64,000 nucleotides of DNA from contig SMSO01000032.1 in assembly GCA_004764695.1 (NCBI GenBank), positions 4,260,983-4,324,982 of the forward strand, written 5' to 3'. Below the pieces are notes generated by a model. The model was not told where the DNA came from and made no database searches. It saw only the letters and a program-made list of their open reading frames with translations. The position numbers and the translations under genes were made by a program. Positions 1 through 64,000 of this stretch are shown in pieces (position 1 is the stretch's first letter; each line of letters starts with the position of its first letter). Source of the stretch: Schizochytrium sp. TIO01 (lineage: Eukaryota > Sar > Bigyra > Thraustochytrida > Thraustochytriidae).

Positions 1-779
1 GAATTGCCAACATTGTGCGTGCAGAAAGTGCCATTGAAGCAGACGAGGCTGAGCTTGAATCGAAGGAAGCCAAGGCATCAACTCTCTGGGAAAGTGATGA
101 AGTCGCTCTGCGCATTCTTCTTGAGGATGGAAAAGCGAACGTGCTTCTTCGCATGCTGCAATCGTACAAAGAAGCCCAACATCTTGCGTTTCCAAACGCA
201 GACCATCCGTTTAATGTAGAACCTAGGGTTCGTGACGCGGGAGTGCGATACGAAGCAGGGCTTTGTACAATTCTGCACCATGGGCTTATGCATTCTGAGA
301 TTTCAGAGACGGTGGACCTTACCGTTCTTCTTGCTACGATTGAAGGTGCGTTTGCCTTTGCAGTTGCTCATCCTGAGGCATTCCAACATGATATCGAGAC
401 CAGTCTGGAGGGAGCTGGTTTTGCATTGCTAGCGACTGTCATTAGTCACTTTGAGGAACAGGATGCGGAGGCACGCATCATTCCTATTGTACTTGAGCAT
501 AATCTTTTGGCTCTGAGCATGCAACACCTTCTCGTCAATGTTGATCTCTTGTCTTCCAACGACCAAGACATGGCCCTTATTACTGTGTCTCACATTGTGA
601 AGACAGAAGACTTTGGAATTCGAGAAGAAAAGTATCTTCCTTCTTCAGCTGATGAAGACAACTTGCTCAAGCTCAAGCCAATCGCCGAACAAAATATTAG
701 TCGCACACCAGAGCTACGTCGTATTTTGCGCCCCTTGACTGATGAGTTATCCCGTAGGGTTCGAGCCTGTAAAAAGTGA
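1..779 (+). CDS. C-terminal part of an unrecognised helical-repeat protein (5' truncated by window edge)
   Basis: The reading frame is open from the first complete codon of the window (base 3) to a TGA at 777-779, so the N-terminus lies outside. The first start-like codon inside (base 15) is GTG and should not be taken as the true start. About 258 residues are visible. They are rich in Leu, Ala, Glu and Ile and read as successive amphipathic helices, which resembles an ARM/HEAT-type alpha-solenoid. No signal peptide, membrane segment or catalytic motif is visible. The C-terminus ends in a short basic stretch (RRVRACKK). I do not recognise the family; a scaffold or adaptor role is only an inference from the helical character. 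Codon use and the absence of stops over 777 bases make it clearly coding. Confidence 0.72.
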   Translation, partial: IANIVRAESAIEADEAELESKEAKASTLWESDEVALRILLEDGKANVLLRMLQSYKEAQHLAFPNADHPFNVEPRVRDAGVRYEAGLCTILHHGLMHSEISETVDLTVLLATIEGAFAFAVAHPEAFQHDIETSLEGAGFALLATVISHFEEQDAEARIIPIVLEHNLLALSMQHLLVNVDLLSSNDQDMALITVSHIVKTEDFGIREEKYLPSSADEDNLLKLKPIAEQNISRTPELRRILRPLTDELSRRVRACKK

Positions 780-1925
780 TAACTACAAACCTTCACTTCC
801 TTCTCGTTTTCTTCTTCAAGGCCATATTCTGAATCTTCATCGATTGACTACCTTCAACGAACACCTCTCAGAGATCCACTTTGGTTGTTCCCGTGTGACA
901 CGATAAAGCTCCCAGCCATCCCAATCCAGTTCTTATTTTTATAAATAAACAAAGTACATCCTTTCTGTTGTTTGGCCCTTCACCACGTATTTGCGAATGG
1001 GTGTTTGGCTTTGACTTTAAATTTAGCCCAAGCTGAATTAGATGAACTTTAAGAATAGCGTCTATCTGTTGAGTGAGTATTGTACTCTTGCAAGTGGTAG
1101 GTACCAACTATTGCTGCCACTCCAAGTCCCTGTTCTTGCTTTGAAAAATAAAAAACAAGAAGAAGAAGAAGAAGAAGAAGAAGAAATAAAATAAAATAAT
1201 AAAATAATAATAATCATATGATAGTGATAATATATGGAATAGTCATTAACATTTAGGTCATATAAGTTCTAACGTTTTCATAGGAACTGATGACCTCAGG
1301 GGGTCTATTGGTTTAGTACTAGGAAGGAACTCTTTCCTTGTGGGCAGTTCAGGTGTACGCGAACTTTATCCCTCCTTACAATAATATAACTCCGCCAGAC
1401 CCTGCTGCAAGACGTCTCACATCCCTGACGAGAGGAGCTCGCTTTCTCAAAACCGGCTTAGATTTGCAACAAAATAAATTTGGTGCGCCAGACCAGTTTT
1501 CAGGATAAGAGAAGCTCTGCAAATAGCAGTTCTCAGTGGCACCAGCAACATCAATCAGGCTGCTCTTGCACAAGAGTTTCTCTGACGAAGCTTAGACAAA
1601 CTTACGGGCCTGCAACAAAGCAGACTTAGATATTTACGCAGGGGACGGTTGGAAGGTGAGATTTCACATCCGTCAAAAAAAGGTGGTTTGCCGTGCTTCG
1701 CGAAAACTTCGTCTTGTTCTGAACGGACACCCCCTACTTAATAAATAGATCAACAAAGGAAACGGAGGAGGCAATCCTGTTGCTTTCCCTGCTGCATTCA
1801 AACTATACTACAACCGACAGCATTGGATGGGCATCTGTTGAAGTATCGTGCTGATACCTTCGCTTTGGACAGCAGCTAAAATATTGACTACTTAATGGAA
1901 ATCTGGCAAGTCTAATCCAAAAGCA
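780..1925. other. Intergenic region with an AAG microsatellite
   Basis: I see no supportable gene in this stretch. It contains an (AAG)n run at 1157-1185 followed by an AT-rich ATAAA/ATAAT run to about 1214. The small open frames on both strands are short and have no recognisable content. Confidence 0.6.
1157..1185. repeat. (AAG)n microsatellite
   Basis: About 29 bp of uninterrupted AAG units, followed directly by ATAAA/ATAAT low-complexity sequence. It lies in intergenic DNA and is not part of an open frame that I would call a gene. Confidence 0.9.
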
Positions 1926-2444
1926 ATGAATGGCTTATTGGCATGTGTTGGCAAGCGCAGGACATGTTTCTTTAGCCTCACAGATGAAAGAGTCCAGCGA
2001 AAAGCAATCCAAGGCAATCCACAAGAACGCTCGAGTTTAACAGATATTGGTGCACCACGAGTAAGGCCCATGCAACCAGACTCAGTAATAAATCACTTTG
2101 TTACTTATGGACGCAAATGCAATTGTTGTGATAACCCTCTAGGGAAAGACACTGAGAATTTGAAGGTTGCAAAGATTGGGGGATCTTACTTTTGTTTTTG
2201 TTCGGATGATTGCTGGTATCAATGGCTTAATAAAGTTTCAACAACCCAAGAATCGAAGAGCACAAAGTCGATTCCCTCTACAGCGAACCAACTTCAACCT
2301 TCTCTCCTGCCTTGCAAAACCTTAGAGCTGAGCCCCCAAAGCACTGTTATGTCAAAAACAAGAACAAGAAGTAGCAGCGCCCCTCTGCATATTCGATTAT
2401 CTGCGCCAGGGAAAAGAATCACTCCTCGCGCTAATATTTTGTAA
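1926..2444 (+). CDS. Small protein with an FCS/MYM-like treble-clef zinc finger
   Basis: ATG at 1926, TAA at 2442-2444, 172 residues. The central part (about residues 61-100) contains a CxxC pair (CNCC), then a FCFCSDDCW segment. This C-x2-C ... FCS-x2-C arrangement is that of FCS-like (plant FLZ), MYM or TRASH-type zinc-binding treble clefs, which usually mediate protein contacts. The rest is low-complexity, rich in Ser, Thr, Gln and basic residues, and probably disordered. There is no signal peptide or membrane segment. The neighbours do not suggest a pathway. The cysteine pattern argues that the frame is real, but without relatives in view the family name is an inference, and an upstream exon cannot be excluded. 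Confidence 0.5.
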   Translation: MNGLLACVGKRRTCFFSLTDERVQRKAIQGNPQERSSLTDIGAPRVRPMQPDSVINHFVTYGRKCNCCDNPLGKDTENLKVAKIGGSYFCFCSDDCWYQWLNKVSTTQESKSTKSIPSTANQLQPSLLPCKTLELSPQSTVMSKTRTRSSSAPLHIRLSAPGKRITPRANIL

Positions 2445-3204
2445 AGACAATATTATGCAGGCTTATGAAGAATGAGCGGTTTCCCTACAGTGCTTCGAGG
2501 GAAACGACAGTGTTTCAAGGGAAACAATTTTTTAAAAGCATCAAACCAAAAACAAGCATGGACACAGAGATGGGAGAAAATTGCATAAATCGTGGAGGTA
2601 TTTTGATACCAAATTGTTACTGATGACTCTATACTATAACAGAGAACGACATTTCATTCGCAAGACTATCAGAGTATCATAATGTTTAAAAGGAACTCAA
2701 GAAAAAATTTGGAAAAATTTAGAAATGAATACTGTTTATAGGCATCACGAGGTCAAAAGAGGTTCAAATCAAAACAAAGGCTGGTTCAAATATCAAACGA
2801 ACGGCACAGTTGGTACTACTGCTTTAAATTTGATCCCTCTGTTTGCTTTGTAGCAATAACCACGGGTGTCCAAATACACCAACTCCAAAATTAGAGAGGA
2901 GTAGGTAAATAGAGAATGGAAATGGGCAGAAATTTTCTATGTATGACTGCAGGCGCCTACAGACAAGGAGATAAGTCTTTCTATAATCATTTCAGGTGAA
3001 TTTGTCTAGAAGTGGCAGAAAATAAAATTCGGCACAACATCATAGCGACCTCTACTACAAAAAAGAAAGAAAACGCCAACCTCGGCTTCGGCGCAAACAA
3101 GACAGCGTGCGAGCCAAGGAGTCAACGAGCAAGCTTGAAGTGTTTTCAAAGCTCAATATATTTGAGATAAATGACAACATCCTCGATGACAGGCAAGGAG
3201 TACT
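2445..3204. other. Intergenic region, nothing specific
   Basis: AT-rich, with no gene-like frame. It has a small imperfect duplication near 2490-2530 (units resembling GGGAAACGACAGTGTTTCAA). It presumably carries the 3' untranslated region of the RanBP2-finger gene, which is transcribed leftward. Confidence 0.5.
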
Positions 3205-4374
3205 TTAGTTAGCCTGAGCAGCAGACCCAGCGCCTTCAGGGCGAGCCATGTGGCACTTAAAGCAGCGATCACGGAAGGCAAAGACCTGAGCTCCACACGG
3301 GCAGTGCCAATCTCCAGGCCGAGACTGTCTCTGTTGCGGCGGCCCTGCTGCTCCAGGGTTAGAAGCACCATAAGGTCCTCCAGGTGGTTGCGGCATGTTC
3401 ATCGCCATCCCATGCGGTCTCATCGGGGGCATACCAGGATACCCCGGAACACCGCCTGCCATGGGGGGTTGCATTTGCATTCCTGGTGCTCCATACATCA
3501 TCGGGGGCGGTCCTCCTCCAGGAGCTCCATTGGACCTCGGCATCTTGCATCTCTGGCAGCTGTTTCTGGACGCAAAGTTGTGGTTCCTGCATTGCGGATT
3601 CTCACAAAGCCAGTCACCAGGCCTAAAGTTTGCTGGCATTCCTCCACCAGGCGCTCCAGGTGGCATCTGAGGCATTCCCATGCCATACTGACCTCCCATG
3701 GGTGGTTGCTGCATCATGTGCGGCGGGCGCGGTGTACGGCACTTAAAGCACTGCATTCGCGATGCAAAGTTCATGACGCCACATTCAGTGCAGTTCCAAT
3801 CTCCTGGCATAGCTCCATTTCCCGCTGCAGGGTGAGGAACTCCAAAATGTGGAGCTCCATACTGTTGTGGGGCTCCGTAGGGGTGGAACTGAGGCATGCC
3901 TCCCGCTCTCGGGAGCCTGCACCTGAAGCAAAAGTTGCGTGATGCAAAGTTGTGGTGTCCATTTGGGCAATCCCAATCTCCATCGCGGCGGTTCTGGTCA
4001 CGAGATCCAGCTGCGGAACCCCCTGCTCCAGGAGGCACGCCACCGGGACGCGGTGTGCGACACTTGAAGCAAGTGCCACGCGAACCGAAGCACAAGATAC
4101 CGCAGTTAGGACAGTCCCAGTCGCCTTCACGGCGACTACCACTGTTATTTCCATCACGGTTGCCGTCACGGTGGCGATCATTATCACGGTGGCGATCATT
4201 GTTGCCGTCACGGTGACGATTGTCGCGGCGATCGCGATGATCGCGATGGTTCTCGCGGCGGTCACTGTTGTAACGTGAGCGGTTCTCACGACCCCGAGAA
4301 CGAGATCTCGAACGCGATGCAGACCGCGAACGAGACCGGGAGCGACGGTAGCGACGGTCTCTGCGACCATCGCG

Positions 4375-4405
<31 letters not shown>

Positions 4406-4680
4406 GGGCTGCCTTTAGAACGACGAGGATCCTCGTCATGGCCAGAAGACTCCTGAGGCTTGCCAGGGGCCAACAGAGAGTCGGCGGCAGCGATAGCATT
4501 GTCCTCGGTATTTTCGGTTGCACATGCGTCGGATTCCTTGTTGTTGTTACTCAGCTGCTCATGCTCCTCAACCTGTTTATCCTCAGTCGCTGTGGCAGTG
4601 ATGGTATCGGCCGGGGTCTCCTCCTTGGCCGGTGACGCTGGCGGTGTGGCAGGCGCCGCTGATTCCTGGCCCTCACTCAT
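3205..4680 (-). CDS. SR/RD-rich protein with five RanBP2-type zinc fingers
   Basis: The start is the ATG at 4680 (MSEGQES); the slightly longer frame upstream begins only with TTG. Stop TAA is at 3205, giving 491 residues. The layout is an acidic, Ala/Glu-rich N-terminus, a ten-residue Asp run, an Arg/Ser-dipeptide and Arg/Asp/His-rich domain (about residues 100-180), then five fingers of the form GDW-x-C...C-x2-C at roughly residues 186, 233, 294, 355 and 455, separated by Gly/Pro/Met-rich linkers. Fingers of this class (ZRANB2, FUS/EWS/TAF15, plant relatives) bind single-stranded RNA, and the RS domain is typical of splicing factors, so a nuclear role in RNA processing is likely. The first cysteine pairs vary: CxxC in fingers 1 and 3, a CxxxH-like site in finger 2, Cx4C in finger 4 and CxC in finger 5. 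Family assignment is firm; the exact orthologue is not. Confidence 0.9.
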
Positions 4681-5281
4681 TGTCTCCTCCAACCTGGTCT
4701 TTCGCTCGATCCCCTCGGGCGTGGCGAAGGTTTAATAGAATTTCTATTTGGTCCGTCGCCACAAAGCTCCACACGTGACTCAACGCTCCACCTCAACACG
4801 ATCTCAACACGATCAATCGATGATCCACGAACCTAACCTGCATATCATAATAACAAACACAAACGCAAACACACAATATCATCAACATCAGCCATCCCTG
4901 CTCACCACTTCACCCTCTTGCTTACACATCATGGCAATTATACTCTTCGTGTGGCCACTTCGACGATGATTTCACAATGATCGTTCTGTCAATGCTCCAT
5001 GCGCTTATGTGACCCTTCGCAAAGAACTGGCTTCTCATTCATCCACTTGGCAAAATGTTTAAGCATATCTTGGCATATAGTTTCGCTTCGATTATGACTC
5101 CATGGGGTTGATATAGTTCTCGTCATGGCAACTCTAAGCACAAATTTAGCACCAAAAGATCATTAGGGACTTCGGTCCCAGATCTTCTATCTTGTACTGC
5201 AGGCCAAACAGGAGTACAAACTTCACACAAGGGATTGGTAACTTGGAAAGAAGAAGAGACCATCAACCTCTCTACAGGACT
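4681..5281. other. Upstream region of the RanBP2-finger gene
   Basis: The promoter and 5' leader of the leftward gene should lie here. The sequence is AC-rich near 4855-4880, and I see no gene-like frame. Confidence 0.5.
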
Positions 5282-5614
5282 CTACAGAACATTAAAGACG
5301 AGAACAAAGCAACAGACAAGGATTGCCATTATAGTGGGTCCGATGCTAGTTGACACTGGAGAAGAAGTAGTCGAAAGTAGTTGAAGAAGACGCAAGACAT
5401 CACCCTCATATCCAAGCAGCCTATTCCTTAGTGCCCAAACTAGACAGTTTCCCAAACACGCCTGCTTTTGATTTATCGAGACCAAACCTCTTTCCTCCAA
5501 ATGATCCACGACGTCCTCCATTCGTATGTTCCCTCTCCGTCCACCATCCTTGGGCAGTTCAAGGCCAGCTACCTCGAACCCTTCGATAGTGAACGAGTGA
5601 CCTGAATTGTTCAT
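5282..5614 (-). CDS. Possible small tail-anchored protein
   Basis: ATG at 5614 (MNNSGHSF), TAG at 5282, 110 residues. The frame stays open about 18 codons upstream of the GTG that precedes this ATG, before a stop at 5669-5671, so an upstream exon is possible. The N-terminal 85 residues are soluble and mixed in charge. The last 20 (IGPTIMAILVCCFVLVFNVL) form one hydrophobic helix at the very C-terminus, as in tail-anchored membrane proteins. I recognise no family. It is divergent to the gene at 6161, with about 550 bp between the starts. The amino-acid composition looks coding, but the frame is short, and a spurious frame remains possible. Confidence 0.38.
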   Translation of the reverse strand: MNNSGHSFTIEGFEVAGLELPKDGGRRGNIRMEDVVDHLEERGLVSINQKQACLGNCLVWALRNRLLGYEGDVLRLLQLLSTTSSPVSTSIGPTIMAILVCCFVLVFNVL

Positions 5615-6160
5615 TCGTAGAGTCGTCGCCACAAACGACCAATAACCACCGTCATCTTCTCGCGCCGCTCAGGAGCCGCCGTCGCCAGGAACCAGACCAG
5701 GCCACACCAGGTCAGCGCCGTCAATGTCAATGTTGCCGCTTAGGCCCAACACCATCCGCCTTCGCTCGTTTGCTCACTCACCCTCCGAGGTTCCGAATTT
5801 GGTTTAGCGATCATGATTCAAGTCAAATCGTCGAAATGAAAAAGAAGAAGAAAGAAGGAGCCACGAAAGAATGATAATACACTATGGTTAACACTAGTTT
5901 GACTCCTATCGTAATAGAACAGATACAGAGGCAACGTAAGAGGGCGTTCTTATTATTGGTACTGTAGAACAGTACAGAGCGAGCACCACTGTACCGCTCG
6001 CCAAGAACCAGTCAACGAGAGCGAATGAAGTGGAGAAAGCGATGTAATGAGTGCGATGCGCAGCAAGAACTTGCAAGCTTAAGGAGCGGTTTCCAATTGG
6101 CGGATTGGTGGACAAGCAGTTCTGCAAGTGGCCTTGGACTGGTGTGGGTTGTGAGGGAAG
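5615..6160. other. Intergenic, shared upstream region of two divergent genes
   Basis: Lies between the possible tail-anchored protein (leftward) and the acidic nucleolar-type protein (rightward). No frame in it looks coding. A purine run of AAAAAGAAGAAGAAAGAAGG type occurs near 5838-5858. Confidence 0.45.
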
Positions 6161-7129
6161 ATGGCAAAGCGAGAGGGCTCCGAGTCGGCCTCGAAGAGGC
6201 GCAGAAGTGTGAGCCGCGATGCGTCTTCGGCTGTGAAGAAGGCCAAGAGCACTCGCACGCCTAAAAAGCAGCTCACGCGTGAGGAAAGCGACGATGAGGA
6301 TAACGAAGAGGTTCTTTTGCAGCAAAAGAACCTCAGCAACAAGAAGAATGATAAAGCTATCAACGTGAAAAAGGCCCAGGATGAGGATGATGCAGAAAGC
6401 AGTGATGCTGAAGATGATGGTGAGGACAAAAAGGCCCAGGGTCTCGAAAGTGACGAAGACGACGAAGAAGAGGATGATGATCAAGATGACGAAGAGGAAG
6501 ATGGAGATAGTGACAGTGATATCGAGGGCATGTTTAACTCTCGACTCCGTTACAGACTGCAACGTATGGCGCATGACAGCGTTGATCCTGATGCAGACCC
6601 CGAAGAAATCGACGAAGATGAGGATGAGGAAGATGGCGAAAGTGGCGATGAAGAAGAAGAGGAGCTTGACGAAGACTTTGATGCCGAGGCTGCAATGGAG
6701 GCTGTGGAGAGACTCAAGGGACCACTTGGGGATCTTGTACCTATCAAGGGCGACGTGAATGGCAAGTTTGGCTACCGGTGCCGTCACTGCCCTGGAAAGC
6801 TTCTCATCTCTGAAAATGATGTGGCTTTGCACATCACCTCAAAGCTTCATAAGAAGAAGGCTTTTAAAGGTCGCATCCAAAATCTTAACAAGGAGGACTA
6901 CCAAGCTTATCTTGAGAAAAAGCGTGCCAAGAGCAAGGAAAAGCAGGCACGCCGCAGCGAGCGCAACAAGGAGGTCTTGGAAAAGAAGAAGGAAAAGCTC
7001 AAGGCTGTCAAGGCTGAAAAGATGACCAAGGAACAGATTGAGGCCCGAAAGATTCGCTTTCAGCGCAAGAAGGCCCGTCGTCAGGCACGCAAAGAAGGCA
7101 AGTCTGTTTCTGATGACGAGGAGGCATGA
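6161..7129 (+). CDS. Nucleolar-type acidic/basic protein with one C2H2 zinc finger
   Basis: ATG at 6161, TGA at 7127-7129, 322 residues. The N-terminus is basic and Ser/Lys-rich (possible nuclear localisation signal, KRRR near residue 12). Residues about 40-185 contain long Asp/Glu-rich tracts with scattered Ser, as in CK2-phosphorylated nucleolar proteins. At about 205-232 lies a single C2H2 finger of the U1-like spacing (YRCRHC ... HITSKLH). The C-terminal 90 residues are a Lys/Arg/Glu-rich helix that looks like a long charged coiled coil or RNA-binding tail, ending in an acidic DDEEA. This composition is common in ribosome-biogenesis and nucleolar proteins. I cannot name the orthologue, so no symbol is given. 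That the frame is a real protein is secure; the nucleolar location is an inference. Confidence 0.82.
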   Translation: MAKREGSESASKRRRSVSRDASSAVKKAKSTRTPKKQLTREESDDEDNEEVLLQQKNLSNKKNDKAINVKKAQDEDDAESSDAEDDGEDKKAQGLESDEDDEEEDDDQDDEEEDGDSDSDIEGMFNSRLRYRLQRMAHDSVDPDADPEEIDEDEDEEDGESGDEEEEELDEDFDAEAAMEAVERLKGPLGDLVPIKGDVNGKFGYRCRHCPGKLLISENDVALHITSKLHKKKAFKGRIQNLNKEDYQAYLEKKRAKSKEKQARRSERNKEVLEKKKEKLKAVKAEKMTKEQIEARKIRFQRKKARRQARKEGKSVSDDEEA

Positions 7130-7834
7130 ATGGTTCACCTGATCTAAACACCCTATATTCTGCGCCTATCTTGCGCTCTTTTAACTATGCGCATGCCATG
7201 CTAGGGCATATTTTTTTAGTCGCCATAGCGCGGCTGATTGGATAAACTGTCAGCGGCGTGGGGTAGGCAACAAACTCTTCCTACCGCGACTTCACGAAGC
7301 AGACAGGAATATGCGAACTCAATACAATAGCTACGAACACTTTTCTCTTTTTTTCTTTTTTTTTCACAAGGGTATTGATAGATTTCGCAGGTCTCATCTT
7401 ACACTGGTCCTCTATCAACAATGACGGAAGCTCTTACCAAATAGGTGTGAGTTTTCTTCGTTACGTCCTATGTCTAATACAACTCATACGTAACAGCTTT
7501 AAATCAACTACTAACAAACTTCATTTTCACTTTAAAGAACCAATCTTGACCTTTACTAAACTTAGTTGCGTGACCCCCAAGCCTTTCATCATTTCAGTTC
7601 ATGAGTCATAGAACATGTCAGTGAGAGCATCATACAAATCGTTCACTCAAGTATTTCAATGCAAGGTAAATCAGCTCTCAAGTTACAAACCAGCAAGAGA
7701 CCGTACAAGGTTTAGAAGGGCTAATTAGAAATAATGACGACCAAAATAATCTAGTATGTCATAATCTCTTCGTCACATTTTGGCATATTTCTCGTTTATA
7801 TGTTTTCTGTATTTCACGTAGTCTCTAACAAAGT
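7130..7834. other. Convergent intergenic region
   Basis: Between two genes transcribed towards each other. It holds a T-rich run near 7343-7365 and no gene-like frame; it should contain both 3' ends. Confidence 0.5.
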
Positions 7835-8721
7835 TTATTCCTGCATGTCAGCATCGTTGTCATTGTCTTCCGCTGCCGAAGGTTGGTGCTGCTGCTGCAC
7901 CAGGGTGTTTTGCACGGTATAAGAGTTTCTGACACGGTTAGATCGACGGGTAGGAATCGTGGTCCAGCCATCATCTTCTTCAGCAGCCTGCGCGGCACCC
8001 TCGCCTTGCTGTTGTTGCTGCTGCTGCTGTTCGTCAGATGCCTGAGCACCTGTGCCAGGTGCCGGAGCGGGAGCAGCAGGGGGAGCACTTTGCGGCAAGA
8101 CGGGGACGGTGAGAAGTGCGAGAGGCTGCTTCTCAGTGCCGGCGGCCTCAAAGGCGGGTTCTCCAAGAATATGGCGGAGTCCGGTGGTGGTACCGTTGCG
8201 GGATTCCTCAAAAATACGGCAAATGACTTGTGCCAATGAATTGCACATGTTGTTCTCAATCTCGGCATTGAAGCGATCCTCCATAGTGTCGACAAGGAAC
8301 TCCGTGAGGTCTTCAGGGTCCACGCCGCCGGTCTGGGCGCGTGCCGCAAAGTTGGCCAGTGCATCATCCACAATCTTGGTACGGGAGTACAGCGGGTCGC
8401 TGTCGCTCCATGCGCCTTCGACCGCCATTTTCATGACCTGTATATAGATGCATGCAATCAAAGATTCCAATATAGGCAAACTCTGGTCAGTTATCACTGT
8501 TCTAGCCTCAATGCTGAGCTCATTAAAAAAATGTCTTCCACGCCAAAAACGCTTGCTTCATAGCAGACATCGTAGGCATGGCAGATGAGGTGATTCGATT
8601 TACTTACGTCCCATTCCACAAGCAGCTTGTAAACAGCGGCCTCAAAGCAGAACCAGAGAGGGGACTGAGGGGTCACCCAGTCGCGCTCCTGCGCAATCTT
8701 TACGCGTGCAGGCCTGTCCAT
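7835..8721 (-). CDS. TSR2: Pre-rRNA-processing protein TSR2 homologue (two exons)
   Basis: Exon 1 is 8608-8721 (ATG at 8721, 38 codons ending VEWD). Exon 2 is 7835-8437 (begins VMKMAVEGAW, stop at 7835). The intron, 8438-8607, has a GTAAGT donor and a TATACAG acceptor and is phase 0. The spliced product has 238 residues. Joining the exons rebuilds the TSR2 core: an aromatic W...L/M-AVE segment, a W followed by a variable loop, then DLTEFLVDTMEDRFN and the acidic E-N-N motif before a helix. An Ala/Pro linker, an eight-residue Gln run and a conserved-looking DDGWTTIP near the end follow. TSR2 is the escort chaperone that hands eS26 (Rps26) to pre-40S ribosomes in the nucleus. Exon structure is inferred from splice consensus and homology, without transcript data. 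Confidence 0.87.
8438..8607 (-). other. TSR2 intron
   Basis: 170-bp phase-0 intron. On the minus strand it starts GTAAGT at 8607 and ends TATACAG at 8438. The frame of exon 2 extends a little into the intron, but only the spliced form restores the family's W-x-AVE core. Confidence 0.85.
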
Positions 8722-9651
8722 GGTGAGTCTCGAACGCAGAACTCGTCACGAGAAAAAACAAAGAAAGACTTTGGTGGCCAGTGCACTCCTCTCATAGTTT
8801 CCTTATTTCCTGCTTTCTTCTTTCTTCTGAAGGTGACATGGTAGGTATAACAACAGTAGTAGCACTCTTATGAAACGCCCCATTTTTAATGCACGCTAGG
8901 ACTTTGTTAGCGATACCATAAAGTAGCACTACATTTCATTCAATTATCTAGCTGTGATGTCATTTGAATCGAGCAAGGAAATGAGCATTGTGGATATGCA
9001 TAGGTGTCCTAAATAGACCATGCAGCAGCTGTGCATCCGTTCAGAAAGAATAATGAAGCGTCAGACTTGTAATATTTGAAGAGTGAAGGGAGCTTACTTG
9101 AGTTTAGGAGATCCTACAAGAAATAAAATTCTGTAATTCTAGCACCTGGTGCAAACAGGATGTATTCATGTATACAAGGATTATGGTGAGAGAGGGTTTT
9201 GTTTGGGAGAAGATAATAGAAAGTTTAATTCCTTTACTTTAAAATTGGGGAAAGAGGTCGGCATATAGGCATTAAGCATGACAATAGAGCTTCGTCCATG
9301 AGGTGTTTTTTCATAGCCGCAAAAGAGTACAGAACAGCGTTGAAAAAGGCATTACAAAGGCTCCCCACACGAAAATTCACGCATAGGTGCGCTGGATCTA
9401 GAACGAGAGAAATCCAAAAGTGATATTATAATCCTACCTTTTGGTTTTACACAAAAGGAGAAGCAAAGAAGGGTGATCTGATTTACTCGAAACCAACAGT
9501 GTTGGGGGTCTCGAGGTAAGTTTGACAATAAGTCGGAGGATTTCTTACAAGGATAATCGCCACCGTCGTTGTCATCGTTGTAATGATCATCACAGTCATT
9601 GCAACTAACGACAAAATGATGTATATGTAATAATAAAGAGGTCCAAGACGT
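8722..9651. other. Intergenic region, nothing specific
   Basis: About 930 bp between TSR2 and the flavin-synthesis gene. No frame in it has coding character. It must hold the TSR2 promoter on the left and the 3' end of the LOV-cyclohydrolase gene on the right. Confidence 0.5.
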
Positions 9652-11212
9652 TTACTGTTGCTCCTTTTGTTGTTTGGAAAATGTCGTAGAAAGCGATCCA
9701 ATATCCATGAAGTGACCCATGCGGCGAGCCTTTGCCTGCACGTAATTCATACTGTAGTCAGAGTTTGGTACAACGACGCACTCCAGACGTTCTGAAATTT
9801 TGATACCAAGGTTCTCAAGGCACTCGATCTTGCGAGGGTTGTTTGTGAGCAAGCGGATGCTTTGGATACCAAGATCCTCCAGAATATCCCTAACAGAATC
9901 GTACTCACGGGCATCGTCAGGTAATCCGAGATGGCGGTTTCGCATCAACTGTATCAAGGCCTGCCTCTTGCATAGCGTAAGCTGCAATTTTGTTTGCTAA
10001 GCCAATACCACGGCCCTCTTGCGGTAAGTAGAGAACCATGCCACCCTTGGGTGCTGTTGCAGTCTTGTTGGCGAGTTCCGGGTGCGGGCACTGCTTCATG
10101 CCGTGGTCAGGCACAGCAGATTCGCCCTTAATAAAATTGAGAGCAAAATCTAGCTGTTGCTTGCAATCACATTTGAGACTTCCAAAGATTTCACTAGTCA
10201 AGCACTGATCATGGACACGCACGACAACATCACTCTGGCCCTCGACATGGCCATGGATAATTGCCAAAGGCTCAGCGCCAGTGTATTTGTTACGGTAGGC
10301 ACGCACACGGTAGCGTCCATTAGCCGTGGGGAGAGTTGTCTCTGCCACAAATGCATAGTTAGATGTGCGAGACTCATGTGCCGGATTGCTACTTCCATTG
10401 AATCGCTCGGCATAGTTTTGATGTTTATACAAGGGCACAGAGCCCTCAACGTTATCAGTGCTCTGTTCGGAGTCGGTCTCCTCGTGTGATCCTTGAGCAC
10501 GGCCGCCCGTGCTCACGCCGTTTTCAGAAGCGACTTTGCTGGTCTTGACGTCCGCCTCGTTCTCGTCACCGATAGCAGCAAAGTTACCATCCAATTGGCG
10601 CTTGTCAATGATGTAACGCGTGCCGTAGTCATTATGGAGCACTTTGACGCCCCGTGGAATAGAAGAGTAGACGGAAATCAGGGCCAGGGCATCATCCAGG
10701 CAAAGGCGCGGGTAGTCCTGCATGTGGGGGGGGATAGGGATTCCAATGACTTCTCCGTGGTACACGCGAAGGTTGTGGTTGGATTTATCAAATTCGGGAA
10801 TGATGGTGAGGATGTTCCAGAACGGCTGGCCGTTTTTGCGATAATTGAGGATCACGACACTGGTCTGGCTCGTGTCCTTCATGGCCATACGCAGCTCTTC
10901 AACGTCTTCCGGGTCTGTTTTCGCACCCTGCAGAAAGTTGCATTTGCGACCCACCATTTCGGCCTCTTCGTATCCTGTGAAGTCCAGGAAGTTTGGCGTT
11001 ACGCTGAGAACAATACCTTTGTCATCTGTGAGAATCTCATTGGAAGGCATGCTCCCTGCTGCGAAATTGCTCGCGCTCTCAGCGCGTCTGCGGATGTTTC
11101 CTTTAACGACATGCGTGCCTCGAAAGTCCATCGGAATTTCTTCCACTTCAGACGCTGAAGACGACCTCGACCGCGGTGGGGAGGCATCTGAAGAGCTCGC
11201 TGCGTCCACCAT
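9652..11212 (-). CDS. LOV photosensor fused to GTP cyclohydrolase II (one-base frame break)
   Basis: The start is the ATG at 11212 (MVDAASSS); the longer frame begins with TTG. Stop TAA is at 9652. Residues about 57-160 form a LOV-type PAS domain with GRKCNFLQG (photo-adduct Cys91) and LNYRKNGQPFWN carrying both flavin-contacting asparagines (123, 133). The usual C-terminal glutamine is not obvious (YHGEVIGI). A low-complexity linker leads to GTP cyclohydrolase II from about residue 285, with zinc cysteines 337, 348 and 350 (CLTSEIFGSLKCDC), QEGRGIGLANKI and, after the break, IRLLTNNPRK. This enzyme opens GTP to start riboflavin synthesis. There is no DHBP synthase domain, unlike plant and algal RIBA. 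The frame changes at the AAA at 9938-9940, where one extra base separates DTVDA from RHLGLPDDAREY. Without it the protein would have about 519 residues. Sequencing error, pseudogene and programmed shift are all open. Confidence 0.85.
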
Positions 11213-12431
11213 GATGATAAGCAATCAGGTGATCCTTTGTAAAGTTACGTAAGGCTAGCAAGTTGATAGGTATGTGAGCGATGCTATACGATGCGATGCG
11301 AACGAACAACACCTCAGGGCGTCGATCCGATCGCAGCGGAACTTGGCGGATCGCTGAGCAAAGCAGGACCTGAAAAAAACCGCAGAAAACTTCCCTTGCG
11401 GGCAGTGCGTGCTGTGGGTCTTGCGTCCGCAATCCGTCCGGTCGCTGCGCCTCGAGGCGGACTGGACTGTGCGCCTCCAAGTTTCTGCGCGAGGGCTGTG
11501 CCTGCTCTGTTTCTGTTTTGGTGATAACATTAACAAAATCAAGAAAGAAAACAACATCACCTCGAGGCACCGTCACTGTAGTACATTCGTACATACGGCG
11601 CCGCCTAATAGTAGTAGACATTCCCATATTCCCATCGCTGCTTCAACTTTATCCCAGACAAAATAAACATGTCATAGCTAGCTTCAGCAAAACTACGTAG
11701 TACCTTGGTAGCGCCTGCTAGCGCCTCGCTACGCTGTGTGCTTTCTCCTCCCGCTCGACAATCAAACGCGGAGTCCTACTTTTTACTCTAGCTAGCAGCC
11801 CCTCGTTCAGGGCGATGTTCTCCCTTCGTCTCTGCTGACTCGGAAGTCATTTCCGTATTCCCGCGCAATTTCACCAACTTCGAGTAAACATTCCACTTCC
11901 CGCCGCCTTCAATTCCACTTGTGTCTCCAATTCCCACTTCGCCCTCAAGTGCCTTAAGCACTGCCCATGTCGCCCCCTTTTGTCCCACTTCTGCAGCGCT
12001 ATACTCTACTGTACTTCTCCCCCGCAAGTGCAATGTTCGCCACCACAACTCGCCTATTCTACCTATAACCTACTGCGAGAGCGCCACTGAGACACACCAT
12101 ATTTGTCCATCAGCTTTCGAGAACAAGGAACTTCACAGAGGGGCTATGGTTTAGGCTATGCTGGCGGTTATCAGTGCGCTGTGAGGCGGTAACTTTTTCT
12201 TTCGCTTTTCTTTCATGCTCCTGCCCAGACGCAGGGGCCCCTCTAGACACCTCTGATGCGTCGCGAGTCTCGTGCGCGGACATAAACATGTCACAAGCTT
12301 GCATAATCAACTTGTCAGAGCAGAGGCTCTTGCTAAACCATTTGGAGGCCATTCCTGAATCCCTTGAAGTGAATAAACTCAGGCCACCACATTGGTACCT
12401 CTGCATTCCCAATTTTCGCACAATCGTGCAT

Positions 12432-12470
12432 GGCAGGTAGGTAGGTAGGTGCCTTAGGTAACCTAGGTAC
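12432..12470. repeat. GGTA-type repeat and small palindromes
   Basis: GCAGGTAGGTAGGTAGGTG followed by TTAGGTAACCTAGGTACC, which contains overlapping short palindromes. Function unknown. Confidence 0.6.
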
Positions 12471-13467
12471 CCAAGAAGAAGAAGCCGTCGGAATCATATG
12501 GTAGGCATGAACTATTTATTGCGCAGTTGCGTCTACCTAAAAGAGTATGCTGCAGCACGTGAGTCCAAACAGATTCCCAGCCGGCTGGAAGCTAGTAGCA
12601 GGAGGAGGTGTCGATCTTCAAAGCTGAGGTGGTCGCAGACGTCTCTTTTGTGGACGTCTCTTTTCTACCTGGAGAAGGCAACTTGAATGTTCCTGAAGAC
12701 CTCGGCTTTTTGCCCGAGTCGGCACTGCTCTTCGACCAGCAGCAGAGCATCCGTAGGGGGCACTTAGCATAAACTTAGGAGTAAAAATCCAATGATTGCG
12801 CGAAATTGCGATTCATCATTCGAGTCGGAATTTTGCGAAAAGGTATCTCACATCGCCGTTCGAGCTGCGATCCTCGGCCGCCGAAGTCTGGGATCCCGAG
12901 GGACCGCCGTTGAAAAGCGGCGAGGGAAGAAAACACCAACTTGGAATGCCTGCGACCTGTTGCAACGGGAGATGCCCGGCTCGTCCCGAGATCCTCGTCC
13001 CGAGCCTTCGCTGATCTTCTCCAATTCTGCGACTGACTGAGAAAATGAGATAACGCCTATCTGTGGTAGACTTCGATGAACCTTCATTCGTCTACGTCTG
13101 CGAGGCTCGTTTCAATTTCGTGTTACCCGAATCATGTGTAATTGGGCACCGTGTACGTCACCAGCACCACCAGCAAGAGCAGTCGAGGTTTTAGGACCCA
13201 ACGCGATGTCTTGTCCTGTTCGAAATGTTTAGCCGATCATCGAGTGATTAAACTCGGGTTTCTCGACGCCGTCACTGAGGAGGCAGCAGGCTAAAGTGAA
13301 GGAGACAGCCCCAACGGCTCTGGCTGGCACGCTTGCGGCCTCCACGGTTCCAGCGTCAGAGTTTTCGAAGCTCGTTTGGGCATTTGGAGTTGAGTTTTGT
13401 ATTTGAGAGCGGATTGGGTTTTGCATTTTCGAAACTTCGAATTCAATTCGAAATTTGAATTTTAAAA

Positions 13468-13527
13468 TTTTGACTTTTGACTTTTGACCTTTGACTTTTG
13501 ACTTTTACTTTTCAACTTTTGACTTTT
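13468..13527. repeat. TTTTGAC tandem array upstream of the VKOR gene
   Basis: About eight imperfect copies of a 7-bp TTTTGAC unit (variants TTTGACC, TTTTACT, TTTCAAC). It ends about 160 bp before the VKOR start codon, so it lies in the promoter or 5' leader. Confidence 0.75.
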
Positions 13528-13687
13528 GGCGTTTCGATGCTATGGAGGTTTGAGCTAGATCCTGTTGCCGCTGCGGAAACCGACGAGGACCCCTGTTGAC
13601 CAGACGCAGTATCCAGCGAACCCACTTGCGTCGTCTTTGGTGGAAAGGAACCCTAGTAGCGCGGCAGGCAGCTTCGAGACTTGGCAA

Positions 13688-14206
13688 ATGGGCGCCCTGA
13701 GCTGGATCCCGCTGAGGGTACGCCTGGTGCAGCTGGATGCACTGGTCGGTATCCTTGTGAGCTTGTATGCCTTGAACGTGGAGTTGAACCTTCAAGCGTC
13801 ACCTTTCTATGAACCTTCCTGCAATGCCTTTGGTGGATCCTGCACCAAGGTGCTCACCTCATCATACGCCCACATCCTCTCTCACTGGGGTCTTGTGCCG
13901 AAGGGACACCCTCTCGACCTAAGCCTCGCGACCGCCGGCATTTTGCTTTACGCGACCTACTTCCTCGCCATCAGTTTGCCACGTCCATTCCCCTTTCGAG
14001 AGGTGCTCTTTCTGTCGGCGGCCGTAGCAGGCGGCTGCTTCTCTGTGTACCTCCTGTATGTAATCAAGTTCGTGCTCCACGACTTTTGCATCGTCTGCAC
14101 CAGTTTTCACGTCTGCAACTTCACAATGCTCGCTCTCGCTATCGCAGAGTTCCGCAGCCCGAGCGTGCCATGGGCGCGCCGCTCTATGGCTGCCAAACGA
14201 GACTAA
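13688..14206 (+). CDS. Vitamin K epoxide reductase (VKOR) family membrane oxidoreductase
   Basis: The start is the ATG at 13688 (MGALSWIP), because the longer upstream frame opens only with TTG. Stop TAA is at 14204-14206, giving 172 residues, close to the 163 of human VKORC1. Four hydrophobic segments are visible at about residues 15-35, 78-97, 106-130 and 134-155. The four redox cysteines of the family are present: the loop pair C45 and C52 (CNAFGGSC) and the CxxC active site C134-C137 (CIVC) at the start of the last helix. The family passes electrons from luminal thiols to a quinone in the ER membrane, serving quinone reduction or disulfide formation. There is no fused thioredoxin domain, which fits the animal-type layout. 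Family call is firm; the substrate here is an inference. Confidence 0.9.
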   Translation: MGALSWIPLRVRLVQLDALVGILVSLYALNVELNLQASPFYEPSCNAFGGSCTKVLTSSYAHILSHWGLVPKGHPLDLSLATAGILLYATYFLAISLPRPFPFREVLFLSAAVAGGCFSVYLLYVIKFVLHDFCIVCTSFHVCNFTMLALAIAEFRSPSVPWARRSMAAKRD

Positions 14207-15067
14207 AATCTTTGCTCAAATTAGTGTAGTAGATCCTGTGCAGCTGTTTGACTTCTGCGGCGAGATCCTTTGCAGCCTTTAAAGAGACGTTCGTCGTCTT
14301 TCCCAATGGTTTTCTTATGTTTCTTGCGCTTTAGTGAAGAGAAATATCTTGATTGAGTTTTTGAACACTGTTGCGGGTTGTTGGACTTTAAGAAATCATT
14401 CAGATGCTTTACGTCGTCCTATGAGTTACGTCGCCTTGTGTGAACGGAAGAATAGGCAATTTGGGAAAACTGCAATGTTTCCTTTTCGCCACGTAGGACA
14501 TATTAAAGGAATGGGTTGAGATTCCGGGATGGGTTGAGATTCCGAATAATATCAAGTGAGTCACGGAGCAGTCAAGATCTAAGTCAATGAGTATTGTCTA
14601 ATCATGGCTTGTTGAGGAGATGCATCATATTGTATCCAATTGACTTTTTAAAATTAATCGTTTCCCATGGAGCAGAAAGTCCCCTAAGTAGGATGAAGTT
14701 GCTTTGCATCATGGTGAAGAAAAAAATATTTTTGTATATTATACTGGACCTTACATGTGGAGTATTCTCACTTGCAGATTGCAACATAACCTTTACATGC
14801 CATATGCTTGGTGCACTCTCAGAGGAAAGAAGGCTACTCAAAATAGGCTAGCCTGTTAAATTCTTCTTTGTATCTTTGAGATGGCGTCTTCAGGATCTTT
14901 TGCAGGGAAAATCTTAAAAAAATAAATATTCACAAGCCCTTGAAGTACCGTAGCATGGTTGGAAAGCATTTGGCTAGAATAACTGCGAAATCCAGACGAG
15001 GGGCTAAAACACAGCTATTGACACTCTTCATCAGTTATAAAATAACAACCTATGAGTTAATATGATG
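14207..15067. other. Convergent intergenic region
   Basis: AT-rich, with no gene-like frame. A short direct repeat of GGGATGGGTTGAGATTCC type occurs at about 14510-14545. It should hold the 3' ends of the VKOR and nucleoside hydrolase genes. Confidence 0.5.
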
Positions 15068-16231
15068 TCAGTTGTCAGTAGAGACCGTCTTTGGTGGAGC
15101 AAGCGGTTCGTTAAAAACTGTTTCCTGAAACACACGTTTAAGAATATCCATGTTAATCGACTTAACAACATCCACGTTTGCTTGGCCCTTTGGCTCATCA
15201 GGCGGATCTACAAACTCGCGGAGGTCCACAACAGTCATACCGCGAGTATGTTTTCCCGAAAGCTCAACACTCACATGGTGTGCTTCCGTGATAAAACCCT
15301 CGGGAGCAATGAGGCCAGCGACAGTACCTGCATCTCCAAGCACAGCCGTGTCCTTCTTCCACTGGCGCATTTCCCTATACATAAGCCTCGCGGCAAGCTC
15401 GGGTCCCGAATGTACACAATCATCAGGACCAGGGTCGTGCATACCAAAGCTTTCAAGCTCTGCGGTATTGAACTCCAAATCCAAGAAGCAATCCCACGGA
15501 TACATTGTGATTGGTACACCACTCGACAGCACAATGGAGGCTGCCTCGGGATCATACGCTGCGTTAGCTTCAGACCAAGCTTTATAATTACCGCCACGCG
15601 AGACGGCTCCGCCCATCCAATAGATACGCTTGACGCCGTTCCTAAAAGCATCTTCATCAAGTCTCAACGCCAGGGCAAGGTTTGTTAGCGGTGCGAGCGC
15701 CACAATTGTGAGTGGGTTTCCAGCATCTGCTCGCTCCCTAAGCAAGTTCACGAGCAAGGTGACTGCATGATCTTTGGAGGCAACTCGCTCGGGGTTTCTA
15801 GGCACCTTGGGCAGAAGGTCGCCAAGACAGTCATGGCCGTGGATGAACGGAGCTGCATGGCCAGGCTCTAGCAAGGGTTTCGCGCAACCCTTGGCGACAG
15901 GAAGATCTAAGGGAGCTTCTGAGGCGTCAAGGACTCTCAAAGTAGCGTCCACTACTGTATCTATCTCGCCGTTTCCTGCAACACAAGTCACAGCCACAAC
16001 ATTAATCTGTGGCGAACGCACAGCAAGAATTAGCGCCAGTGCATCGTCGACGCCGGTGTCCACATCGAGAACCACATCTTCCGTCATTGTCAAAGCGTTC
16101 TCGCCGTTTAGGGTCACGCTTTTGCACGTAGAGTGCAGCAACGCACAGCTCAAGTTCTGCCGTTGCTTGGCTTTGTTCGTGTATTGGTAAGCAAGACAGC
16201 CACTCTCAAACTCCTTTCTTAAATCCTCCAT
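15068..16231 (-). CDS. Inosine-uridine preferring nucleoside hydrolase family protein
   Basis: ATG at 16231, TGA at 15068, 387 residues. The family signature DVDTGVDDALAL, which binds calcium and the ribose, sits at residues 56-67. Downstream are WMGGAV, the substrate-binding segment EANAAYDPEAA and the C-terminal LGDAGTVAGL element. The family cleaves the N-glycosidic bond of nucleosides for purine or pyrimidine salvage. Most members begin just before the signature, so the internal ATG at 16087 (Met49) is a good alternative start; the first 48 residues have no clear domain, although a targeting role is possible. The position usually occupied by the catalytic histidine (HDP in the C-terminal element) appears to be Gly here (GDA), so substrate range may differ. 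It is divergent from EMC3 with 439 bp between the starts. Confidence 0.9.
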   Translation of the reverse strand: MEDLRKEFESGCLAYQYTNKAKQRQNLSCALLHSTCKSVTLNGENALTMTEDVVLDVDTGVDDALALILAVRSPQINVVAVTCVAGNGEIDTVVDATLRVLDASEAPLDLPVAKGCAKPLLEPGHAAPFIHGHDCLGDLLPKVPRNPERVASKDHAVTLLVNLLRERADAGNPLTIVALAPLTNLALALRLDEDAFRNGVKRIYWMGGAVSRGGNYKAWSEANAAYDPEAASIVLSSGVPITMYPWDCFLDLEFNTAELESFGMHDPGPDDCVHSGPELAARLMYREMRQWKKDTAVLGDAGTVAGLIAPEGFITEAHHVSVELSGKHTRGMTVVDLREFVDPPDEPKGQANVDVVKSINMDILKRVFQETVFNEPLAPPKTVSTDN

Positions 16232-16670
16232 AAATCTAACCTACAAGCTCTCCAGTATTGCTTAAAGTATCGATAGTAGCACGAATATCTGGTATGTTGG
16301 AATACTTGAGTATGCTTCTGAAATGTGCGTGCAAACATGGTGGGATGTAATGGTCAAACTCAAGAATGGGGCCTCGGATATTGTTGTGCTGTTAATTGTA
16401 GTCTTGAAATGCAGTGCTATAGGCCTCATATAGGATAGAGAGTATTTTACACTTTCTATTTTGTTTATTATAGAATATACAGTTTGATCGCTATAGGCTA
16501 TATGAATAGTCTACTTAAGTGAATTTTGATCTACTGTAGCGAGTTTCATGTAGAGTTGTGTATACTAAGTAGCTGTGCAATTAATTCTAATTGTCTGTCT
16601 ATCCATTGCGCCAGATCGTCAACGAAAAGCGCGCGAGCCGAGGAGCAAATAGCTTCCCGCAAACGCCACA
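16232..16670. other. Shared upstream region of divergent nucleoside hydrolase and EMC3 genes
   Basis: 439 bp between two divergent start codons, AT-rich in the middle (about 16440-16510). It is presumably a bidirectional promoter region; no specific element could be identified by eye. Confidence 0.5.
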
Positions 16671-18411
16671 ATGGACGCCGACCTGCTGCTGGACCCTAAG
16701 ATCAGGAACTGGGTGCTTATCCCAATCCTGATCATCATGCTGCTCGTGCAGATGTCTCGATCCTGGGTACGTTCGCTGCACTAAATCTAAGCTGTGACCA
16801 TGACAAACAACCAAAACTATACGCTCTTGCGGCCCGGCGCCAACGCTGCTAGCATTCTCAAAGTCATTGCCGCTTACAAATGCAGGAAGTGGGGATTTCC
16901 CCTTATCTATGTTCCGTTCCAGCCTCAGTTGCCGAGTTGGGAGGGCGTTGCGTGGCGGAGAAGGTGGTGAGCTGGCGCATTCTCAAGCTCAAGAGAACAA
17001 GAAAAATAGAAAGGAAGAATGAATGTATAGGAGCCCGAACAGAACTGATTTATCTTTTCCTTTCAGACATTGGGAATAGGCCGTCGGAGATGAAACGTAA
17101 ATGCCTAAGTTTGGGAGTTTCGTTGCGGCTGGCAAATTTAGAACGAGTTGAAGACTGACGTATATTGTTAATGCTGTGTACTTTTGTTCTTGTTTATCTA
17201 TTCTGACATGGATAATTCTGGCTTGGCTGGGATAATTTTGGTCGGGTTACAGGCACAAGTGTTGCTGAAGGGATCGACTCCACCTGAGCCGGAACAGTTC
17301 AAGCAGATGCAGTTGCTGCAGCGTGCTTCTCGTTTCCGTGCGAATAACCGCCTTCTGAGTAGCAGATCCTTCTTTATGCGCCGCGAGTTTCTCACAGGTA
17401 TCAAGGGCAAGGGCCTGCGCCAGAAGTTTGAGGGTGGTGCCCCGAACCCGATGCAGAACCCTGACGGCATGATGAACATGATGAAGGGTAACATGTCTAT
17501 GATGATTCCTAATATTGTACGTTTGGGACTGTTAAGGGTGCTTCTAGTCAATTGCCAGTCAATTGCGCAACACACAGCAACACGCTGGAAATGGATGCCC
17601 AGTCCTAGGAAACATGAAGACCTCTACAGTCATTTACTGCGTTCGCAACTTATTGCTATTATCCTCGGAGTGCACCTTGACATTTGTAGTGTGACGTTTT
17701 GGACTAGAAGCGCGCTCAATACTTGTAACTGACAGAAGACTAACCTATGCGTCTATTGACATAATGCTTTCTATTTCACTCCTTCCATGCATGTTGGCTC
17801 CCTCTAACACGTGCTTTACTTGTGAACGTGTTTCCTTATTGACCTCTTACATCGGCTTCTGCGCAATTGGTATTTTTTCACCATGACAAATTAAAATTGG
17901 TTCGATGCCGTGACAATGATACTATGATGACGCTACCAATGCTGATTTACATCAACATATTGGATGCTACCCTGTTGGATGTAATGCCTCTCTTGTCTGA
18001 TCTGGCGCTTATTTCTGAAAATCACAGCTGATGATGACAGGTATCTCATTTTTCTTTCAAGGTTTTGTAATGGTGAAGGTTCCCTTCATGTTGACAGAGG
18101 GCTTTAAGCAGATGCTCCAGCGCGATATCAGTCTGCAAAGCCTTGATACTAGCTACGTGAGTTCTCTTTCATGGTACTTTCTTGCGCTGTTTGGGTTGCG
18201 TGGCTTCTTCTCGCTTGTGCTTGGCGACCATTCGGTCAATGATGATACTAAGATCATGCAGCAGCAAATGGGCATGGGCGGTGCAAACCCGATGCAATTT
18301 GATGCGAACAAAGCTTACAAGCAGTCCCGCGATGGCATTAAGCAGATCCAGCACAACTTCTTCCTTGGTGAGCTTGAAGAGGAGTTCGTGCTTTTGCCCG
18401 TCAAGGCATAA
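16671..18411 (+). CDS. EMC3: ER membrane protein complex subunit 3 (three exons)
   Basis: Exon 1 is 16671-16766 (ATG, 32 codons, MDADLLLDPKIRNWVLIPI...), exon 2 is 17253-17516 and exon 3 is 18028-18411 (TAA at 18409). Both introns are phase 0 with GTACGT donors; acceptors are TTACAG and ATCACAG. The spliced product has 247 residues (human EMC3 has 261). Family landmarks fall in order: LLLDPxIRxWVLIPI opening the first membrane helix, a soluble Arg/Gln-rich coiled segment, MMKGNMSMMIPNI entering the second helix, GFVMVKVPF, and SSLSWYFLALFGLRGFFSLVLGD in the third helix. With acceptor 18028 the stretch from IPN to QGF has exactly the human length, which fixed that splice site. EMC3 is the Oxa1/YidC-like core of the ER insertase for tail-anchored and multipass proteins. 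Splice sites are inferred without transcripts. Confidence 0.92.
16767..17252 (+). other. EMC3 intron 1
   Basis: 486 bp, phase 0, GTACGT donor and TTACAG acceptor. An unrelated frame at 16880-17158 inside it has no recognisable content. Confidence 0.85.
17517..18027 (+). other. EMC3 intron 2
   Basis: 511 bp, phase 0, GTACGT donor and ATCACAG acceptor. AT-rich. A weak C/D-snoRNA-like arrangement near 17924-18000 was considered and rejected. Confidence 0.85.
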
Positions 18412-21200
18412 ATCGCCCCCTTTCGAGAAAACAACGTGTGTTCTGTTCGCGCCGCTGCCTTTACACCCACTTCACACACGCGTATACAACACTGCAGACG
18501 CAACTGGAAGCAATTAATAAAAGCAAGAGCGCGAACTTTTTGTCAAAGGCAGAAGCGAATCGAGTGGAGCTCACCGTAAGCGGCCTCTCGATTGATGAGA
18601 AGTGAAAAGGTCATCATTTTCATTCTTCGTATAAATATGCGACTCAGCGCACATGGCGCGACGAGATACCTCTAGGAGTAGTCTAATACTGCATCAAATA
18701 ATAATAAAAGTATATAAAAAGTTGAATTAAACTCCCACCACTTGAACACGATAGAGTACTTGAGATTCGTTATGCAAAAACCTTGAAAGCGTCCCATGAT
18801 GTTTTGAAGTGTGCAGAATGAGCTTTATATATACTATTTAAAAAAGAATAGAACTTAATAATTTATATATATATATAAAGCGTCAAGCGGTGTCACACGG
18901 CTCGCTCTTAACCTTTTCAAATCAAATTATGTGGAAAGAAAAGAAATGTTTCTGTCTAACATGTTTGAAATTCGTTTCTATATGATTTAAATAATTAAAC
19001 AATTAGCAGCTGAGCGGAGGCGGATTGGATGACTCTGTTTTACTTTCACTCCTCATGACATTTACCGGTGGTGAAAATTATAGAGTGATAAAATTAGCAT
19101 TCAATAGAACTATTGAATGTAAAGATATCGAATCATATTCAGTTTATGATCTTATTTTATTACTTCTAATATCGCATTTGAGAAGTTTTAAAATCAGGGT
19201 TAAATCAATTCGGTAGCGCAGTGGCCGTCATGTTTTGCAATCGCATTTCGATGGAGGATATATTTTCGAGGTTTGCGTAGGTATACATACTTTTAATGCA
19301 ACAAAGAAGATAAGTTTTGATTACAAGAATGTTGATCGGTGCGAATTTTGGTGAAGAAAATAACTTCTAAGCAAAGTATAGGGTAAAATGTTAAAGTATG
19401 CTGAGTATATGTGGTAATAAAGAATAGTTTCTTTGGAAAAACCGAAGGCTTAGACTGAAAGTAATGCGTTGCGCAGTTGAAAAATGTGTGTAAATTTAAG
19501 TTTTCACTGGCGATGCTGGCTTGAAAATATTCGCTTAATAATTGTTAACAAGATTCTTTCTGAAATCATTGTTTGATCGACATAAAGTTTTACATGCAAC
19601 AGCAGGTTTGGACATATAGTCTCAACTTGCTGTTCAAGTTGGCAAAGGTGTAAGACTTAATAAACATAAAAGAATCACCTAGCATTGTTTATGAATGTGA
19701 CCTTCGGCATCGTCATCTTCTAAGAGTAATCAGCAAACATTTTGCAAGAATGTTTTTTAAAGGAGTGATGGCCAGGACTTCAAGATTGTTTTCTACCATC
19801 TACTTAGAAGTTTCTGTTCCAGAACTGAAGAAATTGTTGTGTTGTAAAACGATGGTAGTAATTCAATTTAGTGCAAGAGTACAACCTGCACATCTCTCTT
19901 GTCCAGTCGATTCTGGCCCCTCGCAAGGAGTTTGAAAACTGATTATGCGTTGAATTTGTTTAAATAGAAAGAAACATCTTGTTCATGAACATTTAAATAG
20001 GGAAATGAAGGCTTGATCAAGGATGCTCTGACATTGCAAAAAGGTTTTAGCTAACAAGTAGCTGGTCGTCTTGAGGCCAACCAGACTCAATGATCTACCG
20101 ACGTCACTCATATACAGTGTTTCAAAGTTATTCTCACTGCTATAAGTATAAGCACCATCTGACGTTCATCGCGTATATCTCAATCTGCGTATGGTAGGGC
20201 TTCAAGTTGTTTCTAAGATGCGAGAGAGAGGTCTTACAAATGGGTTGCTCAAAAGATTTTGCTGGTTCTTACGGATTTTTAATTTCGATGAAAGAAAAAG
20301 AAAGAACTTAGAAAAAAGATTTAAAAATTAGATAAAGTAAAAATAGTATAAAAATTGAACCACTGTATTTCACTTTTCTTTAATTAAAAAAAAAAATACA
20401 ATGGCCTAAAGTAAAGTAAAGTGTAAAATATTGACATTTTCCAAAATAATTAATCTCATACGACTTTAAAATATACACCTAAATATATAACGACAACTAA
20501 AAACAAACAATCTTTAAAACTCTTTTTTAAAAAATCCAATACTTTTCAAGTAGTAGATAGGAGTCTGTTAGCCAATTGTGGATGTATGTCGGACGATGTT
20601 GCAGAATCACTAAAAGGAATAAGAAAGGACTTTTGAATACAGGCTTCCATTCTTACGCTACTCAGCAAAATTGGTTGTCGCAAATGGGTTGTGCTGGTTG
20701 GATTTCATCTCAAGGACTAGCATAGAGTCATAGCCGTATGCTCCATTTGAAATCAGACTATTGTGAGTCTTTTCTCTATTAAAAACTGCGGGCCCTGATG
20801 CAAGTTCAATGCTTGTAGGTTGGAGGCCTCATAGTATGCCATTTCTATCGGTGCGAGCTTTTTTTTAAAAGTCCCCGCCGAAGATGTTTTATTAGTTCAG
20901 CAGACTGCCAACCCTGCCAGGAAATCATTGCAATCGCACCAATCCAAAACTGCTAATTTGGATAGGTATAAAGAGATTTCCAGCCTGGACCGAAATTTCG
21001 AGCTTATCAATCAAAAGAAAGCCCTTCCACTCGATCATCTGAAGGTGGGTACATACATCATCGGCCAACTTCTCTTAGTAGCCTGAAAACTTATGATATA
21101 AAGGTATACCTGACTCGAGCTACCAACCGAAAGTGTGAACAACCACATTTTCTTGAAAACCAGTGCCCTCAGGAAGGCTCTGTTTCCCTAATTCTCTCTT

Positions 21201-21320
21201 GATTGGCTGATTGGTGGATTGGTGGAGCAATTGATTGATCAATTGGTTGGTTGATGGGGGGATTGATGGATTGATAAAGCGAAGGATTGATGAATTAATG
21301 GATTCGTAGATTAGTTGATC
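21201..21320. repeat. Degenerate ATTGA-type tandem repeat
   Basis: A run of imperfect GATTGATGGATTGA / GGTTGATTGGTGGATTGG units over about 120 bp. It is fully intergenic. Confidence 0.65.
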
Positions 21321-24300
21321 TATTTCTTCTGATTGAAGCTCTTTTTTAAATGGGTAGTACCTAGAGCAGAAATACATGCAAATGTCATGGTGTTTTCTTC
21401 TAAGTTCCAACTCAGGCGCGCAGACTGACTTTCAGGACAACCAAAATTCGCTCGGCATGGTAAGTAGTAAGTAGTTGCGCTAACTCAAAGCAATGGTTGC
21501 TGCAACGCAAAATCCAGGCGGAGGCGCGGCGGGAACTCAACACAGGTAAGCTAATAAAGTCATATGTTCCAAGAGCCTCTTGCGCTGGGATTTGGCGAAA
21601 GCGTTTTTCGGCGTACGTGCCTACTGAGGCAGTTTCTCTCACATCTTGATCTTCAATTGTTTTTCAAGAACAAAGTTGATTGTCGATTCCCTCCAAACCA
21701 GGCTTGTCTCCATCAGCGAACATACCTCGAAGCAACCTCGTCAATTCTCTAGAGACTAAAAGCAATTAGATCAGCTTTTCAAGAGCATTACGAGCTAGCT
21801 TTTGGCACATTCACTTTCAAGAGAAATTGAAGTGTACTCGGTACCAGCTCTACGATGTTTAATGTCTTTTTCAAGTTCGCAGATAGAAACCTACTGCTAG
21901 AGCTACATGGGTGGCAACAGTCTCGCTGTTCTTGTATCGTTACGAACAGGAGAGATTGCGACTGAAAGGGAGCTAGCGGCCCCGATCGGTGCTCGCTTCG
22001 CCGCCCGCACCTCCCTCCTTTAGGACTTCTGACTAATCCATCAATGGTCGGCCTGCCGATCGGTGGAGGCTGGAAGTTTTCAAGACGCTTGATGTGCGAG
22101 TGCAGCTACAGATATAGTGCTCCAACTTGTAGAAATGGCAGCACGCTTGCGCAACGCATTCGCCAGCTGCCAAAAGCCGAAGGATGCACCACCTCCCTTT
22201 AAGTAAAAACAGCATGGTTTTCATGTAAAAAGGAAACATGTGTTTGTCTGATCTTAGAGGAAGAGGACAATCATGGCGATTCGCACACTGTCGATCAACT
22301 TAGCCATTGACCGGGCAGGCATGTTCCGAGCAAGAGCCTGCGAACGAACGAACTTCTTACGAAAACTACGTTTATCGAAAGGTTGATGCATAGGTACCTA
22401 CCACTAAAATATATCTGCAAAGAAAGGCTTTCCCACGATCTTTCGAAGATCCTTGCTTGTGGTTGTATTTTTCTTCTATTAGCTAAACGCCATCTGTTGC
22501 TAAACCAACCCTAGCGTATTCTTGGAGACACGACAAGAGTAAACAGTGCTTCATTCCCTTAATTCTCCATAACTGTGTTGCATTACAACAACTACTCTGT
22601 CATACTAGGCATTTCAAAGTGTTATTTGAGTACAGCTCGTGCTCAAAACATTGTTTCTTGTCAGAGGTAAGGTAAGGTTGATAAAGGGAAATGTGTATTA
22701 CTATCTATGATTAAAAACGAGAATCACTTCTTGGGTTGGTGGCAGGATAGCCAGAATAAAGAACTGTACCTCGATTATATGGTGGAGCAGATAAAGCAAC
22801 GACTTATTATGTATATCACTGAGTAGTCAGATACAAGCTGGATGTGTCTCCTCTCAGATGGTTCGTGTTGAATTTTTACGGCTTTTTCAAAACCAGAAGC
22901 AAGCGTGAGTCAGACGGGCCCGCCACTCCCGTGCCAAATCGTGATTCTTAAGTCTGAGGATTATGAGAAACATGACGGGAAACAGAACGTGTACGAAGGT
23001 TTCATTCTATCTCTAGATAGAGTTTCGATGAAATATACCGCACAAACTGCACTGCTCATGAGGCTTATCTTTTTGCCATAAGAATAGAATTTTTGAAGTT
23101 AAAAAAATAAAAAATAAAAAGCTTATTAATTTAAATGTTTTAAAGATATGAACCAGAAGTAGACTATATATTTACATATACAAATATTTATTAAAGGAAA
23201 TAAAAAACATACAGATCTGAAATAATAAGAAGTAAAAGTTTTCCCACGACGACCACACCGAAACCCTTTTTGATTAAAAAAAGTGATTAGTTTTTTAAAA
23301 TGTATATTTGAATAAAAAAAGAAAAGAAAAAGAAGATAGAACATAAAGAGAGATGGAATGGAATCATGAAGAAAATAAATTCTAACATCTGAGCGAGCGC
23401 GGAAGTCGCCGGCAGTTTCGAAGCTGTCGGACGCTGTAAAATGCGCTCGCTTGATTTGAACGATCCCAGTCTTCCTCAGCCCATGCATCTGCTGCCAAGC
23501 TCATTTACATTCCCCATTGATTCGCATGCCTCTCGCACTTTACTTTTGATCTGTGTTTTGACGGAGTTTTTTCAATTTCATCCTTCAATCTCTCTCTCTT
23601 TTCTGTGGCGCTTTGCTTCCTATAGGGACAGACTGTCTGTCTGTCTTATTCTTAAGTGCAAGACACCCATCGTACCCCCCGAGAAGTTGCGTTGCGCTGG
23701 TAGTAGTAAAGGAAAGAAGGAAGGCCTATGAAAGAACCAATGCTTTTTTGGGGTTGATAGATAACAAAAAGTCAAAAAGCGGGATGAACCTTGAGCTTGT
23801 GGTAAAAAGAGAGCAAGCGAAAGAGTGAAGGGGAAACGAGAGTGTTGATTGCGTTGCGCTGATTGCGTTGCGCAGTTTCTTACCTCAACGTCTGCTTCTC
23901 TGTGAATCGTGAAAACTTGGCTTCTAGCTGCAGCAGGTACCGCGGCCGCGAGAGAGGCTGAAGATGATGGATTACGTTCTTCATGGGCGGGAGAAAGCAA
24001 ACCACCTCGCCAACCATGATCCCTCACAGAGAGGTTCATGCAAATCCTTGAAGGTATTTACTACCTAATACCTTCTCATTTTTGCGCTAATTTTTCTCAC
24101 AAAATAAAAAAATGAGAACCTCTTATCAATCACGATAAGAACAGCGAATTTAGACTGTAACAGGTTGCTCGTGAAATGTGAAAAAGACTGCCAACAATGG
24201 AATCGGCGCTCAGCATGCTGCGTCGAGCAGAGCTTGAAGGGGACTATCTCTTGCACTTCTAACGACGAGTATTACTGGAGCTAGAATGTGGTCAGCTTAC

Positions 24301-27118
24301 TTCATACTATTGCGTTCCCACCATACAAATTAGTCTCTTCAACCTTTTGTCGCAAAAAACAAACTTTAAGTCTCGAAACCTACTATCTCTTTCGAGCAGG
24401 TGAATAAACCTAGCGAGCACACCCAGTTTGGATGGTTATGAGTAGCTTAAGCTATCAGGTAAGCGGGTAAGTTATATGATGAACCAAGCCACCGACTTTA
24501 AGAAGTATCTGAGTCTTGTTGCAAGCCCTTTCAATATTTCTGGATCTCATTTTCTACTTTTATGTACCTACCTGCTAGGGAAGCCTTTCGCTCTTGCATA
24601 CATACAGTGGAGTCCATCTTCGATAGTCTTAGCAAGGACGCAGCAAAGAAGCTCCCTAATAAAATTGTCGGCTTGACAATTGCAAAGTCCGCCGCATGCT
24701 TCGCTCAGAAATGGAGAAGCTCCATCCATTGGTTTATAGAATGTAACAGGTGTTCTCGTCCGCAAATTTCGCCTCGCGCGTGCTCCTCGTTCTCGACAAA
24801 GGAAGTGGTTTTCTTTTTTTGGTTGTCAAGGCCTGGTTAACTAGAGGAAATAATAGGCCTCGCATAAGACCCAATCTGAACAACTCGATTTGCGGCCCTT
24901 TCCAACAGCAGTGCTCTTCGTAAAGGAAAGGATGGTAATCGTCGGAGAGGGCATCGGCCAAGGAAGAGGCGGAACTTGAAGGGAACTTGAATCTGCGGTT
25001 TGTTTTTCGCATGGAGCTTTCTCATGACAGCATTAATATAGCATGCCACCTGTCTAACCCTTGCATCTTGAAATACTACGATACTAGTGAGTTTGTCTCT
25101 TTATAGATAGATAGGTATGTGATTATATTTTCAAGACTTGTAATCTCATTTACTCACTCATTCATTCAATTTTATGAATGTTTTATGAATGTGGTTTTAT
25201 TTTCCTTCTTGGAAACATCACTTTTCAAAAGTTTTTTTAATCACTCTTGTGTTGTTCTTATCGGAAGAGTATTACTAATTACTAATTGTTTAAAAAACGT
25301 TTTTAAAAAGTTTTACATCAAATCCTTCAGTAAAAAGAGAAAGTACTAATACACGTTTAGCGTGGCTCTGCAGGAGTGTTTGCCGGCTGCCATGAATTCT
25401 GACTGCGTTTAAAGAGTTTCTCCAGACGTTAAACATAAACGTGATTGGCCGTCAAACTGCTGCTTATTGCTACTTTTGAGCAGGAAACACAAACTTCATG
25501 TGTGAAAGCTACTTCGTTTATTAGTTTTCTTTAGTGAAAGAAAACACGAATAAACCCAAGTAAGATCGTAACTTCTCGTTTTAAAATTTTAGACTTGAAG
25601 ATCTATTTCATACGGATAGATAGAAGTATAGCATTTATAGCAGCGCATAATCAGAGAATGTATTGTAGCTTTACACGGGTAAAATATATATGTTTTTGAA
25701 CTTGGACTTCCGCAGAATGTGGTCCGCACGTGCAATTTCATAAAAGTTAACCACCACTATTTCTGAAAAACGGATGATTTGGTCCAGGCATTGGAATCAG
25801 GACTAAACCACAGTTTAATGGCGAGAGAGAGTTATTACATCCCATTAGCGTTTACTCCAAAAGTGAGGTCCATCGCCTGTAATTCAAATCGCTCTCATCT
25901 TAGACTTCTATAATTGGAACTCTTGGTCGTAGAAATGAATTGTTCTATAAAGATTTGATTAACTCAGGATGTTTGCTCATGATTGGCGCTGAGCATACAT
26001 GCAAGTAAGACCAGCGCTCAAGAGTATAAACATTTGCCCCCAAACAAAGATAGGTATTTCAATTTAGTATTTAATCTATGAGTCCGTGCGGAAATAGTCT
26101 ACGTAAATCAAAGTTTATTTCATAAAGGTATAGCGTGTGCTAGAGATGTAGAGCAAGAAATGCCGAGTTTAAAGAAACAAACGAACAGGTTGTCGACCAC
26201 AATATATGAATTTTAGCGTCCTGAACATAAAAGAAACATCTTCTAACTCTAAAAGTTCACGCTTACACGAAGCTTGATACCCTCGCGGAAAGAAACTATT
26301 AATATAAGCAGGTGTTGTAGCTAGTCAAAGCTGATAAGAATAAGCTTACCTGAAAACTTTGCTCGACTAAGGCATCGTGCGACAATGGTATTCTTCACCT
26401 TAATATTAGAAATGGTTCGCATAAGTTTCGAGCTGTAGAACAAAGTAAGAAATGTATAAACTGATTGTAATCACCAAAGCACAGAAACCATTTTTCAAAA
26501 TCTACATGTGATATGTTTTGCAATGTGAGAAAGCTGCAATGTGAGAAAGCTCTTGAGATCTCCAAGTTTAAAGAATCAAAATAGAAACTGAAAGCATGTT
26601 GTGAACGGAAAGCTTAATTAATCGTTGCTGTATACTGGGCTCACTCAAACCTAACAGCATCTGAGCAGTTTATTATTTTTATTGTTCGATGAGAAGAGCT
26701 GCAAGAGATTACGTTTTTCGAATAACTGTTCTTGTGTAAATTGTGTAGAGCTAAAACTATAAAACTGAAGAGAAGAATAACACGAGACACCTGTGTGACA
26801 ACTTTAAGCTAATATTTACATTCCATCAACGACTATTAAGCAAATTGATGCCTTGAAATCCATGTTTACATTTATCACATCTCTTTGCTGTGTTCTTCAT
26901 TTAAATCCATGCATTAATTGCACTAACTTTCTACTGTTTAAAACGAAAATGTTCGATATCAAGACTCAAACTCACCGCGCTCCCTTCGTGGTACAATATA
27001 AGTTTGGTTAAGCCTTCGGCTATACTCGTTGTTTTGTGGTGACATATGGCGTGCGCCGGCCACAAGGTGTGTTGCGTCATCTATTATATTTCACTTTCAC
27101 CTTTCTACACATAGGCTC

Positions 27119-27155
<37 letters not shown>
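27119..27155. repeat. (ATT)n microsatellite
   Basis: About 12 uninterrupted ATT units inside the AT-rich gene desert. Confidence 0.9.
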
Positions 27156-27156
<1 letters not shown>

Positions 27157-28749
27157 TCATTTCAAATGAAAAAGAGAATGATTCCTTAATTATTTTAAAA
27201 CATGTTCTTTAAAAATTTAAATACATATAGGGAGAAAATGAGCTAAATTCTGTCTACGATATAAAATACCATTCTTCAGAAAACTTATAGTATTATGACT
27301 ACCATGTATCAATTAATTCAACTGAGCATGCCGAAGATCAATTTCCATTATTGATGCAACTACTTCGTTCCCAAGTTTAAAGATCCATGATCTGTTTACT
27401 TTTTATTTATAAGACTATCCTATATCCAGCTCCCTGATTTGAAGTATATGGCCATAGTATGAATAGCTGATGTATCAACGAGGTTACTCGAGTTCGTTTC
27501 ATCATTTGTATCTCAGGTGCAACACATAGAAATGCGATGCGTGAATGTCACAGAGAATTAGAGCAAATTTAATAAAATAGTGGCTTTTCAGACCGCGAAC
27601 AGTCCTAACCATAATATATTCTTCTCAACTATAATATTTTTTAAACTGTAATTAAAATTTTCAAGAAGCTCAGCTCTAATCTAATCTACCTATTTTTTTA
27701 AAATTAAAATATAAAAAATTAGGATGGCCTTTGTGACAGTCTGCCTGACCAATGAATATCGCATTAACTAAGTTTGAGTGGAATCATATGTAAGATTTAT
27801 TGCTTGCATAGCGCCAGAGAAATATTGTGTATCTTCGTTTGGATTTTTGCACCATCGCTTGCAAATTTTAATTAATAGATATATATTATATCTTTTTTAG
27901 TTGTGGTAGAAAATGTTGAAGAGATCGATATATGTTATCAATCTAACAAAAACATTCTCTCTATATTTAAATGAAAAAAATTGGAAAATGGTGAATTGCC
28001 TTGGACAACGCTGTTTTCGTCGAGAAGGAGTTGTCCAGGAAGAATACGCGCGCGCTTCTTCACACCACCAGTCATTCCTCAACTCCTAGGTGCAAGCAAT
28101 TAGCTGCTGTTTAACATATAATGATTTGATAATAGATACAAGTGAAACTAATATGGCTTAAAATACTTGTGTTTCGTCCAATAGTACGCGGTGGCGTAGT
28201 GCTATCTGCTCCCATCATTAATAGTGATGGAAAGAATGAAGTTAGTAAGTTACGTAGGTACATAGTAGAACGAAAACAACAATAAGAGAATTGAAGTAAA
28301 ACACAAGTTGCAATCAATTGTGGCATTCGTGCAAACGCTAAGACTCGCATAGTTTGGTGCATTTCCATATTGTACAACATAGGATAGGTCAACCAAATGG
28401 AATGGGAAACCCAAATTCATAATGTGAAGCTCCTCAGTAAGGAGTTTAGGAACTAGTTAGACCGAAGCTACAAACTAGCAAGCAAATCAAGTAGATCGCT
28501 TTTATTCCGGTTCTAGGGCATGATTCTTATCTTTACCACTCCAACTCAAATTGGGAATTCATAATTAGACATTCTAAATTGCCAACATGTTGCAGCGTAC
28601 AGAGTTTGAGAATATCATGAAGTGCCCTGATGTTTAAAAATTTATAAATTTTCAATTTGAACTTCTTTCCAGATTTTATCTAGTGGGTTGCGCAGGATTC
28701 GGCGGATAATGACTACCCAATTAATTGAGAAAAAGAAGCAGTAGTAGAA

Positions 28750-28770
28750 ATGTCCGGCGTGCACTTCAGG
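28750..28770 (+). other. Orphan initiator-exon-like sequence
   Basis: ATG at 28750 opens seven codons (MSGVHFR) followed exactly by a perfect GTAAGT donor at 28771. The surrounding DNA is AT-rich and no continuing exon could be found, so this is either a real short first exon, an exon relic or chance. Confidence 0.15.
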
Positions 28771-31581
28771 GTAAGTTTTGATGCATCGATATCATGCCTC
28801 ATGCACTATATTTTTCTTGAAAACTTTGATGTGTGAGCTTTTGATGCAATGAGATATACTTCATACAAAATTGCAGTAGAGAGGAATTATAGACTACACA
28901 CGAAATTCGAGTAAATCGTAAATTGGATAAGTCGACGCACACCCGTTTATAAACAGGCCTTACTGTTCTTTTATTTAAATATATATTTTCAATAGAGAAT
29001 AACTAGTAAATCTACCAGAATGGTATTGCCTACTTATAGTTTTCTTGATCTAAATTCTGTTTTACATTTAGTTTCTACTTTTTCACATAGTTCGCTCAAT
29101 CTATACGTCACTTGAATTTCTTTCTATATTTGACCACGGCTATGTGTTTAGTGCTAGACTTTACTATCGACTTATCAAGACTATTTCCTATCGAAAACAG
29201 TTGCTGTGTACTGCAAAGTTGTGGAATGAAGGATCCTACGTGAATGTGATTTTATCTGTTGTGCGCTTTATACATATCTATTTTGTCCTAGGCATCCTGT
29301 TATAGTAGCTTAATACTAAATTTAAAGTACGGCTAAGCCTCCTATTGCGCCAAACAATTTCCAAGCTGTCATAACGAGGGTAACGAGAGTAACGATAGAA
29401 GTCTGAAGGAAAGTTCAGTGAATGCTTCTTCATAAGTCTTCATCATATCCCTTTATTATACTTTGAGCGGAATTTCTTATTTTACTTTCAGATAAGGAAA
29501 CTATAAGAAACTTAACTTCGCAATGTGCTGTTTTGTATTGTTGTAATATCTCGGTGCTTCTGATATTAGATTTGTTTAGAATTGTTTGAAGAAGCGTTCT
29601 TTGCGTATTTCATAAATTTGGTTGTGGTCTGAGCCAGCGCGGCTATGACGACAATGCGAGCATCCGCGAGCAGCAAAATAACTGGTTTCGGGCTGGCTGT
29701 TTAGGCAGGATGTTCGTCTACTCATAGCAAGTTCTAAAGCTCTCCACGCACTCTTGGATATTTGTCATTTCCATTTCCCTTCACATAGGGATAGGAATAA
29801 TACTTTCACTTTCTAAAGCTGTTTTTAGTTTTCCAAAAGCCATTTTTAATTTTAAAAGGAAACCATTTTAAAACCATCTGTGTTAAAATAAGTTTTTTCC
29901 TATTTCTTTTTCTTAAAGAACGTATCCCTTACATTTAAAAGAGACAATAAAGCTGAGTATAAATCATGGGCTGATTCATTCCTATATTCGGCAAATGCGC
30001 CGCATCATATGATTTATGAATCCTGTAAATTGATAGCCTCATCCTGAGTAACATGGGATGTCGCTTGGTATAGTTTTATAAAGTATTGTTAGAGCTGGGT
30101 GAGTGGAAACCCCTGTTTGGTTTTGGGCAGCCTGGCTGCTAGTCGCCCTGATCCTTTAAGAGTTTATTTTAGGTTTTCATGAACATAAATGTATTTTCTC
30201 AATCACTCGTTGATCATAGTACTCCAATAGTAAGTGGATCTTCGTTCTTTTCATCACATTTTTAAAATTCGTATTGGTGAACGGCAATCTTCCCATCAAG
30301 GCTCACAAAGAAAGCATCCATTCGTTTGTATGTTTCATTCATGTCAAATATCTCGATTACTTCAGCCACCCCGTGCAATCAGTACATACTCTCTATTGAA
30401 CCCTATGTTCGCTTCAACCACGCTCTGACATTAAAGAAGGGATTGATTTCCGTGTCTCCTTCAGATTCACAGAGGGTTATTATGATGTTGGTAAAGGTAA
30501 CTATAGTACCTCAGTAGTAATCTTTAAGCACTAGTACCTACCTCGTAGGTGCATGCATACCTAGCACAAATTTATGATACAAGGTCAAAATACTATGTAA
30601 AGGGTGCGGGCGACTCCGCTTCTCGAAATTCGAAACGCAGCGCGCCAGAATCAGCTGAGCTTGTTCTACTGGGCTACTCAAGTAAGATCCTACCCGGCTA
30701 GAAGAAAGAAAGATGACCAGATACTAGGCCTACCTTGCGAGTTTCTTCATGATTGCGCTCTTTGCCACCATATCAGGTACCTGATCCTGTCTATGTAAAG
30801 CGTGTCGAAGCTGTGCTCCTCTACACTGGTAATAAAAAACTATTGTTTAAATATTTATATAATTTAAAACTAAATATTTAAAACTAAAAGTTAAACTAAA
30901 ATAGTTTATTTAGCTAATCGAAGAGCATTTTGATTGAATTAAAAAAAAGTCTTTATTTGAAGGTGGTACAAAGTTCCTACTTTTTCCTTTCTCGTTACCG
31001 CAACGCAAGTTGAGTCATTTTGGGGTTGTCGGCACCATATCGCCGCAAGAATGCGAAACCAATAAGAACTAAATCAGTCAGTCTGGAGGCCAGTTGGATG
31101 GAAGGCAACTGAGCGAGGTGCCAAGGACGTTGACAAGAAGTATGCTGCTTAAACCAGTCTGACCCGTGTGTGCATGTGCGTGTGTGTCGCTCAAGATGCG
31201 CAGCCAGTCGAATCGCAAGTTTTCCTTCAATTTCATGGGCCGACAATCGATGTCCTGAAGCGATTAGTTTTCAGAAATAGAAATCACGACTCTCGATCGT
31301 AGGTACTACGCACGTACGCGCCGAGCTCGTACCTGCGCTTCGCACGTTGTTTTGTTCTAGCTAGCGAGGTAGTCTACATTCACAAGTTGAAGTTCTCCAC
31401 ATCCAGCAAGACCTAAGCAACTCAGCGATGCATACCTTGCTAGCCAGCCTTCCGCTCGTGTTTCTGGCGCCCTCAACTCCTCCAGGTACGCCTACGAGAG
31501 CTCGTTTGCTGTCGTGAACTTGGCGAGAACTTGCATTGCAAACGCCTCCGGTGCGCCGAAGCAGGCGAGAAACGAGCAAGT

Positions 31582-31627
31582 CAACGAGCCAACGAGTCAA
31601 CGAGCCAACGAGTCAACGAGCCAACGA
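31582..31627. repeat. AACGAGYC octamer array
   Basis: Alternating AACGAGCC and AACGAGTC units, about five and a half copies, in a GC-richer island of the gene desert. Confidence 0.85.
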
Positions 31628-32170
31628 AAGAGTCAACACGCGAGCAGGCACGCGAGCAAGCGAGCAAGAAGACGACGATGGCGAGCGAGAAGGCGATGGT
31701 TTAGGAGAAGAAGTAGAGCAGCATTGCCTGCCTGCCTGCTTTACTTCAGGGGGGTACGGAGTGATCGTAAGAAAGGCACTCGCGCACGCCGCGATCGTCT
31801 CGGCGTCCCCTGCAAAGGTCGCGGTCCCGCCTTAAATGTACGCCCATAGCCGCTGTGGTGCATAGTGACCACCCCCAAGATTAAGGCGCTTCCCCGGGTT
31901 GCGCGCGCAACACGCCAGTTACCTCTTCTTCTCTTTGTTTTTCTTTCTTTCGTTTCAAGTGGTCTGATTTTCTTTGTTTCTTTCTTTGCTTCTTTGTTTC
32001 TTTCTTCTTTCTGTGTGGTGGCTTTTACAGGTTTAGGCTTTCTTTCTTCTGTGTGTTGGCCTTCAGGAAAGGCGCTTTTGATGTTGCGAACCTTTGAATA
32101 AACTCGACGCCCGTGGGTCAACTTGCGAAGCGAGGGGAGCCAGCCTCGTTGCCTTTTATGCATCGTTTAC

Positions 32171-32245
32171 ATGTCTGTCGGCGACGAGGAGTTCGATATG
32201 GAGGAGGAGGAGGAGAAGAATGTTTTCGATGATTTGGCGGACTAG
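32171..32245 (+). pseudogene. Possible relic of an acidic N-terminal exon
   Basis: ATG at 32171 opens a 24-codon acidic frame (starts MSVGDEEFDMEEEEEK, ends DDLAD) closed by TAG at 32243. Acidic starts of this kind occur in small nuclear proteins such as RNA polymerase subunit Rpb6, but no downstream conserved part could be found nearby. It may be a truncated copy or chance. Confidence 0.2.
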
Positions 32246-33683
32246 GAATTTCGATATAACTCGATGAGCTCAGGTTTCTTACTTCTAGCTACTCTAATGA
32301 TGGAGACAAATTGTGGTTGCGGAAACCAATTCCGGTAATTCGGTTCCCATTGTAAATAGAAGAAGGTATGTTCCCATTTGGAAGTCCCTTCCTCGGCAAG
32401 GTTGGGGAAAGCAATAAAGATGAATATATAGTTTCAATTTTTAACGTGTATTGTTTCCGGTTTGATTTTATAATTTATCTTCGTTTACTTTTAAAAATTC
32501 TTTTTTTAAACGTTTTTTTAATATTTTTTAATATAATTAAACAAAAAAGATGAATGAAAACCAAAATGAAGGTGGCGATTATTGTCGAGAGACAGCAACA
32601 ACGCAAAAGTTAGTAAGTGGCACTCACCAAATAAAAATAAAAGAGAATTAACATCCTTTTTATGATTTGCCTTAACAGGAGAGGATAGAAATGGAAACGA
32701 GAAGAGATTGTAACTAGCGTAGAAACAATCCTAGCTATTTGAGCAGAAGAAGGACTCACCGGCACGAATCTGAGCGGCAGGTTGCAAAGATGCGGTGCAA
32801 CATTCATGCCAAAGGCCTGGCGGCCTGATCTTCTAAAACTAATCCGCGAGTTTTACAAAGCAGCGATTGGTCCCCGAAATTGGAGCTATTTTTAATTTCA
32901 TTCTATTTATTTTATTATACTTTATTTTTAAAGTGACATAATTTTTAATTCAATGACAATGCTTTTGAAATGTTTCTTGTATCTGATGAACTTTTTATGA
33001 TAATGGCTAAGAAGTAAAAATAAATATATATGTTCAGTTTTAGTTTTCCCTCCGAAGTTAGATACCCTAATTTTTTCAAAATAAGATCCAAAGGAGATAG
33101 TGCCGCGCCAGGTGCTTTGATTTTGTTGGCGTAGGACAACGTCAGTTGGCTTCTTTTAGTGATTGGTATCTCCATCTGATTAGGATCTTTAGTTTAGATT
33201 CATTTACCTCTTTCATTTTTTCACTCTGGATCTCCAGCCTCAAATGGGCATCGCCAACAATCTGATCGAAGAAACTCTTCCTTCGTTGGATCGCCCAGTA
33301 CCTTTGTAACCAAAATGTTGTCCTTTTTCTTTTTCTTTCCTTATTTATCGCGACATAAATACATTTTCTTTTAAAGCCTGATTTTTAAAAGACTAATTAA
33401 AAAAAAAAAAAAAAAACATTAAAAAAACAACATAAAATAATGAGAATGATGGCTTCGTTCCCAAGACGAAATGCGCGTCTTCACAAACACCCACCCACCC
33501 ACCCACTCGCTCTTTCACTTCACTTACTCATTCCTTTCGGACGTGTGGATGCGGCAGGCCACATTCAACAACCTTCTCTCAAGGCTCTTTTCCGCCCTGC
33601 CTCTGCATTCCCATGCCGTATAAGTAGACCTCCTCATCGCGTCTCCATCAGTCCTCCTCCTTGGAGCCCTTCCCTGAAAAGCT

Positions 33684-33685
33684 TT

Positions 33686-33721
<36 letters not shown>

Positions 33722-33722
33722 T
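33684..33722. repeat. (TTTC)n microsatellite
   Basis: About nine TTTC units within the repeat-dense region upstream of the large gene at 35 kb. Confidence 0.9.
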
Positions 33723-33979
33723 GTCTTCTCTTGATCTTTTCTTGACCTTCTTCTCTCTTCGATCGAGGCCTAGCCCTGCCTATCAGACCCCTAATCCCCT
33801 CTTGCGTTGCGGCAGACCCTCTCTAGCACTGCCGCAACCCAATCGCGACTCTCAGCAGACCCGCATCTCCTTCACCGCCATCTCAGCCGAAGCCGCCGCC
33901 GCCGCAGCAGCAAAAGCTCGAACGGAGCCAGCAGCAGCAGCAGCAGCCCACTCGGCTGGATTCGCACCAGCGAGGCAAC

Positions 33980-34019
33980 TTGCTTGCTTGCCTGCCTGCC
34001 TGCCTGCCTGCCTGCCTGC
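33980..34019. repeat. (TGCC)n microsatellite
   Basis: TTGC units passing into seven TGCC units, part of a GC-rich island just upstream of the large TIR-like gene. Confidence 0.9.
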
Positions 34020-34055
34020 TGCCGCAGCGAGAGCAGCAGCGAGACGGTTCCCGCG

Positions 34056-34097
34056 TTGACTTTGACTTTGACTTTGAATTTGAATTTGAATTTGAAA
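34056..34097. repeat. TTTGAC/TTTGAA hexamer array
   Basis: Three TTTGAC units run into four TTTGAA units. The unit resembles the TTTTGAC array upstream of the VKOR gene. Confidence 0.8.
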
Positions 34098-34325
34098 ATC
34101 GAGGAAATTTGAATTCGCTGGAATTGGACGGATTGGCTTAGATCGTGTTGGGCTTCGACTGATAGTAGATTGGTCCGGGCAGGCCTGGCTTGGCTTGGCT
34201 TGGCTCGACGTATAAGAGCTCCGCGTCGTCCTTGATTCGCCTGGATTGCGAGTGGGAGGACGAGAGCTCCGCTTATTTATTGTTTGCGCTGTTGTGGTGC
34301 TGGTGCTGCTAAGGAAGAGATATAT

Positions 34326-34446
34326 AGATAGATAGATAGATAGTTACCAAGCAATTGATAAATTAGACGGAAGTCAGACAGTTAGTTCGTCAGTCAGTCA
34401 GTCAGTCAGTCAGTCAGTCAGTCAGACAGACAGACAGATAGATAGA
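34326..34446. repeat. GATA, CAGT and CAGA microsatellite cluster
   Basis: (GATA)n at 34326-34343, then (CAGT)n with eight or more units from 34391, passing through CAGA into GATA units by 34446. Three tetranucleotide arrays within 120 bp. Confidence 0.85.
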
Positions 34447-35043
34447 TCGGCAGGTAGTTGCTGTGAGGAAAGCTGAGGTCAAACCCACGCGGAGCAGGTG
34501 CATCGAGAGAGGAGTAGTCGCGAAGGAGCAGCGTCGAGTCGAGACACATTCATCTCTCCTCTCCTTTCCTATTCCGCTTCCTCCCGTTGGATTGTTTTTG
34601 TTTGTTTCCTGCGGCTGTTCTCTTCTTCGCGTGCGACACTGCGTCTTGTAATTGGGTGGCCCCACGCTCGTTTTCTCTTTCTCTGTGTTTGTTTGTTTGT
34701 TTTTTTGTTTGTCTGTATGATACTCTTTATCTTTGACAATCAATAGCATTAGATAAATACGTACCTGTTTGTACAATTCAGAAAGAGAGGGAAAAAGCGG
34801 AGGCACAAAGAATTAGTTGTTAGACGATTGAATAGGGGATTCGAGGAGGCGAGAGAAACGAGGTCAGAGGACCCAACAAACAAGCATAACGCAGGCGTCG
34901 TTTCCGAGGCAAAGTCGGTCCGCGAAGCGCGAGGCGTCGTTGCGGCGGGCTTGGTAGCTCGCTGCAGGCCCTGAGCAGAGAAACTGGCGCCGCGAGGCTC
35001 CGTTCGTGCGGGCGGGCGCGGCCTCGAGGCAGAGCCGCGGCCC

Positions 35044-38000
35044 TTGGCGCCCTTCGCCTTCGCTGCCTCGACATTGACATCGTCGTCGTCGCCGTTGGAG
35101 ACAGCAAAATTGACAGCAAGAGCGCCAGAATTGGACGCGAACCCCTTTGCTCCGGCAGAGGCTCGGGAAAAAGATAGCGATTTCGAAGGCGAATTTGAAG
35201 ACAGATTTGAGGCGATTCACAGAGGCCAGAGGCTGGGACAGCTCCCACAAATCTCTTCCCCCTCGTCAGCGTCATTGTCATCGGCATCTACGCAACCTCA
35301 CTCCAGATCATCATCTCCATCTATCTCTTCGGGACTTCCTCATTCATATTCACACTTGCAATCGCATCTTTCACAAAACCTCTGCGACTTGCAGCCTCAA
35401 TACTCACAACCTCAGTTCTCCTCGAGTGTAGCCTTCTCAGGAGGCAACAACGCAACAGGACCTCGCGGAAGAGGTATCACAGCCAGCCGTCAGAGTGCTT
35501 TAGAAAACCGTCACTTTAGACAAGACGGCTCTGGCTTTGGTCTTGGCTTTGGCCTCGGTTTCGGATCTAGCGGATCTTACCTTGGTGCTCAGGCAGCTCT
35601 CCCATACTCCAAGGATAACGGCTTTGAGGAGGCCAACCCTGCGCAGGACGAGCTCGCAGGTCGCCTTGGAAGGTCCTGGCGAGAGTTTGGTCTTAGTGAC
35701 AAATCCAAAAGGCACTTGCTTCAAATGACGAACGGGTCAACGCATGGTATGCTTCACAGCCAAAGGCAGCACAACCACAACAACAACAACAACGATGGTA
35801 CTGGCAACCCACAGCACCAGCGAAGAGACCATATGATGACTGAAGGCCATCATATTCGGCAACAACAACATGGCGTAAACTCGGGCTCCATCGGGCAGAG
35901 ACAACAACCACCACCTCCGCCACCACCGACGATGGCACACCCTTCGAGCTTGGAAGCCAGTCACATGACCACAATGTTAGGTCGTGACAACTACACAGGA
36001 CACCTCGATCCATCCCACAGTGCAAGCAGTAACAGCAGCAGCAGCAGTAGCAATGTCATGGTTCCTTCGCCACCGGTCACATCTGGTGTTCCAGGGTCTG
36101 CTTCTTCAACAACCTCCACATCTTCAGGAGGAAAGCGAAAAAGCAACAACAGTGCGGCTCTAGCAACTCTCAGCTCTTTAGCGAGCATTGCAGGTGATAA
36201 TGATGAATCCTCACCGACAGGGCGAAAAAAGCCTCGTCGCCAGGCTCAAACAGAGAGCAAAGGTATGTCCCTAGATCAGCACATCGTTTTCTATGATTTA
36301 ATTGCTAAAGAGCTGACCATGAACCGCCGGGCAGAGCGTGACTGGGGAAAACTTTATCACGAAGGTGGCCAGAACTTTCGCAGCTGGTGGTTTGAAGCAT
36401 TCCCTAGTGTGAGTCTCTATAAGCAAAAGGGCAAGCTGCTGTTTGGTGAGCGTCGAGGTCGTGTCCAGCTTGGGTTCTGGAAATCACTTGTTAAGCGAAA
36501 GGATATGGCACGACCTTCCGAAAGTCTTGTTGATATTGTCGCTAGCGAACTTGAGAAAAAAGCTAATGCCTTTCCAGTACCAAATGATGATAGCTCTGTC
36601 CCTCCTCACATGGCACGTTCAGAGCCTGGGATCAACCCGTGGTCTTTCAATGTTGAAGCAGCCTTCCTTACTGACCGTCTTATCCGTGGTGAGAAGGGAC
36701 CTGGATCTATTCTTGATTGGCCAGAGACACCGCGAAGGGCAGTGCTTAGCAAAATCCTCAAGCTCCACCGCAGCTACGGGGATGGCTTCGAAGGTGTCTC
36801 AAAACATTTCAACCACCTTATTGTTCAAGCTGAAGTAGAACTTGCCGTTCTCAGTATTTGCGATTGCAGGTCTTGTAAAGCATGGGAGGTTGGCGCAGCT
36901 CGTGGCCGCGCACCGGAGCTGAGACTTTTGTGGAGCCGTCGTCGTGCGGCTCTAGTTCGCTCTGTTCTTGAACTTCATAAACGCTTCCCTGATGATGAAG
37001 TCAAAGTAGCAATTCTTGCACGGCAACAGCATATTGAGTTTGAGCCTTGGCGTGACGATACTATTATTGCTCTCCTTAAGGCCTCACACAGTCACACGAC
37101 CTGCAATGTATGCTTAGCGTCAAGTGCCGCTGGCATTGCGCCGCTTCTTACATCTGTAGCTGGAACCAACATGCTTGGGCATGACATACATGCTTCTGAG
37201 CACCTAATGTCATCTTCACATGGCGAAGTGTCTCGTTTGGGTGAGGATAACCATTCTACGAATCAGTTGCAGCAGCATATGCCCATGGAAACCTCACTCC
37301 ACGCGCCAATGAGAGCCACTCCACACAACAATCACCAGCGTCATACTATGGGAGATCAGCAACAACACCAGCAATACTATCACCACCATCAGCAACACCA
37401 TTTAATGAACCAGACACACATGCACGCTGAAAACAACTCACCAAGCTACCACTCGCGGGAGCTCCAAGACACATATATTTCTCTTGTCACCCAAAATGGA
37501 GAGAACAACATCCAGATCCTTGTTTCTCAGGATCCGGCTTCTGGCGGCACTAGTGCTCTTCGTCTTCGCTACGGGTCTCGAGTAGCATTTCGATACAATC
37601 AAAAACTTGTAGAACAACAGTGGTCTGGATCTTCTATTGTGGCCAATTTTGACCCACAAGTAACTTTTCCTGAACCTGATCGAATTCTCGTGAGTATTGA
37701 TGGTGTTCCCAAAATGCACATTGTCTTTGACGGGGTGAAAACTCCCCAACTTGGAGCCAACAACGAGCACGTATCCTTTGTAGGCCTCTTTGGATACCCG
37801 CACGGTATGATGCGTGAGTTGCGCGCTGTCCTATATTCTACGATGGACGCTCAACAGGTACTCGGGGCCCAAATGGCTGAAGGACGTGCTCTTTTAGCCC
37901 GCTCTATTCCTTTGCACTTAGACCAGGGAACGCATGTACATTTGCGTTGGATATCAGTCCTTGAAGAGCAGCAGCTCGTTCCCGTGAACAGAGATGCTGC

Positions 38001-38676
38001 CCTCGTGGCAGGATCTCCAGATGCCTCTGTAGCATTATTCCCATTTTCTACACCAAATATGCCGTTGCATGGACCCAATCGTATTACCCTGCAAGTGTAC
38101 CACGGGCGCGGGCAGGACTCAGACACGTTGGAAATTGTGATCGACCCAACTATGGGCAAGCCCTTTGGATTTATCAATACAAGAATGACTCTTTTGCCTC
38201 CTCGCAACCCCCACATTGTCATTGGATGTCTCCCGGAGCACGATGTCTGGGCAAAGAGCGTCGAGTACAACCTGCGAATGGCATATGGTTATGATGTGAG
38301 CTCCCGTGGTGCAAGTCGTAATCGCCTTCTTGGTGTCTCGGAAGATATCCATAACGCTTGCATTTTTATCTGCTTAGCACCTGTTGTTGGCACTGCATCA
38401 CAGCTCTTTGGATTTCATGAGCATGAGATGAGATACATTTGCAACGCATTTGAGCAAAATTCGGCTTTGGTTATTATGCTTCATAGTCACCTTGACCTTG
38501 AGCGGGAGCTTTCCAGTCCAGAATTTAGCTTCCCTTCTCTACGCCGTGCTCCGGCATTTGCATGCCATATCGATACCATTAACAATGCCGTGTCTGAAGC
38601 TCATGCCTACATTCAACGCAGTCTTCTTAACGCACACGAGCACGGCCCGCGTCTCGAATTCTCCTCTGAAAACTAA
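35044..38676 (+). CDS. Large unrecognised protein with a TIR-like C-terminal domain; start unresolved
   Basis: The frame is open from 34975 to TAA at 38674-38676. The first start-like codon (35044) is TTG and the first in-frame ATG is at 35725, so the protein has 983 residues if it starts there, or about 1,200 if an upstream exon supplies the start. The N-terminal third is low-complexity (Ser, Gln, Asn, His runs). From about residue 418 (numbered from 35044) a folded part begins: DQHIVFYDLIAKEL, aromatic RSWWFEAFPSVSLY, then a helical region with cysteine pairs CDCRSC and CNVC. A His/Gln-rich linker leads to a beta-rich region (about 810-1050). Residues about 1056-1145 (HIVIGCLPEHD, VSEDIHNACIFICLAP, HEHEMRYICNAF, ALVIML) have the strand-helix order of a TIR or SEFIR domain. 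A signalling role is an inference from fold pattern only. Confidence 0.75.
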   Translation: MAPFAFAASTLTSSSSPLETAKLTARAPELDANPFAPAEAREKDSDFEGEFEDRFEAIHRGQRLGQLPQISSPSSASLSSASTQPHSRSSSPSISSGLPHSYSHLQSHLSQNLCDLQPQYSQPQFSSSVAFSGGNNATGPRGRGITASRQSALENRHFRQDGSGFGLGFGLGFGSSGSYLGAQAALPYSKDNGFEEANPAQDELAGRLGRSWREFGLSDKSKRHLLQMTNGSTHGMLHSQRQHNHNNNNNDGTGNPQHQRRDHMMTEGHHIRQQQHGVNSGSIGQRQQPPPPPPPTMAHPSSLEASHMTTMLGRDNYTGHLDPSHSASSNSSSSSSNVMVPSPPVTSGVPGSASSTTSTSSGGKRKSNNSAALATLSSLASIAGDNDESSPTGRKKPRRQAQTESKGMSLDQHIVFYDLIAKELTMNRRAERDWGKLYHEGGQNFRSWWFEAFPSVSLYKQKGKLLFGERRGRVQLGFWKSLVKRKDMARPSESLVDIVASELEKKANAFPVPNDDSSVPPHMARSEPGINPWSFNVEAAFLTDRLIRGEKGPGSILDWPETPRRAVLSKILKLHRSYGDGFEGVSKHFNHLIVQAEVELAVLSICDCRSCKAWEVGAARGRAPELRLLWSRRRAALVRSVLELHKRFPDDEVKVAILARQQHIEFEPWRDDTIIALLKASHSHTTCNVCLASSAAGIAPLLTSVAGTNMLGHDIHASEHLMSSSHGEVSRLGEDNHSTNQLQQHMPMETSLHAPMRATPHNNHQRHTMGDQQQHQQYYHHHQQHHLMNQTHMHAENNSPSYHSRELQDTYISLVTQNGENNIQILVSQDPASGGTSALRLRYGSRVAFRYNQKLVEQQWSGSSIVANFDPQVTFPEPDRILVSIDGVPKMHIVFDGVKTPQLGANNEHVSFVGLFGYPHGMMRELRAVLYSTMDAQQVLGAQMAEGRALLARSIPLHLDQGTHVHLRWISVLEEQQLVPVNRDAALVAGSPDASVALFPFSTPNMPLHGPNRITLQVYHGRGQDSDTLEIVIDPTMGKPFGFINTRMTLLPPRNPHIVIGCLPEHDVWAKSVEYNLRMAYGYDVSSRGASRNRLLGVSEDIHNACIFICLAPVVGTASQLFGFHEHEMRYICNAFEQNSALVIMLHSHLDLERELSSPEFSFPSLRRAPAFACHIDTINNAVSEAHAYIQRSLLNAHEHGPRLEFSSEN

Positions 38677-40524
38677 ATGGCCACTGATGATGGTTCATTT
38701 TTTTTGTGCTTGGATATCCTCGTTTTAGCACAGCGATATACATTGGTATTTTATACGTGGGCTCCCCACCCTTTTTTTAATTTAGCCTCGAGTGGCTCTT
38801 CATTTGACAAGACAACAACATCAGCTAGTCTACTTCTCTTCCCTTTATTATTATTATTATGTGTCGAAGCCAGCAAAGCACACATGGCACACCGCAACAA
38901 ACATCAACACGAAACTCCTACGTCCACTTTTACGACACATCATAACAATGCGTCGGACGTAATCTGAGAGCTGGACCTCCTTTTCAACAAGTTTATTTAC
39001 TTATCTTCAACCAAAATCCTCAAATAGAAACCCAAAAAACACTCCACGCCCAAATGATGCTAGCTGACTAGCCTTTTGCTAGTTAACTTTTTCTTTTAAA
39101 ATCACGTGCGAGACCCCTGCGAAATTTATTTCTGCGTAGAAAGTAGAGGGAGACGGCAATGGGGTTGCCACACCTATTTTCGCGCATTTTTACGCTCACC
39201 CTTATTGCTTTCCTCCTTCAAGAGAACCTGAACTAAGGCGTGGGCATGCATTTGATAACAACAATTGCTAGCTTTATAACTCTTTTATTTTTTCCTTACT
39301 TCGAAGTCGCCTGATTCTTTTTGCAATTATTTTGTTATCATGGTATCGGTTTTTAATTTTTTTTCGATTTTCATTATTGGGAAATTATTCATCAGAGCCA
39401 TGAGTGATTGCTTCAAAGAAACAGCTTATTTTTTTCAAGCTCACATGAATGATGGCATCTATTGTTCCACACATTTCTTCAATCCCCTGTAAACCAATAA
39501 TAAAATTTGCTATTCCTTGAACAGTTCATGTGCGCAACTAGAAAGTATATGTATATATACATTAAACTTAGGGTGCTTGTAAGTTCCCTGGATTCATGTT
39601 TTGAACAAAATGATAATCTCTTAGTGAGGTTTTCCCCTCTCGGTATGCATTATATTCGCCCCAACACGAGCCGCTCTTTCCTCCATACAAAACCAACCAT
39701 AGTACGGTATTTACCACCTCAACTACTAGAAAAGCTATAGATGAGCGCTAGTATGATCGCTTAGGAGAAACTAACCTCATCGATAAGTCAAGAATATAAT
39801 TTCAATTATTCACTTGTATTGCCTAAAGTCTATTTTAACGAAGCGTACTATACTATCATGTATAGTTGACAGTCATCATAGTGTTACATATTCTATAGGT
39901 CTACCCATATAAGTAATATTAAACCTTCGAAGAGAGAAGATCACTTAAAGAACAGGAATGGGCGAAGGGAGAGACCAAAGCGAGCGAGGCTTGTCTCAGC
40001 TTTCAGGCAGGCGTCGCCAAATCCGATTGTGCGGCCTGTGCCGGTAGCCCTCGTTTGCGTGGCCTGTGGCAGTGACTCAGGGAAGTTCTGAAGCACCCCG
40101 CGTGTGACGCAAGTACGCCCTGCGCAGATACGTGGGAGATCAGTAGCACCAGCCCTTCATCGGCGCTCTCTTGAGCGATTTTGACAGATTGGACAGAGTC
40201 TCAGCAAGACCAAGCGAGCTTGAGCTCATCAAACGTCGTTCCTCGCGTCTTATTGAAGACCTGAGCAGTTGTGCTAGGGTCAGTTCGTGTTCACGCGTGT
40301 CTAAGCTAGCTGGCGTCAGCTGCAGACTTGAACCTTGAATCCCGGACCTGAAACATATCACCCTTTCTCGAGTGTTCAACTGTTCCTGTTGGCGCTACGG
40401 ATTTTTTGATTTTTTAGAACCAATCTTTCTATTCCTAGAGGAATTCTTGAGGAGGCGATCTCTCATTCGTAAAATCTTTCCTAAAAGAACTGGCAGTAGC
40501 TTAAAATCAAACTAGAAAGTGAAC
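38677..40524. other. Intergenic region, nothing specific
   Basis: AT-rich between two rightward genes. It holds a short (TTA)n near 38850 and no gene-like frame. The frame at 40140-40379 (minus) has no recognisable motif and lies in the likely Sm D3 promoter. Confidence 0.5.
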
Positions 40525-40875
40525 ATGTCGGCAGATCAGAAGCTTTCAGTACCTATTAGACTTCTCCTTGAGGGAATTGGCCACACAGTCACGGTGGAAA
40601 TGAAGAACGGAGAGTCATACCGTGGGCAACTTATGGAGGCAGAAACGACAATGAACATCCAGCTCACTGGAGCAATGCACACAGCTCGCAATGGCCAGAA
40701 AAGGAAACTGGAGCACGCTTACTTGCGAGGAACAAACGTGAAATACATCGTGCTGCCCTCATTTCTCCAGGAGGCACCTATCTTCAAATCCGTAAACACT
40801 ATGAAAGCAAAACATGACCGCGAACAGGCAGTCAAGGATAAGCGGAAGCAACAGTCCCGCCCCAAACGCAACTAA
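40525..40875 (+). CDS. SNRPD3: Small nuclear ribonucleoprotein Sm D3
   Basis: The start is the ATG at 40525 (MSADQKLSVP); two codons upstream the frame starts only with GTG. TAA is at 40873-40875, giving 116 residues. Sm motif 1 is seen as VPIRLLLEGIGHTVTVEMKNGESYRGQLMEAETTMN and Sm motif 2 as LEHAYLRGTNVKYIVLP, followed by the D3-specific QEAPIFKS (LKNAPMLKS in human). Sm D3 is one of seven proteins forming the ring around U1, U2, U4 and U5 snRNAs in the spliceosome. The tail is Lys/Arg/Gln-rich without the Arg-Gly repeats of animal Sm D3, closer to the yeast form, so the arginine-methylation signal of animals seems absent. Single exon; identification is firm. Confidence 0.95.
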   Translation: MSADQKLSVPIRLLLEGIGHTVTVEMKNGESYRGQLMEAETTMNIQLTGAMHTARNGQKRKLEHAYLRGTNVKYIVLPSFLQEAPIFKSVNTMKAKHDREQAVKDKRKQQSRPKRN

Positions 40876-42886
40876 TATACAGCTTAGCTTTTAAACGACC
40901 ACAAAACGTCTATTTGTATTTGTTTTCTTACTTCTGGCATGCCCTATTTTCTTATATTGTTTTTTGTTTCCTGAGATGATGATACTTGGTGTTTTCCCTT
41001 TTACGTTCGAACACTGAGTATTGCATGGTCTATCTGTTGAAAATTATATGTTGCTTTCCCCTTTATTTCTGCTGTTCTTGTGTTCGCGCCCAGAAAGCCT
41101 GCAACTTCATTTTCAAGTATCCTTACTCGAAAACTTGTTTCTGCATTATTCTTGTTATACTGGAGAAAGTTAGTTATAGTGCACAACCTCTGCAGGAATA
41201 TATCACATATCCTATTAAACTGTGTCATAACATTTGAGTTGGTATTTCTCGCTTTTCCTTATCGAGAAATAGCACTTGACTCGTGTATATTCTGGAATGT
41301 TCAATACACTAATTACTTTCTGAACCTGAAAACATCAGATTAAACCGTCATGAACCTCAGCTTTGACCCTGTTATTAATGCATACTCAGCCAATCTACTC
41401 TAAAGTGCATACCGCAGTGGAATTAGCTAATGAGGTTTGTCAGAAAAAATAATAATAGAAAACACTACTATCTTCGTGCATTGTACCTCTCAATTTGTTA
41501 TACAACCTAACCAGACGCCGAGCATTTGGCTTGCTGTTTATTTGAGTATCAATACCTCGTTAGCCAATCCCCCTTATTTACACTACCTATGGTCAAATAT
41601 TTGCTTCAAGCAAAGATGTCATCATTTCTTCACACATATAAGGCAAAAAGCTCTGCTACACTTTTATCGTGCAGAGCTCAACGAACAGAAGATCTTCGGT
41701 TTTTACAGTAAATTCTATGCTCTCAACAAGGTGCAGACAGACAGCATAGGTACTTCAAGTTGCTGTCTTGGCAACTGGTGATGTATACATGCACGTCCGC
41801 CCGTTTTGGGGAATAAATATTTTCTTGCAAAACCTCACCTAACTCCGGTCGAGTAGCTTTATTACCTTTAACTGTCCGACCGATACCCCATCAGGGGTTT
41901 TGATAGCCCCATTATCTCGCGACCTGGTGCAGTGTGGATTATGAGCTCTTCACACTGGGGGTTAAAATAGCTGTTTTGGGGACGAGGGCTGAAGGCGCCT
42001 CCTTCCTACTTGCAACGGGTGCCTGTCTCTGTTACCGTTACCGTTACGGTGCATAGTATACGAACTATAGGCGATGTCCACGGAAATTCTATCAGAGCAG
42101 TTATCCTAAAGTTAAACAAACCTTTATTTTAATTTTAAAATGGCGTTTATTATTATTGTATAGGCTATAATATATATGTTTTAATACAACAATTTAGAAA
42201 CATCATTTTCTCCATTTATTTGGTAATTGCGTATCCTTCCTTTTCTTAATCACTAGCTAGAGACACGCGGGACCGGAAAGAATGAACTGGTCCTGTCAAG
42301 TTGAGACCCTTGTGCCTCTTTTGATACTATGAATACATTCCTCAATCGTACTCGCCGGTATTGCCAATTCAATCAACAAGCAACTCGAAGTCCCAGTTCC
42401 AAGCGCAAACATCGGAAAGGTCGATTTGAAGTGTGCAGGAGACTGTGATCTGTCCTCAGGCTTTCTACTAAATTCAAGTTCTACTTACAAGGTTTTTCAG
42501 GAGTTACATACAGGAGGTGCTATTGCTGTATGGGGCTCCAAGAGGGAAAACACCCTCATTTTTTTTAATTTTGAGATTCATTTTTTGAAATAAACGCTGC
42601 CATGGTCTGGAGAAGAGGCATAATTAGCGATATAAGTGGGCCTTTCTTCTTCGAAGTACACCATAATTATTATGAAGAATATGAAAACTTCTATCTAAAT
42701 AGAGACATGTTGTGCACTACAGCCACTCCAGCACCTATTGACACATTCCAGCACATGCCAGCCCAATACCGTAAACAAATGAAATATCCTAACTCCTGAT
42801 TGTTACGAATGCAAGTATGATCTTATGTAGACTGTAGTTTTCTCAATGTATTAAAGGCTCTTGCATTTTTCTACTGCAGCGGTAAT
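40876..42886. other. Intergenic region left of the retrotransposon
   Basis: About 2 kb with no supportable gene. Frames of 60-115 codons (for example 41437-41781 and 42602-42799) lack motifs and are rich in random-looking composition. TTACCG triplets at 42034-42052 and a CCCCATCAGGGG hairpin at 41888-41899 are the only local structures noticed. Confidence 0.5.
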
Positions 42887-42891
42887 GCCTC
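42887..42891. repeat. Target-site duplication, left copy
   Basis: GCCTC directly left of the left LTR, matching GCCTC at 48490-48494 directly right of the right LTR. Confidence 0.8.
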
Positions 42892-43229
42892 TAATGAAAC
42901 GTGGTTATGATTACTTAGAGGTATTTGGGGAAATGTCTTAGGTGGTAGTAATTAGTTATTACTATGGCTAGGATTGTCTTGTAGAATGTGCTTGATAAAT
43001 TCAAGTGCTTCTGGTCGCTTTGGTATTTCGGGTCTGCCTGCAGGTTTTGCTTTTGCAGACTCCTCTTGATGCTTGCTTGATTCCCTTCATTCCCTGGTTG
43101 ATTCCAGCGCAGTGTTGTACATCACCCATCATGCCATCGTGACACTTTTGTCCTGCTCTCGTCAGATAGGGGCTCCTCTTAATCTTGCGAAGTCATGTCG
43201 CAGAGATGTGTCTGAATTCCTTCTCAGTA
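42892..43229 (-). repeat. 3' LTR of the copia element (left copy)
   Basis: 338 bp, TAATGAAAC...TTCTCAGTA on the plus strand. The last 68 bp of the gag-pol frame, including its stop, lie inside it. Confidence 0.93.
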
Positions 43230-46200
43230 CTCCCCCCAAGTCCGCCGGTTGAGCTTTCATGAGTGTGTCGCTATGTCTCCAATGTGGCTCAATAGGTAAG
43301 GACTTTGTCAAACAGTCTGAAGGGTTAAGTTGGCCGGGAATGTGATATACTTTGATCTTGCCTTCTTCTTGTAGTACTGATAAACTGAGATATTTGAGAG
43401 CCAAGTGTTTATTACGGTCGTTCCAGTGACCTCTGTTTAATACATCAACGAGTGACTGAGAGTCCGTGTAAATATGTATGACTCCTGTATTCACACCGAG
43501 TTCGTGTAAGAAATTTTTGACTCCTATTGCAGCTCGTGTGGCTTCATGAATACTCATCATTTCGGCTTCCAGGGTACTTAAGGCAATCATTGATTGGCGG
43601 GTGGATTTCCACAGTACTGTACTGTCGTTAATTCTAATCACATAACCAGAAACAGATTTAAGGTGAGGATCTTCAACTGCAGCATAACTCGCGTCTGCGA
43701 ATACGTTAATTTGTAAGTCTTGTTCGGAAGTATGTCCTCGTAATGTTAATCCATACTCCTGGGTTCCTTTAATGTAACGCATTATTCGTTTTAGGGCATG
43801 CATGTGAATGTCACCATTCTTATGTCCGTGTCTGCTGACTTGATGAAGTGCGAATGCTAAGTCGATCCTAGTCTGTCCTAAGTAAAGTAATTTTCCGAGA
43901 ATCGATCTGTAGTCCCTGTGTTGTTCCTCTATTGGATGGTCCGGTAAACTACACCCCTTTTCTAATGGTGTTTTAGTAAAGTTTGCGTTGGACATTCCAC
44001 TAGTCTCGAGTATCTTTGCAGCGAATTTTTCTTGCGAGATTGTGCACACTTTGTCTTGTCTGTTGTACTTGAATTTGAGTCCCAGGTAATACACTTCTTC
44101 TGGATTGTGTTGTACTTTTACCTCGTACTTGTTCATAAGTGCTTGAACAGTGTTGCGAACCGCATTTGTCGTTCCAAATATGAAAAGATCATCAACATGA
44201 GTAATGATAATGGAATTTTCGTTCATGTAGCAACTGGGATCAAATTTGCTTTTCCTGAGTCCACTGTCACAGAGTGTCTTTGACAAATGCTGGGACCAAC
44301 GTCTTGGGCTTGTTCGGAGGCCATAAAGTGAGCGAGCTAACTTATAAACATGTCCATCCGGGACTGTTACACCTTCAGGTGGTTCTACAAAGATATTCTC
44401 GTTGTCGTGGTCGATTTCAGCTTGAAGAAAGGCTGCGGACACGTCTAGTACTGCTGTTGCCCAATTTCGAGTTAGAGCAACTACAAGAGCAGTTCGAAGT
44501 GTTAGGCGATCTGAAGTTGGTGCATAGACGTCGACTTTCGATTCGAGTGGTTCGTCAAAGCCTTGCACAACTAGTCGTGCTTTTGCGATGTCTTCGATTT
44601 CTTTGTAGGTAAATACCCATCTGGCTCCCATGGTACCTGTGGTGGCAGTAGATCTTGGGACAAGTAAGAAAGTGCCGCTTCGTTCAAGGTTTGACCATTC
44701 TTTCCGAATAGCTTCTATCCAAGGTTCTTGATCTTCAGGCTTCATCCTTGTAAATTCTTTGTATGTCTTTGGAACTGTGATATTTGGAGTCAGTCGCATA
44801 ATGGAATTATGTGCTGTTTGCATGACATTGCTGTTGTTGGTTTTCTGCTTTACGGAATTTGTTAGATTCTCCCCCTGACGTGAAGCATGAAAGGCTCCGT
44901 CAGAACGTGGACGTTTGGTTCCGTGTTGAGTATGTGTCATGGAAACACGCTCCCCCATTCCTGAGAAGTCAGGTTGGGACTGCTCCCCCATTCCGGTTAC
45001 GGGTATATTTAGTGCACTGTATGTGTGTCTATTTGCTGCACCAAATGCAGTTTCAGCGTCAATGTTAATTCGTGTAACTGGAATTCGTGTACGATTGCTA
45101 CGTCTGATACCCGTGGTGATGATAGGTTCCTGTGAGGGTTTATAATCATCATCGTTATCATCAGCATCGTTTTCATCTCCTGCATTATGGGAGGGTGCTC
45201 TGAGTAGTGTATTTTGATCATTTGTACTTCTATGTGGTTCATAGGCATCTGCTTCGACTCTAGCAAAGTCAGGGTTCTCATAATCATCTGATACAAAGTC
45301 AGGGTTCTCATAATCATCTGATCCGGGGTTAGCGAAGTCAGGTTTCTCAGAATCGTCTGCTCCGGGGTTAGCGAAGTCAGGTTTCTCATTCATTAACATG
45401 ACCGCACTCGTCGCCCGTCTGGATAAAAGAGGGGAACTCAAAATCGGTTCATTTAGAGTGGGTGATAAAATATTAAGTGGAGACTGTGAGGTCATTCCAT
45501 CTTTGTCGGGCGGTAAAGCCTGAGCAGTGTGTTCAAGCGGTGAAGCTGTCACAGTACTGTTAGAGGATGTGTTTATAGTCGGGCGGTTAGTCCCCAAGGG
45601 TGTTACAGATGAAGGAGTAAGGTTAGTAGAGTTTGATACGTCAACCCAGTTATTGGTATCGGATGTATCATGTGGAGTGCGCGATAATGCAGGTGAGGTT
45701 AGTGGTCCAGAATTCAATGGATCTTCAAAGCAGTTGAGTACGCGATTCGTAATGAAGTCGTCATAGAAAACGACATCTCGGCTAACAACAAAACGTTTCG
45801 TATCTCGAGTTAGGATGAGATGTGTATCATAATTGTACTCCCGTGCAGGGCCTAGGTACAGGCCGCGTAGACCTCTAGGTGTAAGTTTGTTTGGAGGACT
45901 CTGATTCTTGAAGACCACGTCACTCCCAAAGATATGTAAATGATCAAGGGATGGCGGTTTGCCATAGTGACGTTCGTATGGTGAGATTCGATGGCGTTGA
46001 GTGCATAAACGATTCCGGAGATAGGCTGCGTGCTGATACGCGAGCCACCAGAATTTATCTGGAAGTTGTGCCGTACGGAGTAAGACTCGAGTAAGTCGTA
46101 GGAAAGTGCCATTTATTGATTCCGCTGGGTGTAGAGCGTGAGCTCCACTGGGACTAATGCTAAGTGTCCAATCCCATTCGTCACAGAGACGTCGGAATTC

Positions 46201-48120
46201 TCCATGAAGGAAATATTTGGCTCCGTCTACGTACAGGCGAGCTGGACGTTTCTCATAGCCATGCCAGTCGGCACGCCATCGTTTGAGAGCAATTGAAACT
46301 TCGCTCGGAGTAGTCATTCCGTATGGTTGAGCAATGTCTGAGGCTAAGTCTCGTGCTATCAGAACATATCGAATGTTCTTGGGTAAGCCATCGACAGGCA
46401 TTGGTCCTACTACATCAAGTGTCGCGGCTTGTTGTGGTTTGTAGGAACGTTCTTCATGTGGTCCCTGTGGGACAGGTCGCGTCTTGATGTTGCATTGAGG
46501 ACATCGAAATTTGATTTTGGAGACCGGGACGCCTAATGTATGTGACATCCGGATGGGATTAGGATGGCCCAGACGTAGATGCAATGTTAGCCAGTCCTTG
46601 TTATTGACTTGGGTAGTGGTTACTGCCAGAGCTTGTTGTTTGGTACTGAATGTTAGTGTTGGAGATCCATGATATGAACCCAACTGTATTTGTTCTGTAC
46701 TAGGGGTATCCATAATAAGTTGTCGTAAATGGATATCATAGCCTTGTACAAGAAGGTCACTTGTAGAGATGAGAGTAGATTTCATTGCTGGACAGTAGTC
46801 TGCCATGAGGCGTATCTGTGTAACTTTCCCGTCAGTGGTTGGAACCTCAAAGAGTGCAACTCCACCTTGAGTAACGGTAAGGTGTGTGCCGCCTGCCACT
46901 TCTATGCGTCTCTTATCAGGGAGATTGTAGAATTCTATGAATACATCTCGATTGGCGGTAATCGTTCTTGTGCATCCCGTATCTAAGATAGCCATGTTGG
47001 AGGGTATCGAAGGTCCCACATGGAATCCGTAACCATCGACATAAGTATCAAAGCTGTTGTTGTTCGTGGTCGAGTTGGTTGAGTTTGTAGGGATATGAAT
47101 GTTCTGCATGGTTACAGCTGGATCTGCACCTCGGTTGTTTGGCGGGGACGAAGGTCGTCGAGCCTTATGTGGGTGTTGTCGCTGCGGTTGATTCGCACGT
47201 GAGTGTGTATACTGCTGGCGCGGATGTGCACTTGGATAGGTTCTGCATTCGTCACCATAGTGCCCCTTTTTGCCACACCTTTTGCAGACAATGGTGCTCC
47301 GGTACGAACGTTTCCGATTGTACCGACCTTTGTTCTGTTGGTCAGGTGGACCTTGCGCCATCATAGCTGATTGTTGGACTGGTTCTCGAGCTGTTTTCGA
47401 GTATAGATGGTCATTTTCGTGAGGGTTTACATTGCCAAGTTCCTCTGCATCCATGTGGAGACTCTTTCTATTACCCGCCAGGATTGTCCTGAGTTCGGAA
47501 CTAGATGCGAATGACCCTATGCTGCTTAGTGTCGTAAGTAGCATTAATGAAGCAATTTCTTTTGCCACATTGTTTGGGTCCACATAAGTGAGTAGTTCTT
47601 CCACTATCGATTCTGCCTTAGCATAAAGGACTTTGAACTCTGATTTTCCTCGTCGTTGTCTCGCGATGAGTTCTTTTCTTGAGTTTAAGGCTGAGAATGC
47701 TTTTATCAAAGCTATGGCTCCTCCATTGTTTTTCGATAAGAAATGCGCTTCCAGGTTCTCCCATGCCTTGAGGCCTGACATGGTTTCTGTATTGTTCTTG
47801 TTCATGACGAAAAGTAAGTCTCCTTGTGAGCTTACTATTCCTACTAGAAAGGCATATAGTTTTGTATCCATAGCTAGTTTAGTCATTGGATCAGTACACG
47901 CTCGTATACTTGCTGGATTTAGGTTCCTTATATTCATATTAGTAAGTAATTCAATACGAGTTGTTCTCCACGTATCTATCCCACCAATCTTTATTTGGGG
48001 TAGACTCCATCTCGAGTGGTCGAAGATGGCATCACCTACGATCCTCCTATTTTCTCGGTTGGCACTGGCCGTCGCGTCTGTATGAGACGAGGAGGTTGCG
48101 TTTTCTTCGTGTTGAGACAT
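43162..48120 (-). CDS. Copia gag-pol polyprotein (gag, protease, integrase, reverse transcriptase, RNase H)
   Basis: ATG at 48120, TGA at 43162, 1652 residues, with no internal stop or frameshift. Gag has a CCHC zinc knuckle (CKRCGKKGHYGDEC) at about residues 278-291. The aspartic protease site LDTG is near 378. Integrase shows its zinc-binding HLRLGH...CPQC from about 516 and the catalytic residues in LDVVG, YVDGA and HPAES. Reverse transcriptase begins near ARWVFTYK (about 1165), with LDVSAAFLQ and the active site HVDD near 1307 in place of the usual YVDD. RNase H has FADAS, TLEAEM and YTDSQS (about 1472-1550). Between integrase and reverse transcriptase is a disordered region containing four EKPDFANPG-type repeats (about 909-950). 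All catalytic residues I can check are present, so the element could be autonomous. Confidence 0.96.
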   Translation of the reverse strand: MSQHEENATSSSHTDATASANRENRRIVGDAIFDHSRWSLPQIKIGGIDTWRTTRIELLTNMNIRNLNPASIRACTDPMTKLAMDTKLYAFLVGIVSSQGDLLFVMNKNNTETMSGLKAWENLEAHFLSKNNGGAIALIKAFSALNSRKELIARQRRGKSEFKVLYAKAESIVEELLTYVDPNNVAKEIASLMLLTTLSSIGSFASSSELRTILAGNRKSLHMDAEELGNVNPHENDHLYSKTAREPVQQSAMMAQGPPDQQNKGRYNRKRSYRSTIVCKRCGKKGHYGDECRTYPSAHPRQQYTHSRANQPQRQHPHKARRPSSPPNNRGADPAVTMQNIHIPTNSTNSTTNNNSFDTYVDGYGFHVGPSIPSNMAILDTGCTRTITANRDVFIEFYNLPDKRRIEVAGGTHLTVTQGGVALFEVPTTDGKVTQIRLMADYCPAMKSTLISTSDLLVQGYDIHLRQLIMDTPSTEQIQLGSYHGSPTLTFSTKQQALAVTTTQVNNKDWLTLHLRLGHPNPIRMSHTLGVPVSKIKFRCPQCNIKTRPVPQGPHEERSYKPQQAATLDVVGPMPVDGLPKNIRYVLIARDLASDIAQPYGMTTPSEVSIALKRWRADWHGYEKRPARLYVDGAKYFLHGEFRRLCDEWDWTLSISPSGAHALHPAESINGTFLRLTRVLLRTAQLPDKFWWLAYQHAAYLRNRLCTQRHRISPYERHYGKPPSLDHLHIFGSDVVFKNQSPPNKLTPRGLRGLYLGPAREYNYDTHLILTRDTKRFVVSRDVVFYDDFITNRVLNCFEDPLNSGPLTSPALSRTPHDTSDTNNWVDVSNSTNLTPSSVTPLGTNRPTINTSSNSTVTASPLEHTAQALPPDKDGMTSQSPLNILSPTLNEPILSSPLLSRRATSAVMLMNEKPDFANPGADDSEKPDFANPGSDDYENPDFVSDDYENPDFARVEADAYEPHRSTNDQNTLLRAPSHNAGDENDADDNDDDYKPSQEPIITTGIRRSNRTRIPVTRINIDAETAFGAANRHTYSALNIPVTGMGEQSQPDFSGMGERVSMTHTQHGTKRPRSDGAFHASRQGENLTNSVKQKTNNSNVMQTAHNSIMRLTPNITVPKTYKEFTRMKPEDQEPWIEAIRKEWSNLERSGTFLLVPRSTATTGTMGARWVFTYKEIEDIAKARLVVQGFDEPLESKVDVYAPTSDRLTLRTALVVALTRNWATAVLDVSAAFLQAEIDHDNENIFVEPPEGVTVPDGHVYKLARSLYGLRTSPRRWSQHLSKTLCDSGLRKSKFDPSCYMNENSIIITHVDDLFIFGTTNAVRNTVQALMNKYEVKVQHNPEEVYYLGLKFKYNRQDKVCTISQEKFAAKILETSGMSNANFTKTPLEKGCSLPDHPIEEQHRDYRSILGKLLYLGQTRIDLAFALHQVSRHGHKNGDIHMHALKRIMRYIKGTQEYGLTLRGHTSEQDLQINVFADASYAAVEDPHLKSVSGYVIRINDSTVLWKSTRQSMIALSTLEAEMMSIHEATRAAIGVKNFLHELGVNTGVIHIYTDSQSLVDVLNRGHWNDRNKHLALKYLSLSVLQEEGKIKVYHIPGQLNPSDCLTKSLPIEPHWRHSDTLMKAQPADLGGVLRRNSDTSLRHDFARLRGAPI
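43230..43239 (-). other. Polypurine tract of the copia element
   Basis: TTGGGGGGAG on the element strand, immediately before the 3' LTR. It is the expected plus-strand DNA primer site and lies inside the gag-pol frame. Confidence 0.8.
45255..45390 (-). repeat. Tandem repeat within pol (E[K/N]PDF units)
   Basis: Four related units of about 10-13 codons (EKPDFANPGADDS, EKPDFANPGSDDY, ENPDFVSDDY, ENPDFARVEAD) in the linker between integrase and reverse transcriptase. The near-identical DNA of the first copies points to recent duplication by replication slippage. Confidence 0.85.
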
Positions 48121-48138
48121 TTTTCCAAATGAGTTATC

Positions 48139-48152
48139 TTGGGCCCATAACC
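48139..48152 (-). other. Primer-binding site matching the initiator tRNA-Met anticodon arm
   Basis: On the element strand GGTTATGGGCCCAA directly follows the 5' LTR. Its complement, TTGGGCCCATAACC, reads as the anticodon arm (CAU anticodon) of eukaryotic initiator tRNA-Met. Drosophila copia primes with a 5' half-molecule of the same tRNA cut in the anticodon loop. Confidence 0.75.
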
Positions 48153-48489
48153 TAATGAAACGTGGTTATGATTACTTAGAGGTATTTGGGGAATGTCTTA
48201 GGTGGTAGTAATTAGTTATTACTATGGCTAGGATTGTCTTGTAGAATGTGCTTGATAAATTCAAGTGCTTCTGGTCGCTTTGGTATTTCGGGTCTGCCTG
48301 CAGGTTTTGCTTTTGCAGACTCCTCTTGATGCTTGCTTGAGTCCCTTCATTCCCTGGTTGATTCCAGCGCAGTGTTGTACATCACCCATCATGCCATCGT
48401 GACACTTTTGTCCTGCTCTCGTCAGATAGGGGCTCCTCTTAATCTTGCGAAGTCATGTCGCAGAGATGTGTCTGAATTCCTTCTCAGTA
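48153..48489 (-). repeat. 5' LTR of the copia element (right copy)
   Basis: 337 bp, identical to the left LTR except for one base change and one single-base indel. It carries the element promoter and transcribes leftward. Confidence 0.93.
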
Positions 48490-48494
48490 GCCTC
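48490..48494. repeat. Target-site duplication, right copy
   Basis: GCCTC, identical to 42887-42891. Confidence 0.8.
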
Positions 48495-48738
48495 CCTGAG
48501 CGAAAAAACCGAAAGGTACTGCACCCCTGTAAAGAAGCGAAATAACACCTCTTTTCCACCTTTCTGTCGTGTAGTTTTGGTACTAGAAGTATCTCATCCA
48601 TATTCATTTATTTCTAAATAGCTTGCTTCCTCCTCTTTTGGGAAGCAAATCAGGAACATTTAAGTCGGCAGACCAGAAAGCAATCCAGCGAAGACATTAC
48701 GGAAACGAACCAAGTTACCGACCCTCTGCTCTACCAAA

Positions 48739-49333
48739 ATGCAGCTTGTTCATTCAGTTGTATTGTTGGCTCTTGTTGGCGTGGCCACAGCTAACTCAAC
48801 GTCTAATCCCGTGAGTCTTATAGCCCAATATGTACAGAACCTCCAACCTGAGCTCTTTTCTGCTGGAACTCATCGTGCTCTGCAGGAACTGAGCGACTAC
48901 TCTGAATTCATAACATCATGTCTTTCGGCTTACCCCGGCATGCTTGCATGGTATAACTGCGAAACTCCATATATGTCTTCGGAATCTACTGAAGATGACC
49001 AGCTTTAGCGGTGTTGATGAGTGCGCTTACTTGAGCTCAATATTTTCAATGTTTTCCTCAAGCAGTAGCAGCAGCACCAGCAGCACTACCGAGGATACAG
49101 AATACACTGCTTGTGACACTGATAGCTCCGGAATGTCAGAGGACAGTCTTGGTAACATTACCGATACGAGTTCGACAATTGTAGCCCAATCAATCACAGA
49201 ATTTAACACTATTGCTGATCGCTGTGATGACATTGCTCCGGGTGTAGTTTCACGCCCCAGTTCGGCACCATTTAACGTCCCACCCTTTATGCTTCTAGCC
49301 ATGAGCTTGATTCTTTGCGTTCTCTATCAATAG
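48739..49333 (+). pseudogene. Decayed copy of the secreted/GPI-like surface protein gene at 53762
   Basis: ATG at 48739 starts a signal peptide (MQLVHSVVLLALVGVATANS) and a segment SEFITSCLSAYPGMLAWYNCE that matches DYVTSCLSQYSGLNAYLNCE of the intact paralogue. The frame stops at 49006-49008. The frame one base over continues with MTSFSGVDEC (paralogue ANFTGVSQC), an expanded Ser run, and a C-terminus like the paralogue's (FNT...C..IAP, then a hydrophobic tail) to TAG at 49331-49333. Relative to the paralogue about 70 codons are missing between the two parts and the frame shifts. A GT-AG pair would remove 52 bp (48950-49001) and restore one frame, but the removed DNA is homologous to coding sequence of the paralogue, so decay is the simpler reading. 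The retrotransposon ends about 250 bp upstream. Confidence 0.65.
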
Positions 49334-52300
49334 ATATTCAATCAGTCTATTCTTTCTTCTCTTTTTTTTTGCGCTCAAAATGCTTTAGTATATGTCTCGA
49401 AAGGACCATATACACCAGAGATCATTTGCAATTGTCTAATAGCCGCGTCGGAGTGTAGTAAAAATTTGATACTGCTTGATATTTTTCTCAGTCGACTAGA
49501 AGTTTGAAGGTGACTTCTTCAATAAATGCGAGACCACTCTTCTAAAGGTAATTCATCGAGAAATATGACGAATATTTAGTCTCATCAAGATTTTTTTGCG
49601 AATGTAAACTTTGAGCAAGAGGTAATGGTTTTAATTACGAGGAATATCTCTACACACAAATGCATCTATAGAACTTTGCGGTGTGGTAGGTCCATGTGCA
49701 TGTACCAGCTGAATTACTATGGGTTCTTAGCCAACGTGGGATTTTCGGATTTTGTTTTGATTTTGGAATCATAATCCTAGACATTAAATCCCTTGGAGGA
49801 AACAGTACATCGAGAGAGGGAACTGCGTTAAAGCTCATGAAGTTGATCTAGCTGCATCGAGTCCAAGAGACAAAGCTCAAGATTGATTTGTTTGGCTTAT
49901 GATTTGCATCGTAGGGCAGTTTAGGATGCACCCCATACATACCGAGCGGGGGATGGAACATAAAGGATTCTCGAAGAATACAATTTAAACTATTGACTCA
50001 CCCAGTAGACGGTATATATTTGAATACACCCGATCGACTGACTTTGCGTGGCCGCTCGCAGAGGGAATGCATCTGTCTCGAGACTAGAAGGTACAAATTC
50101 AAGTCACACCAATCACCTCTCTACGAAGGGAGGCAGATTTCTTAACGTGCAGTTCCGAGCGAAACAGGAAACTTACCTCACTTGGTAGAGGCGGCCCGTT
50201 CAATAAGTACCTCCATGGCCATGAATCTTAGCTAGACCAAATCCACTCAGGGCTTGTCTGCCAGATTCACGATGGAAATGTCGTGAGCTCATATTGTTTT
50301 AGGAAATGTACCAAAAGTGCGAAATTTCAAGCAGATAATATGGGCAGAGTTTGTGCGCTGACAAGGTGTAGATAATCCAGCATAAACACTAGCCAGTTTG
50401 AATGAGTTCGGAACTGCTGGATAGGAGTCCTTTACCGGGGTGCACTTCACTCACTGTTCTATCTTTGACTCAAGCCGAGACATTGTTATGAGATCTTTCG
50501 AAACCAGTGCACAAGCGTGAACACTTTCTACCAAATATAAATAAAATGTCCTTCGCTACGATGGTAGCAACACGATTTTCATGTATCATTATTGCAAATT
50601 TATTTGTTTCATTTGATGGACACCGTAGCGCTGGATAACCATGAAAATGCCCTGCACTAAGCTTGGTCAGCTAGCCTCAAATATTGGCACGGCTAACAAA
50701 GTCTGGGCAGATATTTTAGATTGGGATAGAATCATTATTTTCTTAGCTCCGCACTTGCTAACAAAAGTTCCTGACATTTGATACATAAAAGCACTTCACT
50801 ACGCCAGTACCTAAGGTGCCTCTACCTCTGCTAACTCTTCTGAATGGATATTACTTCAGTTGTTCTTACTAAGAAGAGTCACAGCGAAGAAAATGAGTTA
50901 GGTTTAAAATATTCAGTGGTTTTTATTGCCCACCCGGAATCACATTGAACAACCCGTAGATGCCCTGGAAACGTCCTTGAACAGGTAGCCCCTGCACAAA
51001 CTAAAAAGCACTTGCTATGTTCTTGGAAACCAATCAGGCGTGCATATGTTCTCCATGGGATTTGATTAGGGTAATTCGCCTCACTCACCTTCTTTCCCAA
51101 TAAGCTATGTTATCGTTTTAAAGATCACCTTTTTTTATTTTTTCCTTCCCTTTATAAATAACATATGCGGGAATAGATGACCCTTATTTTAATATGATTC
51201 TGTCCTTTAGATGAAAGTGCTATCACACGCTGTGGCAGTTGTGTATGCGAGCGTGGGTGTCTTTCGCACGAAAGTGCTATCTGAGGTTAGACTAGAGTAG
51301 TATATTCTAACTTAAAATTTTGGACAGTTGAGTCGGAAGGCCTTCGAAGGAACTTCTGAGGGACACTGGAAAACTAACCACAACTAAGGTGTGTATCATC
51401 CAAATACAGTTTCGAGGTGTAGTAAGTGATAGCGCCGAGTACTACACAGGTAGGGTAGTGTTTTGCAAGAACAAAATTACGGTTCGCTTAGGAAACAAGT
51501 TATTTGAAAAGACGAAATCGAAACTGGAGATCTTGCAAGTGCCTGTTTCCCGGTTGCTGCCCTCAGTTTGAAATGATGGAGCGAGCTAATACCGGATGCA
51601 AACCGAAACTGTGCACAGGCTGACTGAAAGGTGCATGTAGCTTCATTTGTTTGACTTTACAAATCACTCCAAAATTTGTCCTGAGGCATCTACAAGCACA
51701 ATGTTTAGTCATAAGATTACCTATTTGTTTTAGTAGTGTATCACATAGTAATGTTTGTGCAGAATTTGCAATTACATTTGTAAGACCCCCTGATGAACAG
51801 GCTTTCTATGAATAAGTCAATGATATGATGTTTGAAGGTTCCCCGTAAGAGTTCAAAACATCAAGAGCTTGAAGATGAACTGAATCCCATGAGGGATTGA
51901 CATTGTCCAGGTCAATTGAGCAGGCGTCAATTATAGGTGATCTACAAAATATGTTAAGCAGTGTCTAGCGCGCTGGAATATTGAAGAGTAACTCTGCGCT
52001 CCTCAGTAGTACCTTCTACTCCTCTCTTTTGAAAACTGGGCGCATTGTTCCCCACTTACTACTACTTAAAGTTTCTTACCTACCAGTGCTTGCACATGTA
52101 AAGGATGTCAATTTAAATGTATAAACTATGAATCTCAGAAATATACTGGCAGTGCATGGGACACTCAAGACAAAGTCTTAGACAAGTCTCCACTAGGCAG
52201 CTAAATGAAGGAACCCAGCCTACACACCAAACCTATCTACAAATAGTAAATTCTCCAGTTTTAAAGAGGTGAACTGAGTTCTCCGGCTCGTGGTATTAGC

Positions 52301-52388
52301 TTCCTTTCTTTGTCAAGAGCTATCACAACCAAGATCTTTTGATCACAAACTTTTCTCCATCAGCGAGTCGCCAAAACCGAGAATATCG

Positions 52389-52400
52389 CCCCCCCCCCCC
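52389..52400. repeat. Poly-C run
   Basis: Twelve consecutive C bases in AT-rich intergenic DNA. Confidence 0.9.
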
Positions 52401-53637
52401 GAATTGAGGAGTATCAGTATACAAGGCTCCTCGTGGTTACATTCTGACACACCCAAGTAATATATATATATGAATCTTCATTCTTTTTCTTTTTTCTTTT
52501 TTTTCTTTTTTCAGCTGTAGTAGTATGTTCATATTTCATAAAGAACTTTGAACTCAGACTGTCTGACAAATTTGTGCATACCTAGAGCGCTGCAAAGTAA
52601 GTGTTCTGCATGTTAGCGATTGCCCAGATGTAGATCAGCAAGCCAGCTTGGGAGTGTGAAGTTTTGTTATCTTGTCTATGTAAAATGTCCTACTGCAATT
52701 GCTATTTTAATTTAATTTTAAAAATTTATTTTTACAATAATATATATATGTAGGGCCACATGAACAAAACATAAAGATCCGTCGTACTCTGGGTATGATT
52801 CAACAGGCCCACGAGTAAAATCTGTTGGGTAGAATAAGTAGATCAGTCATTATCTATTTACAAAAAGAAAAGGAGAACAAAACTCGCCCATGTGCTTTTT
52901 TTTTTTTACAACTCACCCATCTGCTTTTTCTTGCTTTGTTTTTTAAATGTAAATGCATATTCTACCATCCCGAATGACTATTGCATTGCAGAATGCACTC
53001 GAACCTTAAAGTGTTTAATGTGGATAGATTCTAGAGGTTGCAATGAGGCATATATACATATGTAGCTGAGCATATGCGAGGCCCTGGATCAAGTGCATAT
53101 ATACATTCTCAAATTTAAAGGCTTCGAAGCGACTTCCACTTGCAGTTTCCTCTTTGCATTAAACACCTTTTTTTTAATTTAAATATATATACCTCTCTGC
53201 ACGTGTGAACGTTTGACTCCACCTTCTAGTAGCTGTCGTTAGTATCTTTCCAGTTTAGGGTGTCCTCAATTTTTGTATTTCCATAGAAGTTTGAAAGGGG
53301 GTTATAATAGCCACATCACTCATCTCAACTAGGTTTTGATTATCAAAGAATGCGGTGCAAACTCTACCCGCGCTTTATTGAAAAATGATGTTCATACCTG
53401 TGCTCGTTCAACCACATATTACTTATTTTTCTCTTCATTTTTATCCCTTTTCTGAAGCTACCTACCTAAGTATATCGTTAGTTATCTACTACCAAATCTG
53501 CCCAGTAGCAGTTCTGTTTTAACTTTAAAACTTTTTAAACACTTATTTAGATTGCAAAGTTATAGATAAAATTAGTAATAACATTAGGTCTGTTTGAAAA
53601 GACACCCAGGCCCAGATCCGAAGCCAAATCAAAACAA

Positions 53638-53700
53638 CCAAAACCAAAACCAAAACCAAAACCAAAACCAAAACCAAAACCAAAACCAAAACCAAAACCA
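53638..53700. repeat. (CCAAAA)n array in the surface-protein promoter
   Basis: About ten and a half perfect copies of the hexamer CCAAAA, ending 61 bp before the start codon of the surface-protein gene. Confidence 0.92.
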
Positions 53701-53761
53701 GAATTAAACACACGAGCGCCTAGTAAAAGCTACATACTTGCGTAGAACGTATAGAACCATC

Positions 53762-54529
53762 ATGCAGGCTTTTACCGCTATTGTCATGCTTGCCCTTGCG
53801 GGTGTCTCCTCTGCTCTGCAGGTCGAAAATGGAGTTACCCAATCCCAAATTGATGCTTGGCATTCTCTGAGCCGTAATCTTGCGGACGAAACGAGTGTGC
53901 CTGACTATGTTACTTCGTGCCTTTCTCAATACAGTGGCCTGAACGCCTATTTGAACTGCGAGCAGGAATACGCGGCTGAGATCCTCAACAGCACTGGTGG
54001 CTCGGCTCTCACCGCAGTCATGACCATTGGCTCCACTGTTACCGATGTAAGCTCTCTCACTGAGGCACAATGCTATTCTCTCTTCAACACTACAGTGTAC
54101 CCTGATCTTACATGCGCATGGTACATCCAAGGTGATTCCCTCACCAGCTTTCTTCAAGACATGATCGCAAACTTCACCGGTGTAAGCCAGTGCACTGAGA
54201 TGGGTACAATTACTACTGCTGCCATTTATGGAGGCAACATGACTGCTATTGCAGAGCAGTACGGCGAAGAGTGCACGGAGTCGAGCTCTCAGGATAGTAT
54301 GGGAACCTCTGCAGCTCGCCGTGAGCTCCAGACCTCGGAAGACTCCACCTCGAAGATCTCTTCGAGTCTTAGCTCAGTGACTACCATCGTGAACCAGTTT
54401 AACACGGTCTCTAACAAGTGCAAGGAGATTGCCCCTGATTCTGTCGCTGTTGCCCCGAGCCCGGCTAACATCAACATCCCATCCTTCGCTATCCTCCTGA
54501 TGGCTGTATTCCTCTCTCTTTGGCATTAA
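53762..54529 (+). CDS. Secreted, cysteine-containing, GPI-like surface protein of an unrecognised family
   Basis: The start is the ATG at 53762 (MQAFTAIVMLALAGVSSALQ, a clear signal peptide); the frame upstream begins only with TTG. TAA is at 54527-54529, giving 255 residues. The mature part has about eight cysteines in pairs (TSCL...LNCE, EAQC...LTCAW, SQC...EEC, NKC), several N-glycosylation sequons (NST, NTT, NFT, NMT), a Ser/Thr-rich stretch, and a C-terminal hydrophobic tail (INIPSFAILLMAVFLSLWH) without a basic anchor, as in GPI-anchored proteins. Cysteine spacing is faintly like elicitins, but I do not claim that family. A decayed paralogue lies at 48739-49333. A (CCAAAA)n array precedes the gene. 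Function unknown; a cell-surface or wall role is inferred. Confidence 0.8.
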   Translation: MQAFTAIVMLALAGVSSALQVENGVTQSQIDAWHSLSRNLADETSVPDYVTSCLSQYSGLNAYLNCEQEYAAEILNSTGGSALTAVMTIGSTVTDVSSLTEAQCYSLFNTTVYPDLTCAWYIQGDSLTSFLQDMIANFTGVSQCTEMGTITTAAIYGGNMTAIAEQYGEECTESSSQDSMGTSAARRELQTSEDSTSKISSSLSSVTTIVNQFNTVSNKCKEIAPDSVAVAPSPANINIPSFAILLMAVFLSLWH

Positions 54530-55964
54530 GATAAACGTAGCCTTGCCATGGCTTGGCATGTTAATATTCTAATTTGATCAAATCTAATCAAATCATTTTC
54601 ATTAAATATGTTGCTCAACTGAAAACACAACCTAGCCATTCCACAACCTTGAAAGCCTGTTTATAATGAAAGGTCAAAAGCCGATGTTCCTAAGTTCTCG
54701 CTTATTATGTATGCTAATACATTATATTCACTCAAACTGCTAGTCCGCAAAAGTATGTTTTATGCCATCTAGCGGATTGTATCGGGAATCTGGAATGTAG
54801 CATCGTTTAGCTCGCGTTTTATGATCGGCTTACAGAAAATCAGTCCCATATTTTTGCATCTACTCAATATAAACTAACCTGCTATTCCTGCCTCTATCGT
54901 ACAAGTCCGGAGAACGACAGACGAGTGTTTCACAATAGATGGAAACAACCATCAGATAAACCCTTTTCTATGCTGCATGCGACCGTGGAAACACGAATTT
55001 TGACAACCGCAATTCCAACAGATTTCTACTCTAGAGACCCTACTAAGACTTGTTGCTTCCCGTTTTGTCGAACCAGTCATCAATACTGTTTGCCAATTCG
55101 ATGATGCCCTCCTTTATAGACAATGACTACTCTCACGTGCTTCCTCCCAAATCTCATGCGATTTTGCATAGGTCACCTTGGGGTCCCTCTGTTGGCCAAA
55201 CTTACACAGTCGGACTTAGGCCAAGGTAATGGTAGGCCTCCTGTTTGGGTCCGTCAGCAAGCTCGAAGACAGGAATGTCGCGTCGAATCTGTCCACGTAC
55301 TGTACGTAACTAAATACAGGCGATCACATTGCAAGAGGATTGCATCAGTTGTTACTAATTTTCCATGAATTGCAAACTTGCTAGATGTGCAATCATAATT
55401 CAATTAGTTGCAATTCGCATTCTATACTTTACCAGAGTGAACAATAGCACGTGGTAGGTAGTACTTGGTAGGCTTAGATAGCAGTTCCTACTAGTGTGAG
55501 AGGAAAATAGAAATACCTATGAACACAGATGGAAATGCGAGCAGACCAAACCAGAATCCAATTCACGAGGTACGTCTGCGGCAAGGCCATCGTGTCGAGG
55601 TGTCGCAAGAGCCGGTGCTGTGCTATGCTCTATTTACGACGCTCCCAGCCTGCGCGGCTGCAGGAGTGCACAGGGTGTGACCACGAAAGGCCTGGATGCA
55701 AGAAAGGCATCCAGGAGCGTGACGAAAGTTCGTGAGATGGTGACTTTTAGAGGTAGGATGCTGCTAAGGGCCAGCATGAAGTGCAAATGGACTTCCGTAT
55801 CGTGGGGGATAATTGAGGCATAGAACGGCAGCGTTGCTTGAATTAAGCTCGTGTAGAAGAGGTAGACTGACGCTGATACTCGATGGAACGGAATTTGTGT
55901 TTTAGATATTCTTGAAGCGCATATCTACAGTTTTTTAGTCCCCCTTACTAAAACTTCGAACAAG
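54530..55964. other. Intergenic region, nothing specific
   Basis: About 1.4 kb between the surface protein and cytochrome b5. Short frames at 55123-55368 and 55529-55823 have no recognisable motifs. It holds the cytochrome b5 promoter at its right end. Confidence 0.5.
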
Positions 55965-56370
55965 ATGGGCAACGTTTCCAAGGACGAGCTTGCCAAGCAC
56001 AATAAGGCTGACGACTGCTGGATCTCCATCAACGATCACGTCTACAACGTAAGTCAACTGAATTTTTATTGAATGAAACAGCTGCAGAAGCATTAAGAGT
56101 TCCTGAGGATATATATGTGACCTTTGGGGATTATACTCATATGATTACGTGCTTACTATGCGAGATATGGTGACTAACTTCTATACGATGGATCTCCTTA
56201 TTCACATTCATGCACGATAGGTTACTGACTTCTTGAACGACCACCCTGGCGGCAAGAAGGCCATCCTTATGTACGCCGGTAAGGACGCTACCTCTGAGTT
56301 CGAGATGCTCCACAAGCCTGAGGTTCTTAAGAAATACGGCGAGGGCATGAAGGTTGGTCCCCTTGCCTAA
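55965..56370 (+). CDS. Soluble cytochrome b5-type haem protein (two exons)
   Basis: Exon 1 is 55965-56048 (ATG, 28 codons ending DHVYN). Exon 2 is 56221-56370 (starts VTDFLNDHPGG, TAA at 56368). The 172-bp phase-0 intron has a GTAAGT donor and a GATAG acceptor. The product has 77 residues and is essentially one cytochrome b5 fold: DDCWISINDHVYNVTDFL, the haem-ligand motif HPGG, and the second ligand histidine in EMLHKP. There is no membrane anchor or fused partner domain, so it is a small soluble electron carrier or a free-standing domain of the type fused to desaturases and flavocytochromes. Codon choice is strongly biased (AAG, GGC, CTT, GAG), which suggests high expression. Partner unknown. 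Both exons fall below usual frame-length cut-offs. Confidence 0.9.
56049..56220 (+). other. Cytochrome b5 intron
   Basis: 172 bp, phase 0, GTAAGT donor, GATAG acceptor. Its length is almost equal to that of the TSR2 intron (170 bp). Confidence 0.87.
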
Positions 56371-56720
56371 TCAAACCTCTTTTCAGCACGTTATTGTGTG
56401 AAGAAGTGAAAGAGCAACTCGGTTTGAGTTTCTCTTGTCATGTCAGTCTCCATTTTAAAAGTAAAAACATATATGGCCTCAAATTCAGTCTGTTTTTTCT
56501 TGCTGATTACCTTGCCTATCCATACTGTTCTGGAACAGAAGCAGAAGAAGGAAATCCAAAATTTGATTTAGAAGTCGAATATCTTGTTATAAAATCTTAA
56601 TGCCGCTATTATGCTGTCGAGCATTACAATAAACCTAGTTTTGCAATTTTCTTTCAAAGCACAGCACATCATTCGACTGAAAATGCCAATATTATATTTT
56701 GAATCGTATCTAGCTAACAA
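56371..56720. other. Convergent intergenic region
   Basis: 350 bp holding the 3' ends of cytochrome b5 and the ubiquitin protease gene. AATAAA-like sequence (ACAATAAACC) occurs near 56626. The frame at 56394-56600 is not gene-like. Confidence 0.5.
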
Positions 56721-59700
56721 TCACGTCCGCTTGCCAGTGGAAGCATTCATAGCCTGGGACATCGAAGCAAGCTCTTGCTCCTGAGCACGAACACATGCAC
56801 GCATTTCTGGAGAGCGAGCAGCGGTCTCCAGCAACATCTTACATCCATGGAAGATGAGAAATTCCCATCGCGGCACCTGCCGTGAGTGTGCAAGTGATAG
56901 TTGCCTTACAAGTTTTGGCACTGCCTGCGAAGCACGAACTCGCATTGCAAATGCTCTCCACTCCGCACGAGGTAGGAAAAGATGTTTAAGCATACGAAGT
57001 AACACAAGCACTCGAGGATGGATCGAGTACACTGTCCCCTTTTCAATTAATAGAGAGACCAAGAAAGATGCCATAACCATTGAAAAGCGCTCAGAAGCAC
57101 ATGTGATTGCCTTCATGATCTCCACCGAGTTGTATTCGTCGAGTAAGATGAGCTTCTTCCAGAGTTCGGCACTCATAGCAAAATCTACCAAATCGTCTTC
57201 GATGAAGACCTCTGACTGGATCTTTAAATCGCCATTAGCACCATCGCCATTGCTACTCAATTCTATACTACTGGAAATGCCACCTTCTTTAAAGACCATC
57301 TCATTTTTCTCCCCAATCACAGTGTTTACTAAGTTCTTCTCACCCTGCACAGCGAGTGCCGGGTTCGTTTCAAGTTCAGTTGTGCTCAACTCCTCGTCAC
57401 CTGGTTGCCCAAGCTTGATAACATTTGTGGTGCTGCTACTCTTAGACTTATCATCCTCAGTACGTTCATCAAGGACAACACCTACGTGTTCGGACTGCAC
57501 ACCCATCTTTGTTTCAGTATCTCTTGATACTGGATCCTCACTCTTCTCAGCAGGTTTTGTGTTACTTGTTTTCGACGGTGTTGAGTTACTGCTAGCATCA
57601 TTTGATCCTATCGTTTGATTGGGATGGCCTGATTCTGAAGGAAGAATGTCCCCTAATGTTTTCCCCTTAACCTTTTCACCAGCTACCGTGTTCTCACGCG
57701 CTTCGTCCTCAAGTGGGACAAAATCATCCAGAACGCTAAAGTGACGCTGCTTCTTCTTACGATTCAAGCGTCGCTCTGCAGCACAGCTAACCAAAGTTCG
57801 CAAGAAACTTGCTGCTGCTTTTGTGCCTGCCGTTGGAGTGCTGCCTTCGTGAGCAACAAACAAGTCCGCGACTGGCTGTAGGAAACCTAAATCAAGCAAA
57901 GTTCCAGCCTCCAGAGATCCAAGAAGGGCGTACGCTTTAAGAACCTCAAAGTATGTGGCGCACGTATCTAACGTAGTTATTTGCGTGGATAAGCTTGCAT
58001 GGAAGCAACGAATAAATGCATCTGTCTCGAAAGCTCGTTCGCCCCCCTCCCCTTGCATTGACGCCATCAGTAATGAAGCAACTGCAGTACGCAGCTTGGG
58101 CTTCGGACATAACAAGAAGATATCACATAATTTATCCTTGTCAGTCATGTAAGACAGTAGCCATCGCTGCGCTTGTGGACTTCCATCAAGAAGCACAAGT
58201 AGACGATCTTCCCATTCAGGAAACAATCCTTCCACAAGGGTGCCCCAGCCATGAGCAGGAACATCTAAAAGGAATTGGATGCTCAACCGTGTAATAGATT
58301 CGCGACAACCAGCAATTTCGGGGTCGAGACCGATTCGCATCAAATTCCACGTAAACTTATATGTACTTGCATCAAACACGTAGTTATCACGGATAAAAGT
58401 CAAATTGTCTTTCAAAAGGGCGTCAACTACGTGCGATGGTAGCTTGAGCATCGACGCTTTATGATTTGCAGTATTGTCGCGCCCATTTTGCAGGTATTCC
58501 ATACGACTTGCATAGGCTAACGATGACGATTCAAGGCGAATAGAGTTGCGCCGGCGGCGACGATTCATAAAGTGGCGTAGCAAATCAACACCGCGATCAT
58601 CTACGCCACCATCTTTTGCAGCATCTTCCCAAGGCCGACCGGGCCGCCCACCTCTTCCACGAGTAAGCCTAAGAGATCGTGATAAGGGAGAAAGTGCTAA
58701 ACGAAAAGGCGATTTGGTGTCCTCGCTCTCAAAGGATGTTCCAATAGCACTGTTGATTGCTGGTTCTGGGCTCCCCATGCTTGCATCAACTGCATCGAGA
58801 GCAGCAAGAAGTTCTTGAGGATTACTAACTTTAAATCGCCCCAAAAGTCCAGCTTGTTCCATAGTAATAAGAGGAGGAGCTGGTAAATCATCATCATCTT
58901 CCTCATCAACATCTGCAGTATCTTGAGATCTTAAACCAGTACCAGAATAGTCACTCTCCTGACACGTGGCAGGATCAGCTTCAACAGCTTTAACTTCGCT
59001 GGTTCCAGATCGTAATATTTCTGAAGAGCCAACACTTTCCGACTTCGTCTGCAAATCATGCTGCAAATCATTCTCACCTTGTCGTGCCTGCTCGCCGCCC
59101 TTACCTGTGCCATTTTGAGAGTTTTCCTCCTTATTCGTTCCTAATGCAGCTTGAGCTAACGCAGACCCTATAGAGAATAGAGAGGACCGGCCTTGGCTCA
59201 TGCTAGATGCAGATTTAGGAGAGGAGAGGTCACCAGAATCATCAGGGGCTTGCACATCTACGGTAGAATAATCCTTTTCTAGCTCCTCCCTCACAGGATG
59301 TAATGTAGAATCGTATATATTCTTAGAGTCACATGGATATTGTACATCCTCATTTTGATTTAATGATTCGTCCACTTCAAGATCATCATCTTCATCATCA
59401 TCCTCACTATCGTCGAGCCCCCGATCAAAAGTGCTATCCCCACCTTCAAGGTCCTCGAGATCGCTCCATAAACCAGGAGAGCGAGTAAGCTTGGTTTCGG
59501 GGGACTCCACTCCCCAGTGGGGACTTTGATCCGCTATACGGTCATACACCAAAACGTATGCACTACGTGACTTAACGACCTCAACGGTAGAACCATCACC
59601 GCGTGGGATACGGTCCTTTCCACCGAAGCAATCCCCTGGGATGCAATCGATTGGATAAGGCCACACAAATTTGTCGTTAAACTCGATCCACTGGCCTCCG

Positions 59701-62700
59701 ACCTTTGGGTATCGTGGTCGTCTCTCACGAAGAAATGAATAGTAGTGGCCTGAATCCATAGTTCCAGTATGTGCAATGATACCCACAAGTTCGTATTTGA
59801 ATGAGCTACCAGGTGCAATTCGATCATGGGAGGAGTTTTGTTGATGACGGTCAGGAGTCTCGTGGTTAGTTTGCGCACCATCTTCACTTGCACCTGACTG
59901 GGACAAGGTACTAGAAGTTACAGAGCCATTGGGTGATCCTTCTCCCTCGGAACTATCATGCTGGGACCTGTTATTTTGCGTAATGAAGTCGTATGTATAA
60001 GGCTCAAGGTCCAATACAAGGGGGAATTCGAATCGGTCATTCAGCTTGCGGCGCGTCATAGTTTGTAGATCGAACTCGAAACGCTTTAAGTTAATGATGA
60101 GGTGATCCGGAAGTTCCTTGATACATGTCCTCTTGATTGCATCCACGCGCTCCCCAGAGTCAAGCTTAAACTGATTGTCACCTGTGAGAAGCTCGCTTTG
60201 CACCAGAGCTTCCAAAGCTTCAGGCAAGTTAGAGCACCCTTTGATATCTAGAGGTAAGCAATGAAATGGGTCTGGCCGCTCAGAGACGTACGGGTTGTTC
60301 GGATCCTTGCTAATAATCTGATTCACAAGCATACCACGGAAGTGTGTCTGTACAATCTCCCGGGCCTGCCCAGATTCAGATTCAATTTGGTCGAATAGTT
60401 GCGATGCAAACTCATACACATCACGTTGCTCCGTTAAATTTAATGGCATACCATTGACTTCCGCAAAAGACTTGCATAGGGGCAACGGGTCATAGAAATG
60501 CTTAGTACTCACTCGCAAAGATCCAAAAGTAACCTGAAGCTGATATAGAAGTGTCCCTGATTGTACAGCAGGAATCGATAATATCGCCTCAGCAAAGCTT
60601 GGAATGTGAAACAGTTGTTGCAAGAACGAGTTCATGTAGCAGGTTGCACCCAGATTCTGCAATCCTGTGAATTGCTGAGGATGTTTTACTAACGCTAGCG
60701 GGTTATAATTCCATTCTTTGGCAAATCGAGATCGAAAACCAGGCTTGGAAGCACCACCAACACCATCTTCGTCCAGCATCTCACAGAGAGCAGCAACATT
60801 GCCAGGGCAATTTTCCAAAAGCTCTACAAGCAAGGCAAATGCTGCGTCTCGGCTAGCTTCACTTTTACAAAGCGCACTCCGATCATGGATTATTAAGCTC
60901 TGACCGCTAAATGATCGTCGTAACATCCCTCGCGCTCCACGCTTGCTCGAACCACTACCGCTTCTGCTGCTGTCAAGTAAGGAAACTCCTGACGCACGCC
61001 CTTCATTCTGCCGGGCCTCTGAGCGGATCATCTCCAGACGAGCGCGGTCTCCCTCAAAGTTGTAGCTACTAGCAAAAAGCAAATCGTGATACAGATAACG
61101 GAGCAGGCCATGGTCGATCGCAAAAGTCTTCAACATTTTGTTCTTTGCTACTAAAGTTCGTAGCAAACGCAAAAGTCCAATCAGAAGCTGGTCTTCGCGA
61201 TCTGTGTGGAAGCTTTCCAGGCTTTCGTGTGATAGAAGAGCCTCCAGACAGTGCATAAATACATCCTTGATCAATGAAGCATCGGAAGTTTCGACTTCCT
61301 CAGGAGAGGTAGCATCACAAGAGGAGGCTTTACCTTTCTCATGCCCTTCATAAGCTGCATCTGATTTTTTGTTTTCGGCTTGCTCCACAAGCGTGTCATC
61401 CACCATATCGATAAGACCAATAAGAAGCATATGGAACTCGCTGCATGATGATGATAAATTACGATAAGCCCGGCGAACAAGCATGCCATCTCTTTGATCC
61501 GAGCGTAATGGAGCATGCATTGCTTTAATAATTGGTAACAAAAGCAGCAAATAATCTCGAGAAAATGATCTTCTCTCCGAGACTGGAGCATTGTCTTTCA
61601 TATCTTCACAGGTCTCGACAAGTGAACATAGAGTGAGAATTGACGTACATGCCTGCATCCGGGTGACCCGATCCTCGCAGTATATGAGTAGTTGCTCTGT
61701 GAGCTCTCTAAGGTGTTCAAAGCGAATAAAAGCTCTTACAGTATCGATGTTACCGACTGAAATACAACTCATGATCAGATACAAGCCTCGATCGACGACA
61801 CTTCGAATCTCATCAACTGAAATAAAGGCATCGCTTGTGCAAACCAGCATAGCCTCCAAGACACATTCGACAATCCGAGGGAAGTCATTTGGCCGACAGG
61901 CAAGGATATCCTCGAGTGGCGGGGCTTGAGAACCTCGCAAATGTATAGAGTAGTCACGACTACCGCCCTCATTAGATTTTTCTATGTCGTCATTGATTGC
62001 AGGAGAAGTACCAAGTTCTTCAGAGAGAGACGCAGGCAAAGGACCATGCGTTAGAACGGGCGTGTTGCCCACTCCATAGCGAATGTAATTGTCATCATGG
62101 GCGATACCAGTTGAGTGGCTGCCTTGATCATTAACTCGATCAGCTTGAGCAAGCCGCTGGGGTGCAGCAAGCGTAGTATTTCGGCGGGCACGCCGGGAAC
62201 CGCGCCTGCCCTTGATCATAGTAGCAAACCGCCAAAACGTGTTCTCATCAGCGTTGTTTGGGCTACTGCTTGCAGTATTTGCCACTGAAGCGGTATTACC
62301 ACTCGTACTAATGGAATTAGCTCCAGTACCCCCTGCTGCTCCACTCGCTTCAGAGGTATGACCAGCTCGAAATGTATCTTCAGCTCCTATGTTTCTATTT
62401 GGAGATGCAGGACCCGAAGTGGGAGAAGCCAGCATTTCCTCCGACTTACTAAAAGTTTGCAGGGAGAATTGGTTGCTTGCTCGAGGCGAGGAAACTTGCA
62501 GAAAGAAACCAAGCCGACGTCGAAACCCACGATCAGCAAACAAAAGTGCTGAAATCATTTCTACCAGAACAGAAATGCATTCAACGCGTCGAGGCCCAGT
62601 AAGAGATCGATGATGCAGAAGAATCTGCAGTAAATGGTCCATTCCCGATCCAGATAAAAATCGCTTCATCCACTCACTTGAAGTGGAAGCTGCATTAAAA

Positions 62701-64000
62701 TTGCGCGAGGAGCTCATAAGGTCAAACCTCGGCATCTCAAATGCTCGCTCCAGATCAAGTTTATGCCGTACAATTCTCAAGGCGTACAACAAGCGATGAG
62801 TTGCATGAAGAGGCAGAAGACGGTTCCAATCTTGCTCCAAGGATTCAATTTCTTTTACCATGGCTTCATCAGCTTGAAAAAGAAGCATACAATCCCAAAG
62901 ACTTTGGGCCGCCGTTGGATCAGAAGAAACAATTGTGGACCCCATGCCAGGCAATGGATCAAGAACTTGGAACATCTGATTGCATAAAGATGTCACAAAA
63001 TCAGCTGGAAACGTGAGTGAGGACGTGTTGAGATCACTGTCCATCGTTGAAATAGTTGACTTGCGAGGAACTCCTGTAAGGTTTGCGTTTTGTTGCGATG
63101 GGAACACAGGAATTTTGTAGCTTGATTCAAGGGATTTCTGCACAAGTGGAGCAGCAAGTGCTACCAGTTGCTCTTGCCGGCGCTCATCCCCGCCAACAGG
63201 CTGAAGTTTTTCTTTCTTTGTCTGGCCTTGGTCTGTAGAGGTGTTTACTGTTGCACGCTCAAGCTTAACGTCCAGAACCTTGACAGTGTCCCAATCTCGG
63301 AAACCAAGACTCTTCAAAGTCTGATTTAGATCTTCATCTTCGAACGGCTTTGGCGGATCGGAGAGCTTGAGTTGCTCACCACCTTCCGTAGCCCCGCGGT
63401 CCATGTGTGGATCATTTTCAGTGCCCCGCATCCGGGTTGGATGACTAGTACTTCGCTTCAGCTCGATAGCATCTCGGTCACTTACAAATAGGCCAGTGTC
63501 AATAGAGGCGGGCCTGGGCAGACCCGGTAAAGTTGGACTTGCTTGTGTGGGAGACTCCGGCCCAATCTCAGTGCTAGGAGTAGGCACTGGACCTCCCATA
63601 GTTTTCAAACGTGAGTTATACTCTTGAGACGTCTCGGATTGGATCTCAGAAACCACCTCTTCTTCAGCAAACCAGTCATCAAAACCTGTAGACGCATCAG
63701 ATACACGACATGGGTTATTCACCAGACGCATGGTTAAGCTAGATGCTGGAACCTTAATTTCCGAAGCGATCTGCGCGCGAAGATTTGCAAGAGTGTCGTC
63801 CCCATTTAAGCGCAAACTAAATGAAGTGCCAGGTCCGATTGGGATATATTCGCGTCTAGTCAGTGATCCTGGAAAGCCAACAGCAGGAGGAATTACAACT
63901 ATGTTTAGATCAGACTCTGAGGCTTGGTGATTGTAATGTCGAAGAAAGAGTTTTAGCATTGCTGACGCACGCCGCGCCTGGCGAAGCATTTTCGTGATAT
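56721..64000 (-). CDS. Giant ubiquitin-specific protease, USP9X/USP24/USP34 class (N-terminus beyond window)
   Basis: The frame is open from the right edge to the stop at 56721, over 2,420 codons without an intron. An in-frame ATG at 63989 exists but the frame continues upstream of it, so the N-terminus is probably outside. Residue numbers are from that ATG. A ubiquitin-like region lies at about 28-110 (FSLRLNGDDTLANLRAQI), then a disordered part and a helical-repeat region (about 330-1100). The catalytic USP domain starts at GLQNLGATCYMNSFLQQL (Cys1117), with RDVYEFASQLFDQ, LIINLKRFEFD, HTGTMDSGHYYSF (His1415) and EFNDKFV. Insertions and an acidic, Ser-rich linker follow, then another helical-repeat region to the C-terminus. 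This is the layout of very large deubiquitinases acting in protein stability and signalling. All catalytic residues are present. The class is firm, the exact orthologue is not. Confidence 0.93.
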   Translation of the reverse strand, partial: ITKMLRQARRASAMLKLFLRHYNHQASESDLNIVVIPPAVGFPGSLTRREYIPIGPGTSFSLRLNGDDTLANLRAQIASEIKVPASSLTMRLVNNPCRVSDASTGFDDWFAEEEVVSEIQSETSQEYNSRLKTMGGPVPTPSTEIGPESPTQASPTLPGLPRPASIDTGLFVSDRDAIELKRSTSHPTRMRGTENDPHMDRGATEGGEQLKLSDPPKPFEDEDLNQTLKSLGFRDWDTVKVLDVKLERATVNTSTDQGQTKKEKLQPVGGDERRQEQLVALAAPLVQKSLESSYKIPVFPSQQNANLTGVPRKSTISTMDSDLNTSSLTFPADFVTSLCNQMFQVLDPLPGMGSTIVSSDPTAAQSLWDCMLLFQADEAMVKEIESLEQDWNRLLPLHATHRLLYALRIVRHKLDLERAFEMPRFDLMSSSRNFNAASTSSEWMKRFLSGSGMDHLLQILLHHRSLTGPRRVECISVLVEMISALLFADRGFRRRLGFFLQVSSPRASNQFSLQTFSKSEEMLASPTSGPASPNRNIGAEDTFRAGHTSEASGAAGGTGANSISTSGNTASVANTASSSPNNADENTFWRFATMIKGRRGSRRARRNTTLAAPQRLAQADRVNDQGSHSTGIAHDDNYIRYGVGNTPVLTHGPLPASLSEELGTSPAINDDIEKSNEGGSRDYSIHLRGSQAPPLEDILACRPNDFPRIVECVLEAMLVCTSDAFISVDEIRSVVDRGLYLIMSCISVGNIDTVRAFIRFEHLRELTEQLLIYCEDRVTRMQACTSILTLCSLVETCEDMKDNAPVSERRSFSRDYLLLLLPIIKAMHAPLRSDQRDGMLVRRAYRNLSSSCSEFHMLLIGLIDMVDDTLVEQAENKKSDAAYEGHEKGKASSCDATSPEEVETSDASLIKDVFMHCLEALLSHESLESFHTDREDQLLIGLLRLLRTLVAKNKMLKTFAIDHGLLRYLYHDLLFASSYNFEGDRARLEMIRSEARQNEGRASGVSLLDSSRSGSGSSKRGARGMLRRSFSGQSLIIHDRSALCKSEASRDAAFALLVELLENCPGNVAALCEMLDEDGVGGASKPGFRSRFAKEWNYNPLALVKHPQQFTGLQNLGATCYMNSFLQQLFHIPSFAEAILSIPAVQSGTLLYQLQVTFGSLRVSTKHFYDPLPLCKSFAEVNGMPLNLTEQRDVYEFASQLFDQIESESGQAREIVQTHFRGMLVNQIISKDPNNPYVSERPDPFHCLPLDIKGCSNLPEALEALVQSELLTGDNQFKLDSGERVDAIKRTCIKELPDHLIINLKRFEFDLQTMTRRKLNDRFEFPLVLDLEPYTYDFITQNNRSQHDSSEGEGSPNGSVTSSTLSQSGASEDGAQTNHETPDRHQQNSSHDRIAPGSSFKYELVGIIAHTGTMDSGHYYSFLRERRPRYPKVGGQWIEFNDKFVWPYPIDCIPGDCFGGKDRIPRGDGSTVEVVKSRSAYVLVYDRIADQSPHWGVESPETKLTRSPGLWSDLEDLEGGDSTFDRGLDDSEDDDEDDDLEVDESLNQNEDVQYPCDSKNIYDSTLHPVREELEKDYSTVDVQAPDDSGDLSSPKSASSMSQGRSSLFSIGSALAQAALGTNKEENSQNGTGKGGEQARQGENDLQHDLQTKSESVGSSEILRSGTSEVKAVEADPATCQESDYSGTGLRSQDTADVDEEDDDDLPAPPLITMEQAGLLGRFKVSNPQELLAALDAVDASMGSPEPAINSAIGTSFESEDTKSPFRLALSPLSRSLRLTRGRGGRPGRPWEDAAKDGGVDDRGVDLLRHFMNRRRRRNSIRLESSSLAYASRMEYLQNGRDNTANHKASMLKLPSHVVDALLKDNLTFIRDNYVFDASTYKFTWNLMRIGLDPEIAGCRESITRLSIQFLLDVPAHGWGTLVEGLFPEWEDRLLVLLDGSPQAQRWLLSYMTDKDKLCDIFLLCPKPKLRTAVASLLMASMQGEGGERAFETDAFIRCFHASLSTQITTLDTCATYFEVLKAYALLGSLEAGTLLDLGFLQPVADLFVAHEGSTPTAGTKAAASFLRTLVSCAAERRLNRKKKQRHFSVLDDFVPLEDEARENTVAGEKVKGKTLGDILPSESGHPNQTIGSNDASSNSTPSKTSNTKPAEKSEDPVSRDTETKMGVQSEHVGVVLDERTEDDKSKSSSTTNVIKLGQPGDEELSTTELETNPALAVQGEKNLVNTVIGEKNEMVFKEGGISSSIELSSNGDGANGDLKIQSEVFIEDDLVDFAMSAELWKKLILLDEYNSVEIMKAITCASERFSMVMASFLVSLLIEKGTVYSIHPRVLVLLRMLKHLFLPRAEWRAFAMRVRASQAVPKLVRQLSLAHSRQVPRWEFLIFHGCKMLLETAARSPEMRACVRAQEQELASMSQAMNASTGKRT

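Follow-up and report, generated by a model that had tools for sequence, protein, structure and literature searches.

A LOV domain in frame with GTP cyclohydrolase II in a thraustochytrid: a candidate for light control of flavin synthesis

A gene on the minus strand of the window (the whole 64,000-nucleotide stretch of DNA analyzed here), running from an ATG at 11212, the first in frame after a stop, to a TAA at 9652, places a LOV domain ahead of GTP cyclohydrolase II (GCH2), the enzyme of the first committed step of flavin synthesis, and carries one frame break in the assembly. The original prediction of a LOV domain fused to this enzyme is supported by profile matches of both domains (E-values of 1e-14 to 1e-32, far beyond chance), by a predicted LOV fold, and by an in-frame linker free of stops. 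We put at about even the chance that blue light, through an adduct between cysteine 91 (C91) and the flavin, alters the activity of GCH2, with LOV and GCH2 forming one polypeptide and this polypeptide being the only canonical GCH2 of the organism. The fuller reading, in which a photoreceptor directly gates the synthesis of its own chromophore, with blue light acting via a glutamine-free LOV domain to set the only GCH2 of a colorless marine protist, falls in our estimate a little short of even.

The LOV (PAS) domain covers approximately residues 58 to 158 (10739 to 11041, minus strand), as delimited by a PAS_9 match in a Pfam search (E = 3e-14), by LOV chains in the PDB, and by an AlphaFold model. 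The best PDB sequence match is the LOV domain of a Meiothermus histidine kinase (E = 4e-19), followed by those of aureochrome and phototropin. The model, built with 16 bacterial LOV sequences and having a mean pLDDT of 87.3, adopts the PAS/LOV fold expected of a LOV photoreceptor: in the PDB, it most closely matches phototropin and other LOV structures (Z of ∼18, rmsd of ∼1 to 1.5), VIA-align to 4ees gave a Z of 18.2 and an rmsd of 1.4 over 107 residues, and 8pky, a Q-to-V LOV variant, is among the nearest folds.

Alignment with bacterial LOV domains confirmed the photoactive cysteine that had been proposed, C91 in GRKCNFLQ (codon at 10940 to 10942), which keeps the adduct cysteine and the FLQ of the consensus GxNCRFLQ, as well as both flavin-contacting asparagines, N123 and N133. 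Q95, the glutamine of FLQ, and R108, one phosphate arginine, are also retained, and a RKNGQPFWN run is common to this domain and the bacterial LOVs fetched for comparison. The departures from the consensus are K90 for Asn and N92 for Arg, which stand just before and just after the cysteine and had escaped the original prediction, L135 for Phe, and V155 for the active-site glutamine. N92 entails the loss of a usual phosphate ligand; the bacterial LOVs compared also vary at motif positions. V155 (codon at 10748 to 10750) is located in the final strand of the modeled LOV domain and aligns with Q513 of AsLOV2, in agreement with the earlier remark that the usual C-terminal glutamine was not apparent. 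The sequences of AsLOV2 and of E. coli RibA served only for residue numbering. The active-site glutamine is typical of LOV domains but dispensable in PMC9098866, and we hence regard V155 as a variant feature and not a defining one. That study identified ∼350 glutamine-free LOV receptors in nature, most of which have a hydrophobic residue at the site, and showed blue-light control by one of them; since natural and engineered receptors of this kind signal (PMC9098866), the loss of the glutamine is no argument against signaling. LOV-like domains of Halomonas (L037 and L040) lack the cysteine (NHSRFLRG and NNSRFLRG) and have His at the glutamine site.

The first open frame extends on the minus strand from the ATG at 11212 to 9917 and encodes 431 residues (ORF 9917 to 11224). 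Between the two domains, a 127-residue linker (residues 159 to 285; 10358 to 10738, minus strand) contains no stop in the coding frame, compared with 2 and 14 stops in the other two frames of the same strand. A short helix is predicted directly after the LOV core (model positions 127 to 138, residues 172 to 183) and is followed by an acidic, low-complexity stretch. Methionine is absent between residues 164 and 372 of the LOV-GCH2 frame, so that GCH2 is without an AUG of its own in that stretch, and, as read from the sequence, the earliest start for a LOV-less GCH2 could be M164, which closely follows the LOV domain. Given the open linker in the shared frame and the lack of a Met between residues 164 and 372, we consider it unlikely that LOV and GCH2 belong to two separate genes.

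The first two thirds of GCH2 (residues 286 to 424; 9941 to 10357, minus strand) are read in the LOV frame, match positions 4 to 113 of PF00925 (E = 1.3e-32), and contain the three zinc cysteines, the QEGRGIGL motif, and the catalytic tyrosine. The last third (9652 to 9939, minus strand, within the ORF 9652 to 9987) is read in a shifted frame up to the TAA, matches positions 110 to 164 (E = 3.4e-16), and holds the catalytic Asp and Arg and the TNNP motif. Both matches are above the curated cutoff, and the two frames overlap by ∼70 bases. The earlier claim of a LOV domain followed by a full GCH2 in one gene thus holds for the open frame shared by LOV and the start of GCH2, but the frame breaks inside GCH2, which the claim had overlooked, and the catalytic Asp and Arg lie in the next frame. 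Alignment with bacterial GCH2 located the break at exactly one extra base in the assembly, in GCGAAAC at 9938 to 9941 (minus strand), within DTVDA/NRHLG GATGCGAAACCGC. Since the catalytic Asp and Arg sit beyond it, a protein translated from the assembled sequence would lack activity; with the break bridged, the zinc cysteines and the catalytic Tyr, Asp, and Arg are all present, and judged by these features the LOV-GCH2 protein looks like a GTP cyclohydrolase II. An intron at the break was ruled out, as NRHLG immediately follows DTVDA in every relative aligned. The extra base is probably a sequence or assembly error, given that the tail is conserved to the stop, that no other canonical GCH2 was found, and that the rest of the tested pathway is present. 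GCH2 also has an insertion of ∼28 residues without counterpart in its bacterial relatives (10031 to 10117, minus strand), which is in frame or possibly harbors an unspliced 69-base intron (GTGCCT...CCCAAG); the splice sites of this GT...AG candidate look weak.

A search of the 64-Mb genome (37 contigs) identified this gene as the only canonical GCH2. One other PF00925 gene (C6; L002, 1357 to 2742) has an N-terminal GTP_CH_N domain (PF12471) and matches NF005536 at 667 bits; because of this type of match and the lack of a TNNP motif, it is not a canonical RibA and was set aside as a riboflavin enzyme. GCH2 paralogs of this PF12471 type are linked to uracil catabolism in fungi. One gene each, in an open frame, encodes DHBP synthase, lumazine synthase, and RibD_C, which suggests that the cell makes riboflavin and needs the LOV-GCH2 enzyme, and control over flavin supply becomes more plausible with GCH2 being present in a sole copy. 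A search of the genome for further LOV-like domains gave none, while three genes of the photolyase/cryptochrome family are present. The 18S rRNA of the host, located with a DNA probe, contains the labyrinthulomycete primer LABY-A with 0 mismatches, assigning the host to the labyrinthulomycetes (thraustochytrids), and the V4 region may resemble those of Aurantiochytrium and Schizochytrium. The rRNA units appear to be dispersed (L015, 640 to 2812, and 40 places on many contigs), with positions both close to contig ends and in contig interiors, and not to form one array. Elsewhere in the window, we noted a gene of the VKOR (vitamin K epoxide reductase) family at 13568 to 14206 (Pfam E = 9e-20), a nucleoside hydrolase in a single open frame at 15071 to 16231 (IU_nuc_hydro, E = 2e-75), and a copia-type retrotransposon polyprotein with a 1,652-residue open frame at 43162 to 48120 (RVT_2, Pol_BBD).

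Prokaryote genomes and viral contigs were scanned with short patterns, which cannot prove absence; in these scans and in those of plasmids and phages, no match spanned both domains, and relatives of one or the other domain turned up separately. None of the prokaryotic GCH2 ORFs inspected contains a LOV domain, and the literature searched holds no description of a LOV-GCH2 fusion. The GCH2 genes of Pseudoalteromonas and Undibacterium (L020 and L025) have an extra C-terminal part that by eye resembles the reductase domain of RibD. With known LOV photoreceptors (phototropin LOV, aureochrome, YtvA, and LOV histidine kinases), the protein shares the fold, the adduct cysteine, the flavin-contacting asparagines, and the arrangement of an N-terminal sensor with an effector, but its effector is GTP cyclohydrolase II, its motif is GRKCNFLQ, and a valine replaces the glutamine. 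The glutamine-deficient receptors (LOVdeltaQ) have in common with it a LOV core with a hydrophobic residue in place of the active-site glutamine; the example tested in PMC9098866 is, however, a bacterial GGDEF protein, and the main text of that paper does not include GCH2. Compared with RibA of E. coli, RibBA, and fungal Rib1, PF00925, the zinc cysteines, and the catalytic residues are alike, whereas the N-terminal LOV domain, the acidic linker, and the ∼28-residue insertion set the present protein apart. Aureochromes of photosynthetic stramenopiles are likewise stramenopile LOV photoreceptors and contribute some of the closely matching LOV structures, but they are bZIP-LOV transcription factors; they are reported to be missing in nonphotosynthetic stramenopiles (PMC12558739, a review).

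It is from the domain anatomy only that we infer a gating of GCH2 by light or by FMN occupancy. In our preferred mechanism, the LOV domain would bind FMN, blue light would generate the C91-flavin adduct, and a resulting change in the final strand of the LOV domain and in the helix behind it would alter the activity or the dimer arrangement of GCH2; in this way, the pace at which flavin synthesis takes its first committed step would be set by light. Whether light would raise or lower this pace is not predictable from sequence. Against this mechanism stand the frame broken as assembled, the deviation of K90 and N92 from GxNCRFLQ, and the missing glutamine. Its main rival, which we judge rather unlikely, is that the domain senses flavin occupancy (or redox state), the binding of FMN or riboflavin changing GCH2 activity as end product feedback with light being incidental. 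Such feedback would fit a sensor whose ligand is what the pathway ultimately makes, a LOV domain that has lost the glutamine and one phosphate arginine, and a host that the 18S rRNA places in a nonphotosynthetic lineage; yet LOV domains normally hold FMN tightly, and a sensor relying purely on binding would have no need for a photoactive cysteine, which is kept here in a strong LOV context. We give still less credence to a LOV domain that is a degenerate or structural remnant, for instance, a dimer prop, without control over GCH2. The nonconsensus K90, N92, L135, and V155 and the long acidic linker are what one could expect of a remnant, but the core residues C91, Q95, R108, N123, and N133 are all retained along with the RKNGQPFWN run, and variation at motif positions extends to bacterial LOVs.

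The frame break bears on two further explanations. A gene truly broken by the extra base, that is, a pseudogene or dead allele yielding no full LOV-GCH2 protein, would account for a first ORF ending ahead of the catalytic Asp and Arg and for a gene present in one copy only in the assembly. We find this improbable in view of the well-conserved downstream part, of the lack of another canonical GCH2 beside an intact remainder of the tested pathway, and of the short A run adjoining the extra base, such runs being frequent error sites of long-read assemblies. A programmed frameshift producing both a LOV-truncated-GCH2 and the full protein could exploit the overlap of the two frames, but the break has no stop or obvious stall site and no known slippery signal was recognized there, which makes this the most far-fetched of the explanations.

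Classically, flavin synthesis is controlled at the level of gene expression. In the present protein, the first enzyme of a pathway carries a sensor that uses the end product of this pathway. If active, LOV-GCH2 would represent direct control of a vitamin pathway by light or flavin and a natural biosynthetic enzyme switched by light, which might be useful in biotechnology, and it would provide a reason for a nonphotosynthetic stramenopile to retain a LOV domain.
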